A stretch of DNA of 64,000 bases from Amphiura filiformis. Lineage: Eukaryota > Echinodermata > Ophiuroidea > Amphilepidida > Amphiuridae. Below are positions 1-64,000 of the stretch, in pieces. The stretch lies in contig NC_092637.1 in assembly GCF_039555335.1 (NCBI RefSeq), positions 38,652,526-38,716,525 on the forward strand, written 5' to 3'. Each line of letters begins with the position of its first letter. The stretch's first letter is position 1. The notes below the pieces were generated by a model. That model was not told where the DNA came from, searched no databases, and saw only the letters and a program-made list of their open reading frames with translations. The translations under genes were made by a program, and so were the position numbers.

Positions 1-99
1 TTTACTTGCTACTTTCTAACATGAATCATATCAACAATAATGATGAATAAACAAACAGGATAACTGCACCTGATACTATATATGTGTAAAAGTAAGCAT

Positions 100-777
100 C
101 CCAGCAAACACAAAACGTTTTCGACATCATTCGCAAAAGGTTATAAGAGGTTGTCATAAAACGTTTAAATGTCGGGTTATATAAAGGGTATATTAAGAGT
201 ATAAAACGTTTTCATTTTTTGATAATCTACTGCTCAGCAAACAAAAATGTTTTACAGAAAACGTTTAAATGTCGGGTTATATAAAGGGTATAAACACGTT
301 TTAATAACATTCCAAAAACATTCTTAAAAGTTTGATACAAAACATTCTAAACAGAATGTTATTTTGGGGTTGAAAAAATATTTTGCTTAAAATGTTTGCC
401 CAAAATATTTTCAATAACGTTTTAATAACGTTTTCATGACCTTTATATAACCCGACATTTAAATGTTATTAAAAGGTTTTGGAAAAAACATTTTAAGAAC
501 ATTTCTGTGTTTGCTGGGTTCAAATATTTTAACATAATGTTATTTAAGTATTGACACAATATTTGGCAAAAATATTTGCAAAAATAGTTTACAATAACAT
601 TTTTTGAAAACATTTGAAAATATTGTTGTGGTGTGTTTTCATACAAAACGTTTTAAAACGTTATCATGACCTTTATATAACCCGACATTTTAATGTTATT
701 AAAACGTTTTTACCTAAACCAAAAGCCAAAATATAACTTATTTAAAACGTTTTTAAAACGTTTTTGTGTTTGCTGGG
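100..777. mobile_element. composite TIR element, CCCAGCAAACACAAAA termini
   Basis: The left end begins CCCAGCAAACACAAAACG and the right end reads TTTTTGTGTTTGCTGGG, a near-perfect inverted pair. Inside, the AAACG-TTTAAATGTCGGGTTATA block occurs twice forward (about 158 and 260) and twice inverted (about 438 and 667). Another terminus-like GTGTTTGCTGGG sits at 509-520 and a degenerate CTCAGCAAAC at 232, so this is probably two or more copies inserted into or recombined with each other. No coding capacity. No clear target duplication. Confidence 0.75.
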
Positions 778-1085
778 ATATTAATAAAATAATTAAATGC
801 CGACTCCCGTCAAAACGGTTTGATAATTGGTTGTGATAACTAATACTAAATAAAGAAAATAATAGATAATTAATAATTAATAATTAAAAGTCACCTCGTC
901 CTATTTTTAGAATCTTGAACAGTAAACTCGGAATCAATTGTGAAGGGTCCAATGGCTAAAATGGGGAAAATGTGGCTCCTGCTATCCTACTCACCTTTTA
1001 AAAATAGAATTAGAAGTGACTCAAAAAATTACCATATAGTAAAAAAAAACCCAATAGCTATACCAATAACCCCGCCAGCGTCATC
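778..1085. other. AT-rich spacer
   Basis: Contains runs of ATAATTAATAATTAAT near 860-885. No gene, repeat terminus or other feature recognised. Confidence 0.5.
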
Positions 1086-1396
1086 CAATGCAAAAAAGCG
1101 TGTTTAGGAATTAAACACCTTTCTAAACACTATCATGCACCATGTTTTTAAACATGTAGATACTACACATATGCATGCTAGAAACGTGGTCCAAGAAAAG
1201 TGCTTAAATTCCTAAACACATGTTTGATTCCTAAACACCATTGTCAAATTCCAAAACATTATGTGTTAAATTCTTAAACTTTGCACAGCCCATCAAATTT
1301 CTAAACATGTGTAGCATTTAAACATGTTTAAAAATGTGGTGGAAGATAGTGTTCAGAAAGGTGTTTAATTCCAAACACGCTTTTTGCAGTGTAGTG
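1086..1396. mobile_element. TIR element, TGCAAAAAGCGTGTTTAG termini
   Basis: The left end TGCAAAAAAGCGTGTTTAGG is mirrored by CAAACACGCTTTTTGCA at the right end, and both arms continue into AATTAAACACC and then a second inverted block (ACATGTTTAAA / TTTAAACATGT). No ORF. The right end continues GTGTAGTG, suggesting a full terminus near TACACTGCAAAAAG. Short non-autonomous DNA transposon of uncertain superfamily. Confidence 0.7.
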
Positions 1397-1477
1397 GCAG
1401 GCAGCCCTGATATACTAACTACTCCATTCCGGGGGCACTCGGCTTGATGGGCGTGTGCGGACAGCGGTTCAAAACTA

Positions 1478-1555
1478 AGGGTTTACGAATCAAACATGTT
1501 TAGAAACGTGTGCAAGAAAAGTGTTTAATTCCTAAACACGCTTTTTGCAGTGTAA
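1478..1555. mobile_element. half copy of the GCAAAAAGCGTGTTTAG element
   Basis: The sequence AAGTGTTTAATTCCTAAACA then CGCTTTTTGCAGTGTAA repeats the right arm of the 1086-1396 element. No matching left arm is present, so it is a truncated or solo end. Confidence 0.65.
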
Positions 1556-1901
1556 CCTATTTAATCTAAGCGCTAATCCTATACCTCTAAACCCAACTCT
1601 AACACGTGATAATCATGATAACATAGTCTACAGTGTGTTTATTAATGATATTCATGTAATAGTTGATGATCAAATGCGAGGTCCTATTTTTCTCATTAAC
1701 ATATTGAAAATAGGAGTTCCAAATCGGTGTAGGCCTATTTCCGAAGATATCATCAAAAAATTGTCAAATTAGTCTCAAACGTGGTATACCACAGTGCGAC
1801 TAGTTCAACAGTTTTTTGATGATTTGTTCTGAAATATACCGATTTGGAATGCCTAATGATGTTACCTACCTTTAAGTAGATCAACTACAGTATATGCTTC
1901 C

Positions 1902-2466
1902 CCCGGGGGAGGCACTCCCTATCTGAAATGGCAGGGATGTGCCTCGGCCATGTTAAAAGTAGGGGGCTTTCAGGTCAAATGTACGATTACAAAAATATGG
2001 GGTCATTCAGTACACAACCTGAATAAAAATGGGGTCATTCGGTATGAAACTTTAAATAAAGGGGGCCATTGGGGTAGCAGCCTGTAAAATTGGGGTCATT
2101 GGGCACAAGATTGCCAAAAAGGTGTCATTGAGTACACAATAAATAAGTGCCAAAACTGCGAAAAAGAAACTTGGCCACCTTGGGAACTTGAATCAATTAA
2201 CGATTGGAAGCAACTGGATTTGAAAAATCCCATTATTTCTCGAGGAGAACAAAATACCACCTAACTTTGGGAATAAAAAGGGGGTTATTGGGTAGCAGGA
2301 AATAGAAAAAGGGGGGTCATTGAGAACCTGAATTTTTTTAAAGGGGGTCATTGGGTATTAGGTAGGACAATAACCCCAAAAAGGGGGTCATTGGGTACAA
2401 GCCGGTTTGAAATAGGGGGTCTATCCCGAGGCACATAATGCATATCAGTTATGAAAGTGCCCCCCC
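1902..2466. mobile_element. CCCGGGG-family TIR element, copy 1, 8-bp target duplication
   Basis: Flanked by an exact 8-bp duplication ATGCTTCC (1894-1901 and 2467-2474). Ends are CCCGGGGGAGGCACT and AAAGTGCCCCCCC. The interior is made of degenerate repeats built on GGGGTCATTGGGTA. No transposase. An 8-bp duplication is characteristic of hAT (and P) transposons. Confidence 0.75.
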
Positions 2467-2541
2467 ATGCTTCCAAAATGGTTATGACATTTAAAAAAAA
2501 TCAACTGGGTGTAACTGTTATTGAATTAATATGCAACTTAC

Positions 2542-2726
2542 TCTGTGTATCGGCAATGTCCTATGAGCATATCCAGCTCTTCAGAATATAATAAGGCACA
2601 TCGCTCACGTATGCACACCTTGTCATCGTCCGATCCCCCTCCGTCGCTCTGTGACGCTGCAACGTTATCCATTAGAATGGAGGCGCACATGACTAGAGCA
2701 ACTACAAACAACTTCATTTCTGGCAT
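2542..2726 (-). CDS. putative first exon of a secreted cysteine-containing protein
   Basis: An open exon with a consensus donor (GTAAGT directly after 2542). It starts MPEMKLFVVALVMCASILMD; the hydrophobic run after MKLF and small residues before DNVAAS look like a signal peptide, with the second ATG (2717) an equally good start. The mature part is acidic and Gly/Ser/Asp-rich, then has cysteines in VCIRERC and GHC. No family is recognised. Downstream exons would lie below 2540 and were not found in the repeat-rich first 2.5 kb, so the gene probably continues off the left edge. It could also be a chance open frame; the signal peptide plus perfect donor argue for a real exon. Confidence 0.45.
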
Positions 2727-3845
2727 TTCTTCTTGACGGTTCAGACCGGAAAATCGATGAAGAGCAGGAAGCTGTGAGGAAAACCATCGGTGTGTTGATT
2801 AAAGTTAACATTAAGAAACATTTTGCAAATACTAGACTGTCCCACAGTCTCGGTTCGGTCCGGCCTGGATAATGGAACGATAGGCCTAATACATAATAAC
2901 ATAATAGCCTATCAAAATATGCCATAGTCCTTCACCCCCCCCCCCATTCTAAATTCACAGCGCCCAAAACCAATTCACAGCGCCCAAAACCAATTCCTCT
3001 TTCTACACAAATTGATGCCACTACACTAATCACACCTCCTATATTGAACGCTAAATTTCAGTGACCGCTTGATTTTTAATGCTATGTAATCTACATTACC
3101 AGTCGTTCTCCACGGACCCGAGGGAGGGTCTATGCAAATACATGCCTGTTACACTCGTATAAACCCCCTGCACCTTAAAAAAACCGTACCCCGAACGTAG
3201 GAGCTGAGATACTTACCGAATTCAGAAGAATTAGAAACACTATCAGAGATGCAACTCGACTATGATACCGAAGTTATCGTCGCTGTAAATGTCAGATCAA
3301 AACGAAGCACCATCTCTATCGCCCCTTCTATTTATGCGTTTTAAGTTTTCATCGAAACTTTTTTTTTTCAAAAGTAAAACTTTATCAACTATAATGGAAA
3401 GTATAAATTGCACATTTAGGGCTGTTTTTAATTTTCTCCTTATTGACTATTATAAAAACAGAACAAATATTACTTTTAAACAATTAAAAACACGTTAATT
3501 GCAATTTATATTTTTAAAGGAAATCTCCGGCCCTAATATGATTTGTGGTTTGACAATTAATCACTTTTTAAAACATATTACAAGTTATTATACATGATAT
3601 ATATATAGACCTCTCTTTAATGAAAACGCTTCCGTCAACGTGTCCGTTACTCATTATAATCTCGACTGGTCGCTTCAGTCCTCACTACTTCCCTAACATG
3701 AAGACATCAACCTCGGTCGGGCTGAGGCCAACACCCATAGTAAAGACTTGCAACTAAGCTCAACTAATGGAGTTCTAAATATATAAGAGCCCCGCAGGGC
3801 TGGAAAGCAAGGGTCCATTTTCTGATTCAAGCGAAAGGTCAATGA
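2727..3845. other. spacer with minor repeats
   Basis: Upstream of the secreted-protein exon. Holds a poly-C run (2936-2945), a direct repeat of CACAGCGCCCAAAACCAATT (2956-2994), a T-rich stretch near 3360 and AT-rich DNA. No convincing exon was seen. Confidence 0.4.
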
Positions 3846-3853
3846 CATTTTGC

Positions 3854-4362
3854 CCCGGGGGGGCACTTCAATTTGAAATGGATATAGGTGTAGGGCTGGC
3901 ACTTTCGCACTAAGGGGCATTCGGTGAGAGCAAAATGTAAAAAATATGGGGTCATTGGGTGAGAGCATGATTTTGGCATTCGGTGAGAGCAAAATGTAAA
4001 AAATATGGGGTCATTGGGTGAGAAGATGACCTTGTTAAAATGGAATCTTTGGGTGAGAGCCGAAACAGCGCAACAGAAACCTCGAAAATTGAATTTCTAG
4101 TTCTAAATGGCTTCAAATTTCTTTGGTGGTTTTTTTTTCAAAATAAGTGACAAAATCAGTGATAAATGAAAGTTGCTGTTAAAATTGAACAAGTAAGGGT
4201 CTTTGGGTGACAGATCAAATGAAAAAATAGGGGGTCTTCGGGTGACAGAACATGTGTTCGTAAAAAATTATGAGGTCTTTGGGTGACAGCGACGCTGAAA
4301 AAGGGAGTCTTAATAGCCCTACATATGCGTCACCTCCAAAGTTGGAGTGCCCCCCCCCGGGG
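3854..4362. mobile_element. CCCGGGG-family TIR element, copy 2, 8-bp target duplication
   Basis: Flanked by exact 8-bp repeats CATTTTGC at 3846-3853 and 4363-4370. Left end CCCGGGGGGGCACTTCAA; right end TTGGAGTGCCCCCCCCCGGG. The interior repeats units like ATATGGGGTCATTGGGTGAG, recalling copy 1 at 1902-2466. Non-autonomous. Confidence 0.8.
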
Positions 4363-4370
4363 CATTTTGC

Positions 4371-4730
4371 CTGTCTCATGCGCGTATTTTGCCCCCCGAA
4401 GGGGCGGCGGAAGAAGAAGGGGCGGCAAACGAAGGGGCGGCGGAAGAAGAAGGGGCGGCAAAAAGAATTAGTAAAGAAAAAAGGGCGGAAAGAATTTTAA
4501 AAGTATAAAAAAAAATTGTACTATACATGAAAATGTGTTGCTTTTAGGGCGCTAGCGCTGAAAATCCTTTTTTTTGTTGTTGTTGTTTTTGGGGGGTTTT
4601 TTTGCTCTTCACTTTTTCAAACCACCGAAAAAGTTTGGGTCGACCTTTTCGGGCGGTTGAGGAAGGGGCGGCAAAATTGAATTTTCTTCAGCCCCCCGGG
4701 GTAGGGGCGGCCACGGTACGCCACTGTGTC
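4371..4730. repeat. GGGGCGGC-rich dispersed repeat ending GGTACGCCACTG
   Basis: GAAGGGGCGGCGGAAGAAGA repeats twice near 4397-4455, and the block ends with GGGGCGGCCACGGTACGCCA CTG at 4690-4726. The same end, inverted (CAGTGGCGTACCGTGGCCGC), starts a block at 29562. It is a dispersed repeat with one recognisable end; the open frames across it are low-complexity Gly/Arg/Lys runs and not genes. Confidence 0.55.
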
Positions 4731-5266
4731 TTATCCTTTAACTTACAACCGGCCATCCTAACGATATGCGACCACTGACGTTTTTGTTCCTTATAATCAG
4801 GGGAAGAATTTGTACAACTTGATCGGACCAGATTGGATTTTTTTAATCTATATATATTGGCAGCCATCTTAGATTTGGCACCCTTTTAAAGCCCATTATA
4901 AAATGACACCTGAATTTTTTAACACCTTATACCCTAAAGACAAGAAATCAAGTGGAATATTGCTTTTAACAAAATGTGAGTGGACACTACGAATGAGCCG
5001 TAAACTCGGCAAATTGTATTCTGAGTTACAGTGTAAAATATGCGTGTCGGTCGTATTCATAGGTATCTCAATTCAACGCGACAAGTATCTCATCAAACAC
5101 TGTTTAAACCAATCAATAATCATATTGCTGAAGAGGATAATAACATAATAAGCTTCTACCTATTTCTATAGAATCCTTTAAATAGTTCTTGTCTTTGTTT
5201 GCTTTGGCTAAATCCTGTAGTGGTGGATAGCAAAGCATTATATTTTGTCTAGGTATAACCAACAAT

Positions 5267-5395
5267 TAACAATGAGAGGACATTCCTGAACCTTGTTGAC
5301 TTGTGGATGATTTGAAATGACCGCCAATTATGACTGTTTGATATTTATTACCAGAAATGTGGAAAAAGAGACACATGTAGAAACGAGAAAAAGTA
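5267..5395. repeat. diverged half of the 12409-12717 palindromic element
   Basis: GACTTGTGGATGATTTGAAA followed by TGACC and then AAAAGAGACACATGTAG repeats the order of words in the right arm of the palindrome at 12.4-12.7 kb. No inverted partner here. Confidence 0.5.
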
Positions 5396-5639
5396 CAATT
5401 TTGTTAAAGGAACAGATTTCAACAAACCATAACCCCTCTTCTGGATATCGTTTGAAGTCAAATGATATACCACTTTAAAGCTTATGATGTATATTTTCTA
5501 AACACGAAATAAAACAAAATTGACCGGGCCGACTTTACGGCTGATTCGTGGTGTCCAGTCACAAATATTCTGCACAAAATTACATTGCAACCTAAACTAA
5601 ATTTTTTCCGAAAATACCAAAGTTGATGGGCTGGCTAAG

Positions 5640-5780
5640 CTGTCAGTTCAAGATGTCAGTTCAAGATGTCAAGATGTCAAGATGTCAGTTCAAGATCAAA
5701 TCTAAAACTGAGTGGAAATTCAAGATGTCAGTTCAAGATGTCAGTTCAAGATCAAATCTAAAACTGAGTGGAAATTCAAA
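5640..5780. repeat. short tandem duplication, TCAAGATGTCAGT units
   Basis: GATGTCAGTTCAA repeats several times, and a longer unit ending CTAAAACTGAGTGGAAATTC occurs twice (about 5699-5719 and 5757-5777). Simple local tandem duplication. Confidence 0.8.
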
Positions 5781-6790
5781 AATTACAAAAAGTGTAAAAT
5801 AGCTTTGAAAACAAATAAAAAGGAAGAAATTTCATAATGTATGCTGGTTTCAATGGTCATAATATTGCACAACAAATTATCCTGTGTGACTTTTAATGGA
5901 TTTATCACTTCTAAATGATGCATTTATCACAATAATGTGTCTTTTTATTTGTAATTGGTCTTGACCACAATAGGGGGCCTATTGCAAATAATGAAAGCAG
6001 TTCCGGTTACACTGTGAAGTTACATATTTATATCAGTATCCATTCTTTTCGTCCAATCGATTTTTATTGTATTTTCTTGCACAAAAAATGCAGTGAGAAA
6101 AAAAATTAAACTCAATCCATGCCTTATTTTTCACCATTGCTGCAATTTGATGGCGTTTTGTTTTTAAATGTTTGTTATCTTTTTGTTATGAAAATGAACA
6201 TGGGTCAGTTGTCAAGGGGTGGGGCTGGGGTGGGGCCCGGGGGTGGGGTGGGAGCGGGGGTGGGAGTAAACTTTTCCTGGTATGCATCACTGTGGCACGG
6301 TATACTCAATACTCAGTGACATACAGGCTGTATCAGATTTCACACCACCAAATAGTATTATATGGTTGTGTGTCCTGAATGCATTTCTAAGAAAAACACA
6401 TAGCATTAAAATGAGCAGAAATGTGCATAACTTTGGGTAAATTTGGATTGGTCATGATTGGTAATATCAAATCCTGCAAGTGTACCACAGATGGGAGAGA
6501 TCGAGTATTTTTTTAATGATTTTAAGCAGCCTTTTCTATACAGAAACACTGGCACGTTTTTGCACGTAAATTAGGTAATTCCCAGACATCATAGACTTTG
6601 CGGGCCAATCGTAAAAAATACTAATTTCAACCATCATAATATAGCTGTCGCTAGGAACTGAGTAGCTCCTGCGAATAAAAAATGACGTTTTCTTGAAGCA
6701 AATTTAGTACATATCTCTATGGGGATTTATTTGGTGGTATTGTTAGTGTTGGGCGTTTTTGTACCACTGGATCCACTTGAAATGACCAGA
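5781..6790. other. AT-rich spacer
   Basis: Contains a short G-rich tract (6210-6270). Open frames across it have no protein-like character. No feature recognised. Confidence 0.4.
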
Positions 6791-6791
6791 C

Positions 6792-6854
6792 TTTAAGTTA
6801 AAAGTATATAGTTTAAGCCCGAGTTTAAGTTAAAAGTATATACTAGTAGTTTAA
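6792..6854. repeat. left edge of the 32-bp satellite
   Basis: Two satellite units (TTTAAGTTAAAAGTATATA) precede the palindromic element that begins at 6855. They show that the satellite once continued across the insertion. Confidence 0.8.
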
Positions 6855-7393
6855 GGGATCCAAAATGAGCGTTTATTGCGTTTCGACAGTATTTTTTGTG
6901 GGACATGAGAGCACCTCAGACCTATCGAATTGCATTCTGAATACGAAGCATGTCTTTCTGATATCAAATAATTTTCATTTTTTTAAATCACAATATAATA
7001 CAAATTTTATGACAAATTATAAAAATTTGATATTTTTCAAATTTTGATATATAACAGTCCTCGAAGTAAATTATATAAATCTAATGAAGTGTATGTAGCA
7101 GGGAGGAAAAGCCGACGGTCAATTGAAAATTTTGACCTTTCATATTGAAGATATGGATTTTTTCCCAAAAAGACCTAATTTTTTTTGGTGTTTTGGGAAA
7201 AAAATCCATATCTTTAATACGAAAGGTCAAAATTTTCAATTGATCGTCGGCTTTTCATCTCACCTACATACACTTTAAGTATAAATCATCAGATTTATAA
7301 AGTTTACTTCAAGTACTGTTAAATATCAAAAATATCAATTTTAATGATTTGCCATAAAATGTGTATTAAATTGCGAATTTCAAAAAAAAAAAA
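6855..7393. mobile_element. palindromic TTAA-flanked element, copy 1, right end lost
   Basis: Starts after TTAA with GGGATCCAAAATGAGCG and reads through the shared words GGGACATGAGAGCAC and GAATTGCATTCTGAATACGA. It turns at a hairpin centre near 7175 (CCCAAAAAGACC...GTGTTTTGGG) and runs back along the complementary arm. It stops at about 7393, inside an A run, where satellite resumes, so roughly the last 125 bases of the right arm are missing compared with the copies at 11286 and 20942. Confidence 0.82.
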
Positions 7394-7593
7394 GTTTAAG
7401 TTAAAAGTATATAGTTTAAGCCTGAGTTTAAGTTAAAAGTATATAGTTTAAGCCTGAGTTTAAGTTAAAAGTATATAGTTTAAGCCTGAGTTTAAGTTAA
7501 AAGTATATAGTTTAAGCCTGAGTTTAATTAAAAGGACATAGTTTAAGCCTGAGTTTAAATTAAAAGTATATAGTTTAAGCCTGAGTTTAAGTT
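7394..7593. repeat. 32-bp satellite, block 1
   Basis: Head-to-tail units GTTTAAGTTAAAAGTATATA then GTTTAAGCCTGA (32 bp; the word AGCCTGAG recurs at 32-base steps). Each unit contains GTTTAAG twice, so a TTAA site occurs twice per unit. The last two units before the unique block carry marker variants TTAATTAAAAGGACATAG and TTTAAATTAAAAG. Confidence 0.9.
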
Positions 7594-7760
7594 AGATGTA
7601 TACTTTATACATCCTGACCATTGCAAGCGGATTCAATGGCGCGCTTGGAAAAGGCAGATAGGATTTTAAAAGACAGGAGTTTTAAAAAACGGACAGAAAA
7701 CAACCACTTCGATACATATGCTGATACTGGACACAATTGATAAGTTTTCCTGTTACATGT
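7594..7760. repeat. unique block U1 inside the satellite
   Basis: Non-satellite sequence starting AGATGTATACTTTATACATC and ending TTTTCCTGTTACATGT. It recurs nearly identically at 10121-10289 (U2), preceded by the same variant satellite units. Confidence 0.85.
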
Positions 7761-8857
7761 TTAAGTTAAAAGTATATAGTTTAAGCCTGACTTTAAGTTA
7801 AAAGTATATAGTTTAAGCCTGACTTTAAGTTAAAAGTATATAGTTTAAGCAAGTTAAAAGTATATAGTTTAGGCCTGAGTTTAAGTTAAAAGTATATAGT
7901 TAAAGCCTGACTTTAAGTTAAAAGTATATAGTTTAAGCCTGACTTTAAGTTAAAAGTATATAGTTTAAGCCTGACTTTAAGTTAAAAGTATATAGTTTAA
8001 GCCTGACTTTAAGTTAAAAGTATATAGTTTAAGCAAGTTAAAAGTATATAGTTTAAGCCCGAGTTTAAGTTAAAAGTATATAGTGTAAGCCTGACTTTAA
8101 GTTAAAAGTAGTTTAAGCCTGAGTTTAAGTTAAAAGTATATAGTTTAAGCCTGAGTTTAAGTTAAAAGTATATAGTTTAAGCAAGTTAAAAGTATATAGT
8201 TTAAGCCCGAGTTTAAGTTAAAAGTATATAGTGTAAGCCTGACTTTAAGTTAAAAGTATAGTTTAAGCCTGAGTTTAAGTTAAAAGTATATAGTTTAAGC
8301 CTGAGTTTAAGTTAAAAGTATATAGTTTAAGCCTGACTTTAAGTTAAAAGTATAGTTTAAGCCTGAGTTTAAGTTAAAATATATAGTTTAAGCCTGAGTT
8401 TAAGTTAAAAGTATATACTTTAAGCCTGAGTTTAAGTTAAAAGTATATAGTTTAAGCCTGACTTTAAGTTAAAAGTATATAGTTTAAGCAAGTTAAAAGT
8501 ATATAGTTTAGGCCTGAGTTTAAGTTAAAAGTATATAGTTAAAGCCTGACTTTAAGTTAAAAGTATATAGTTTAAGCCTGACTTTAAGTTAAAGGTATAT
8601 AGTTTAAGCCTGACTTTAAGTTAAAAGTATATAGTTTAAGCTTGAGTTTAAGTTAAAAGTATATAGTTTAAGCCTGAGTTTAAGTTAAAAGTATATAGTT
8701 TAAGCCTAACTTTAAGTTAAAAGTATATAGTTTAAGCCTGAGTTTAAGTTAAAAGTATATAGTTTAAGCCTGAGTTTAAGTTAAAAGTATATAGTTTAAG
8801 CCTGAGTTTAAGTTAAAAGTATATAGTTTAAGCCTGAGTTTAAGTTAAAAGTATATA
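7761..8857. repeat. 32-bp satellite, main block with higher-order pattern
   Basis: About 34 units. Two unit types, with CCTGAGTTTAAG or CCTGACTTTAAG, alternate in blocks, and shortened units with GTTTAAGCAAGTTAAAAG recur at about 7848, 8031, 8180 and 8486. This higher-order pattern points to segmental duplication within the array. No transcription signal seen. Confidence 0.9.
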
Positions 8858-9906
8858 CGAGGGTCATTCAAAAAATTCTACCTGTTGGGTTATAGCTTTT
8901 GTTTTGTTAAAGGTAGCTACTTAAAAATTTGCATACATATTGTTCGTAATGTCACCTACAGGTGATGAAAAAATCATGTCAAGACCATTTTCAGATTTTT
9001 GTTGGTGTCCTGAAAAACACAGTAAGATATGGTACACCGGAAACGGTGACGCATCTTTGGATATTGCACGTGAAAACATGTTTGCAGCCAATGTACGAAC
9101 TTCCCTCTTTAAACAAAAAACTCATATTAGTAACAATATAAATTTTGAATGAATATACACCTTATAGTCCAAGACATCACCTGTGACTGCAAAAGTACAA
9201 TTTTGATGGACAGAAATTACCCAGAATTCCAATTTTTAGAGGGATATCTTGTAACATCTCAGGTATTGATAATCAGCATAGTGTACATCCCTACAGCGTG
9301 ACTTTTCTAGCTGCGCTTTTAGATAAAATACAAACGTTCAAGCTACTATAACACATTTTTCAGTCAAAAAATTAAATTTAATTCCCTTTGTGATCTATTG
9401 TGGTATTTTATTCCAAAGAAAGCGACATAATGCTACCATTTTACACCATGTTTTATTAAAGTCAATATGTTCATAAACTGTGTTTGTGGTCATTTATACT
9501 ATTTTTATTACACTGGCTATTTGTTCTATTAGTTTTGTGCATATTAATGTCCATCATTTTCAGTTTGTGGCAACCTTTTAACCAGTACATATAATTTTAT
9601 GATTATTCTTGTGTTTTATACAGTTTTTACTGTATAACATGACCAAATGGAATAATTATGGGATCTTCAACACACTTTACTTGAGACGCCTTTGTAAATA
9701 TTGGACATATTTTGACCGTTTCCGGTGAACCATATCTTACTGTGGTTTTCAGGTCACCAACAAAAATCTGAAAATGGTCTTGACATGATTTTTTCACCAC
9801 CTGTAGGTGACATTACGAACTATATATGTATGCAAATTTTCAAGTAGCTACCTTAAACAAAACAAAAGTTATAACCCAACAGGTAGAACTTTTTGAATGA
9901 CCCTCG
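8858..9906. mobile_element. 1.05-kb TIR transposon inserted in satellite, TA target duplication
   Basis: Ends CGAGGGTCATTCAAAAA and TTTTTGAATGACCCTCG are part of inverted repeats of about 190 bp (8858-9048 and 9718-9906), with GTAATGTCACCTACAGGTG and ATATGGTNCACCGGAAACGG readable on both arms. TA at 8856-8857 and 9907-9908 is a duplicated TA of the satellite word AGTATATAGTTTAAG, so the empty site is known exactly. The TA target fits Tc1/mariner. The ~670-bp core has no transposase frame, so it is non-autonomous. Confidence 0.88.
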
Positions 9907-10120
9907 TAGTTTAAGCCTGAGTTTAAGTTAAAAGTATATAGTTTAAGCCTGAGTTTAAGTTAAAAGTATATAGTTTAAGCCTGAGTTTAAGTTAAAAGTA
10001 TATAGTTTAAGCCTGAGTTTAAGTTAAAAGTATATAGTTTAAGCCTGAGTTTAATTAAAAGGACATAGTTTAAGCCTGAGTTTAAATTAAAAGTATATAG
10101 TTTAAGCCTGAGTTTAAGTT
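9907..10120. repeat. 32-bp satellite, block 3
   Basis: Resumes in phase right after the inserted transposon. The last units carry the same variants (TTAATTAAAAGGACATAG, TTTAAATTAAAAG) as the block before U1. Confidence 0.9.
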
Positions 10121-10289
10121 AGATGTATACTTTATACATCCTGACCATTGCAAGCGGATTCAATGGCGGCGCTTGGAAAAGGCAGATAGGATTTTAAAAG
10201 ACAGGAGTTTTAAAAAAACGGACAGAAAACAACCACTTCGATACATATGCTGATACTGGACACAATTGATAAGTTTTCCTGTTACATGT
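10121..10289. repeat. unique block U2, end of the satellite region
   Basis: Second copy of the 167-bp block at 7594-7760, differing by a few small changes such as GGCGGCGC against GGCGCGC. After it the satellite does not resume, so it is the right edge of the array. Confidence 0.85.
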
Positions 10290-10890
10290 TCTAATTGAAG
10301 ACATCAGTGGAAGTACCCATATTTTTTTAATAAAATGGTACGATAATGACAGAAACAAACCGGTAACACCACAGAAAATAAAATTTGGTTCAGAACTTAA
10401 ATATATGGTCTACTGTGGCCTACAATCACTTTAACAGAAAAAGTTCTTTTCCACTATCACAAATTATGCAATGTTGCAACATTATTAAGTCCAGTGTGCG
10501 TTTATCGTTCTCCGACAACGACTTTCAGCTCACTGCTGCAAATATTTGTTGACCTCCTAACCTCCTCTGCAATTTTCCACACCAACATATTGTGGCTTTG
10601 TTCCTTTTCTTTACCAGTGGTGGCAGGGAGGGGGGGGGGCACAAAAAGTAATTTGGGGATGTCAAAGTGTTAGAAAGCTGGTAAATAGTAAAGAGATTCA
10701 GCACCACTCCCAAATGGCGAAAGTCTAATTTGTGCCTGCTTTTCAACAACAAAAAATAGTCATTATACATGTAAGCAACTAGCTGTTTAAAGCTGAAATT
10801 CGCCTTGATTGGTGACCAAATAGTAATATTGTGCAAATTTTGTTCAGAAAGAGTCATTATAGGAGTGGGTCAGCTGTTTCCCCTTTGAGT
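10290..10890. other. spacer
   Basis: Ordinary AT-rich DNA with a G run at 10629-10638. The minus-strand frame here has no recognisable protein features. Confidence 0.4.
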
Positions 10891-10896
10891 AGAGGG

Positions 10897-11068
10897 TGCC
10901 ATTCCATATCGACTGCAAGTGCCAGAAGTGGGCAAGTGCAATAGCTGCCATGTGTAGATGCTAAGTGTGGATGAGTACAACATACTGTGTGCACATTGCC
11001 AAATGTTCACAGGGCAGCTATTGCACTTACCCACTTCTGGTACCCAGCAGTCGATATCCAAGTTGCCA
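10897..11068. repeat. inverted-repeat element
   Basis: Left arm ATATCGACTGCAAGTGCCAG then AAGTGGGCAAGTGCAATAGC TGCC; the right arm is its reverse complement with small changes (GGCAGCTATTGCACTTACCC). Arms of about 55 bp surround a ~60-bp loop. Probable small non-autonomous transposon or foldback. Confidence 0.65.
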
Positions 11069-11285
11069 TGGGTACACAAACCCTAATACGCCCCCTGCAT
11101 TAATTGATACCAAAACCAAACGTTAATTCTGGACATTTTATTTCCAGAGGAGCAGGATATTTGCAGATTATTAACTTGCTAATATAATATCTTACAGATA
11201 TCTGCTCTTTACATTTTCTGATATGAAGAAATAAGTATCAAACATTATCTCATATCATTAACACCTTTATTTCATAAGCATTAAG

Positions 11286-11951
11286 GGATCTGGTATGAGC
11301 GTTTTGAAGCGTTTAGACAGTATTTTTGTGGGACATGAGAGCACATCAGACCTATCGAATTGCATTCTGAATACGAAGAATGTCTTTCTGATATCAAATA
11401 ATTTTCATTTTATGAAATTCACGATATAATACAAATTTTATGACAAATTATTAAAATTTGATATTTTTCACATTTTGGAGATATAACAGTCCTCAAGTAA
11501 ATTTTATAAATTTAATGATATAGTCTTAAAGTGTATGTAGCTGGGAGGAAAAGCAGGCGATCAATTGAAAATTTTGACCTTTCATATTGAAGATATGGAT
11601 TTTTCCCACCCCCCAAAAAAAAGACCTTATTTTTTTGGTGTTTTGGGGAAAAATCCATATCTTCAATACTGTAAAGGTCAAAATTTTCAATTGATCGTCG
11701 GCTTTTCATCCCACCTACATACACTTTAGGTAGAAATCATCAGATTTATAAAGTTTACTTGAGTACTAATTAAATATCAAAAATATCAATTTTAATGATT
11801 TGCCATAAAAGTTGTATTACATTGCGAATTTCAAAAAATCAAAATTATTTGATATCAGAAGGCCATTCTTCGTATTCAGAATGCAATTCGATATATCTGA
11901 TGTGCTCTAATGTCCACAATAAATACTGTCCAAACGTTCATACCCCTTCCC
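11286..11951. mobile_element. palindromic TTAA-flanked element, copy 2 (full length)
   Basis: TTAA at 11282-11285 and 11952-11955 frames a 666-bp element beginning GGGATCTGGTATGAGCG. Almost the whole element is one inverted repeat with two ~325-bp arms and a short centre near 11612-11640 (CCCCCCAAAAAA / TTTGGTGTTTTGGGG). Arm landmarks present on both sides: GGGACATGAGAGCAC, GAATTGCATTCTGAATACGA, AATTGATCGTCGGCTTT. No ORF of note. TTAA duplications are made by piggyBac and Kolobok transposases. Confidence 0.85.
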
Positions 11952-12408
11952 TTAAGGTACAGATCAAACCCCGATTAGTGAAATACAGAATTACATGCCT
12001 GCATACTCTTATCAAACATACTATGCACATATTGGTCATATAAAAAGCTTCATGTTTTATACGCTACAAGCTTAAAACTAATTGAAAAAAGCCACATCTC
12101 CAGAAACTTACATTAAAAATGAACACAAGTAAAAAGACACATTTCAATAATTTCATAACGTGTAGTAGGTTTTACAAACATACAGCTATGTCATTCAATA
12201 TTCACTCAAGTTTGTTCGGCTTATATAAGGCAGAAATTATTCAGCTTTTGTTACTGCACGCTTCAATTAAGTCCCAAACTCACGCTCCTGTAAATTCACA
12301 TAAGCGTGCTCCAGTCACGCATTACATAATGCACAACTAGCGTAAGCATTGGCTCCCAACTGCGTGCACACCATTGTACATCCATACATGGTGTTATGAG
12401 TCTTGTTT

Positions 12409-12717
12409 TTTTCCGCCTTATATGTGTACATCCATATCAAAAGGATGCACTTGTCGGCTGCTACATGTGTCTCATTTCACATTATAGCTAGGAATAAATA
12501 CTAGACTCATTTCAAGTGGAGGTCACTTCAAATCATCCACAAGTCTCATGGTTAAGGAAAACAGAGAACATTCCTTAACCATGCCACTTGCGGATGATTT
12601 GAAGTGACCTCCACTTGAGATGAGTCTGGTATTAATTTCTAGCTATTATGTGAAATGAGACACATGTAGCAGCCGACAAGTGCATCGTTATGATATGGAC
12701 GTACACATATAAGCCGA
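12409..12717. repeat. 310-bp palindromic (foldback) element
   Basis: GCCTTATATGTGTACATCCA at the left pairs with the right-end word TGGACGTACACATATAAGCC. Paired inner words are GCACTTGTCGGCTGCTACAT, TTCAAGTGGAGGTCACTTCA and GGTTAAGGAA, with a centre near 12560. Arms are about 150 bp. No ORF. Confidence 0.8.
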
Positions 12718-12900
12718 ACAAACTTTAATCAGGGTTTGTCCTTTAAATTAAAAAACATCCTCTCTGTAACAAAGGTATATTACTTCACTGATTCTTCAAG
12801 TCCAAGGGTGCAATATAAGGTTGTGTTCATTCATCCAATAAGAAGAACCAAAGAGTACCGACTCTGCCATGTTTGTAAGTCGTTCATGGAGGATAAATAG

Positions 12901-13241
12901 CCCAGCAAACACACACAAAAAAAAAACTTTATAAACAGGTTATTATAAATGTCTTTTTGGTTTGGGTAAAAACATTTTAATAACATTTAAATGTCAAATT
13001 ATATAAAGGTCATGAAAACATTTTTATAATGTTTTATATGAAAAAACACTACAAAAAATGTTACTGCAAAATAATTTTTGGCAAACATTTTGCTAAATAT
13101 TTTGTCATTGCTTTATAACATTATGTTAGAATGTTTTGGATAAAGTTTCAAAAATGTTTTCGAAATGTTATTAAAACGTTTTATGATTTTCATATAACCC
13201 AACATTTAAACCTTTCAGTAAAATGTTTTGTGTTTGCTGGG
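12901..13241. mobile_element. CCCAGCAAACAC TIR element, second locus
   Basis: Left end CCCAGCAAACACACACAAAA and right end TTTTGTGTTTGCTGGG match the termini of the element at 100-777. The interior has the same AAACATTTT / AAAATGTTT alternation and the word TTTAAATGTCAAATTATATA. Non-coding. Confidence 0.78.
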
Positions 13242-13431
13242 TAATACCTCCAGACAGTTCTGTTATGCACTCAGCAAACTTTCAAAATGAGTTGTTTGGA
13301 TTCTGTATGTTGTGCCCAAAATGCTGAATTAGTGATGAATGTGCAAACCTTTGTAATGCTTAAGCTCAAACAAAGATGCAAATTATAATTCGTTTTGGGT
13401 TCTTGCCGAAAACGCTGGAGGTATACTACAA

Positions 13432-13657
13432 GCTGTATCAAAATGATTGGAACCCATCAGTTTCGGTGCTTATTGAAAAGCATGCTTCATCCAAAATGCA
13501 ACATTGGATCCTCTTGAACTAACCATAATTCATTGTTATATGACTTTTTATGACATAAATCAACAAATTATGCAGATCCTATGTTGCATTTTGATATGGC
13601 AATCATGTCAATACTCACTGAAAACTGATGGGTAGCAATCATTTTGATATCCCCTGT
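13432..13657. mobile_element. TIR element, TGTATCAAAATGATTGG ends
   Basis: CTGTATCAAAATGATTGGAA and CCCATCAGTTT near the left end are mirrored by AAACTGATGGG and CAATCATTTTGATATC at the right. An inner pair AAAATGCAACAT / TGTTGCATTTT also matches. It lies in the presumed 3' flank or 3' UTR of MRTO4. Confidence 0.65.
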
Positions 13658-13789
13658 ATTTGCCAGCCATGCGCAACAAACCAAAATGGCGGGTACCATA
13701 GTGTTACACACAGGGTAATTTTAAGGTGGTACTCTTTTGGTACAATCTCTTTGGTTCCATCACATAAACATTGCTTGTTGAGTTCAAAT

Positions 13790-13999
13790 TCAGTCGGAGT
13801 CCTCATCATCATCATCATCCTCCTCTTCTTCCTCCTCCTCATTATGTTCTTCTTCTCCTTCGCTTCCACCAGCTGCTACTTTTGTTGTTCTGTTTGGCTG
13901 GATTTCCTTCCCAGAGACTAGATCCTTCACCACGCCGTTGTTTGTCCACATTGCTTTCAGTTCAAATTTAAATTCTACTGTGGCATGGCCTAGTAGTTT
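13790..13999 (-). CDS. mrto4: MRTO4 exon 7 (C-terminus and stop)
   Basis: Encodes residues 191-259 and the TGA stop. The first part, KLLGHATVEFKFELKAMW, matches the Mrt4 C-terminal domain. Residues 237-259 form a glutamate/aspartate tail with seven consecutive E and five consecutive D, the acidic tail expected of the family but somewhat longer. On the plus strand this appears as a pyrimidine-rich CTC/ATC run that could be taken for a microsatellite. The acceptor is CTGATTTCAG. No AATAAA signal was found in the first few hundred bases of the presumed 3' UTR, which soon enters a TIR element (13432-13657). Confidence 0.93.
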   Translation of the reverse strand, partial: KLLGHATVEFKFELKAMWTNNGVVKDLVSGKEIQPNRTTKVAAGGSEGEEEHNEEEEEEEDDDDDEDSD

Positions 14000-14733
14000 C
14001 TGAAATCAGACGAGAAATGAAAATGGTATACAGGTCAGACACACAATTATTTTACTCTCATCATCTGAAGAGTTCATACAAAATCTGATATCTGAATGGA
14101 GTCTGATTTTGGGGGCAAATTTTGATGTTTTTCCCCCGAATGACCAATAAAAGTGGGGGGCTGTGCCCCCCCCCCCCTCCCTTGCGCACGCCACTGATGT
14201 TCTGAATTTGAGATAAAGGCAAATTTATATCTGCTCAAACATGAAGAAAAGAAAAGTAGAAAATATGAGCTACTATTGATCACAGTTTCAAAATTTACCT
14301 TGGAATTTTGAAAGTAGGGTGTCAATTTAAAGCTATAGGTCAGATACTGGTGGCCTTAACCCTATGAGAACTACCTGCCTATTGGTCAAAAAGAAGTTTT
14401 CTTAATCAATTGGACCAATCAGCAACATTATTAGAATAATTTCACCACAAAAAAATTGGGGTGAATTATTTGCAAAACTCCATTCTGATTGGTGATTAAA
14501 GTGAAGATATCACATAATTGACCAATCAGAGGCAATGTTAGATCGGCAGGTAGTGCTCAGAGGACTAAATTCACTTTTTGCAGCTAAACTCTTCGTCTCT
14601 AAAATATTAAAAAGACGCTGGTTCACTTTCATATCCTGTTTTTTGCCTCAATCAAGAAAGCCTTCAAACCCACTCAAATTTCATGGAGATATTTGAATGT
14701 TTGATATCAAGAGGCTATAAGTATAATGTGAAT

Positions 14734-15034
14734 CAGGGCTGTCAACTCTCACGCATTGGCCGTGAGTCTCACGCATTGGGTCACTTTCTCAGTCTCACGC
14801 CAAGGTAGTATAATCTCACGCCTAGGTAGTAAATCTCACGCAAAAAGCTTGAAAATTTGTAAAATCTCACGCATCGCATGAATAATTTGTTGTTCCTACC
14901 CTCCTCCCCCCCCCCTTTTCACATTCTCGAGCGCCGTGGATCAAATAATCATGGTTCAAAATGAACATTGGAGTCGGCAAATCCGGGTATGTCTCTGTCT
15001 CACGCCAAGCAATTCCAAAAAGTTGACAGCACTG
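14734..15034. mobile_element. 301-bp hAT-type element with 8-bp target duplication
   Basis: Exact duplication ATGTGAAT at 14726-14733 and 15035-15042. Termini CAGGGCTGTCAACT and AGTTGACAGCACTG are of the CAGNG...CNCTG type seen in hAT transposons. The interior repeats TCTCACGC six or more times. No coding capacity. Lies in MRTO4 intron 6. Confidence 0.85.
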
Positions 15035-15697
15035 ATGTGAATCGAAAAAGAAGTTCCAACATGCAATAACACATAGATAAGCTCAATTAAATTTCTACTT
15101 TTTGCACCATTGTAATGGCCATTGGTGTACATAAATGCCCTGTGAAAGACTAAGCCTGAAGTGCTTTAATTAAGTACTGTAAAATTTAACATTTATAATA
15201 ATTTTATTCTGAGCTCACCGATCGAGTGCTGAATAAATACATCGCCTGCTTGTTCATATTGAATCATTTAATAAGTTATGTACCGTATAAACTGTATGCA
15301 AATTGCTATTAAGTAGTATGCGTTCTTGTTTGTGTATACAATCAGCTGCGTGTAGCTCCGCCAATAATCATGATAAATAATACGATTGGCGAGGTTTTAC
15401 ATGCATTGTAGGCGCTGTACGTCGACTTGACACATTAAATGTGTGTATATCGTTATTCCTCTTATACGTCTTGTTTGAATCCCATCAGCTGTGTGAAGCT
15501 CCCGATAATCATGATAATAATAATCGGCGAGCTAAATACATGCATTGTAGGTGCTAAAAGGGGACTAAAAGGGGACAATGTGATCAATAGAAATCATATT
15601 TTTTATGCAAATCACACATTATTGCATTAAGCCTTTTGGCTCAGTGAATTCAAACAAAACATTGTGGGAATACATAGAATATGACCTTTATTGTCAG

Positions 15698-16147
15698 CAG
15701 TGATGCCAACGCCGCCGTGCCTTAGGCGCACAATTGGGCTACTTGGCGATCACTTGCCGCTACTCAAAAAAGCATGCCGCTACTTGCCTAAAATTGGGCT
15801 ACTTTTGCCTGTCTCAGGCCGCGGCAGTACTTTGATGTATTTTCCTTTCAATTTAGCCGATTTATAAAGGTTTTGAGTCTCTGAAGCTCGATTTTGCAAT
15901 AACAATGGGTTTTGTGACCATTTATTGATCGGTCCGTAACTTCCCATTAAGTACTGGAAGTTTGGAAGTCAAGTATTTTTCCGCCCAATTGGGTGATTTG
16001 CATTCTAAATTCGGGTAAATCCGCCCAAATACCTGGTATTGGGCGCTTTTTTAGGAAGTTTAAAAATTGGGCTACTTGAGACTCATTTACCGCGGCTTGG
16101 CGAGCCAATGTGCCGCGCCTTGGAGCTGAAAAGTTTTGGCAACACTG
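15698..16147. mobile_element. 450-bp hAT-type element with 8-bp target duplication
   Basis: Exact duplication ATTGTCAG at 15690-15697 and 16148-16155. Termini CAGTGATGCCAACG and TTTTGGCAACACTG are hAT-like. The interior repeats TTGGGCTACTT and TTGCCGCTACT. Non-autonomous; MRTO4 intron 6. Confidence 0.85.
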
Positions 16148-16383
16148 ATTGTCAGTTAGTGCAAAGTTAGCTCTGTGTTTCTTTGGTGAAAGCAGGATAA
16201 TATTTTATTATCCAAAAAAAAATAGTGCCGTATTTTTCTGGAATCGCCGGAGTAAGGATACACCACTATTTGAGACTTTACCTTCCGACTCGCAGAGCAC
16301 TAAAAATCATGCTTTATTTTCGTTTTACTATATAGACCACATGATTGCAGTGACAGGGTCTGTACTGGGGTAGAATTACTTAC

Positions 16384-16460
16384 CAACATTCTAGTTTGTT
16401 CTGGAGTCAATGTGTCCCCTTCTTTGCATACTTTATGTTCTGCTAATAATGTAATAACAC
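16384..16460 (-). CDS. mrto4: MRTO4 exon 6
   Basis: Encodes residues 165-190, GVITLLAEHKVCKEGDTLTP and then EQTRML. The VCKEGDxLTPEQ motif is diagnostic for MRTO4 against ribosomal P0. The acceptor is TCTCAACAG and the donor GTAAGTAA. The flanking intron carries a nested pair of TIR elements (16551-17641) about 90 bases upstream in gene order. Confidence 0.95.
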
Positions 16461-16550
16461 CTGTTGAGACAAGAGAACAATATATTATTAGAATATTTAA
16501 AGAACCTGTGAAAAAAAAAAGAACAATTGTCTGAAGGCACTGGACTATTC

Positions 16551-17641
16551 TAGTTGAAATCCATACACCCCATATGGAAGACATGACCTTAAGGGAAGAA
16601 GTGCACCAAAAACACCCATTTATAGTCATATTTCATTGTCACTCCAGGTAAAAGAGCAGACTTTTTTCTTTCACATACTTTTTATTCCACAAAAATCGCA
16701 CTTACGGTTCCCAAGAAACTGCAATTTGAAGTGAAGTATCTTGCGCGATCAAATGTATTATTAATGTATTTTATTGTTTTTCAAGCAGTGATATTTATTA
16801 TGTATTTTATTGTTTTTCAAGTGGCGATATATAACATTTCTACAGTCAAAAATGTGTATCTCAGAAAGCAAATAAGCTTTTATCATGTTATCTTCACAAC
16901 AATTTGTAATAAATCAAGTGCCTGCTTCTTTTACATGTTGTATGCACTAAATTGCCATCTAATTTGCATACAAAATTAAAAAGGTGTTTCTAGATGTTTT
17001 TTAGAATTTTTCTCGTTTTTGCATTTTTGCACCTTCAAAAGAGTAACTTGAGGCCATTTTACGACGGATTTGAACGAAATTTTCACAGATTGTGTGTTTT
17101 GTTATTTGTAAAAAAAGTGTGGAAGTAGATTTTTGAATTTTGTTTTTGTTTTGACGCACTGTCACATTTTTTAGGTCAAAAAATCACATAAAATCACATG
17201 TTTTTGGCGTTATCAGGTTTTGGACTTATTTTTCAAAAAATGAAGCATTTTATAAAAATCTACTTCCACACTTTTATTTTGCTGCTTTTCAACTTTCATT
17301 TGAAAAACAAATCACATCTCTAGCACCAACGGTTGCGTTCCGTTACTATTTTGAAACCCGACACCTAAAATCCAAGATGGCCTCCAATTAAATATGCAAA
17401 TGAGAATTTTTTTTGCATTTTTTTTATTTTTTGGTCTCAAGTGTCATTTACACCAAGTATGAAGTTCCTAGCATGTTTAGTTTTAAAAAATGATTTTTGG
17501 TGCACTTCTTCCCTTAATCTTCCACACAGGGAGTGTGAATTTCAAATAGGATTACCTGAATGGATGACTCCATTTGAAATCTATACCCCCTGTGTGGGAG
17601 ATTAAGGTCATGTCATCAATAGGGGTGTATGGATTTCAACA
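16551..17641. mobile_element. TIR element (GAAATCCATACACCCC ends), split by a second element
   Basis: Left end TAGTTGAAATCCATACACCC C and right end GGGGTGTATGGATTTCAACA. Removing the nested element 16593-17513 leaves about 170 bp, matching in layout the intact relative at 27086-27221. The interruption is at a TTAA in the word GACCTTAATCTTCC, which appears uninterrupted as the complement near 17601-17612. Confidence 0.75.
16593..17513. mobile_element. 921-bp TTAA-flanked element nested in another TIR element
   Basis: TTAA at 16589-16592 and 17514-17517. Termini GGGAAGAAGTGCACCAAAAA and its complement at the right end. The host element shows the site with a single TTAA, so the duplication is directly supported. 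A second inverted pair of words, CTACTTCCACACTTTT and its relative AAAGTGTGGAAGTAG, lies at 17259 and 17115. No ORF. piggyBac- or Kolobok-type by target. Confidence 0.83.
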
Positions 17642-17956
17642 GCAAGAGCACATATAAATGCCACGTAGCCATTGCTGTCATATGTTATTTGCTATTTTTA
17701 TTATTGAAAGTGTATGTTACTTATTTGAATGTGCATATCTTTCTTTGAATGGATGTGAGCTTTACCATATTCACCAGATTAGTACCTTACCATAAGTGAT
17801 CACAAAGTATTACAACGGACTTTACTATTAAGACAAACATTTTTGCATTTTATTTGAGACAGATATGACAAAGCTTCAAGCCCAATCTGATATTGACTTG
17901 GATCAGATCAAGCCTTGAAATAAGCAGCAAATTGCCCCCCCCCCCCTCATGCCACC

Positions 17957-18186
17957 AATTGCTCCTGGTCTTTGTGAAATTCACATGGACCAGGAGCAAT
18001 TTTTTAAAACAAATTGCTCCTGGTTCCAGTTTTGTAGTTGATGCAGTAGTGCTGGTATGCTCTAATTGTATATGCAGAAAAGTTTTTACTATTTGAAAAT
18101 TGCTCCTGTTTCTTAAGAAATTGCTCCTGGTTCTTGTAAAATCCCAGTGAACCAGGAGCAATGTTCAAAGACAAATTGCTCCTGGT
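17957..18186. repeat. cluster of alternating AATTGCTCCTGGT words
   Basis: AATTGCTCCTGGT occurs forward at about 17957, 18013, 18098 (variant), 18119 and 18173, and inverted (ACCAGGAGCAATT) at about 17989 and 18150. Pairs form short hairpins. The cluster is bracketed by GACTTGGATCAGAT at 17895 and 18207 in the same orientation. Confidence 0.75.
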
Positions 18187-18418
18187 TCTTTTCCGTTTAT
18201 TTCATGACTTGGATCAGATTGCTTTCATGTTTGGTTGTTTGCTATTTGTTCTCTCCAGTAGCTCATCTATGCTTGTTCCAAAAATACAAAAAATCTGAAT
18301 TTGAGGTGTTTTGGTTCATCAAATTATTGAATAGGCCTTTAACCCTAACAACGAACATGCTTTTTTGCTATCGGAAGGCAGAGAAGGAACGAAAAAGGAG
18401 AGAAGTTGAAGAAAGATT

Positions 18419-18512
18419 TCACTTGGCACCCCCGGGAATTGACCCTGGGACCCCTCGGGTGCCATGCACACGATCACCGACCTCATGTCACAGGGGGTGC
18501 CCATAAATGACT
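18419..18512 (-). repeat. possible tRNA-derived SINE fragment
   Basis: On the minus strand, GGGTCAATTCCCGGGGGTGC resembles a Pol III B box and follows a poorer A-box-like stretch (TGAGGTCGGTGATC). GGCACCC and GGGTGCC words also allow a hairpin. No full cloverleaf. Confidence 0.3.
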
Positions 18513-18559
18513 TAGGGTGATTGCGCAATGCCATCACGTGGAATGCATGCATGCGCAGT

Positions 18560-20150
18560 GGTTTTCTTTGTAAGATTTTGTAAGCTTTTTATGTGTTAGG
18601 GTTAAAAGTGCAGGATTTTAGCTTTAAAATTAGTATGATCACACAAAATGCATTTAATCACCAATCAAAATAACCAATTAAAACAAATAGCAGAAAACTG
18701 TTACACACAATTTGGGATTTGCTTTTGCATATACTGTGGTTCACCTCAAGTTCGGTAGTGACATCAATGATTTTTCGCGGTTGTGGCGATAGTGCGCATG
18801 TACCCTCTGCGCGTTTAACTTTATGTGCGCGGTTCACGTTAAAATACGCACCTACGCTAACCTGCGTTTCTGCGCGTACAGCGCATATTTTGAAGTTTGA
18901 GCGCATATATTCATTTTGCATACCAGTTCAGGGGTTTTCATGCGCAGAAAAATGAAAACATGTGAAAGAAAATAAAAGCTTGATCTCCAATATTTACGGC
19001 CCGTCCAGAAATTATGTAACATAAAATGCAATGTAACATAAATGTTCAAGTGAAGTCGCCCGTAGCATTGTAACATAAATTAAAAATAGAAATAAAATAC
19101 ACACCGTCGGCATATTTACACAGATTGCGATATTGTCTAGAATCACTGTTATTGCAGTACTGAATGATGACACGTACGTGAGTTGGTAATTTCTAATTCT
19201 AGGGATCGGAAAGAAATGCTTGGCAGGTGGTGTGTAGAGATATGTCATCGGTGAAATCTGACGCAATGATATCGGCCGTAGAAAAAAAATGACAAAATTT
19301 GCCCTTGAATTATGTTTTATAGTCAAAATACTCCAGGAATTCAGTAAATGTCATGATATTTGACCTAAACTTGAACTCATTTGCAATGAAATGTCATTTT
19401 TTATTGAGTAAAGCATAGCTTCCATGTGCTTGCAATGGTGTTGAATTCTGCACTTTCATGACTTTGCCGACATGGCCGAAGTTGAACTGCGTTTTATGGA
19501 ATTCGGCGAACTTTTATGGCATAAAGGAACACTTTTATTAAAGTACACTGCTTGGGAACTTTCTTAAAAAGTGCGATAGTTGGTTAATAGCGAGAATCGC
19601 GGCATGAAAAGCGTGAGATTGTGTTTTTTGCCGGGCCTTGCTTAACTATGGTACAGGTAACACATCATTTTTCATTGTAACCAAAATCACAAAATCTGAT
19701 ACTGATATATTAAAATGGTACATTCAATACTTGACAGATTAGAGAACCCCTCATTTTAGGATTTGAGCGCATATTTTTAACACTTTCAGGGGGTTCAGGG
19801 GTTCTGAGAACCCCTGGTTTTAAAACCTAGTGCTACCCCTGCACCTACGTCACTACCCAACTACTGCGGCGAACCACAGTATAGCAGTTTTTGCTATATG
19901 CAAAAAAAAAGTATGCAAGTAAGTCAATCCCTTATGGTTTTATTTTACTAAATGTAGCTTTTCGCTCTTTTATGTAGCGGCACTTAACTATGCATTTATG
20001 AGCAGGATGAGTGGGCACTTCTGTGTTTGGACCATTCACTCATCCTGAATTACTTGTCCTACATGTGTAAGAAAGGTAAAGTGTGTAAATGTACTTTGTT
20101 ACTTTTGCATTTTGCAAGTAATTCAAATAAATATCATTATTATTAAAATC
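18560..20150. other. MRTO4 intron 5, remainder
   Basis: Non-coding. Words such as GGGGTTCTGAGAACCCCTGG near 19797 are locally palindromic. GCGCATAT repeats near 18890-18905 and 19766. No gene or clear element recognised. Confidence 0.4.
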
Positions 20151-20154
20151 CTAC

Positions 20155-20306
20155 CTTTTTTTAATAATGTTGGCAATCCTAACTTTCTAAGTTGAGGTTC
20201 CATATTGTGTGGGAATTGATTCAGTGGACCTTCATCTAATGTAACTGATATTGTGGCTTTGTTACCAGATCTGGCAAACTCAGGCTCTGCATATTTCTCA
20301 AACCAC
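20155..20306 (-). CDS. mrto4: MRTO4 exon 5
   Basis: Encodes residues 114-164 plus one base of codon 165. It begins [18 protein letters not shown] and ends with the conserved [18 protein letters not shown] segment that closes the L10-like domain insertion in Mrt4. The acceptor is CTCTTTTGCAG and the donor GTAGGATT. The window holds no longer open frame for this segment, so it was found by reading the minus strand directly. It lies between a 666-bp palindromic element (20942-21610) and a plain AT-rich intron. Confidence 0.94.
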
Positions 20307-20635
20307 CTGCAAAAGAGGAAAAAAATAAATAATCAATGTCAAGGTTTATAATCAATTCTTAAACACTTGAGAATGTTCTTGCAATCTTATTGGTTCTTAC
20401 CCATGTGATATGACACGATATCACACACATTAGCGTGTGTGTGACGACACGATACTCGTATGCGCTATTTAAACCAATCCAATGTGCATTACAAAAACAG
20501 GACTGATCAATTCTAAGCCCTAGGTAATTCCTTGTAAAATGTAGGATTTAATTTAATTAAAATTTGGTATTGAAGTGTTTAAGAATGAGAATAAAGATAT
20601 TGTTTTTAGCCGCTGTCGTGCATCTATCGTCTCAT

Positions 20636-20722
20636 ATAACACGCGACATCATTATTTTTGGCGTAAAACAACTCGGCTTTGCCTCGTTGTTTTACTTAAA
20701 ATAATGATGTCGCCCGTGTTAT
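20636..20722. repeat. 87-bp stem-loop
   Basis: ATAACACGCGACATCATTAT pairs with ATAATGATGTCGCCCGTGTT AT across a second stem GTAAAACAACTCGGC / GCCTCGTTGTTTTAC. It could be a tiny foldback element; a structured RNA is possible but unsupported. Confidence 0.6.
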
Positions 20723-20941
20723 AAACACATCAACAAAAATAAGTCCCCCCCCCCAATATTTCGTCATAGCATTGTAAGGTTTCGTTTTTTACCAATAAAA
20801 CTAACTTTGAAATAATTACATGTATATGACTGTTTACTAAATGTTGTGTGAAAATAAAAGATGTTCATTGTGTGAAGGCATCTAGCTTATTCATCTGAAC
20901 TTGCCACTATTTTATATACCCAATATCTATTAAAGCCTTAA

Positions 20942-21610
20942 GGGATGGGGTATGAGCGTTTGGACAGTATTTATTGTGGGACATTAGAGCACATCAGACA
21001 TATCAAATTGCATTCTGAATACGAAGAATGTCCTTCTGATATCAAATAATTTTGATTTTTTGAAATTAAGCAATGTAATACACATTTTATGGCAAATGAT
21101 TACAAATTGATATTTTGATATTTAACAGTAGGCCTACTCAAAGTAAACTTTATAAATCTGATGATTTATACTTAAAGTGTATGTAGGTGGGATAAAAAGC
21201 CGACGATCTTAGAAAATTTTGACCTTTCACATTGAAGATATGGATTTTTTTCCCAAAACACCAAAAAAAATTAGGTGTTTTGGGGAAAAAATCCATATCT
21301 TCAATATGAAAGGTCAAAATTTTCAATTGATCGTCGGCTTTTCCTCCCAGCTACATACACTTTAAGAATATATCATTACATTTATAAAATTAACTTTGAG
21401 GACGTTATATATCAAAAATGTGAAAAATATCAAATTTTAATAATTTGTCATAAAATTTGTATTACATATATCGTAAATTCAAAAATGAAAATTATTTGAT
21501 ATCAGAAAGACATTCTTCAGATATTCAGAATGCAATTCGATATGTCTGATGTGCTCTCATGTCCCACAAAAATACTGTCGAAACGCTTCAAAACGCTCAT
21601 TCCAGATCCC
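20942..21610. mobile_element. palindromic TTAA-flanked element, copy 3 (full length)
   Basis: TTAA at 20938-20941 and 21611-21614. Begins GGGATGGGGTATGAGCG and ends CGCTCATTCCAGATCCC. Same 330-bp arms and central hairpin (CCAAAACACC / GGTGTTTTGG near 21253-21290) as copies 1 and 2. Lies in MRTO4 intron 4. Confidence 0.85.
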
Positions 21611-21785
21611 TTAATGTACAATCTTTTTTCAAAATATACCTTTACTTTTTTTTTAACCGATTTTTTGGCATATTTGTAATACTTACACAATACACATGTT
21701 CCAACTTACATCTATCTACATGTATGAGCAAACTGTCAATTTCGCCCTATTTATAGTAAAACAGGATGATTTTCTGTTGGTCCGA

Positions 21786-23658
21786 TATGGTCATTTTCAC
21801 GGTAAAGGGTGTAACTTTTGATTTTTAGGGTCAAAATTTCAAACCACTTAAATATGTTTCTGTTTACTGAAATCATGCATAGAAGCAACTTAAATTCCAG
21901 TAAAATAATGTTTCAAGGCTTAAACCTTTTGATTTCTAATAAAAAATTGACATTTCCATAACATTTTGGTTAAAATCTAAGAAAAAATGTTTTTTACATA
22001 ACCTCAGAAAATTATGACATGAAAGCTGGAATACATGTGAAATCCCATTCCAAAGTAAGTCAACAGATATAAGTTAAATTTTATACCATGTTTTGCTATG
22101 TTTGTAATTGCAGTTTTGAAAATTTTAACATCAAGTGTCATTTACAATGGAAATTTCCAAACCTTAAACATATTTTTTAAGTTTTAATTGGGTTCCTAAA
22201 ATAATTTGAATGTCTAACTTCATGTACAAATACTACTTGATGAAAGGAACCTCCCAGCCAAGTTTCACAGAAATTGGAGTTATTTTTTAGAATTGGCAAT
22301 TCAAGCGATTTGTGTTTCGGAGGCTTCAGTTAACAACACAGGTGATCATAAAAGTAAAATATTTGGCTAACTACTACAAGTTGACATAAAAAAATAGGTA
22401 AAAAATATCACAATTACCCATTTTCATGCTTTGCTTCTAAGTATTGAATTTCAGTTGTGACAAAAATTAAATTATCACAGCAAGTCATTTTTTTTTTTTT
22501 TTGTTTCGAGGCTTCATGTTAACAATTGTTAAACATTGCAGAAGTAGTTTTTTTGAAGACAACAGTGTTGGGATCATCTAAGCTGTTATTTTCTTGTGTG
22601 TATTGAATCAATGATTCTATGCGGCAGATATTGTAGATTTATCACATGTTAATTTTTTCACCCATTTGTTAAGTATGGTGTTTTTTGCATGTGAAGCCTC
22701 CGAAACAGGCTTTTATGGGTATCAGTATATTTTTCAAACATTAACCATAATGTCAAATTTTTTTTAAATTTATGACATTCTGCACATATCAAGTAATAAT
22801 TACAATGCAGATATCAGTATGAAACACACTAATTTAGATATGCATAGATGATAATTAATCTTATTGTTGTTTCGGAGCCTTCATTTGTTTCGGAGGCTTC
22901 AATTGTTAACGGAAAGTTTGTATTGGGTCCCATTTTCAAACGGTGATATATATCTCCACAATTTAAAAACATGTGACTTGAGGATCTACTTTGCTACATA
23001 TTGATAAATAGATTGGATGAGCTCTTTTTTTTATATTTGCACAAGCTTGCTGAACAGTTTGTTTCGGAGGCTTCAAAAAAGTTAACGGAAAACGGCTCTT
23101 TGAAGTCAAGATTTTATAAAAAATTTAAAAGCTTGCAAATCGACTAATTTTTGTTACCCATTTCAAGTTAAGATAACAACTGTTATGAATCAAGAAGAAG
23201 TGAAGAAATAACCAAGAATTATGAACCAAAGCTACACCCACAAAGTTTGTTAACAATTGTTAACGGAAAATGAAGCCTCCGAAACGACAAATATCGAAGT
23301 CCGGTTCTCAAAAATACAGGGCTGTTCACAATTAAATCTAATGTGGCAGTGTTTACTGAACATATGACTGTACTTTCAGGATAAGAAAAATTATCCATGA
23401 ACTAACTGAAGAAAACACAGGGTTTTACAAAAATGTTACTGTTTTTATAGTTTTTCAAAATGGCAATATTAAGTACATTTAAGCCTGCTAAAACTGAACG
23501 CAGTAATTCCCAAAGCTGATTATGCTACCCAAGGTAGCTGCTAACTAGATGACTTATGTGGCCAAAAATCATGGAATTCTGTGGCTTTATTAGAACACTA
23601 CGGATTAAAATGTTAAAAATCCAAAGTTACACCCTTTACCGTGAAAATGACCATATTT
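21786..23658. mobile_element. 1.87-kb TIR element carrying seven copies of a 15-bp motif
   Basis: Left end ATATGGTCATTTTCACGGTA then AAGGGTGTAACTTT; the right end is its complement (AAAGTTACACCCTTTACCGT). GTTTCGGAGGCTTCA or its complement occurs at 22314, 22503 (one base short), 22692 (inverted), 22869 (variant), 22887, 23061 and 23271 (inverted), often next to GTTAAC or GTTAACGGAAA. No transposase frame. Lies in MRTO4 intron 4. Family unknown. Confidence 0.75.
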
Positions 23659-23685
23659 CAGATTATGATAATATGTCGGAACGAT

Positions 23686-23798
23686 CGCAAATCTTAATCT
23701 CCTACAAAGCCACCTTGGTTACGCTCCCTCAACACATGTGGAGGAGCATAACCAAACTTCCAAACTGGCTGCGTAGGAGACTACCTCTGAGGCCGCAC
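23686..23798. mobile_element. short TIR element, TCTCCTAC...GTAGGAGA
   Basis: AATCTCCTACAAAGCCA and TGGCTGCGTAGGAGAC are inverted, as are inner words GGTTACGCTCC and GGAGCATAACC. About 110 bp, immediately outside the 1.87-kb element. Confidence 0.55.
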
Positions 23799-24167
23799 TC
23801 GGCATCCTAATCTAAAAAGTGTGAGATATTTCGAGTGATAGAGGTGAAGTTTATGATGTTGTTTCTTTGCAAATTTGCAATGTTTTTCGTGTCCAAATGT
23901 ATTGGGAATTTACATGATGATTGCATATTATCATTTTGGAAGAAAAAAAGACAAATCTAAAAATTTAAAAAGATCATACATTAAGGCTTTAATTGAATTT
24001 GATCTTGAATTGTTTGTGAACCACAAATGCGTCGCAACTCAGTGTGGGAACCCCTGGCTTAATATCATAAGGCCTATCAATGGTAACAGGTAATAGTACA
24101 GCTGCTAACCTAAAGCATTATTAGAAGCATGATAATTTCCACACATGTGGAGGCATTTTGGATTTGA

Positions 24168-24990
24168 CTCCTGGTGACCACTAGACTATGCCATAGTCGA
24201 TTTTTGATAAATAAAAATACGTTATTAATCATGATGAACGCATTCAGTTGAACTTAATTTATACTGATATTTATTACATCAAAATACTAGTATAAAATGG
24301 TTATGAAAAAGTTTATATAATTATATTTGTGACAGTAAAAGTAAAGTATACGAGGCTTATATTATTGAATGCAACATATCATAATGGCATAACTGTAATG
24401 GCACTCCAATACTGAACAATTCTAATTTTAGAATCTGCCAGTTTATTACGATTTACAATCGACTATGGACTTTCACTTTTAAGCAGAACTTTACCCCGGG
24501 ACTCACACACTGTCAATCATACTTGTTTATCAATAAAATCTAACCACAAGACTAAGCATGGTGGTACAATACGCGCTAGATGCATACGCTCATCCACCAG
24601 CACAAAAGCGCAAGATTCCCTAGATAGTTGTGTACCATGTATAGTTATAATGGTACCAGTACGCATCGGGAGGATTTAAATAGTAATGAGATCTGAGCGA
24701 CCAATCACAAGCCAGATTCATTTTTAAAGATGCATTACATCATCACTAATTTTAGTTAGGCCAGAAATTGGCCTAACTCTCAAGGCAAAGTCAGTAGTCC
24801 ACTTGGGAAGCTAACATACAGAGGGAGTACGGTGACTGAAAAGATGATCAGTTGTGAAAATCTATCAGTTGTGCACAAATTATTTAAATCGGAGTTTTAA
24901 GCTTAAATGCAATATCCAAAGTATGCACATTCATGACAATGGGCAAGTGGACTACGGAGTAGTCTAGGTGACCACTGGTGGTCTCATAAG
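24168..24990. repeat. possible diverged TIR element
   Basis: GGTGACCACTAGACTATGCC at the left resembles the complement of TAGTCTAGGTGACCACTGG near 24961-24980; ATAGTCGAT-like words also recur at 24191 and 24458. Arms are short and imperfect, so this is tentative. Confidence 0.35.
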
Positions 24991-25142
24991 GTCAGTCAGG
25001 GGTACAAAATCAATTGTTGACAAATATACCAAAATCATCTGATCACAAGGATTTAAAAAATGTGTAATTTGTGCTTTCTACAACCTATCGTTATGGAGTC
25101 ATCCTACTAAAAACATCATTTTAATGACAAGTAATTTTGTAT

Positions 25143-25256
25143 GTTGTCGATTTTCAAGTTTCTTTCTTCGAAAACTTTGGTGATGTTTTCTTTGGTGATT
25201 TTCCAGTTTCTTTCTTCGAAAACTTCGTTGGTGTTTTCTTGGTGATTAATTTGAGT
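25143..25256. repeat. 57-bp tandem duplication
   Basis: AGTTTCTTTCTTCGAAAACT occurs twice, each followed by a GGTGNTGTTTTCTTTGGTGA-like stretch. Simple local duplication in MRTO4 intron 4. Confidence 0.7.
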
Positions 25257-25782
25257 CTTTCTTAGGCTATTTCTTGGAAATAGCGTACCTGTAGATTAAC
25301 TTTTCGCTGCCACCATGTTACGTGCTTGCCGGCTTTTCTCTTTGAAACTATGAAATGTTATAGTTTTTCTTTAGTCTTCGACATCAAAAATCACACCATC
25401 ATTAATAATTCTTAAGAGTCTTTTATTCATCTCTTCATCCTCCCTCCCCTCTTTCCGAATCCTCCTCTTATTATTCTTTTCTTCCTTCCCCCTCGCGCAG
25501 CTCTTCCTCCAAATCAAACGCAAATGCTCACCGCGTCGCACCCCGCATAACGCGCCGCGTCACACCGCGGAAACCCTGTTGATATCATGACATATGTCTT
25601 TCAACAAGATTGGAGCATTTTCAATTTGTTACCTCTGTGTGACCTTTCGTGACCTCTAGCGGACACCAGGGTCAAATCCAAAGTGGCTCCTTAAAATCAA
25701 CATCGGGCCTTGTACTTCCCAGTTTAGGAACTTAGCAGCTATATATGAGGGTTTACAGAAAGGGCAAGGGTTACAGACTGAC

Positions 25783-25932
25783 CTCAATACTTCATCTTCT
25801 GTGTCATTTGTAAACAACAACCCAACGTTTCCCAAAAGCCGTTTGCTCATATCATGTAATCCATCTCTGTACTCAGCCTCACTGCTTTTGCCCAAGGCTA
25901 CAGCCATTACCTTATTCTTACCAAAGAAGAAC
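25783..25932 (-). CDS. mrto4: MRTO4 exon 4
   Basis: Encodes residues 64-113 plus two bases of codon 114. Visible family motifs are FFFGKNKVM near residue 65, ALGKS near 76, and MSKRLLGN followed by GLLFTN near residues 92-104; the last is the L10-family core strand. The acceptor is CTGTCACAG and the donor, after TTGAG, is GTCAGTC. Reading past the donor soon loses similarity to the family, which supports the splice site chosen. Intron 3 is about 1.3 kb and intron 4 about 5.5 kb. Confidence 0.95.
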
Positions 25933-26752
25933 CTGTGACAGAGATAAAAGATATACTTAGTAATTATATATCCTTGGAGATATAAAAAAAAAAGGACTGT
26001 ATGTTAAAGGTGGTGAGGTGATCGGATTTGAACATTATTCTGTTTTCTACCTTACATTGAGTCCTATCATTAAAACAATGTCATACACTCTTAGATAGCA
26101 AGAACCAATTAGAGCAAGTGTTAGAAAAATGCAAACCATGCATTGATTGTGTATCTATGCATGGGCACGTACTCTGCGTACTACCCGCAGTGCTTTCGGA
26201 CACGTTCAATTTTCTTGTGGGTTGATACATTTATATTTGCTTGTATTTTCCAACACATTAGTGTCAATTTTGTTACAAAAATAGCAAAAATCATGGCTAA
26301 TAAGTGCATATCACTCTTGCTTAAGAATACCACTTTTTAGTTCAAACCATCTATAAAACATATAATGGATGACAAATTCTATTGGGGTAATGAATGAGAA
26401 ATATATCATGAGCTTTCTTCTGATAACAAAAACTCCCGTTTTGACCTCATCAATCTGGTCATACACCTATAAAAGCCAGAAAGAAAGAAATTAGTTTGTG
26501 TTTAAAGATCATGTCAATCAAATTCTACATGGGTTGTGATAGTTAACATCGCATAGCTAACGAGGGCACTGCCCTAGCACTATCCTAGTTACGCGGTACT
26601 AACCAATCGCAGCTTTGTTGGAGTTTGATTGACAGAACATTAACATTTTGCATCAAACCAGACCAATAAAATGCCACCCACATTGCAGTTCTGTTTCCAC
26701 AACTAGCAGTTGTCTTCATCATCTACCAATCTTGTCACCAAGTCATCATTAA

Positions 26753-27048
26753 GGGGATACTACACCCCTGGCGAATTTTGAGCCTATTTTTGCATTTTTC
26801 TCAAAAATTATAGCGCATTGGTGACAATTAAGATATGTATATTATAGGGCAAGGACTACAACTACTGCACTGAAAATTCAGCAACTCAAGGCAAGTAGTT
26901 ATTGATTTATTGATCAAATATTGGTTTCCCTCATTTTTGACTGTAACTCCACAACTGTTGTCTGTGCTGAAATAAAATTTCCAGTGCAGTAGTTGCAGTC
27001 CTTCCCCCTATAATATACATCTTACTTTGGGCAGGGGTGTAGTACCCC
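26753..27048. mobile_element. TTAA-flanked element, GGGG(G)TACTACACCCCTGG family, copy 1
   Basis: TTAA at 26749-26752 and 27049-27052. Ends GGGGATACTACACCCCTGG and GCAGGGGTGTAGTACCCC. Inner inverted words ATTATAGCGCATTGGTGACA and CTACTGCACTGAAAATT. MRTO4 intron 3. Confidence 0.83.
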
Positions 27049-27085
27049 TTAAAGGTATACAGATTGTCACTTCAACAATTGAGCA

Positions 27086-27221
27086 ATTCCAGTTGTAATC
27101 AACACACCCCCTATGGAATATTTCAAATGGCATAACCCAATTTGAAATGCACACTCCATGCGTAGAACTTAAGATTAAGGTTATGTCATCCATAAGGGGG
27201 TGTATGGATTTCAACTGGAAT
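27086..27221. mobile_element. small TIR element, ATTCCAGTTGAAATC-type ends
   Basis: ATTCCAGTTGTAATCAACAC ACCCCC at the left is mirrored by GGGGGTGTATGGATTTCAAC TGGAAT. The inner palindromic part (TTTCAAATGG / CAATTTGAAAT) matches the split relative at 16551-17641. It ends about 20 bases from MRTO4 exon 3. Confidence 0.75.
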
Positions 27222-27242
27222 GACCAGCCCAATTCAACTTAC

Positions 27243-27346
27243 CTACTATGTTTCCACATATTCCTAACATCTTTGATTTTACTGTTACGCATATTTTCAA
27301 CTGAGAAAATAAAGAGTCTGGCATAGTTGTCTACACAACTTCGAAT
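27243..27346 (-). CDS. mrto4: MRTO4 exon 3
   Basis: Encodes residues 30-63 plus two bases of codon 64. The segment [20 protein letters not shown] matches the most recognisable part of the MRTO4 L10-like domain, where the family contacts rRNA of the GTPase-associated centre. The acceptor is TAATTACAG and the donor GTAAGTTG. Introns on both sides carry short TTAA-flanked or TIR elements that end within about 25-150 bases of the exon, notably the element ending at 27221. Confidence 0.95.
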
Positions 27347-27489
27347 CTGTAATTAGCAAAGTAAAAAGAAAACATAATTAATGCTCTGCATGCTAGCCGT
27401 AGCCTTTACCTAGTATAAGCTTTTAGATATTTTCTCCAAATATCAAGAGCTATCTGGACAGCCTCTGAACCAAAACTAGGCTTGTTTAA

Positions 27490-27842
27490 GGGGGTACTAC
27501 ACCCCTGGCCAAGTTTGTGCCTATTTTTGCATTTTTCTCAAAAATTATAGCGCATTGGTGACAAGTAAGATATGTATATTATTGGGGCAAGGACTACAAT
27601 TACTGCACTGAAAATTCAGGAACTCAAGGCAAGTAGTTATTGATTTATTGATCAAATACTAGTTTTCCCTCATTTTTGACTGCAACTCCACAACTGTTGT
27701 CTGTGCTGAAATAAAAAATTCCAGTGCAGTAGTTGTAGTCCTTGCCCCTATAATATACATATCTTACTTGTCATCAGTGCTCTATAATTTTTGAGAAAAA
27801 TGTAAAAATAGGCACCTAATTGGGCAGGGGTGTAGTACCCCC
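27490..27842. mobile_element. TTAA-flanked element, GGGGGTACTACACCCCTGG family, copy 2
   Basis: TTAA at 27486-27489 and 27843-27846. Ends GGGGGTACTACACCCCTGGC and GCAGGGGTGTAGTACCCCC. Strongly similar to copy 1 at 26753, with about 55 bp extra that restores the right arm (ATATCTTACTTGTCATCAGT). MRTO4 intron 2. Confidence 0.85.
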
Positions 27843-28098
27843 TTAAATGCATTTTTCACACTGATTCCAAAATGGTCATGCAAATGTACAATTCTGACAT
27901 TTTCTACACCCACATGGAGAGAGTTAACATCGAGCCTTTGAAAAATAGAAGGAGGCCCCTTTTTCTTTTTGAAAATGCAAAATTGCCCATTATAATCCCT
28001 ATTAATTGTGAACTTGAAGAAGAGGCTGCTCTTGTAATCATTTTATTGCGGGATCTGAGAGGTTGATACTTGTAAATTCCATCAAAATGGTCTTTTAC

Positions 28099-28157
28099 CT
28101 CTTCGATTAATTTCTGTTTGGTTTCCAAGCCTTTCTTCTTGGTTTGTGTCAAAGAAA
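28099..28157 (-). CDS. mrto4: MRTO4 exon 2
   Basis: Encodes residues 10-29 (VSLTQTKKKGLETKQKLIEE), the conserved N-terminal stretch of Mrt4/P0-like proteins leading into the L10-like fold. The acceptor read on the minus strand is TTTCTTTCAG and the donor follows GAAGAG as GTAAAAG. The exon opens by completing the valine codon begun in exon 1 and ends in phase 0. It lies just 5' (in gene order) of a LINE fragment in intron 1. Confidence 0.93.
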
Positions 28158-28261
28158 CTGAAAGAAAACAGACAAACATAATATATATTTTACTCAACAT
28201 AACATCACTATCTAGGAAGCATGAGGCCAAGTTGTTTACTTGTCCTCGTCAGACTGACCAT

Positions 28262-28965
28262 CTCGGTGGTCGCCGACCGTAATATTATTTAAAATAAATA
28301 TAGGATGGTTAATCTGCGAGAAGTTCTTCTGTTCTCCAGCGAGTCCCATTCAAGGGTTTTCAACATATGAATAGTCGTTGAAGAAAAAACAAGCGGCTTT
28401 TTTCTATATCATTTCAATCTGGTTTATAGAATCTTTGGTATGAGGATCCCATGCAGCAGATGAATATTCTAGAAGTGGTCTAACAAGGGATCTGTCAGCA
28501 GCTTCCTCGGTGGATTTAGGACATGAATAAAAATTTCTCTTGATGAAACCCAGTGTCCGGTTTGCCTTAGCAGAAATCTGTTAAATATGGTTTTTCCAAT
28601 CAATCAATCAATCTTTATTTCATTCAAAATACAACAATACAATAATGTTCAGCAAAACAACACATTTGAATGAGGAGATGCTCAGAAGGCTTGTTGGAGG
28701 AGATGCTCAGAAGACCAATTGAGCTTGTTGGTAATGAAGTCACCTAAGTAGGGGTGGCCATCCGTTTCATTTAAAACAGAGTCAATCAGTTTGTATCAAA
28801 GTGCTTCGGGTTTCTGGAGTGTGTGAGTCTCATTATGAAACACTTTGAGGGATTGAAACATAATTGCCACTTTTCTCCCATTCGACCAAGGTATTAAGGT
28901 CTTCTTGAAGCTCCTTTGCATCAAAATCATTTTGTCTGCGAACAGACGGACAGACGAATTTAATT
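28262..28965 (-). pseudogene. LINE reverse-transcriptase fragment, interrupted
   Basis: Minus-strand translation gives two typical non-LTR pieces. From about 28955 to 28775: DLNTLVEW, then after small shifts FNPSKCFIMRLTHSRNPKHF, the segment after the RT active site. From about 28585 to 28350: QISAKANRTLGFIKRNF then SLVRPLLEYSSAAWDPHTKD, the thumb-like C-terminal part of CR1/L2-type RTs. An in-frame stop lies near 28415, and the middle is displaced by a 28600-28745 insertion. Non-functional. MRTO4 intron 1. Confidence 0.8.
28600..28745 (-). repeat. 3' end of a retroelement with (GATT)n tail, inserted in the LINE fragment
   Basis: On the plus strand CCAATCAATCAATCAATC leads into TTTATTTCATTCAAAATACA. 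Read on the minus strand this is a 3' UTR ending in AATAAAG then GATT repeats, the usual tail of CR1/L2-like LINEs or their SINEs. It breaks the RT frame between its two recognisable parts. Confidence 0.6.
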
Positions 28966-28969
28966 GGAA

Positions 28970-29560
28970 GGTCCTCTCTATATTACTGACTAATCAGTCC
29001 TAAGAGTTTGGTTAATGTTTTCTAGTGGAATAAGGAAATTCTTCATTTTCTTGAAACACCCTGTTTAGGACCTCAAAAGGGAGTATATTGTGATCCTAGC
29101 AATAGCATCCTCTTTTTATATCATTTTTCAGTAGACATCCACGAAAAAGCTTATTTCCAAAATTTCAGTTGATTCTGATTTTGCGTTTGCGAGTTATGCA
29201 TGATTTATAATATGTGCATTACACTACTCCATAGACAAATTTCACGATATCTTTGCTAAACGAATTAATCTGCAAGAAATTTTTTGTACATAAACATTAT
29301 GTAGCCAGAGGTTTCCAGTGATATAAAAATCTCAACTTTTTTTAGAAAAGTGAGGGATGATGCTGTGGATCACAAAATGACCTTTTAAATGGACCACTAC
29401 TTTATACTGTACACCATTTATCAGGTCTGGGACTTAGTGCATGTGGGTGTGTTTGCATAGACAATACAATACATCCATGGGTGAGTGCACACAAACATTG
29501 AGTGGGAAACTGTTCTAGCAGCAAATGTGTTGACAGTGGACATCCCTATTATTATGAATA
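28970..29560. other. MRTO4 intron 1, repeat remnant
   Basis: GGATGATGCTGTGGATCACA AAATGACCTTTTAA near 29350-29390 recurs at 38053-38093 with small changes, so at least part is a dispersed repeat. Nothing else recognised. Confidence 0.4.
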
Positions 29561-29561
29561 T

Positions 29562-29880
29562 CAGTGGCGTACCGTGGCCGCTCCTACCCGGGGTTACTCG
29601 AGAAACACCAGCTACGAATTTGCTCACGGAAGTATTCGCAAAATTAGTTTTGCGTTAGAGAATATTTTGAACCTGAGGGCTGCAGAAAAGGTAAAATTTA
29701 GGTAGACCGAATTTGTTTCGATAATTTGAAAAAGTGAGAGAAAAAAAAAAGAAGATTTTTGGTGCTAGTAACCTTCACCCCAAAAAAATTTATTTCCGCC
29801 CTTTTTTCTTTAATAATTCTTTTTGCTGTGCCTTCTTCTTTCACAGCCCCTTCTTCTTTCACAGCCCCAAATTTTAGCTA
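29562..29880. repeat. CAGTGGCGTACCGTGG dispersed repeat, inverted relative of 4371-4730
   Basis: Starts CAGTGGCGTACCGTGGCCGC and later has CCGCCCTTTTTTCTTTAATA and CCCCTTCTTCTTTCACAGCC, the complement of words in the 4.4-4.7 kb block. The plus-strand frame across it is incidental. Confidence 0.55.
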
Positions 29881-29932
29881 AAGAGCTACAATTGTCAGAG
29901 TTTGAGGCTCAATATTGCAAATGTGGGGCTTA

Positions 29933-30834
29933 GGCTATAAATGAAAGTTGATTCCTTGTTTCCCGTTACCCTACTCCGCTCAAAACCAATTGCTGGCCAA
30001 ATATTTCATTATTTTGAATAAAATGTTGATATCTAACAAACTTTAACATACCAATAAATAATTGTGGTTTTAAATATATCATAAATCTTTCTGTTGATTT
30101 TCAGGTATTTTCTTTGGAGCATATATGGTTAATAATGAATTAATAATGAATACCTACCGGTACTCACTTCTCTGTCCCGCACTTTTTGATCTGCTCTGAT
30201 CTCATCCCGTAAAAAATTTGTGAAACTTTTGATAAGGCTAAGTAAAAAATAAAACATGTTTCACCTCCGGGTTTTCTAAAAAAAGGAGGAAGAGGGGGCT
30301 TTTTATTTTCTATTTTTTTATCGCAAAATTGGTGTAAATACCTATACTTATTGCTGTTTTAGCGTATAATCTGTACATACAATAATGCCTGGAAAAAGGA
30401 GGAGGCCCTTTTTATTTGTTGTAATGAGAGTTACACCCACTCTAATGATCACAAAACCTTCCTAAAATGTTTCTTGTATCTTAACAAGGCTGTAGAAAGC
30501 ATCCCAACTTCCTAGACATATTTCTTGAAAAGTTATAACTGAATTTCAAAAATAAAAAATAATTTGAGAAAACCTCAAAAAAGGAAGCGGGAGGGGACGT
30601 GAAACATGTTTATTTTTTTATTTGGCCTAATAGTAATTGTTCACCTTCATGTGGTTGTAAACTACATCTGTAACTACAAACTGTGATTTATCACATGTAT
30701 ACATGGGTAGTTATTGGTTTACACCTGTAACAGATGCAATAATGAAATGGTATGAATAATGAAAAATGAAATGGTCACCTACACAGTCATGAAAAATTGT
30801 GTAACGGGAAACAAGGAATTGACTTTCATTGGCC
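29933..30834. mobile_element. family A element, copy A1, TTA target duplication; hosts B1
   Basis: TTA at 29930-29932 and 30835-30837. Ends GGCTATAAATGAAAGTTGAT and ATTGACTTTCATTGGCC, each followed inward by GTTTCCCGTTAC. Three-base TTA/TAA duplications and GG...CC ends are the signature of PIF/Harbinger transposons. No transposase. It contains B1 (30236-30627). MRTO4 intron 1. Confidence 0.82.
30236..30627. mobile_element. family B element, copy B1, inserted in A1
   Basis: TAA at 30233-30235 and 30628-30630. Ends GGCTAAGTAAAAAATAAAAC and TTTATTTTTTTATTTGGCC, with AACATGTTTCAC just inside both. A3 carries the uninterrupted A sequence at the same place (near 33005-33030 on the opposite strand), so the insertion is read directly. 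Interior words include AAGGAGGAAGAGGGGGCTTT. Confidence 0.82.
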
Positions 30835-31053
30835 TTAAGGAACTGCCTGGAGAGCCTGAAAAAGGGACCCTTGACCGCCGCACATACCCGTACCGCCTTT
30901 ACATGTGAGTGCCCCCCCCCCCCGGCATGCACCCTAGTTGAAGTGTCGCACCCTAGTTGAAGTGTCGAGTGACTACAAAACAAATTTCGAACTTTTGAGC
31001 TGTGAGTTCCAATTATTGGAACTACATATGTACATTATGCACCCATCATATTA

Positions 31054-32630
31054 GACCAAGTAAAATAAAAAACATGTTTCACGTCCGGGTTTTTGAAAAA
31101 AGGAGGAAGAGGGGGCTTTTTATTTTTTATTTTTTATCGCAAAATCAGTGAATACCCATAATTAGAGCTGTTTTAGTGTATACAATAGGTTAAACAATAA
31201 TGCCTGGAAAAAGAAGGAGGCCTCTTTTTATTTCTTGTTCTGAGAGATAGGCCCCCTCTAACTATCACAAAAGTTATAAAAGTGTTTCTTGTATATTAGG
31301 CTAATGAAAGTTGATCCCCAGTTTCCCGTTACATAGTTTTTCATGACTGGGTAGGTGACTGTTTCATTATTCATTATTCATTATTTTCAAACTTTCATTA
31401 TCGGTGCAAAGTTAATTACGGAATGCTAGGGCCTATGTTTTGAGGCCCAAATAAAATAATAAAGTATAGTATTAAATGACCATGCTTCACTCAAATATTT
31501 TACCAACTTAGTCTTCAAAACAAATTTTAATTAAGCACATCTTCTTTGGAATCTTCAAATTAACCTATAGGTTGTGCAACATATATGAAAGCACCAGAAG
31601 TCCATGATAGTCTTTGGAGAACCTGGAGGACTGTGACAACTTGCTTTCCCCAAACACTGCATCTCACTATCTCGAGATCAGACAGCGACAGTCCGACAAA
31701 TAAAACATTAAATGATTGACCAATGTCGGTTGTAATAATTGTCCACAGCAGTCGGACCTTGCCCTCCTCCTCCTCCACCTTCACAGAAATGAACATATTT
31801 ATCAAAAACACCAGTAGGGGAAAGTAAATTGTCACAGTCAAAATGAACAAATAAACAAAATTGAAAGCAGAAATAAACTAAATTTGACAATTCGAACGTT
31901 CACATGGAGGTTGCTGGTAAAAATCATCACAGGGTGCACGTGTTAATAATAAAACAACCATGCAAGAAATTAACAAATAAATCATTTTATTTATAAGTTT
32001 ATTTTATTAAATACATATATTTGTAAGAAAAGCAGAATAAATTTGACTTCAAATTTTATTTATTTTATTTATTTTGATGTTGTCTATAGCGCTACATAGT
32101 GCACGGTCCTAAATGCTTTCATATTTGTTCATACGCTGGTTCCCTTGAACTTGGCTGCCTCTCTTTGTGTTAATCGGTCTATCCATTTAGTGGTAGAAGA
32201 AACTTAGATGCAGGGAATTGCTAGTCTCCAGTAAATGCGCCCTACGATATCGCCATTTTACCACGTAGTTTAACCCAGCGTTTGCAAAGACTATTCGGGC
32301 CGGTCAGGGTCGGCGTACAAGTGCTTAAAATACGTGGCGGACGTGAAAGATGACATTAAAACTATCCTTTTTTCTTAAAAACTTGAAAATGAGAAATAAT
32401 GAAATAATGGAAAATAATGAAATATTTGATCGGCATTTTTTTCTGACCGGAGTCGGGTAACGGGAAACTGGAAGTCAACTTTCATTAGCCTTAGCAAGGC
32501 TATAGAAAGCATCTCTACTTCCTAAACATATTTTTTGAAAAGTTATAACTCAATTTCAAAAAATAAAATTGAAGAAACCTCAAAAAGGAAGCGGAGGGGC
32601 GTGAAACATGTTTATTTTTTTTATTTGGCC
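31054..32630. mobile_element. family B element, copy B2, TTA target duplication; hosts A2
   Basis: TTA at 31051-31053 and 32631-32633. Ends GACCAAGTAAAATAAAAAAC and TTTATTTGGCC; AACATGTTTCACGTCCGG lies inside the left end and its partner in the right. Interior matches B1 until 31298, is broken by A2, and resumes at 32494 with GCAAGGCTATAGAAAGCATC. Confidence 0.82.
31299..32490. mobile_element. family A element, copy A2, inserted in B2
   Basis: TTA at 31296-31298 and 32491-32493. Ends GGCTAATGAAAGTTGATCCC and TCAACTTTCATTAGCC. B1 shows the corresponding empty site (TTTCTTGTATCTTAACAAGG). Only the outer ~100 bases resemble A1 and A3; the core differs and includes ATTTATTTTATTTATTTTGA near 32057. 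Confidence 0.82.
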
Positions 32631-32644
32631 TTATAGTACAATCA

Positions 32645-33611
32645 AGTTAATTTTTTATTACTTCCGTGGTCCGGGTACGCACTGGTGAATTGCGATCGCG
32701 TAGAAGTGACAAGGTCGCCGCAGGGTCAGAATTTGGCAGGGTCAGAATTTCAGCGTGAATCAGAGTTAAGATTCTCGTAAGGCCAATGATGAAAGTCAAT
32801 TCATTGTTTCCCGTTACACAATATTTCATTACTGTGTAGGTGACCATTTCATTTTTCATTATTCATTATTTTATACTATTTCATTATTGCATCTGTTACA
32901 GGTGTAAACCAATAACTACCCATGTATACTTGTGATAAATCACAATTTGTAGTTTACTAAAATTACAGATGTAGTTTACAAGCACATGAAGGTAATTGTG
33001 CAACTATTTTCAGAAGTTTCACAATATTTTTTACTGGATGAGATCAGAGCAGATCAAAAGGTGCGGGCCATTGAATTGAGTAGGTATCATTATTAATTCA
33101 TTTTAACCATATTATACCATGCTCCTACTGCAAAGAAAATCCCTGGAAATCAACAGAAAGAGATTTATGATATATATTTAAAACCACAATTATTTATTGG
33201 GTATGTTAAAGTTTGTTAGAAATCAACATTTTATTCAAAATAATGAAATATTTGGCCAGCAATTGTTTTTGAGCGGAGTAGGGTAACGGGAAACAAGGAA
33301 TCAACTTTCATTAGCCTAAACAGTTGATTCTCGCAAACGTTTGTAATCATGACCAGTAGTTTACACAGAAGTTGATTTGCGAGAATCAAATGATTCCCGC
33401 TAATTTATTCTGCAAGAATCAAGATTGATTCTCGCACTGTGAAACGAAATTCTGACCCTGCAATGGGTCAACCGGCTTGTTGTCAAGTCCGTTGATCAGC
33501 CAATCAGTGATGTGTGATTGTTAAATTTGTCTTCTGTGTGTACGCTCGTCTACGCTCATGACGCTTGGCGCACAGCTCGGTCGGACCACGGAAGTAATAA
33601 AGAATTAACTT
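32645..33611. mobile_element. TIR element C, hosts A3
   Basis: AAGTTAATTTTTTATTACTT then CCGTGGTCCG at the left; CGGACCACGGAAGTAATAAA then GAATTAACTT at the right. Words GCGAGAATCA and TTCTGACCCTGC recur inverted within. Removing A3 leaves about 430 bp. Target duplication not clear. Confidence 0.65.
32781..33316. mobile_element. family A element, copy A3, TAA target duplication
   Basis: TAA at 32778-32780 and 33317-33319. Ends GGCCAATGATGAAAGTCAAT and TCAACTTTCATTAGCC. It is inverted relative to A1 and lacks B1, giving the empty site. Words GATGAGATCAGAGCAGATCA and AATATTTGGCCAGCAATTG match A1 in reverse. Confidence 0.82.
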
Positions 33612-34785
33612 TAGTATCGTTAATCATGCATGCAATGCATCATTGCATGTATCATGGTATCATGTACATACACATTATTAATTACTTCTCCGCTGTAACT
33701 TCAACTTAACTTGTAAACATGAAACATCATCATGCATGCAGCATGATCATGGTCAAAAACAATATCATGGTATTGATGGTCACATGGACATGGTCATGAT
33801 CATGATGATGGTAAGCTTACTTACATTTTGTATGTGCATTGCGATTGATGATGACTGACTCACACTGAGAGTCGCATATTTATGGCTTACCTTTCTTGAA
33901 TCGCTTTGATTTTGGCATTTTTAAAGAAAGCTATATGTCATCAACCAATGACCAAAAGATTTTTTAAATAGCTGAATTTGTATACAATAAATATCAGAAT
34001 AATCGTTGCGCAAGACACACATACACGTGCACAATGTTTTTGATGGCTACTATATTCATGCACAAAGTTGGCTGGCATGAATATTAATGACCTAACGTCA
34101 TTGTTTGCCATTTGGGTCAAAAGATGGTCGTAGGGTAAAGTGACTTTAAGGGATGGGTTTATATGTGTGTAAATGGAGGAGAAATGGGAGGATTTTGGCA
34201 TGTTTGCTGTGATTGTTTGCCTAGCAATATTGATCACAAGTACACAATTGATGGTGCATATCAAGGACCAAACTCTATAGTTTTATATTTGAGCACGATC
34301 ACTTCTGTAAGGTCATGGGAAATTATGTAAATCGGCTTTTATATTTGATGTTGCATATCGGCTCACGCACTTTTTTTTTGTACCCAGTATTTCACAAAGT
34401 CCCTGTACTCTGATGACCCTATGACTTTTTGCTGGTATGTTGAGCATTAATTATAGTACTTACCTCCTACTTTAGGAACATGCGTATGCCTTAATGTATG
34501 TCGACCATGTCAACAACCCAGTGTAGTTTTACATGGTTGGAAAAGTCTATTTCCTTTCGCTATTTTGCCAATCATAATTCATAAATTGTCCAACTTTTTG
34601 ACAAAAAGAGTTTTGCAACTATTCCGCCAGCAAGGAAACACAAATTTATGTGTATCCAGTGCGTCCTTTACGTTTAAATAGTTCAGTGTATTGTCAAGTT
34701 GTGCCTCTATACGCCATATTTACGGAATTGATGATACGAGCTGATACAGAATTTTTGAACCCAAATTTCTTGAAATATACATTAC
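33612..34785. other. 5' flank of MRTO4
   Basis: Includes CATG-rich DNA (33630-33810, many CATGATCATG words) and the putative MRTO4 promoter just above 33918. No TATA box or clear element identified. Confidence 0.35.
33891..33918 (-). CDS. mrto4: MRTO4 exon 1 (start codon)
   Basis: First coding exon of MRTO4 (Mrt4), a nucleolar factor that occupies the P0/uL10 site on pre-60S ribosomal particles until it is exchanged for P0 late in maturation. The exon encodes residues 1-9, MPKSKRFKK, a basic start typical of the family, plus one base of codon 10. The donor read on the minus strand is GTAAGCC. The seven exons (33891-33918, 28099-28157, 27243-27346, 25783-25932, 20155-20306, 16384-16460, 13790-13999) total 780 nt and give 259 residues plus a stop, against about 239 in human MRTO4. 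All junctions keep phase. Intron 1 is 5.7 kb and holds the nested transposon stack. No core promoter motif was identified upstream. Confidence 0.88.
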
Positions 34786-34929
34786 CTTTTTAACTTCTCG
34801 CCACGAAATTGGATTCATAAGAAGGTCAAATACAAGCCTTCCATTATGGCTGGTATCATCATCTCGATTGGTGTCTTGTGTTAGTATTATTCCATATTTT
34901 GCTGGTAGAAGTTCAATGAAACCCTCCAT
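34786..34929 (-). CDS. possible first coding exon, unknown protein
   Basis: An open stretch starting MEGFIELLPAKYGIILTQDT and running 48 residues to REVKK, where a plausible donor GTAATG follows. Composition is protein-like and unlike the AT-rich noise around it, but I recognise no family. It lies about 0.9 kb upstream of MRTO4 on the same strand. A second good donor (GTAAGTAC, read on the minus strand near 34463) lies between them, but no acceptor and open frame could be joined convincingly. It may instead be a chance frame near the MRTO4 promoter. Confidence 0.25.
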
Positions 34930-35108
34930 AATTCACGACTACTGTCACTTGTGTTATAAACTCGATGTGTTTACTATATTGTCGCTCGGGTCCGCGACTA
35001 ATCGCAGGGACCGGTGTATCATTAGCTATTCTATACACTTTTCAATAGCCTTATTGTGATGTGTGGGAGTTTTAAAAGCCGAGCCATGAACAAAATATAA
35101 TGCGAGCA

Positions 35109-35386
35109 CCCGGGGGGGCATCAACTTTAGAGGTGACGCGTCATGACGGTATGTGCCTGTCAATATATGCCCCTCTTTTGAAGGCGACTATACCCGATGA
35201 CCAGGCACCTTCAGTTTTCAAAATATTATACCCAATGACCCCTTTTTCATTTTGATTGTACATAATGACCCTTTTTTTAAAATAAAAAAAACCCAACGTT
35301 TTGTACTGATATGCGCCTACTTCGCGAAGCTTGTAGGCACATCAATTACCTACCCTACCCATCAATTCTAAAGTTGAGTGCCCCGG
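35109..35386. mobile_element. CCCGGGG-family TIR element, copy 3
   Basis: Left end CCCGGGGGGGCATCAACTTT AGA and right end TCTAAAGTTGAGTGCCCCGG. Internal units are the complement of the family repeat (ATACCCAATGACCCC). Flanking octamers TGCGAGCA and AGCGAGCG share GCGAGC, a decayed 8-bp duplication. Confidence 0.7.
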
Positions 35387-35394
35387 AGCGAGCG

Positions 35395-36120
35395 CATATT
35401 AGCTCATACTGCGGGCCAATGAACAATGAGATAGTGGCTTTTCTGATATTGCTTTGAGGAACTGTTGAAGTATAAATCAGCCAACGAGTAGGTGTGTCCA
35501 AATTGCACATCTTGAATTGAGACCAAGACATGCTGTTATTTCAATTGTTATACCGTTCCGGTTGGTTTATTACCTACCATTGCCTACGAGATGCAGTTCT
35601 AAGGTGACAGAGGGACAGGTCTGCAATTCGATTCCACAACCATTCATACCTTTCATCTGTTTTATTGTATTATCGTGCGAATTGCTCCGTGGTACCTTAC
35701 GGGTACCTGAATTTTATTTGAATGAAGATGACTCTGTCATGCTCGACGTCATATTGCATAATTTCTATAGAGTATATGCAATAAACCAACCAGAACAGTA
35801 TAACAATTGAAATAATAGGCAGTTCTAAGATAGGTTAAGAAGAATATAACGTCACAATTCTGTATTATTATTCAAGGTTGTAACGTGTGTCTATGCTGTC
35901 ATGTAGGCCTACCTGGCAACAGACACGCCCCCGGTACAAACAGATGAAATTTGTAGAAAAGCGTGATTATGACAAAAACATTAAAAAATGATACTTTGAG
36001 GTATTGTTTTTTAATTTTTGTATGGCAGATCATACATACACATGTGCTGAGGTCAAAAGGTAAAAATTTTGTTTTGACCCCTCACTCACCTGTCATTCCA
36101 AACAACCCCTTAATTCAGCT
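35395..36120. other. spacer
   Basis: A 97-codon open frame at 35517-35810 has no recognisable motif and I leave it unannotated as a gene. No repeat ends seen. Confidence 0.35.
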
Positions 36121-36124
36121 TTTA

Positions 36125-36240
36125 AAGGGAGTGTTCAGAAATATTTTGGAGAAGCGGGCAACTTTTTGACCCCCTCTATAAAACCTAAAAAATTTTCCCC
36201 ATTCAAAGGAAGCAAAACGTTTTTGCCTCCTGTGATGTGC
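36125..36240. mobile_element. solo end of the GGGAGTGTTCAGAAATA family
   Basis: GGGAGTGTTCAGAAATATTT TGG at 36127 matches the left terminus of the element at 36268, in the same orientation and without its own right end. Confidence 0.5.
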
Positions 36241-36267
36241 CCTTATCAACTGAAACGAATCAGCTTA

Positions 36268-37408
36268 GGGAGTGTTCAGAAATACTTTGGTGGGGGGGGC
36301 TGGTAAAAAGGGAGGGGGGAAAAAAAGGTTTTGGACCTGAAAAAAGGGGACCAAAAAGTTTTAGGTGGTAGGAAAGGGGGGGCCAAAAAAGTTTTCCGCT
36401 TTAAAACCCAAACTTTTTCGCGCGCTTCGCGCGCATTGAGACCCTATATCACTTTCAACATGGGCAAATTTTGGTTTTCAGTGCTTTTGTTTGAAAAAAT
36501 GATGGCACTTAGTGTACACATATATCTATTAATTAATATAACATTAAAGATGATCAGCAACATCTTGGTTGGTCTAAGAAATACTGGCACTTTTTTATCA
36601 TAGAATTTTATATCTTTTCAAAGTAGGCTACAAACATGATTATGTACCAATCTGATCAAAATACAACTAATTCAAGAAAACATTGCAAATAAATTGGATT
36701 TCTTTGCACGTAAACTGCACACTTCAGTTTACTATTTCTCATTGCAAAATTATTTTGTACACATAGGCCCATGGGTAGATTTACCATAAGGCAGAGTGGG
36801 CACAGGCCCAGATGCCACGGTCTTTGTATTTTGGGGCCAAAACTGATACCCGTCTACATTTGCGTGACCAAATTAATCTCATTATTTGACCATTTTAGCT
36901 TTTTGCATAAATTAGTTCCAATTTTAACAATTATTTGACCATTCAAACGTCAATATGGCCAAATTGTTTGCGCGGTTCGCGCGCATTATTTTGTACTATT
37001 ATAATAGCCACGGATCCAAATTATGCTGATGTGCCTATGAACCTCCAAATAAATCATCTATTTCATTTATCCCTGTACAATCAGATAAACACCCTGATTT
37101 GGGACAAATCTAAATTAAGTATAAAATGAAAATTTCCTCGTGCTTGTATTTCATGCACAATTGTCCCACCGAGAATGTTTCAAACATTTGCCTCCCTCAA
37201 TGACATGTGACCCAGATATCACACCACTGGAAAAACACTATTAAGTATAATGTTTGTTATACGATAATGGGGGGGGGTCAAAAAGTTTTGTCTGTCAAAA
37301 GAGGGGGGTCAAAAAGTTTAGCGGTCCAACGAGGGGGGGAATAATAGTTTTCGAGCGAAAAATGTGACAAAGACCAGCCCCCCTACCAAAGTATTAATGA
37401 ACACTCCC
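36268..37408. mobile_element. 1.14-kb TIR element, TTA target duplication
   Basis: TTA at 36265-36267 and 37409-37411. Ends GGGAGTGTTCAGAAATACTT TGGT and ACCAAAGTATTAATGAACAC TCCC. G-runs with GGGGTCAAAAAGTTT lie near both ends in opposite sense. TTA target plus GGG...CCC ends suit PIF/Harbinger. No transposase frame. Confidence 0.8.
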
Positions 37409-37844
37409 TTATCAACTTGTAGGCGCGCTTTATATTTAGCAAAGTCATAGTTCATTGAATTTACAACCGTATGACAAAACAGGCGAATATAGTAACTTTT
37501 AAAGAAAATTTAAATTTAAAGAAAATTGGCCATTGCTCATTCTAATGACGCTAGTATATGGACAATATAGGGGGCATATAAAGTGTGCTTTTTCACATTT
37601 GAAAAATATTGTAAGGAACACTTGAGGTTTTGACTTTTAAAACCTACATTTTGGTCAAAATTGTGCTTGGATAGGTACTTTTCAACAGATTTACCACATT
37701 CGCCTTGCTATAACATTGAATTGCGTGATCTGTTGACCCTAATGACGAAAAATGTTTTTAGGAGGAAGTGTTAGCGTTCGTTTGATATAAAAACATTCTG
37801 ATTGGATGAAACACTTGAGGTTTCGACAAAAAACAATCACATAC

Positions 37845-38040
37845 TATAATACCAGCTCATTGCTCATTGCACAGGTAAATCAGAAACATGTGTTGTGTGG
37901 ATTTAACCAGAGAAGATCTGATTTAATCAGTTGAGCTGTTTTCAATGAGTGTTATCTTGGTTTAATAGCTTTTAAATGGGGTTTAAGTCCTGCAAAGGTC
38001 GTGGTGAATTCTACTGATAGACATGACTGCATCATGCATT
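37845..38040. repeat. repeat arm, inverted copy at 43845-44035
   Basis: ACTATAATACCAGCTCATTG, then GAGAAGATCTGATTTAATCA GTTGAGCTG, and AAGGTCGTGGTGAATTCTAC are found in reverse complement at 43845-44035. The arms lie about 5.8 kb apart around the plus-strand LINE. Confidence 0.75.
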
Positions 38041-38524
38041 TTTGAGAAAAGTGGGGGGATGATGCTGTGCCGGATCACGAAATGACCTTTTAACAGATTA
38101 TGAGTATAAAAGGTGAAAGTAATTTAGTATGCTCTTTGCAGAATATGAAGAGAGATTGTAGACTTGGTCGTTGTTGTTCTTCAAAAGGAGGTACATTTGA
38201 ACCAGTTTGCATAGCCAATAATGTGCTATTTTAATACAGCAACGAAGGAGATTTTGAGTATAGAGGAATCCAAATTCACGCATTCCTACACCTGACTAGC
38301 AGCCTTTAGTTGGGTACCCGTCGGCTACAATGCACTCAAAATGTGAAATGATTCGGCCTTGGCGGAAATTTTAAACTGCATTCCATCACCCGTTTTACAC
38401 CTTCCGCGAAAACACAGGTAGACAAAAGAATGATTAAAGTTACAACACAATACAGTTCCCTTCGACAAAACACACAGCTTAACATGGTCTATTCGCTGTT
38501 GAAGTGACATAATAATCGGATTAA

Positions 38525-38799
38525 GGGACCGTTCACAAACACTTGTAAGGGGGGCCTGATGCAAAAAAAAATTTATCGCGAAAAATTTTCGGGGCCCCCT
38601 TTACAGACCTCGAAAATTTCAGCCCCCCCCCCCTTTTTGACATGAAAATTATGGGTCAACCCCATAGAAAAGCATATAAACTCAATTTTTCCAGGAAAAT
38701 TTGTGGTAATTTTTTTCAGGGCCCCCCTTTAGGAGGGTCAAAAATTTCAGCCCCCCCCTTGCATCAGGCCCCCCCTTACAAGTGTTTGTGAACGGTCCC
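38525..38799. mobile_element. 275-bp palindromic TIR element, TAA target duplication
   Basis: TAA at 38522-38524 and 38800-38802. Ends GGGACCGTTCACAAACACTT then GTAAGGGGGGCCTGATGCA, mirrored at the right end. Internal GGCCCCCTTT / AAGGGGGGCCC words continue the symmetry. PIF/Harbinger-like by target and GGG ends. Confidence 0.83.
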
Positions 38800-39826
38800 T
38801 AACTACACGCGGTATCTATGCATTGATGTACTTGCGAACAAAAGGACTATGTATGAATAGATGCGACGGGATTACCTGCGGAATTATCTCCATTATATAT
38901 ATTATTAGCTATTATTCTATTAACCCTCCTCGTCCTTGCATCTTCTCTAGGTGTTAGGCGGCTTTTATTTGCACAATTGGACGCTCAAACAGCAGGTTCG
39001 TGCTAGCGGGTACCCAAAGATGTCCGACCAAATCCTGACCATGACTTGGCTCGTTGGATTCGTCTATATATGAAGGTACTCCTCCTCCCCCAAAGGATTA
39101 AAATTCTTCTGTCGACTTGCGGGAGTCTGGTTAATAAAACAACACATCTGTCAATAAAAAGGATCAGTGCAGAAAGAAGCCCGTTTCTCCTGGAGAAAGA
39201 GAGTGATTATCGAAAGAAGCATCTTAGCTGGAGAAAGCGTCACATTTGCAAGGAGTTGAGTATTTGGAGAAAGCAGCATCATTTCTGTGCGAGGATTGTA
39301 CGCAAAGGATATAAAATATAAGCGAACAAGGATGTATACATTTTGCAGCCAGACCATTGTTCCAGAACACTATACTCATCGTACCTGCAGTAACTGATGT
39401 CCACAGGAAGAGAGAGGGGTATCGGACGCGCACAACTCTGTTACTTCTATAAGACATGTGCAGGTTTTTCTCTCAAGCCCTACGGCGAGGGGCTAATGAC
39501 GACGGGGGCAGGTGGAGGATACTACTGGGAAGCCTCTAGCCATGAATCTCCACGTAGGCGACTCGGGTGTGATGGTTGCTTTGACGTCGACTTGGAATGA
39601 CGACTCATCTTGTATCCTGCCCGAGTGACAAAGCAGCCCAGCCCACGGGACAGTACTGCTTTCCCCGGAAGGGGAGGGGATGATAAAAGGATTCCTTAAA
39701 AAGCTCATTCCACTTGTAATCTGCTCGTTCACCGTGGCTATAGCTGATTATCCAATTTAGCGGTAGAGCAAGAATTAGAACTAAACGTAAACAACGTAAA
39801 GGAAAGACAAATATCAATATTGCAGC

Positions 39827-40891
39827 ATGGAATGTCCGGACCCCAACAACCCAAACAACCTTGAACGCAGAATAACTGTAGTAGCAAAAGCACTGAAGCG
39901 TTATAACATTGATATAGCAGCGCTCTCTGAAACTCGTCTCCCAGACACTTCACAACTTGAAGAACATGGATGTGGCTACACATTCTTTTGGAGTGGCAAG
40001 CCAGCCAGTGAAGCCAGACAATCAGGAGTTGGGTTCGCCATACGGAACCAGCATCTTAAACTCCTTGACAAGCTCCCACACAGCGACAGACTTGCTATGA
40101 ATAGTGGCTTTGTTACCTTCATCAGCGCTTATGCCCCAACAATGGCATACTCAGACCAGGCCAAGGAAGAATTCTATGAGGAGCTGGACCATATCATTCA
40201 GTCAGTACCACGTTCTGACAAGCTGTTTCTACTTGGTGACTTCAATGCTCCTGTTGGATCAGATCATGCAGCATGGCAGAAAGTCCTTGGTCATCATGGA
40301 GTTGGAAAGGAAAATTCAAATGGCACCCTTTTGCTAACCTTGTGTGCTGAGAAGCAGTTGGTCATTACCAACACACTGTACACCCAGAAAGACAGCTTCA
40401 AGACAACTTGGCGACATCCACGCTCTGGTCACTGGCACCAAATCGACTTCATCATCATTAGGCAGAGAGACTGGCATGATGTCAAACTTACTCGTGCAGC
40501 CAAAGCATCAACGTGTCACTCGGACCATGCCCTCCTGAAAAGCAAAGTGTCCATCCGCTTCAAACTGAGTCGACAGCATCAACGTGTCCAAGGAACCAAG
40601 AAATTACATGTTACCAAGCTTGCAACCAGTGAGGCACAAGCCACTCTCAGGGACAACATTGCATCTGCCCTCGTCGACCTCGTAGACACCGAGTACAGTG
40701 ATGCAGCTAGCCACTGGGAAGAGCTCCGCAAGAAAATTGATCAGGCATCAGCTGACTCCCTGGGTTATGCAAAGAAGAAGCATAAAGACTGGTTTGATGA
40801 AAAAGATGTCTCAGTGAACGTTCTGCTTGATGAACTGCACTCCCTTCACATCGAGTATGCCAACAACAAAGACTCTCAGGCAACCATGTGA
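39827..40891 (+). pseudogene. LINE endonuclease domain (frame 1)
   Basis: Motifs in order: ALSETRL near residue 36 (catalytic Glu), LLGDFNAPVG near 144 (Asp/Asn pair), and STCHSDHALL near 237 (catalytic Asp-His). The opening strand of the domain, AAWNVRT, is read from 39806 in another frame, so a frameshift lies near 39850 and the ATG at 39827 is not the ancestral start. The frame ends at 40891 with a 4-base overlap to the next piece, another indel. The gag-like part expected upstream in some clades is not seen. Confidence 0.88.
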
Positions 40892-41571
40892 AGCAAAAGG
40901 CTCAAGCGAAGCTACGTGAGATGAAGGACAACTGGTGGCGTTGCAGGACACAGGAATTACAGGAAGCTGCTGACACAAAGAATATCAAGAAGTTCTTTAG
41001 CGAGCTCAAGGCGGTCTATGGACCTTCTTCCAGAGGAACCAGCCCACTACTTGACCTTGATGGACATACTGTGATCAAGGAACCGTCACTCATCACAGAG
41101 AGATGGGCTCAGCACTTCAACCAGCTGCTCAACCGCCAGTCAACAATCTCTGAGGAGGCAATTGCAGTAATACCACAAAACCCAGTAATTGAAGAGCTCG
41201 ACCAACCACCTACTGTTGAAGAAACAGTAAAGGCGATCAAACAGCTTTCTAGTGGCAAAGCTCCAGGCGAGGATGGCATTCCCCCAGAAGTTTACAAATA
41301 TGGTGGAGATAAGCTTGTGTCCGAGCTAACGCGGCTCTTCAAAGAACTCTGGGCAGAAGGTGAGGTTCCACAGGATTTCAAAGATGCTCTGATAATACAC
41401 TTCTACAAGAACAAAGGGGATAGACGCATTTGTGACAACCATCGTGGTATATCGCTGTTAAGCACTGCTGGTAAGATCGTCGCCAGAGTGATCATCAATC
41501 GTCTTACTACCCATCTTGATAGCACCTTTCCAGAGAGTCAATGTGGCTTTAGACATGCTATTTGCAGCTAG
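40888..41571 (+). pseudogene. LINE RT, N-terminal part
   Basis: Linker then RT motifs 0-2: LSSGKAPGEDGIPPEVYKY near residue 116, DALIIHFYKNKGDR near 165, DNHRGISLLS near 183 and SQCGFR near 218. A stop follows at 41571 and the next piece starts 45 bases later, so a short stretch after the GFR motif is shifted. Confidence 0.88.
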
Positions 41572-41615
41572 ACAAGTTCAGGAGAAATGCAGGGAACACA
41601 ACCTAGACCTGTATA

Positions 41616-42107
41616 ATGGTGTTTGTTGATCTCACCAAAGCCGTCGACTCTGTCAGTCGTGAAGGCCTCTGGAGGTTACTACTGAGGATAGGATGCCCAC
41701 CAAGAGTAGTTAAGATAATCCGCTCATTTTATGATGGCATGATGGCCCGCATATCGGACCTAGGGACAACACCGGAAGCATTTCCAGTGTCAAATGGTAC
41801 CAAGCAGGGATGTGTTATGGCCCCTCTATTGTTTAGCATCATCTTCTCTGCAATGCTTCAAGATGCCTTCAAGGACTGTAACGAAGGAGTCATGATCAGG
41901 TTTATAAGCGATGGTGGAATCTTCAACCTTCAACGCCTGAAAGCCAAGACAAAGGTGTCTCTATCACTTCTGCGTGAGCTACTATTTGCTGATGATTGCG
42001 CCCTGATTGCCTATACCGAAGAGGATCTACAGAGCATTCTCAACGACTTTGCTAGAGCAGCCACACGCTATGGTCTTACCATAAGCATTAAGACGACGAT
42101 CAACTAA
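41616..42107 (+). pseudogene. LINE RT, catalytic part
   Basis: Contains motif A FVDLTKAVDSV (Asp at residue 5; the usual Phe after Ala is Val here), motif B NGTKQGCVMAPLLFS near 60, and motif C LLFADDCAL near 123 with the catalytic Asp pair. Ends ISIKTTIN at a stop; about 25 residues normally following the KT motif are missing before the next frame. Confidence 0.88.
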
Positions 42108-42112
42108 AGGTT

Positions 42113-42887
42113 GTGCAGAAGTTCTGCTATCTAGGTGGCTTCCTCTCACAGAATGCCTGCATTGATGATGAGATCACTTCACGAATTAGCAAAGCAAGCG
42201 CCAGTTTCGGACGGTTGCATCACAGACTCTGGTCTGATCATGGCATCCGACTCAGTACTATTAAGCTCGGTGTATATAGAACAGTTGTGCTATCCACCCT
42301 CCTTTATGGAAGTGTCTCTTGGACCTGGTATCGCCGGCATGTGAGAAAACTTGACCAATTCCATCTAAGGTGCCTTCGTAAAATATGTGGTATCTCATAT
42401 GGAAGGACAGAGTACCAAACACCTCAGTACTTGAGCGCTGTGAATCGGAAGGTATTGAGGCAATCCTCATCAAAGGTCAACTCCGCGCCGGGCTGGACAT
42501 CTTGTTCGCATGGATGATAGCAGAATACCAAAGGCCCTGTTTTATGGCGAGCTAGTCAATGGTCAGCATTCACGAGGAGGTCAACACAAGAGATTCAAGG
42601 ATGTCCTTAAATCCAGTCTGAAAGCATGTGATATACCTACTGCATCTTGGGAGAGTCAGGCTCTCACCCGTCCAGAGTGGCGATCCGCTTGTCGTGCTGG
42701 TGTTAGGAAATTCGAGCAGCGACGTATCAAGACGCTCCAGGAAGCCCGCTCAGCCCGCCATGCTACACAAAGCCAAATTCCACCAAGCAATACTGATTAT
42801 GTCTGCCCTGACTGTCAACGACACTGCCGTTCCCGCGCAGGATTGGTCAGCCACCGCAGAAAACATCTAACCCTCAACCAGATTTGA
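42113..42887 (+). pseudogene. LINE RT thumb region and C-terminal zinc finger
   Basis: Two overlapping frames, 42113-42517 and 42510-42887. The first starts KFCYLGGFLSQNACIDDEIT and includes LSTLLYGSVSWT. The second has MDDSRIPKALFYGEL, GGQHKRFKDVLKSSLKACDI, and ends with the finger CPDCQRHCRSRAGLVSHRRK H (C-X2-C-X12-H-X3-H). The overlap shows one more frameshift. Confidence 0.86.
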
Positions 42888-43017
42888 GAGACAGGAGATC
42901 TGTCGGATACGACGGCTCACACCATCAATCATCAAGAAGACTGCTGGTTACTGAATTTAGTTAAAATTGTGTGATGGTGTGATTATATCGCATGTGCAGG
43001 GAATTAGATTTTGCTGG
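42888..43017. other. 3' flank of the plus-strand LINE
   Basis: Contains TGTGATGGTGTGATTATATC, which may be the 3' UTR. No A-rich or short-repeat tail is evident. Confidence 0.3.
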
Positions 43018-43655
43018 TATATGGCCGGACATACTGCAGTTACTGTCCGTTTTCCTATACACAATACACAGTGCTCTCACCATTGAGCTGTGACCTGTAC
43101 AAATCGTGCCATGTTAGAACTATTATAGGCATTTGCCTAGTTAACGACAATGTGTGAAAAATAACCGGCCAATATTAAAAGTACTCTCAAAAACTTCTAG
43201 CAAATATATTTCTCTAACATGATCTAAAATTACAGCTAGGTTAGATGTTCAGAAATATTCGTACTTTGGTAAAATAGTGAGTGAGGGCAAGGCATAGCTA
43301 ACCAACTCCCGTGTTAATTGAATGGAGATTTGACCGAAAATGTTGGTAAACGGACCGCTCACTTCTGAAGAATGCCACACGAAAACGGTACAAGCTACAT
43401 TTAAAGTACTCTCTGTTCGATCATCATGATAAGTTTCTTATAGTATGCCGAAATTGGGTACTGTAGGTGATTGACAAAGGGTCGTACTTCGCTGATGAGT
43501 AAATGACAGTGAACATAAAAGTCAGCGCCCATAACCCAAGTTAGTAGCTAGTTAGTGGAGGCTGTCGCAGGACTGATTATTGATTATTGAAGTGCTTTAT
43601 TTGGTCATGAGAGCGCGATTTAGGGCAAGGAAAAAAAGCGGGACACTTTTAGAGA

Positions 43656-43710
<55 letters not shown>
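43656..43710. repeat. (ATC)n microsatellite
   Basis: About 18 uninterrupted ATC units, in the loop of the foldback structure. Confidence 0.95.
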
Positions 43711-43711
<1 letters not shown>

Positions 43712-43844
43712 CTTTCTACATTTTTTCTAAACAACATACTGTTTTAATAAGAATTTTTTCTTAAAATGCATGTAACAACTATAATTATTGTTTAGAACGT
43801 GATGAAAACAAAACAAATATAATGCATAAGAAATCGTTTGTTTT

Positions 43845-44035
43845 AGAGCCATGATGCAGTCATGTATACAGTAGAATTCACCACGACCTTTGCGGAACTT
43901 AAACCCCATTAAAAGCTATTAAACCAAGATAACACTCATTGAAAACAGCTCAACTGATTAAATCAGATCTTCTCTGGTTGTGCACATGTGTCTGTTTTAT
44001 ATGTGCGGTATCGCAATGAGCTGGTATTATAGCTT
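43845..44035. repeat. repeat arm inverted relative to 37845-38040
   Basis: Reverse complement of the arm at 37.9 kb (GATTAAATCAGATCTTCTCT, GTAGAATTCACCACGACCTT, ATGAGCTGGTATTATAG). Confidence 0.75.
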
Positions 44036-44232
44036 CAGTTGGGTAACCGATTATAAAGGAAACGCAAGGAAACAATGGTATGTGGACCTTTGTTCACGAA
44101 ATGAGACAATGGTCTGCTTTTTGTTAACCAGCATTCTTGAAAATGAGCAACATAATGATTGTTGACTTAACACGGTTTGGAAATAATTTCTTCATATATT
44201 TTGGTGTTATCTGTCGTTTACATATCCTTCCT

Positions 44233-44541
44233 AAAACACCAAAGTACGAATATTTCCAAACATCTAAATTAGCTAAAATTTAGGACATGTTACAAAACTA
44301 TATTTTCTAGAATTTTAGAAGAATACTTTTAATATTGGCCGGGTATTTTTCGCACAGCGACGTTAACTAGGCAATGTACTATTACCTATAACATACACTA
44401 AAACACCAAAGTACGAATATTTCCAAACATTTAAATTAGCTAAAAATTTAGGACATGTTACAAAACTATATTTTCTAGAATTTTAGAAGAATACTTTTAA
44501 TATTGGCCGGTTATTTTTCACACAGCGACGTTAACTAGGCA
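44233..44541. repeat. 166-bp tandem duplication
   Basis: ACACCAAAGTACGAATATTT through CACAGCGACGTTAACTAGGC A occurs at 44233-44370 and again at 44399-44541 with few differences. It is part of the right arm of the foldback structure. Confidence 0.85.
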
Positions 44542-45039
44542 AATCCCCATACTTCTAACGTACGCTATTTGTAGAGGTCACGCGTCAATGGTAAGAGCAC
44601 TGTGTATTGTGTATAGGAAAACGGACAGTAACTGCAGTATGCGTGATGATGAAATAAAACATCACGGTTTTCATCACGAAACTAAGTAATACATAAGAAA
44701 TCATTTTTTCGTGTAGTCCTGATTCTATAGAAACTGTATTCCCAAATATTAAATTTGGGCCTCTGGGGGGCCCTTGACCTTTGACCTCTTGCTGAGGCGA
44801 AAACGGCCAAAATGAAACTTTCCGGGGTAAAGCCCTAGATAATAAGGTATGCCACATACCGTAAACGTTCGCCTAATGGCGCTATGGAGTGCATGGAAAT
44901 GAGAGAGCGCCATCCCTGTAAAAGCCGACTATTATCACTGATCATTAAGGGTACGTGTAGTTAAAGGGTGAAACCTATCGACACATACAATTATGAACAA
45001 GATCGAACAAACTTGTTCATGATAATGCGGTAATCATTC

Positions 45040-45300
45040 ACCTGATACGTTGTGGCCCAGTGAGCAGAGCATTAGACTATTCAGTATCGAAGTTACGTAA
45101 TGTTACTATGTCAACGGGATCACGCGCTTGAGTTATGAACCACGATCGAAACAATCACCACACAAAGTATATGGCACTTGAAGGCATATCAAAATAGCGT
45201 GATCCGGTAACCAAGAGAATTACGTAACCACTTCGATGCTGAATAGTGCGAGGGTAAAGAGAACTTGTGGAGAAGATTGATGGTTCGAGTCTCATGCAGT
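45040..45300 (+). repeat. possible tRNA-like repeat split by a TIR element
   Basis: TTGTGGCCCAGTGAGCAGAG CATTAGACT before the 45077-45246 element and GATGGTTCGAGTCTCAT after it resemble the A and B box regions of a tRNA or tRNA-derived SINE. The reading is weak because the A box departs from consensus. Confidence 0.3.
45077..45246. mobile_element. 170-bp TIR element, CTATTCAGTATCGAAG ends, copy 1
   Basis: CTATTCAGTATCGAAGTTAC GTAA is mirrored by TTACGTAACCACTTCGATGC TGAATAG. Inner GGGATCACGC / GCGTGATCC also pair. A TA duplication (C-TA-TTCAG...CTGAA-TA-G) is possible. Confidence 0.72.
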
Positions 45301-45603
45301 AATTTCTGACGGATTATGATGTCTGTCAATATTTTTTTTTTCTGATTTGAGGACATTTTATTCTCTATTTTATCTTTAACATTGTTTATATAATTTTATT
45401 ATTTTATCTTGTATGTGTCTTTTTTCATGCTTTGTTTATATTTTTATTATTTTATCTTGTATGTGTCTTTTTTCATGCTTTGTTTTTATCGTTTCATTTT
45501 AATCAAATGTTGTAATGAACCTATTTGACTGTATAAGGATTTGTTATGTGTGTGAGACGAACTGTCGTGTGCGAGTGTCCTTGCCTATGCATCAGTGGTC
45601 ATA

Positions 45604-45896
45604 AGAGGTATATCATTTTATTCGAAAGGGGGGGTCCCAAATATACGGGGGTCATAAAGTCTTGGAAAGAATAATAGGAGGGGGTCATAAAATGTTTTAT
45701 GACCAAAATGTATAGGGAGTCACACGATGACCACAGAAAGTGACAGTGTTATTTTATTCAAAAAGACTGATTTCAATACAATTTTGGGGTTTGGGATCAT
45801 AAAATTTTTGTTGCCGAAGTAGGGGGTGCGCAATTTTATTGACGCAGACTTTTTGTAAATTTGGGACCCCACTTCCGAAAAAAATGATAGCCCTCT
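45604..45896. mobile_element. TIR element, AGAGG...TATCATTTT ends
   Basis: AGAGGTATATCATTTTATTC and GGGGGGGTCCCAAAT at the left are mirrored by ATTTGGGACCCC and GAAAAAAATGATAGCCCTCT. The interior has GGGGTCATAAAGT repeats, recalling the CCCGGGG family's GGGGTCATT units. Confidence 0.6.
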
Positions 45897-47630
45897 AAGA
45901 GGATTCAAAAGATAACCTCTGCCCCAATAATCCCAAGCTATATTTGTTTGAAACTGTTCCAAGGAGGATGTATCATAATAGGCTCAGTCTTCAAATTATA
46001 TAAATAAAATTCGAATGAGTGAACGAACAAAATCATACAACGACCAACTGAATAGAGGCTGTGCTGTGCATATGACGTATCATCCCGTAAATATGGCGGA
46101 CTACTCAAATGCATTCAACAAAAGCATGATTGCAGTACCGCGACAGTTTGTCTCACACACATAACAAAATGCACTACGATCAAATAGGTTGATGACAACA
46201 TTTGATTGAATGGACTGCACTGCGCCATGGTTACGGGGAAGAAACCGGTTCAAATCCTTTGTTTGGAGCCAATCGATAAACGCAAGGCCTCTAGCTATCA
46301 TTGAGTAGGATTCCACAACACAATGAGAACATGTTATAAGGCGCTTTGGAAGGTACCAAGGGGGTGACACTAAATTCACGGTTGTTCTATTAGCAACGCA
46401 AAATCTATGAAAAATTCAGCTGGTTTACTAGCTAGAAAGTGAGGCCAGTTATCGATCCGTTATAGCTCGTTATGAATAATTCATGTTCGACCCCTTGGAT
46501 CATGTTAATTGAGTTTGGCAAATAACAACGTTGTTAGTTTTGCGAACTTTGCCTGTTCAATGAGAGTATAGCACGCCCCCAATACATCTGGGCGCAAACC
46601 AGGCGAAAACGATCCAGTTTAATGAAATGGCGGACGGGTATTCCCATCAGGCACCAGTGATATGTTTTTTCAAAGAAAGTCTCTACTAATTCTATATGAA
46701 ATGACATTTTGCAGTAGCAAAGTCAAAATTCGGACTTGCTGTCAATAATATGAAGGAAATATGTGACAGAGGCAAGGTGGGAAATACAAGTAGTATTTAA
46801 GTTATAATAACCTTTGATACCCGACCTGACCTTCCATCATGGCGCCATGATTCGTTTTATGTATTTCTATTATGCTCTCAAGTAAAATAAAATACCAATC
46901 TGCGCTGAGCAGACAATGTTACTTGGCTCCCAGCATGAATTATTGATTTTATACGGAGATAAAGAAATGAACAGTGTATGTGCATGATGTGCAAGCATAC
47001 TCCAAATATTTACGGTAAATCTGAATAGTGGTCACATGGTGACATATCATGTGTTCGGGAAATCACGTGGCAACATTTTAAGATTTCAGGCTTGTTTACT
47101 AGTTAATTGCCATTTGTACTCTTTATTATTTATCTTTGTTAATTAACATATATTTTAAATGCAGATAAATCGTGGTTGGCTGCCCATTATATCTGTTAAA
47201 TTCAATGTTTTATGAATATAATTCTACCACGCAGAGGGGTTCACGCAGCAGAATTTCACATCACCTGACTTAGCTAGATTTCGAAGCTCTGCTCTTCAAA
47301 TTCATGTAACTTTCAAAGTTTATACATTTAATATATTTAATATGATACTAATTTTTTGTTATAACCAACTGGTACACGAAATATACTAGCTTATTACCTA
47401 TACAGAAAGGTGATTATCAGCCTTCACTCAGCAAATTGACATGCCCGGCATATGCAGCCATTCTCCGTCTGGGTAACATGACTGTCGCCCTCAATACGTC
47501 TGGGCGCAAATTTAAATAACAATACGCTATTTACATATCAATGCGGCCTCATGCTAATTAAAGCTGCCCCATCCAGGAGTTCATCTATGACAATACCCCA
47601 ATGGCTTTCCATATTATGTGCACTCAACAA
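45897..47630. other. interior of the putative 8.7-kb element
   Basis: Non-coding, AT-rich. The words CGCCCCCAATACATCTGGGC GCAAA (46574) and CGCCCTCAATACGTCTGGGC GCAAA (47488) are a direct repeat 0.9 kb apart. No transposase or other protein motif found on either strand. Confidence 0.4.
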
Positions 47631-47832
47631 CTATTCAGTATCGAAGCCCGGTATCGAAGTTACGTAATGTTACTATGTCAACGGGATCACGCGCTTAAGT
47701 AATGAACCACGATCGAAACAATCAGTACAGAAAAAGGCATACCAAAATAGCGTGATCGTAATGATCGCCATACAAACAGTGCTTGGTTCCGATACCATCA
47801 CGGAGTTACGTAACTACTTCGTGGTCTGATAG
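47631..47832. mobile_element. TIR element, CTATTCAGTATCGAAG ends, copy 2
   Basis: CTATTCAGTATCGAAG, GAAGTTACGTAATGTTACTA TGTCAACGGGATCACGCGCT and GAACCACGATCGAAACAATC repeat copy 1 closely. The right arm is more diverged (GTTACGTAACTACTTCGTGG). Also inside the 8.7-kb element. Confidence 0.7.
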
Positions 47833-48820
47833 TTATATGATCAATGGTCTGATCTACTTGGGTTCGATCCTTTTAATAAAAGAAAAAATAGCTGATCATT
47901 TATAATGCATAAATGAATAAAGTAATGTAGTTACACAATTTGAAATATTGAGGCCGTTCTATCAGGCGGCTGACACTGAAAAATTTGCATGGCAAAATAA
48001 CCCGTCTCCTCCGCAGCCAATTTGATTCCGCTCCATCGAAATCAAGCTGGTCACGGAGGAGACTACCCTCCTTTGTGTTTGTTCATTTGTGTATGGAGAG
48101 CCTTTCTTGGAGTCCATGACTTAGGCTACTACGCTCTCAGCTAGAGTCCGACGCTGCATTGCACTAGAAATACCTTTTCTGTGAAATCGCTATAGAGCCA
48201 ACCGGGAACACGTATTCGTTTTGAAAATATAGCATTAAAATTAGTATCACCCTTGTCATGCTTGTGGCACGGGCAGTGGAAAACCTTAATTCTTTCATTA
48301 AAAGGAAATGAAAATTTAAAAAAACACGGATCTACCTGTGCACCTATACATTTACCTGTGCACAGCAATTTGTCTCAAATATGAATGAATTTTAAGAAAC
48401 ATACGGGATATGATGAACATTGACCTGACGCCATGATAGTAGGATCTATTAGTCGTTTTATATACAATGTATATACCGTATTGTCATAATACCAATATTT
48501 GTCATTATATATAATGAGTAATATTTAGCAACGTAAATGTGCAGTTCATATGCACAAACGAATACTGATCTTTATGATATTCAGGTTTTTGTACATCACA
48601 TATAACATGTCACATAGGAGGTCATCCGTGTTGACCTGCATCTATTGTATTTGTTCATCTGTGTATGGAGAGGATTAACGCCATTAAACGCCATTAAAAC
48701 TCCATCAGTATTAGGGCGTAGTTCAGTGAACTCACCGTATTGCTATTCCAAGTACTTAGATAATACAGATAATATGTATTAATGGGTCGAGGCGATTGCA
48801 TTGAAAAACCTAATAAATTA
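47833..48820. other. spacer inside the putative 8.7-kb element
   Basis: AT-rich, no coding or repeat terminus recognised. TGTGTATGGAGAG recurs at 48090 and 48660. Confidence 0.35.
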
Positions 48821-49401
48821 TTTGTTTGTTTGTTTGTTTGTTTTTATTTCTTCTTTAACCTGGGACACTCAATCAGTTGAAAACACAATTAATCATCTGT
48901 TCTTCCTTGAGGCCCAGGGATCAATACAACATTTACATAACATAATTATTAAGGTTTTAAAAATACTAAATACATTCAAATACATGATAATATTGCAAAT
49001 TTAGATAAATACAATGTTTACAAAATAAATCAAATTACAATGTAACTTTACAACATGTTTAAAATACTATTAATACTACATACATAGGCAAAGCATATAG
49101 AATAAAGGATCAAATAATATGGGGGACCCAATAAGCATTAAAACTACTTAAAAGATAAAACACTACAAAAATCAACCTATGAACCAGCTATAAAACATTA
49201 ATATTATTCAAAACTATCGATTGCACCAAATACAAACAAAATAATTCATTTAATGTCAAATACAAATAATTCAATATGGAAATTGATTGCACAAAATAGT
49301 AGTAAGGCATAGCATGATAGTATAAATATAACTCAAACAAATCTTGTTTTGCAAAATAAACGAATGAAGCCAAAATATGAAACAAATGTAAAGGCTACTA
49401 T

Positions 49402-50438
49402 TTAAGAATCATAAAATTGAGAGTTGTATATTGTTTTGAAAGTTGCTGTGCTAATTGGGAGAGGTGATTTCAGTTTAGGATCTAGTGAATTCCAGGCCTT
49501 AGCCCCTCTGAATAAGAATGAGCGTCTACCAGCTTCAATTCTGGGTTTGAAATTAAGTGCAATATTGCCATGAGCGCTACCACGTGTATTGTGACGATGA
49601 CTGGTTTTCACAGAGGTAAAATTGTTTGCATATACTTTGGAACAAAACCAGCAATACATTTATAAGTTAAAAGACACAGATGGTCTTGTCTAAGGTTGCT
49701 AAGAGGCTTCCATTTAAGTTTTTCCCTGATTAAAGAAGATGGTGTCCTGACTGGAACTTTAAGAATGGCCCTCCCAGCCCTGTTCTGGAGACGCTCAATC
49801 CTATTCAGAAGCGTGTTATTGCAATTTCCCCATACAGTATCACAGTAAGTCAATCTTGGAAGAATAAGAGCTTTATAAATTGTATTCATGTGGTTAGCAG
49901 ATAGCCATTCCCTGATTCTGTACAACATACCAATGTATTTCGAAACTGTTAAACAAGTTTGATTAATTTGTGCTTCCCATTTTAGATTTTGGTCGAGAAT
50001 GACTCCCAGGTATTTACATTGATTTACATTTTCAAGTTGTTCCCTATTCATGTAAAGACTTAGCTCATCAACCCTTGCATTAAAATAACTTGAACAAAAA
50101 AGCATGGCTTTTGTTTTTTTAGCATTTAAGGTCAATTTGTTCACTTCCATCCACGATGTAATTCGTTTAAGATCATCATTAAGATGCACATTGATCTCAT
50201 TTATGTCTTTTGATGAGCGAAAAACGGCCGTGTCGTCAGCATAAAGCGTGATTTTGGTATCACTGGACACAGTTAGAGGCAGATCATTGATGTACATCGT
50301 GAATAGAAGTGGGCCCAAAATTGTACCTTGAGGCACACCAAAGCTGACACATTTGAATGCAGAAATAGTACTACCAATCTTAGTTGCCTGCTCTCTATCA
50401 CTAAGATAAGATTTAAACCAATCCAGCTCCAGACCCAA
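49402..50438 (-). pseudogene. LINE RT catalytic and C-terminal parts
   Basis: GVPQGTILGPLLFTMYINDL near residue 34 (motif B) and KITLYADDTAVF near residue 64 (motif C, catalytic Asp pair at about 50235). NQCKYLGVILDQNLKW and LILPRLTYCDTVWGNC mark the thumb region. A second frame, 49402-49659, carries the C-terminal signature RRSFLFRGAKAWNSLDPKLK. The two frames overlap by 52 bases, indicating one indel near 49630. Confidence 0.88.
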
Positions 50439-50499
50439 AATTCCAAAAGATGTAAGCTTCTGAATAAGAATGGCATGATTGACCGTATCGAATGCCTTT

Positions 50500-51198
50500 T
50501 TAGGTCAATAAAGACCCTCCAACAAAATGGCCAGCATCAATGTTCTGGAGGATGTATTCTGAAACATCGATCAAAGTGGTAAGTGTGGAATGTTTGGGTC
50601 TGAATCCGGATTGATGTGAAGAGAGCAAATTATGTTGACTTAAAAAGGCATACAACTGATTATGAATTAGGCGTTCAAAAGTTTTCATAACAACAGGAAT
50701 AACAGAAATTGGACGGTAGTTGTTGACATCGTCTCTGGACCCCTCTTTGAATAAGGGAGTGACTCTACATAATTTCCATTTTTGAGGGACCTGCCCACTG
50801 GATAAGCTGTTGTTGAATAACTTAGTCAAAGGAGTAGTAAGGGGACCAGCCCCTGCTTTGAGAAGCCGACTGTTAATACCATCTAAACCAGTTGCTTTCT
50901 TTGTATCTAGAGACTTGAGACACTTAAAAACCTGCTCCTCAGTTATGGGGGAAAATTTAAAATGATTACCCTTAAAAGTAGACATTTGATTAGAATATTT
51001 ATCATCAACATTGTCAAACTTTTCTGCTAATTTTTCACCAACAGAAGAAAAGAAATTGTTCATAGCATCAGCTACTTGTTGTTTGTCATTAACAATTCCA
51101 TCCTGCGTTTTAACAGCAGGGATATCACTTTTGGTTTTACCAGGTAATACGGTTTTAAGTGTTTTCCAAAGTCCACGTGGATCACTTTTTTGTTTCAT
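50500..51198 (-). pseudogene. LINE RT, N-terminal part
   Basis: DTKKATGLDGINSRLLKAGA near residue 97, CRVTPLFKEGSRDDVNNYRP ISVIP near 143, and HQSGFRPKHST near 195. The frame is lost just before RT motif A (DLK..AFDTV), where the A run near 50500 appears one base short relative to an intact frame. Confidence 0.87.
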
Positions 51199-51398
51199 TA
51201 AGTTTTTGCTGAAGATCCTTGGATTTCAATTTATTGCGCAAATTATTAACTTTGTTTCTGAGAAGTTTTGCCTTCTCCCCCAATCTGCTGAGGATTTGGA
51301 TTTCTCAGCAATTTCACGAGCTTTTTGACTCTGCCGTCTCAAATTTAGATAATCATTAGTGATCCATGTGGGCTGTTGGTCAGATACTTTGATCCTCT

Positions 51399-51983
51399 TT
51401 ATAGGAGCATGCTTATCACATACTGGAAGAAATAAATCAACAAACTTGTCCCAACCTTGGTCTGGGCTATCAGCCGTGCCAACAGGATCCCAGTTGATAT
51501 CTTGAAGATCAGCTGCAAATTTGGTCTCATTAAAATGGCGGTAAGATCGAGCCTCAATAATTTTGGACTGACGTTTGATGGTAATATTTTTCTTCCAGCA
51601 TAAATAAGTGAATGGTCACTAAGTGTACAGGTATTTACATCTCTACTTGAGTACATGTGTGGCCTGTTAGTCCAGATATGGTCAATGCAACTTTTAGTGT
51701 TCTTAGTTATACGAGTTGCTTTTGTTATGATTTGTTGAAGTTTAAAAATACCCATTGTTTTTTCAAAATTTCTCCATTGAGAAGTATTTGTTTCAAATTG
51801 GTTGAAGTTAAAGTCTCCTACGCACACTATTTCACATGGAATTTTACGTTTATTTATTGATTCTAATATATCATGTAAAGCAATTTCAAAAGTCTCACAA
51901 AAGTTTGTTTCTATTTCTGATCTATAAACTGCTCCAAGAAGAATTGGACGAGTTTTTGGTAATGAAAGGTGAATCCATAACAT
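51399..51983 (-). pseudogene. LINE endonuclease, C-terminal part
   Basis: GAVYRSE near residue 18, CVGDFNFNQF near residue 55 (catalytic Asp/Asn) and LSDHSLIYAGRK near residue 121 (Asp-His). It then drifts into a frame-shifted linker. The next frame begins at 51198 after a gap in which the linker is read in other frames. Confidence 0.85.
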
Positions 51984-52048
51984 TTCTGATGTTTCCGGTA
52001 GAATAGGCTCAAGTAGTGTATAAGAAAGTTGGCTGTTGACATAAATGG

Positions 52049-52498
52049 CTACACCCCCTCCATTTCGGGTCCTGTCCTTCGGTGAAGATTGAAATTTGGA
52101 ATGTCCAGCTCTGATGAGCAGATAGTATAATTGAGCTTAGTCTCCATTAAAGCAATGACATCAGGCTTACACTCAATAACTAACAGGCGTAGTTCCTCTA
52201 ATTTTGCATATAAGGAACATATATTGAGCGAGATGATCTTCAGCCCTTTAACCATCCTTATGTTTGCGTAAGGGGTTTCTGTAACTTTTGTTTTGCTATT
52301 ACCATTATTAGAGGGCTGCTCGTTTGGACCAGGGTGGGGTTGTATGTCCCCACAGTCTAATAAGTTAACTCGAAAGGTGGAAACCGAGTTACTATAATAG
52401 CAAATTGGACGAGATAGAGTACATTTGGTTGTTTTAATACAGTCAGTTTGACATGGTTTGGCACAGGTTACTTGATTGCTATCTGCACCTAAACACAA
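52049..52498 (-). pseudogene. LINE N-terminal segment and start of endonuclease
   Basis: A Cys-rich start is followed by NLLDCGDIQPHPGPNEQPS at about residues 46-64, then the endonuclease opening LKIISLNICSLYAKLEELRL and the catalytic-Glu motif ALMETKL near residue 116. GDIQPHPGP occupies the place where related LINEs carry a GD(V/I)ExNPGP 2A-like peptide. The frame fails at GPEMEGV and continues in another frame. Confidence 0.82.
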
Positions 52499-53039
52499 AA
52501 CAGCAACACAGCAAGCTGGTAGAAATTCATTGTTGCCAAGTCAAGTACCACTTCAAATTGCTTAAAAGTAGAAGTTCCTTGATAGCTCTTATTGAAGATG
52601 ATTATTGGAAAATTGATTGAAATCAACCATGCATGGGCCTAGTAGATGTTATCAATACTACCACACAAATCCTTGTCAATACTGTAGAATTCTCCTACCT
52701 GATTTGCACATCAGCTGAACAATATTTGAAGACAATTAAACTTATTTAGTTGACAGTCGAATGGTAAAAATACATCAAAATTTTTCATAACAGTTACGTA
52801 ATCAATCGATAGTGCGGACACTTTTCATCTGCAAACCACCAATATTCGTGATCTTTTAGCGTTGGAAAAGAAACCACGTGAATAGAGTGCCCTCTCAAGA
52901 ATAGGTTCTCTGTGGTTCTATTTTCAAAGGTCATTTAACTGTTAAATGTAGTGGAATATATCACGCATTGATAGGTAGCAGGTGGAGCAAATTTTGTCAG
53001 CGGTTTTTGCTGCCGTTTGTTCGCAGTGCCTATTTATCT

Positions 53040-53222
53040 AAAAAAAAATAAGAAAATTAAAATTAAATTAAAAAAAATTCACAATATTCATTCGTAAAAT
53101 GGGGACAAAATCCAAAAACATTTTTGACCCTTCTTCACATAAAAGTGGGAGCAGAAATCAAGATTCGAACAAGTACCATTCACCATTCAAGGCGCTCCCT
53201 CTACCGACTGAGCTAACGGATC
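53040..53222 (-). repeat. tRNA-derived SINE-like element
   Basis: On the minus strand GTTAGCTCAGTCGGTAGAG is a perfect Pol III A box and ACTTGTTCGAATCTTGA a good B box about 35 bases on, followed by an unrelated body and an A/T-rich 3' end (53040-53090). The tRNA-like head has no matched acceptor stem, so it is a SINE or tRNA pseudogene rather than a working tRNA. Inside the right end of the 8.7-kb element. Confidence 0.55.
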
Positions 53223-53905
53223 AGACAATAGCAGGGTGTAATTTTCAACTGAAGAATATTACAAAAATATGAAGAAATTACAATGTTATAAAAAGATTTA
53301 CCAAAATGAGTTAGGTATAACGTATGAATCGATTTACAAATTAAGTCAAATGGCACTTTGAGAAAGAATACCTGAAGAAACCCCCAAAACATCTGCTGCT
53401 CTAGCAACTAACATAGTGACCTAAAGTATTGGGTCATGTCACGATATTTTTTTCTGAGGCATTATGTCTAGGTTGCTCAATTTAACATACACGTATCCTT
53501 AATGCTGTTGAGATTTTACAAGGATGGCGCTCTCACATTTCTAAGAATCCAAAAGCGCCATTAGGCGAACGTTTACGGTACCAGGCCTGATAATGTTTTT
53601 CCACCATGGTGGGATAATTCTGAATTGACACTTAATTTGGGTGTACTTTGTCTTGAGTCCAATCTCTATCATGGAAAGTTTGCTATATCTTTCTAAATAT
53701 ATGATTGTTTGTTCTAGATTTGGGTTTTAGCGTTTCATATTTGAAAGAACTAATGTTTAATTGCAACATTTCGAAACCACAAACCAAAACTGGGTCCGGG
53801 AACTGGGTGCTATGATGTTCAAGATTGGGCTACGAGTATGCATTTTATCAAGTTAGCAATAGGTAATTGCTTCATTTTGCATATGCATGACTTTCTTTAT
53901 TATAC

Positions 53906-54119
53906 TCAAAATCGGATTTTATTATACATGTTATAAGGAAGTTGTTTACGTGCATTAGGCTCCTTCACAGCTGGTTTCTGTCGTGTATGTTTGCGAGTGA
54001 GCCACAAGCAGACTGGGTTGCCAGGGACTACAGGACAAAATACCTGTTTCTGACTATAACTATTAGCAAGGTCTGAATTTGGCACCCTCCAGGTATACTG
54101 ATAATGGTTAATTGGAAAT
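53906..54119 (-). CDS. possible terminal exon, unknown protein
   Basis: A strong acceptor (TTTATTTTCAG on the minus strand, ending at 54120) opens a 70-residue frame, FPINHYQYTWRVPNSDLANS through TRKHTRQKPAVKEPNARKQL to a stop at 53906-53908. The frame is rich in Tyr, Trp, Pro, Lys and Asn, which looks like real protein rather than AT-rich noise. I do not recognise the family; short Tyr/Pro/Lys-rich ciliary or sperm proteins look similar, but that is a guess. Upstream exons should lie above 54120 and were not identified. It ends about 330 bases outside the right terminus of the 8.7-kb element. Confidence 0.35.
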
Positions 54120-54133
54120 CTGAAAATAAACAC

Positions 54134-55358
54134 TTATTTTGTAAACAGATGATACTCTGTGATTATTTATGGATGAAAACTTAGGAAATTGCTGTTAATG
54201 GAATAATTGATATATTAAACATACATTTTGTTTTCTCAACGATAAAAATCCATTCACAAATAAGGTTTTTAGGAACCATTTGACATTAAATATTTTGAAC
54301 AATTGCTCTATGAAAATGATATAAATGCACCCCCTGCTGATCCAGGCTACTGATAAGCTGTCAACAAGTGACCACTAATTCAACATGAGCAATTATCTGA
54401 CCAGACAGGAACCAAGCTGGGCATGCTGGGTATAAGGTGCCCAGGCACCTGCACTGTTAACTAGGGTTAGTTTATACCATCACTAATTGATGTTGGGAAT
54501 GACACTAGTGGGGGGGGGGGGGGGTAAAATACCAGTAATTGGGGGGAGATACTTGCTTTGGTGTTATACATTTTGGTAGAGCAACCAACTGGGCAGTTAG
54601 TAGTAACAATTATAATCAACACATTCAGAAAATAAAGATTGAATTGAGCCAGGGAACCCCTGGGATTGAGTAATCAGTCTTTTTGATTATAATTGTTAAA
54701 GGTCATCTGAGCCTGAGGTGGAATACGTATATATTGTCGGGATTGTCAGAATGTTCAAAGTCATGTCATAAAACGTATATAATCACAAAGTCGTCTGAAT
54801 ATAGATTGTTGGATTGATGCGAAACTCGGTGGATGTGATTTCCATTGATCCCTTTGTTTGTACAAGTATAAATTAAGTATAAATTAAATGTAGACCTATT
54901 TAACACACATTTTTCAATTTAGCTTATAGTATGTCATTGGTGGTATTCGTGGTAACAACATTTCCAACCCGGTTAGTTGTGCATGTGCTACACACAAAAA
55001 ATTACTAGCATTCCAAGTACTTGTCAATGTAAAATTATGAAACATGAATTTCATCCATGGTGTTGTCTTTTTAAAGACATTTCTTGTTTAGTTTTAGGGG
55101 CTATGGCTGCTAGTCTTGACACTAAAAAGGAGAAGGAAAAGCCGGGGGAAAAGCAACCCACGAATCACAAATGTGGGCATTTGAACCTTGCACAAAACAA
55201 TAAAAAAATAAATAAAAAAAAGCAGGGGGGCCCTTTGACCAAAATAGCAGGGGGCCTTGTCAGCAACTGCTGACTTGCTGACAGCTTTTAAAAATCCGCC
55301 ACTGCAGCCCCTAACCAAACGGTGCTCACCTGATTGCTAAGGGAACAAAAGTAATCGG
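54134..55358. other. spacer
   Basis: Includes a 15-base G run (54512-54526) and, near 55290-55305, the end word CCGCCACTG also seen at 4726 and 14197. No supported gene; the Lys-rich frame at 54977-55273 looks like chance. Confidence 0.35.
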
Positions 55359-56022
55359 AAATTATCTTAGCTGAGCACTTTAGAAAGTGGAAAATGGGTG
55401 AAACATGATTGTACTAGCCTATCTGTTGTAATTTCAGAGATTCGTGTTGGTTTGATTTCATTGTAGGCCTACATTTTGCACATGTATGAGTGTTTCATTG
55501 ATTTATTTTTTGGATTAATTTGTGTAGTAACTATAATTTGAGTGTTTTTGTTCTTGTACTTATTATAAAGCATGTTAATCTTGTTTTATCTTCTTATTAT
55601 AAGTTGTTTGCTGATTCTCCAAAAAAACCACTATGTATGACAATAACAAATAAATAAATAAATAACAAATAAATAACAAATAAATAAAATAAATAAATAA
55701 TAAAATACGACCCAAAAAGCTAAACCTCTCTGACTAAACCCATCTCTGAAGTTGTACTAGCATTAGCAGGTGTATTGAACTTTCAACCAATCAAAATTGG
55801 CATCCATTCAATCAATTATGCAAATGACCTGGACCGTAATATTTTATGAATCAACAAGGTACCTAACGCACGCGCCTAATTACTGTGGGATAACCCTGCA
55901 TGATTAATGATCATCCTTGACATTTATTTATGACACATGTTTGGTCGTTTGTAATCCCTAATCATGTAATGTCAAGCAAATAAATGTGTTTTCTTCATTC
56001 TACACATTAAATGTGTAGAATT
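55359..56022. repeat. local duplication, copy 1
   Basis: Unit from AAATTATCTTAGCTGAGCAC to the ACACATTAAATGTG word. It recurs from 56023 with few differences. It contains CCACTATGTATGACAATAAC followed by an AAATAAATA run (55645-55702). Confidence 0.85.
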
Positions 56023-56146
56023 AAATTATCTTAGCTGAGCACTTTAGAAATTGGAAAATGGGTGAAACATGATTGTACTAGCCTATAATTTCAGAGATTC
56101 GTGTTGGTTTGATTTCATTGTAGGCCTACATTTTGCACATGTATGA

Positions 56147-57194
56147 GGTCGCATGTCATGAATTGGTCATCTTTTGTGTAACATGATGTAAAATGAGTAA
56201 AATATCACCAATTTTGATTCAATTCAACACAACTTTTAATGAATACATTTTAGACCATTATAAGTATATATTTCTGGAAAGCTTATATTACAAGGATGCC
56301 AAATCAACAAAGCATAACATCATAATACAGGGTGGGTAAGAAATATACAGGGTGGGACAACAACAAAATTAACATTTTTCTTGTCATGGCGAACCCCAAA
56401 TTTTCCTTTTCTGAAAGCTATGTAGCTCAAAATAAATATGGATTCAGAACTTTAGACATTGCATGGGTCCTTCAAACAAATTAGGAAGAAAAAGTTTGGT
56501 ATCCCTTGCGTTAAACATACAGGGTGGTCAAAAATTGTAAAATAATTTGACAATTTTCATGACATTTATCAATCAAAACTTTTATCTTCCATTTCTGGCA
56601 CTAAAACTAATAGCATAATTGAATTTTTCATCAAATTTCCATAAAAATAGGTGTACTTTTGAATAAGCAGGGTGACTCGGGCAAGAGATAGTCCATTTAG
56701 AAATGTCGGAGCATAATATGCACATTTTGCACAGTAACATATAGGGAAAACTGTCTTAATTAGCATTTAATTAGGTAATTAATTAGTTACATCTTTTGTT
56801 ACAGTTGATCTACTATGAAGTAGATCTACAATCCAGGATGATATATGTGCAATTTGAGGTCCATGCTAGTTGTACTTTTTAAGATACAAATGTTTGAAGT
56901 TTGTCATATTTTCAGAATTTTGTGTACAATCCTATGGGGCTCCCCCGACCCGGCTCCCCAGCCCGGCTGCTCCATTGACACATCTTTACATATTGAGGTA
57001 TAAATCTCAAAGTTGTTGTCCAATTGACTTGGGAGTTTTTGTATTTGAAAAAGAACATAATTATCTACAAAATGACACCAAACTTTCTACAATAGGTATT
57101 TTACTTTTAGAATAAACCTGACTTGAAGTGTGACAAAAGCGTTTTCATGTTACGGCTGCTCCATTTTTGGGTGACCTATTTGTGACATGCGACC
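56147..57194. mobile_element. 1.05-kb TIR element in the duplicated segment
   Basis: Ends GGTCGCATGTCA and TGACATGCGACC (12 bp), with ATGA on both sides (56143-56146 and 57195-57198). Copy 1 of the duplication shows the empty site (ATGTATGAGTGTTTCATTG). TACAGGGTGG occurs three times inside (56331, 56347, 56518). No transposase. A 4-bp duplication is ambiguous as to superfamily. Confidence 0.78.
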
Positions 57195-57351
57195 ATGAGT
57201 CTTTTATTGATTTATTTTTTGGATTAATTTGTGTAGTAACTATAATTTGAGTGTTTTTGTTCTTGTACTTATTATAAAGCATTTTAATCTTGTTTTATCT
57301 TCTTATTAGAAGTTGTTTGCTGATTCTCCAAAAAAACACTATGTATGACAA

Positions 57352-57555
<204 letters not shown>

Positions 57556-57868
57556 GCGACCCAAAAAGCTAAACCTCTCTGACTAAACCCATCTCTGAAG
57601 TTGTACTAGCATTAGAAGGTGTATTGAACTTTCAACCAATCAAAATTGGCATCCATTCAATCAATTATGCAAATGACCTGGACCGTAATATTTTATGAAT
57701 CAACAAGGTACCTTACGCACGCGCCTAATTACTGTGGGATAACCCTGCATGATTAATGATCATCCTTGACATTTATTTATGACACATGTTTGGTCGTTTG
57801 TAATGTCAATTTTGTCAAGCAAATATATGTGTTCTCTTCACTATTGTCTTTACACATTAAATGTGGAC

Positions 57869-58176
57869 ATAGTTCTGTGACATTGAGCTGCTAAATCTAA
57901 TTACAAAAGATTAATTAAATGATGTGATGAACATAAAATAGATCAATGCAGGTTTCCTGAAATTCTTTATCGATGACATCACCCTGTCAGATGACCAATG
58001 ATGGCTCCGTGACAACGGTGACGTCATTGTACCCTGTACACTAGCGTAGGAAACCCCGCACACCAGGAACTGCGGAATCCAAGGGAAGCTCTTCCGAGGT
58101 TGTGAAATCATTGGTCGCGAAATTACCCACACCTTAATTTTAGATTTAGCCGTTTCACCGGTAAAACAACATCAAA
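57869..58176 (+). promoter_or_regulatory. 5' flank of the 14-3-3 gene
   Basis: Must hold the promoter and 5' UTR if there is no upstream non-coding exon. GATGACATCACC and GGTGACGTCATTG near 57972 and 58017 contain TGACATCA / TGACGTCA, the CRE/ATF-type site. No TATA box at a convincing spacing. Activity is inference. Confidence 0.35.
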
Positions 58177-58195
58177 ATGTCTGAAGCGAAGACCG
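58177..58195 (+). CDS. 14-3-3 protein, exon 1
   Basis: Short first coding exon encoding MSEAKT plus one base, followed by a consensus donor GTAAGTAG. The start is the ATG in context TCAAAATGT, and the base left over pairs in phase with exon 2 to make a glutamate codon. 14-3-3 proteins are cytosolic dimers that bind phosphoserine or phosphothreonine motifs in client proteins. The upstream 300 bases show no clear TATA box. Confidence 0.85.
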
Positions 58196-58375
58196 GTAAG
58201 TAGAGGAGACATTAGTAAATACTGAAGTTTATTCCGTTAGTTTATGGTTGGTCTAAATGCCTAATGTCAGTCTGTCGAAAAATGGCTAACTGCAAGCCGC
58301 CATTTTGGTGTCAAAATTTGGATTACCGCTGACTGAAAACTGATGTCATTTTATTTTATGTTTTTGTGTTGACAG

Positions 58376-58683
58376 AAACACACCCCGAAAAGCAGAAATT
58401 GGTAGAGCGTGCCAGGCTTTCTGAGCAAGCCGAACGGTACGATGACATGGCCGCAGCTATGAAAGAATTGACTCAAAACCACAAAACGTTGTCCAATGAG
58501 GAGAGGAATCTGCTTTCGGTTGCCTACAAAAATGTAGTGGGCGCACGTCGTTCATCATGGAGGGTAGTTTCAAGTATCGAACAGAAAGCTGGCAGCGATC
58601 AGAACGAGAAGAAAGTAGCAATGGCAAAGGAATACAGATTGAAAATAGAGGCGGAACTGAATGAGATATGCGATGATGTTCTG
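58376..58683 (+). CDS. 14-3-3 protein, exon 2 (gene continues off window)
   Basis: Encodes residues 7-109: dimerisation helices 1-2 ([20 protein letters not shown]) and the hallmark [20 protein letters not shown]. The phosphate-clamp residues of helix 3 are present as K58 and R65 (equivalent to K49 and R56 of the zeta isoform), followed by SSIEQKAGS and [11 protein letters not shown]. The acceptor is TGTGTTGACAG; the donor after CTG is GTACGT and leaves phase 0. The remaining ~140 residues, with the rest of the groove, are not in the next 5.3 kb, so intron 2 is at least that long. Isoform type (zeta-like or epsilon-like) cannot be settled from this half. Conservation is complete and the gene looks functional. 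Confidence 0.95.
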
Positions 58684-59311
58684 GTACGTATTTTTTGACA
58701 GCAACGCCTGTGACTGAAAGAGGTCAGGAAGTGCCGGTGTGTGTACGTGTGGGAGGGTCCTTGTGCGCGAGTAACCTTGCTGCATGCTTGACGTATGTGA
58801 GTGTAGCGACGGCCATGTGCTCTGTAAATGTAGTGTAGCAAAAATGGGCGGTGCAAAACTCGTGATAGTTTCGTTTGGTTCATTTTTATACGGAAGTGAT
58901 ACATTCTGCCCTGGTACATTATGAAATAAATAAAATAAGGCTAATTTACTGAATATTGGCTAGACTTGCATGTTGCATCGACCTGGTCCATGGTTTTGTT
59001 CATCAGCACCACTAATTCATATTGCTTGACATGACCTTGGGGAGTGACTCTGACTGAAAGTTCATCAGTTACATGTTGTATAGTTCTCTTTGACATGTGT
59101 CACAAACATGAGGTGATGTTACATGTTAGGTGGGTCATGATTATAGTTTATACACATTACATGCATAACAATTGTGTATGCATAGCCATGCTGGTAAAAA
59201 AAATACTATTCATGAACCACACAACCAGAAAGTGCATGAGTGTCATGAGTGTGTTTGATCTGAATCATTTTAGTCTCAGCATATCTGCATCACTGATCAC
59301 TGCAGAATGTC

Positions 59312-59580
59312 TAAGGCCCCGTTTACACAGAACCTGAAGTCGACTTCATTTGTGTGTAAACATGGTTGTCGTAATCAGAAGTCGACTTCAAATGACGACC
59401 CGGAGCAACATTTGTTGAATTCGACTTCAAACTCGACTTTTGCAGTGTAAACGAACATGTAATTAGAAGTCGACTTCATTATGGTTACGGTATTTGAAGC
59501 ATGCGCAAGTGATGGCATATAAATCGGATTCACAAATTGTTTTGAAGTCGACTATCGTGTAAACACCCCGTTTAAAAAGA
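59312..59580. repeat. GAAGTCGACTTC-rich TIR-like element
   Basis: GGCCCCGTTTACACAG at the left is mirrored by CGTGTAAACACCCCG at 59557. Palindrome GAAGTCGACTTC occurs at 59336, 59381 and 59467, with partial forms at 59420 and 59541, and again at 61743. 14-3-3 intron 2. Confidence 0.6.
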
Positions 59581-60461
59581 AACATTTTATGCTAATCCTT
59601 CGACCAGGGTTCCCGTTAAGGTTTAAAAAATGTGCGTCCGTAGGCGTAGTGACGCAAGTTTGCTTACAATACAAGGTTGCAAAAACTTGCGTCCAGACAG
59701 ATTTTTGTGCGTCCATCTGAAATTCACGATACACACGTACCCCGGGTCTACAGTCTACACCTCATCAAATGTTGATTGTTAAATAAAATAAAAGTGCATT
59801 TTCGCCGTGATATTTAATCTCCATTCGCTATGATAATTTTTCTCATTTCTGTGTCAGTTTTGTGGTCAGAAACAGCTGCAAAAACATGCGCAAAGTCTGT
59901 CAATCTTTAGCAAATTTTTGTACTTTTACTTCCGCATTTCTTTTTCAAAGTTAACGGTGTTGTTGTTGATGCTATCTAAAGCTAAAACACGCGCTGCCAC
60001 AAATAATACAAAAAAAAGGTTATCTTTTCGATTTTGTCTTCAAAATCGCTTTTATTCATCGTAACAATAATACTAATAAAGGAAACGAAGATTATTTATG
60101 AGAAAATAAACTTAAAGGTCCGTAACCCGATCGACAGCATCATCCCCCGATTTTTTTCATTGTTGATGAGGTTTTGGTATCACACTATTTTTCTCATTAC
60201 TATCCTGAAATTTGACGCTCCAAGTCGATGTATTTCCAGAGAAATCATGAATCACGGCGGTTTTTACAGGTTACCAGTTTGTAAACAATGGTAAATACTT
60301 TGGATTTCTGGGAGGGAATTATGAACGAAATATCAGTCTCCGCGAACAGCTACTTTGGTTTCACGTCATACACATTCTGTGAAAAAGCGAACCACACTAA
60401 CTGCTGAGGAGACGGTGCGCCGTATATAGTTATGAAAACGGCAACAATAAGCGTTTTGTGC

Positions 60462-60532
60462 TAAATAACTCAATTGATTAGCGCGTTTGTTTTTACCCGA
60501 GAGGTACCCGGTTCAAAACCCGGTCTCGGAAG
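60462..60532 (+). pseudogene. tRNA-like sequence
   Basis: AACTCAATTGATTAGCGCG resembles a D-arm and A box, and CCGGTTCAAAACCCGG contains a perfect B-box core (GGTTCAAAACC). A T run follows at 60533. The stems do not close a good cloverleaf, so it is probably a tRNA pseudogene or SINE head. Confidence 0.4.
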
Positions 60533-61317
60533 GTTTTTTTCCTCTTCATTTTACCCAAACTTTTTTTATATTCATTTGAACTGTACATATTGCAAGGGGA
60601 AATATATTTTGTTTCCTTTTTTTCTGAAACGGTACGAAAAAAAAACATTTTCCGCTCAATACGGGCCGGGCATTGTTTTTGTACAGCATGTCAGCATTCG
60701 TCATTGCCTGCCCAGAATGCAATTCACGTATACCAAGGTATTGGATTGCAAATTTGGCTATTTATTCACATTTACGCTGAAAATGCTCTCGTTTTTTCAC
60801 AAAGCAGCATAAAGGAGGCGATATTTGATATTATTATGTAATTTTAAAGACAATCCATATCCAAAACCAATAGGGTTACCCCCCTTTAAAACATTAAAAA
60901 CAGAATATTGTCAGGTTGTGATAAATATTAATTAAATAAGCATTAACCGCACGTTAGCGCCACATCGTCAGTCCAGCATGCTTGCTTGTAAACAAATCAT
61001 TCGGGACTTCCCCATCAAACATCGACCGTTTACGGAAAGCATGCAAAAAGTGCACGATTTCCTGACGTTGCATTTACAAATATTGCAGAATTTACTTCAA
61101 TTTTTAGCAGGTGGGTCAAAATTTTGGGGCTTTTATTATCTACAAAATATAAAAGAATAAAAAATTCTTATTTTTATCATCAATTAATGATTAAATTTCG
61201 AAGTTTTGTCTGCGTCCACATGCATGTGACATGGACGCAAAATGCTTGATTAGTTGCGTGAAGTTGCGTCCAAATTTGTAAAATACGCGTCTGGACGCAA
61301 TGACGCACACTAGTCTA

Positions 61318-61700
61318 GGGTGCATCATCCGCCCCTTGTTGTCAAAGTTTTATCTGTCCCCGACCTAAAAAGTTTCCATTTGGGTAGAAAACATCACCAG
61401 TAAAATTTTAGGTAAATTGAAGTTCGTTTAGGTGGAAGGTTGCCGAATTCGGCAGGTTTAAAATGGAAAAATGCTGAATTATAGCCTTTAAGTCCAATTA
61501 AAGTGGTCAAATTGTCATAATAAGACTCCTGTATGTGGATGTGATAATAACAATCCTAAACAATCCTAATTTATACTACCTGACCATTTAAAACACTATT
61601 TTTTGTACTATTTGCAAGTATTGTGTTGTGTATATGATTGCCGTTGAAGTACAGACTGGGGACAGATAAAACTCTGACAAAAAGGGCGGATGATGCACCC
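61318..61700. mobile_element. 383-bp TIR element, GGGTGCATCATCCGCCC ends
   Basis: GGGTGCATCATCCGCCC is mirrored by GGGCGGATGATGCACCC. An inner pair, TTGTCAAAGTTTTATCTGTC / GACAGATAAAACTCTGACAA, also matches. TA lies on both sides. It sits inside the end of the 59605-61724 element, between two copies of ACGCACACTA. Confidence 0.78.
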
Positions 61701-61724
61701 TAACGCACACTAACGGGAAGCCTG

Positions 61725-63840
61725 AATTCGATGTCGCAATTGAAGTCGACTTCTCTCTGTAGTTCTTACTTCTGGTTCCGGGTTACACACGTGCGTGTCA
61801 GATTGGAGAGAGCTACGGGCCGTGTGCAAAACTCAATACTGACTTGAACGTAAACACAATATTAAAATAGGGCGATCGAATGATTCAACGGACTCGGATA
61901 ACAGGGGGAAAAGGTAAATTGAACTTAGAATAATCATGGTCAAATTATTAAGTATTGTAAATGAGCACAGGAGTATTTTTTGTGCGCAGAGCATACATAA
62001 TTATGGTAATACTTTGCGTACAAGTACCCTTTCAACATACGGGTGAAATTTACTCATGGCGATGGCAGCCATTGTTTACAATTGGTGATCGGTGATCGAA
62101 TCGGCAGATCAAAGAGGGAATTGATCGGCCGATTCATATTGGCCGATTCAGATCTGATCGGTACCTCCCTCCACCCCCTGTCTTGGCAAATTGGTTTTAG
62201 TTCCATTCTATAGATCATGTTTAAGATACTGTACCTATTGCAAGGCTCCCGCTAGCCTTCAAAAACTATCGGACGCACAACTGTAAAACCTGGTCGGGGA
62301 GTGCGCGTCCCACAAAATTTTTGTGCGTCCGTACATATTAATGTGTTGGGCAACAGGGAATACAATTTTACAAAGCCCCCCGATTGCCGGTATCATGGGT
62401 ATCGCAGTTTGATGCAAATATTTGACTATTTCCTTTCAGATTCCTGATGAGATTTTAAAGATTTATGTAAATATTATTGTCAATAACAAATTATGTGAAT
62501 GCAAACTTGCTGACAATGTAGTTTAGAAAGTTGTATTTTGCTCGTGTTTTGCAAAAGCTTATCACATCTCGCTGCCGTAAGAATTTTCATTCGTTGACCG
62601 GTGACCTGGAAGTGTTGCAAAATGGGAGTGGTTAACTTAAGGCCAGAGTAATGGAAGACACATTCGTCCACGACCGAATTTGAGATTTTTTGATATTTAT
62701 CAACACTAAGATGTATTCTTTCACTCGAAACTGATAAAATACAACTTGCCAATATTTATTCGTATTTTTGCTTGATTGATTTCACTCTTTTGAACTCTAA
62801 AAAGTCACATGGCTCAACACAGCTTAGTAAATCGGCGGAAATAATGAGTCAGAAATGCGCGAATCGCGAATATTGTGATTACGCCACGATTCGCGTCAAG
62901 CGTGACGCCGGCACAGCTCTGCTGTAGATATCCAACGCAGTCAAGGCGCATTCGGTACATGTTGTTAACGCCAGCAAATGTGATGTAAACAAAACAAAAA
63001 TTTGTAGTGAAAAAGCCACTTAGATTTTTTAATCATTTTGGATTTTGGCGCACTAAAACCAGACATTATAGATTCATTGGTGCAAAAAGATGCATATTCA
63101 GGCCATGCATTTTAAGGCGCGCGAGTGCGATCGCGCGCATAGAGCCCACCTTAAATCACTTTACCGAAAGTGCGATTTATAAGCGCACCTTGTCACCTGA
63201 AGGAGTTTCCAAAGTTGCAGCCTTCAAATTCAGCCTTCAAATTCATCCCGTAATATTCTTCACATGCATAAAATATGTAACGAAAATAGTACTGATGACC
63301 GTGTTCCTATAACGTAATTAAAAAAGTCAAATGTACTGTCAGGTCGTAGTTCACAAGCAGGTCAACAATGAAAAGGTCAATTTGCGATTCGCTGATAACC
63401 GCGGTGTTTCCATGCCGTAGGTTTCAAGTCTAGTGAAAACTGAAGCTCCATTACATGGTACCAACACACATGATTGGCACTTGTTCGCGCAAATTTTGAC
63501 GACTTTCTAGTGAATTTGAAAGTGGCGATTTCGAACTGATTTTTCGAAACTACTCTCCAAATATCTAACTAACAGAGTTTAACGGTGAGTTAAATTGTGC
63601 ACACGGTGAATAAATGTAGTTTTTTGTACATAAAAATGTTTGGTTAGATGAGATTGGAGGGGTGCCTTGCGCAAAAAGTGAGTGAAGTGGCACTTTGTGT
63701 AGTACGAATTTGGCGACTTTTGCAATTGGTGAATATAGTAAACATGTTTTACGGGCGTGGTTTGCATAGTAATTGTTGGGGAGGGGCTATGGGGTTTATG
63801 ATTATGTACGAAATAATAAATAATTTTATGTATTTAAGCA
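61725..63840. other. 14-3-3 intron 2, remainder
   Basis: Includes a TGCGTCC-containing fragment (62262-62335) related to the 59605 element. A GC-rich patch (62820-62930) and AT-rich DNA follow. No further 14-3-3 exon was found. Confidence 0.4.
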
Positions 63841-63869
63841 GTGTATTTATGTTTTATTTAGGCCCTTGG

Positions 63870-63970
63870 TTTTTTTTTTTCTTTACTTTTTCTTTCCTTT
63901 TTTCCTTTTCTTTCTCCTTCCCTTTTTTCTCCTTTTCTTTTTTCTTTCTTTTTTCTTTCTTACTCCCTTC
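63870..63970. repeat. pyrimidine tract
   Basis: About 100 bases of almost pure T/C (TTTTCTTTCC units) near the right edge. The Phe/Ser-rich frame across it is an artefact. Confidence 0.9.
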
Positions 63971-64000
63971 CCTGTCTTTCTGTACATTGTAGTCCCACAT

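Follow-up and report, generated by a model that had tools for sequence, protein, structure and literature searches.

Nesting in both directions between two families of probable PIF/Harbinger-type MITEs in Amphiura filiformis

The window, meaning the whole 64-kb stretch of Amphiura filiformis DNA that was analyzed, carries several coding signatures outside the cluster of short elements described below. Two reverse-strand open reading frames about 9 kb apart (16303-16632 and 25656-26003) match ribosomal L10 families, with Ribosomal_L10 above its cut-off and RL10P_insert just below its own, and are probably exons of one gene. A forward-strand open reading frame (58333-58698) matches the 14-3-3 family at its start (E 5.7e-34) and is probably an exon as well. 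Two LINE-type retrotransposons, at 39800-42887 on the forward strand and 49608-52540 on the reverse strand, are represented by endonuclease and reverse transcriptase pieces; these are split over several open reading frames, and both elements are therefore probably decayed. Rfam at gathering scores returned no matches, and ARAGORN returned no genes.

Between the L10 and LINE regions lies a cluster of MITEs belonging to two families, designated A and B, one of whose members sits inside a third inverted-repeat element, designated C. The window contains three copies of A and two of B. Element boundaries were fixed by terminal homology together with matching target duplications, and the strands of the A copies were assigned so that A1 is plus. 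The elements are as follows:

29933-30834, plus strand: A1, a family A MITE of the short subfamily, split by B1, with TTA/TTA duplications
30236-30627, plus strand: B1, a family B MITE of 392 bp inside A1, with TAA/TAA duplications, carrying the A2 empty site
31054-32630, plus strand: B2, a family B MITE split by A2, with TTA/TTA duplications
31299-32490, minus strand: A2, a family A element of the long subfamily, 1192 bp, inside B2, with TTA/TTA duplications
32651-33604, no strand assigned: C, the third inverted-repeat element and host of A3, with 30-bp arms that are 97% complementary
32781-33316, minus strand: A3, a family A element of the short subfamily, 536 bp, free of any B insertion, inside C, with TAA/TAA duplications

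Removing each guest restores a collinear host. What is left of A1 after removal of B1 and one duplicate, 507 bp, aligns along the full length of A3 in reverse complement; what is left of B2 after removal of A2 and one duplicate, 382 bp, does the same with B1. The site at which A2 interrupts B2, reading TATATTA, then A2, then TTAGCAAGG, matches TATCTTAACAAGG in B1, where the empty site is TTGTATCTTAACAAGG. Likewise, the site at which B1 interrupts A1, reading TTGATAA, then B1, then TAATAGT, matches CTGAAAATAGT in A3. This second empty site reads TGAAAATAG in A3 and TGATAATAG in A1 after removal of B1; the A3 version is one base off in the duplicated triplet, with AAA where TAA is expected. A preliminary description of this DNA had placed B1 in A1, A2 in B2, and A3, lacking B1, in C, and guest removal bears out that arrangement. 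Its proposal that B1 supplies the empty site for A2 agrees with the alignment to B2 minus A2, and the empty site for B1 that it recognized in A3 is real, given the one-base departure. It had also credited all five A and B copies with TTA or TAA duplications and with GGC or GACC ends, as the counts below confirm.

The three A copies are not equivalent. What A2 has in common with A1 and A3 is limited to about 80-104 bp at either end. By MAFFT, one of these ends spans 80 aligned columns at 84-85% identity and the other spans 95-103 columns at 77-78%, while the same ends are 80-86% identical in blastn pieces. A MAFFT comparison of the R end of A1 and A3, with differences in 12 of 95 columns, seems to overstate the divergence through the placing of gaps and was not used. 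The A2 interior, about 1 kb (31404-32405), has no match to A1 or A3. Compared with the rest of the 64-kb window, it shows short, weak matches only, the best being 35 bp at 80% (E 0.015), so the origin of this interior was not found. Because the interior differs, the A element that entered B2 is of another subfamily from the A element that hosts B1. The nesting is thus reciprocal only if family A is taken broadly.

Element C has outer bases AAGTTAA...TTAACTT, and its 30-bp complementary arms span 32644-33611. The TTAA tetranucleotides that flank it, at 32647-32650 and 33605-33608, may be target duplications, although TTAA is itself palindromic and could equally belong to the inverted repeat of C. 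B1, treated as a single-stranded RNA, folds at -108.2 kcal/mol (z -5.41), and none of 100 shuffles reached an energy as low.

All five A and B elements are flanked by matching 3-bp duplications of the form TWA (TTA or TAA). From the trinucleotide frequencies of the window, a same-TWA pair is expected by chance at 0.0014 per element and about 6e-15 for five, a figure that presupposes the boundaries, which terminal homology had fixed. Nine of the ten termini start with GGC; the exception is the left end of B2, which starts with GACC. A GG start of the terminal inverted repeats is a trait of the PIF/Harbinger superfamily. Within the PHIS group, the TWA duplication is the stated mark of PIF/Harbinger in the excerpted text of PMC4482050. 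For Medicago, consensus ends that start with GG are given in an extract of PMC2213677, which requires in addition a G(N)5GTT motif. That motif is absent from the A and B ends GGCYAATGAAAG and GGCCAARTAAAA; it served as a filter in the Medicago survey (as excerpted in PMC2213677), and we do not regard it as defining the superfamily. Like MITEs, the elements are also short (382-1192 bp without guests) and have inverted ends, and no coding capacity was recognized in the stretches scanned. A further mark of MITEs is a high copy number in the genome; the window contributes three A and two B copies.

Of the 50 stop-to-stop stretches of at least 35 aa around the cluster, 10 were compared with Pfam, and none matched at a curated cut-off; of the 53 open reading frames of at least 90 aa in the window, 47 went through the scan without a hit to any transposase family at E of 0.1 or below. 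Since the scanned reading frames hold no transposase, the superfamily assignment rests on duplications and ends. Both fit the PIF/Harbinger membership proposed earlier for the cluster, but the scanned frames provide no enzyme to match. According to portions of PMC2836001, proteins of the PIF/Harbinger superfamily mobilize Tourist-like MITEs; short derivatives move in trans through a transposase and an ORF1 protein, and mPing can be moved by the proteins of Ping as well as by those of Pong. Because enzymes of the superfamily act in trans on short derivatives, a transposase encoded elsewhere is the likeliest mechanism here.

Several searches addressed the distribution of these elements across the window. 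The A end GGCYAATGAAAGTY has four exact matches, all of them A ends; with up to two mismatches there are five, which is not an enrichment (8 of 100 shuffles reach five). The B motif AAACATGTTTCACSTCC, with up to three mismatches, has five matches, four of them at B ends, and none of 100 shuffles reaches five. When the elements were compared with the whole 64-kb window by blastn, no copy above 40 bits was listed outside the cluster. When TWA-flanked G...C inverted pairs (14 bp, at most 3 mismatches, 80-3000 bp) were sought blindly, eight turned up in the window; 20 shuffles within 200-bp blocks gave 1-6 (mean 3.25). Three of the eight are B1, B2, and A2. A1 and A3 were missed, and each has three extra bases inside one end; these lie just inside the terminus at 29933-29947 (A1 left) and at 32781-32795 (A3 left, in window orientation), by comparison with the other A ends. 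Viral contigs were scanned for exact matches to an A end and to a B interior; neither pattern occurred, a result that is uninformative for a eukaryotic repeat.

Three further candidates were noted elsewhere in the window. The first, a candidate MITE of 275 bp at 38525-38799, has TAA duplications, and its 30-bp inverted ends (GGGACCGTTCACAAACACTTG...) are identical and fit G(N)5GTT. The second, at 36268-37408, is a candidate element of 1141 bp with TTA duplications, whose ends (GGGAGTGTTCA...) also fit G(N)5GTT and resemble those at 38525. The third, at 45605-45895, is a weaker candidate of 291 bp with TAA duplications and GAGG-type ends, of a kind of which shuffles yield one to six pairs by chance.

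The boundaries, target duplications, nesting, and empty sites are observed features of the cluster. In all likelihood, the cluster consists of PIF/Harbinger-type non-autonomous MITEs that arrived by separate cut-and-paste insertions into TTA or TAA sites. B2 would have inserted and later been struck by A2, A1 would have inserted and later been struck by B1, and A3 would have inserted into element C. The moving enzyme would have been a Harbinger-type transposase, together with an ORF1 partner, encoded elsewhere. Alternatively, the nested pairs, A1 with B1 and B2 with A2, might each have been made once in another place and moved in as composites. Such composites would leave the outer elements A1 and B2 with intact duplications of their own, as is found, but serial local insertion predicts the same, and the duplications do not discriminate between the two. 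Nothing at this single locus requires composites, and neither compound had a second copy in the blastn listing, for a window of only 64 kb. We consider composite arrival quite unlikely.

The inverted copies A1 and A3 lie about 1.9 kb apart; they share a stretch of 113 bp with 98% complementarity and a second, of 29 bp, with 100%. One might imagine that inversion, gene conversion, or a similar local rearrangement involving these two copies had produced the apparent nesting. TAA and TTA being reverse complements of each other, the target duplications say nothing about an A1-A3 inversion and supply no argument against it. Element C, however, retains both arms around A3, so that no breakpoint of an A1-A3 inversion is left there; with C intact, this inversion was set aside, and it would in any event leave the nesting of B1 in A1 and of A2 in B2 unchanged. 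The positions at which A1 and A3 differ show no significant clustering (longest identical run 69, permutation p 0.78; cumulative deviation p 0.16), and for B1 and B2 the longest identical run is 55 (permutation p 0.052; cumulative deviation p 0.11). An origin of the nesting by rearrangement is scarcely credible.

Divergence between copies bears on the order of events. MAFFT alignments contain 57 differences in 504 columns for A1 and A3 (K2P 0.123) and 54 in 379 columns for B1 and B2 (K2P 0.159). Global affine-gap alignments, with 15 gap events in each, contain 19 differences in 492 columns for the A pair (K2P 0.040; 96.1% identical) and 40 in 376 for the B pair (K2P 0.115; 89.4% identical). 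By the affine counts, A1 and A3 are more alike than B1 and B2 (Fisher p 1.1e-4). One 60-column block of the A1/A3 comparison drops to 57% identity in MAFFT and is resolved as indels by the affine alignment, and the affine counts are therefore preferred; because the two alignments disagree, the divergence clock, with A1/A3 younger than B1/B2, is kept just as a leaning. The B1 insertion cannot predate the A copy it interrupts, so most of the affine difference between B1 and B2 would reflect an older B2 or diverged B sources. B2 is probably older than B1, and we lean toward an order, not a robust one, in which B2 may have come early, A1 later, and B1 last. The preliminary description had looked to divergence, with nested guests removed, for order and timing. 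The alignments proved collinear, but the age order depends on whether MAFFT or affine alignment is used.

The nesting also bears on the activity of the families. B2 predates A2, and A1 predates B1, so neither family's insertions can all precede the other's: the activity periods of A and B overlapped or alternated. This conclusion stands even if a nested pair came as a composite; the nesting does not establish in what order events took place at this locus. The earlier view that both families were mobile with the other present is sustained to the extent that, with nesting both ways, neither activity was wholly earlier, but the A copies concerned belong to two different subfamilies. By eye, the ends of A and B both carry GGCYAA. 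It is conceivable, if rather doubtful, that A and B were moved by one transposase in the same period and favored each other's AT-rich TWA sites, in which case the cluster would be a self-targeting landing pad of two co-mobilized families.

Short elements of this description are familiar. Like A and B, mPing of rice and Harbinger3N_DR of zebrafish are short, with inverted ends and no recognized coding capacity, and mPing is described with a TTA duplication, as in the A and B elements. For A and B no partner transposase was found among the scanned reading frames, and the likeness to mPing and Harbinger3N_DR is one of structure. Nested MITEs are likewise documented. In carrot, according to a partial text of PMC3695323, DcSto1 has DcSto2 or a Tourist-like MITE nested inside it, and so resembles the present elements in having a MITE within a MITE with clear duplications; the same text cites Jiang and Wessler (2001) for common self-nesting of MITEs in maize and rice. 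The nesting described there for DcSto1 runs in one direction, whereas here each of two families is found inside the other within about 3.4 kb. Medicago PIF/Harbinger elements also hold nested insertions of other elements, by the excerpt of PMC2213677. In the silkworm study PMC2997013, as excerpted, MITEs nested in repeats were filtered out, and the word "nested" is absent from the extract of a plant MITE review (PMC12595863).

Counts of which element is inside which have been used to infer relative periods of transposon activity in the TinT chronology (extract of PMC3014933). TinT, as set out in that extract, is a genome-wide likelihood method for retroposons, whereas the A/B cluster offers one event in each direction. 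The cluster is thus a neat case of something already known, nested MITEs being documented and nesting counts being in use for transposon dating, and it brings no new mechanism by itself. It provides a clean, small example in which nesting, empty sites, and target duplications together allow insertion order to be read in one stretch of sequence, and the whole genome would let families A and B be dated against each other.
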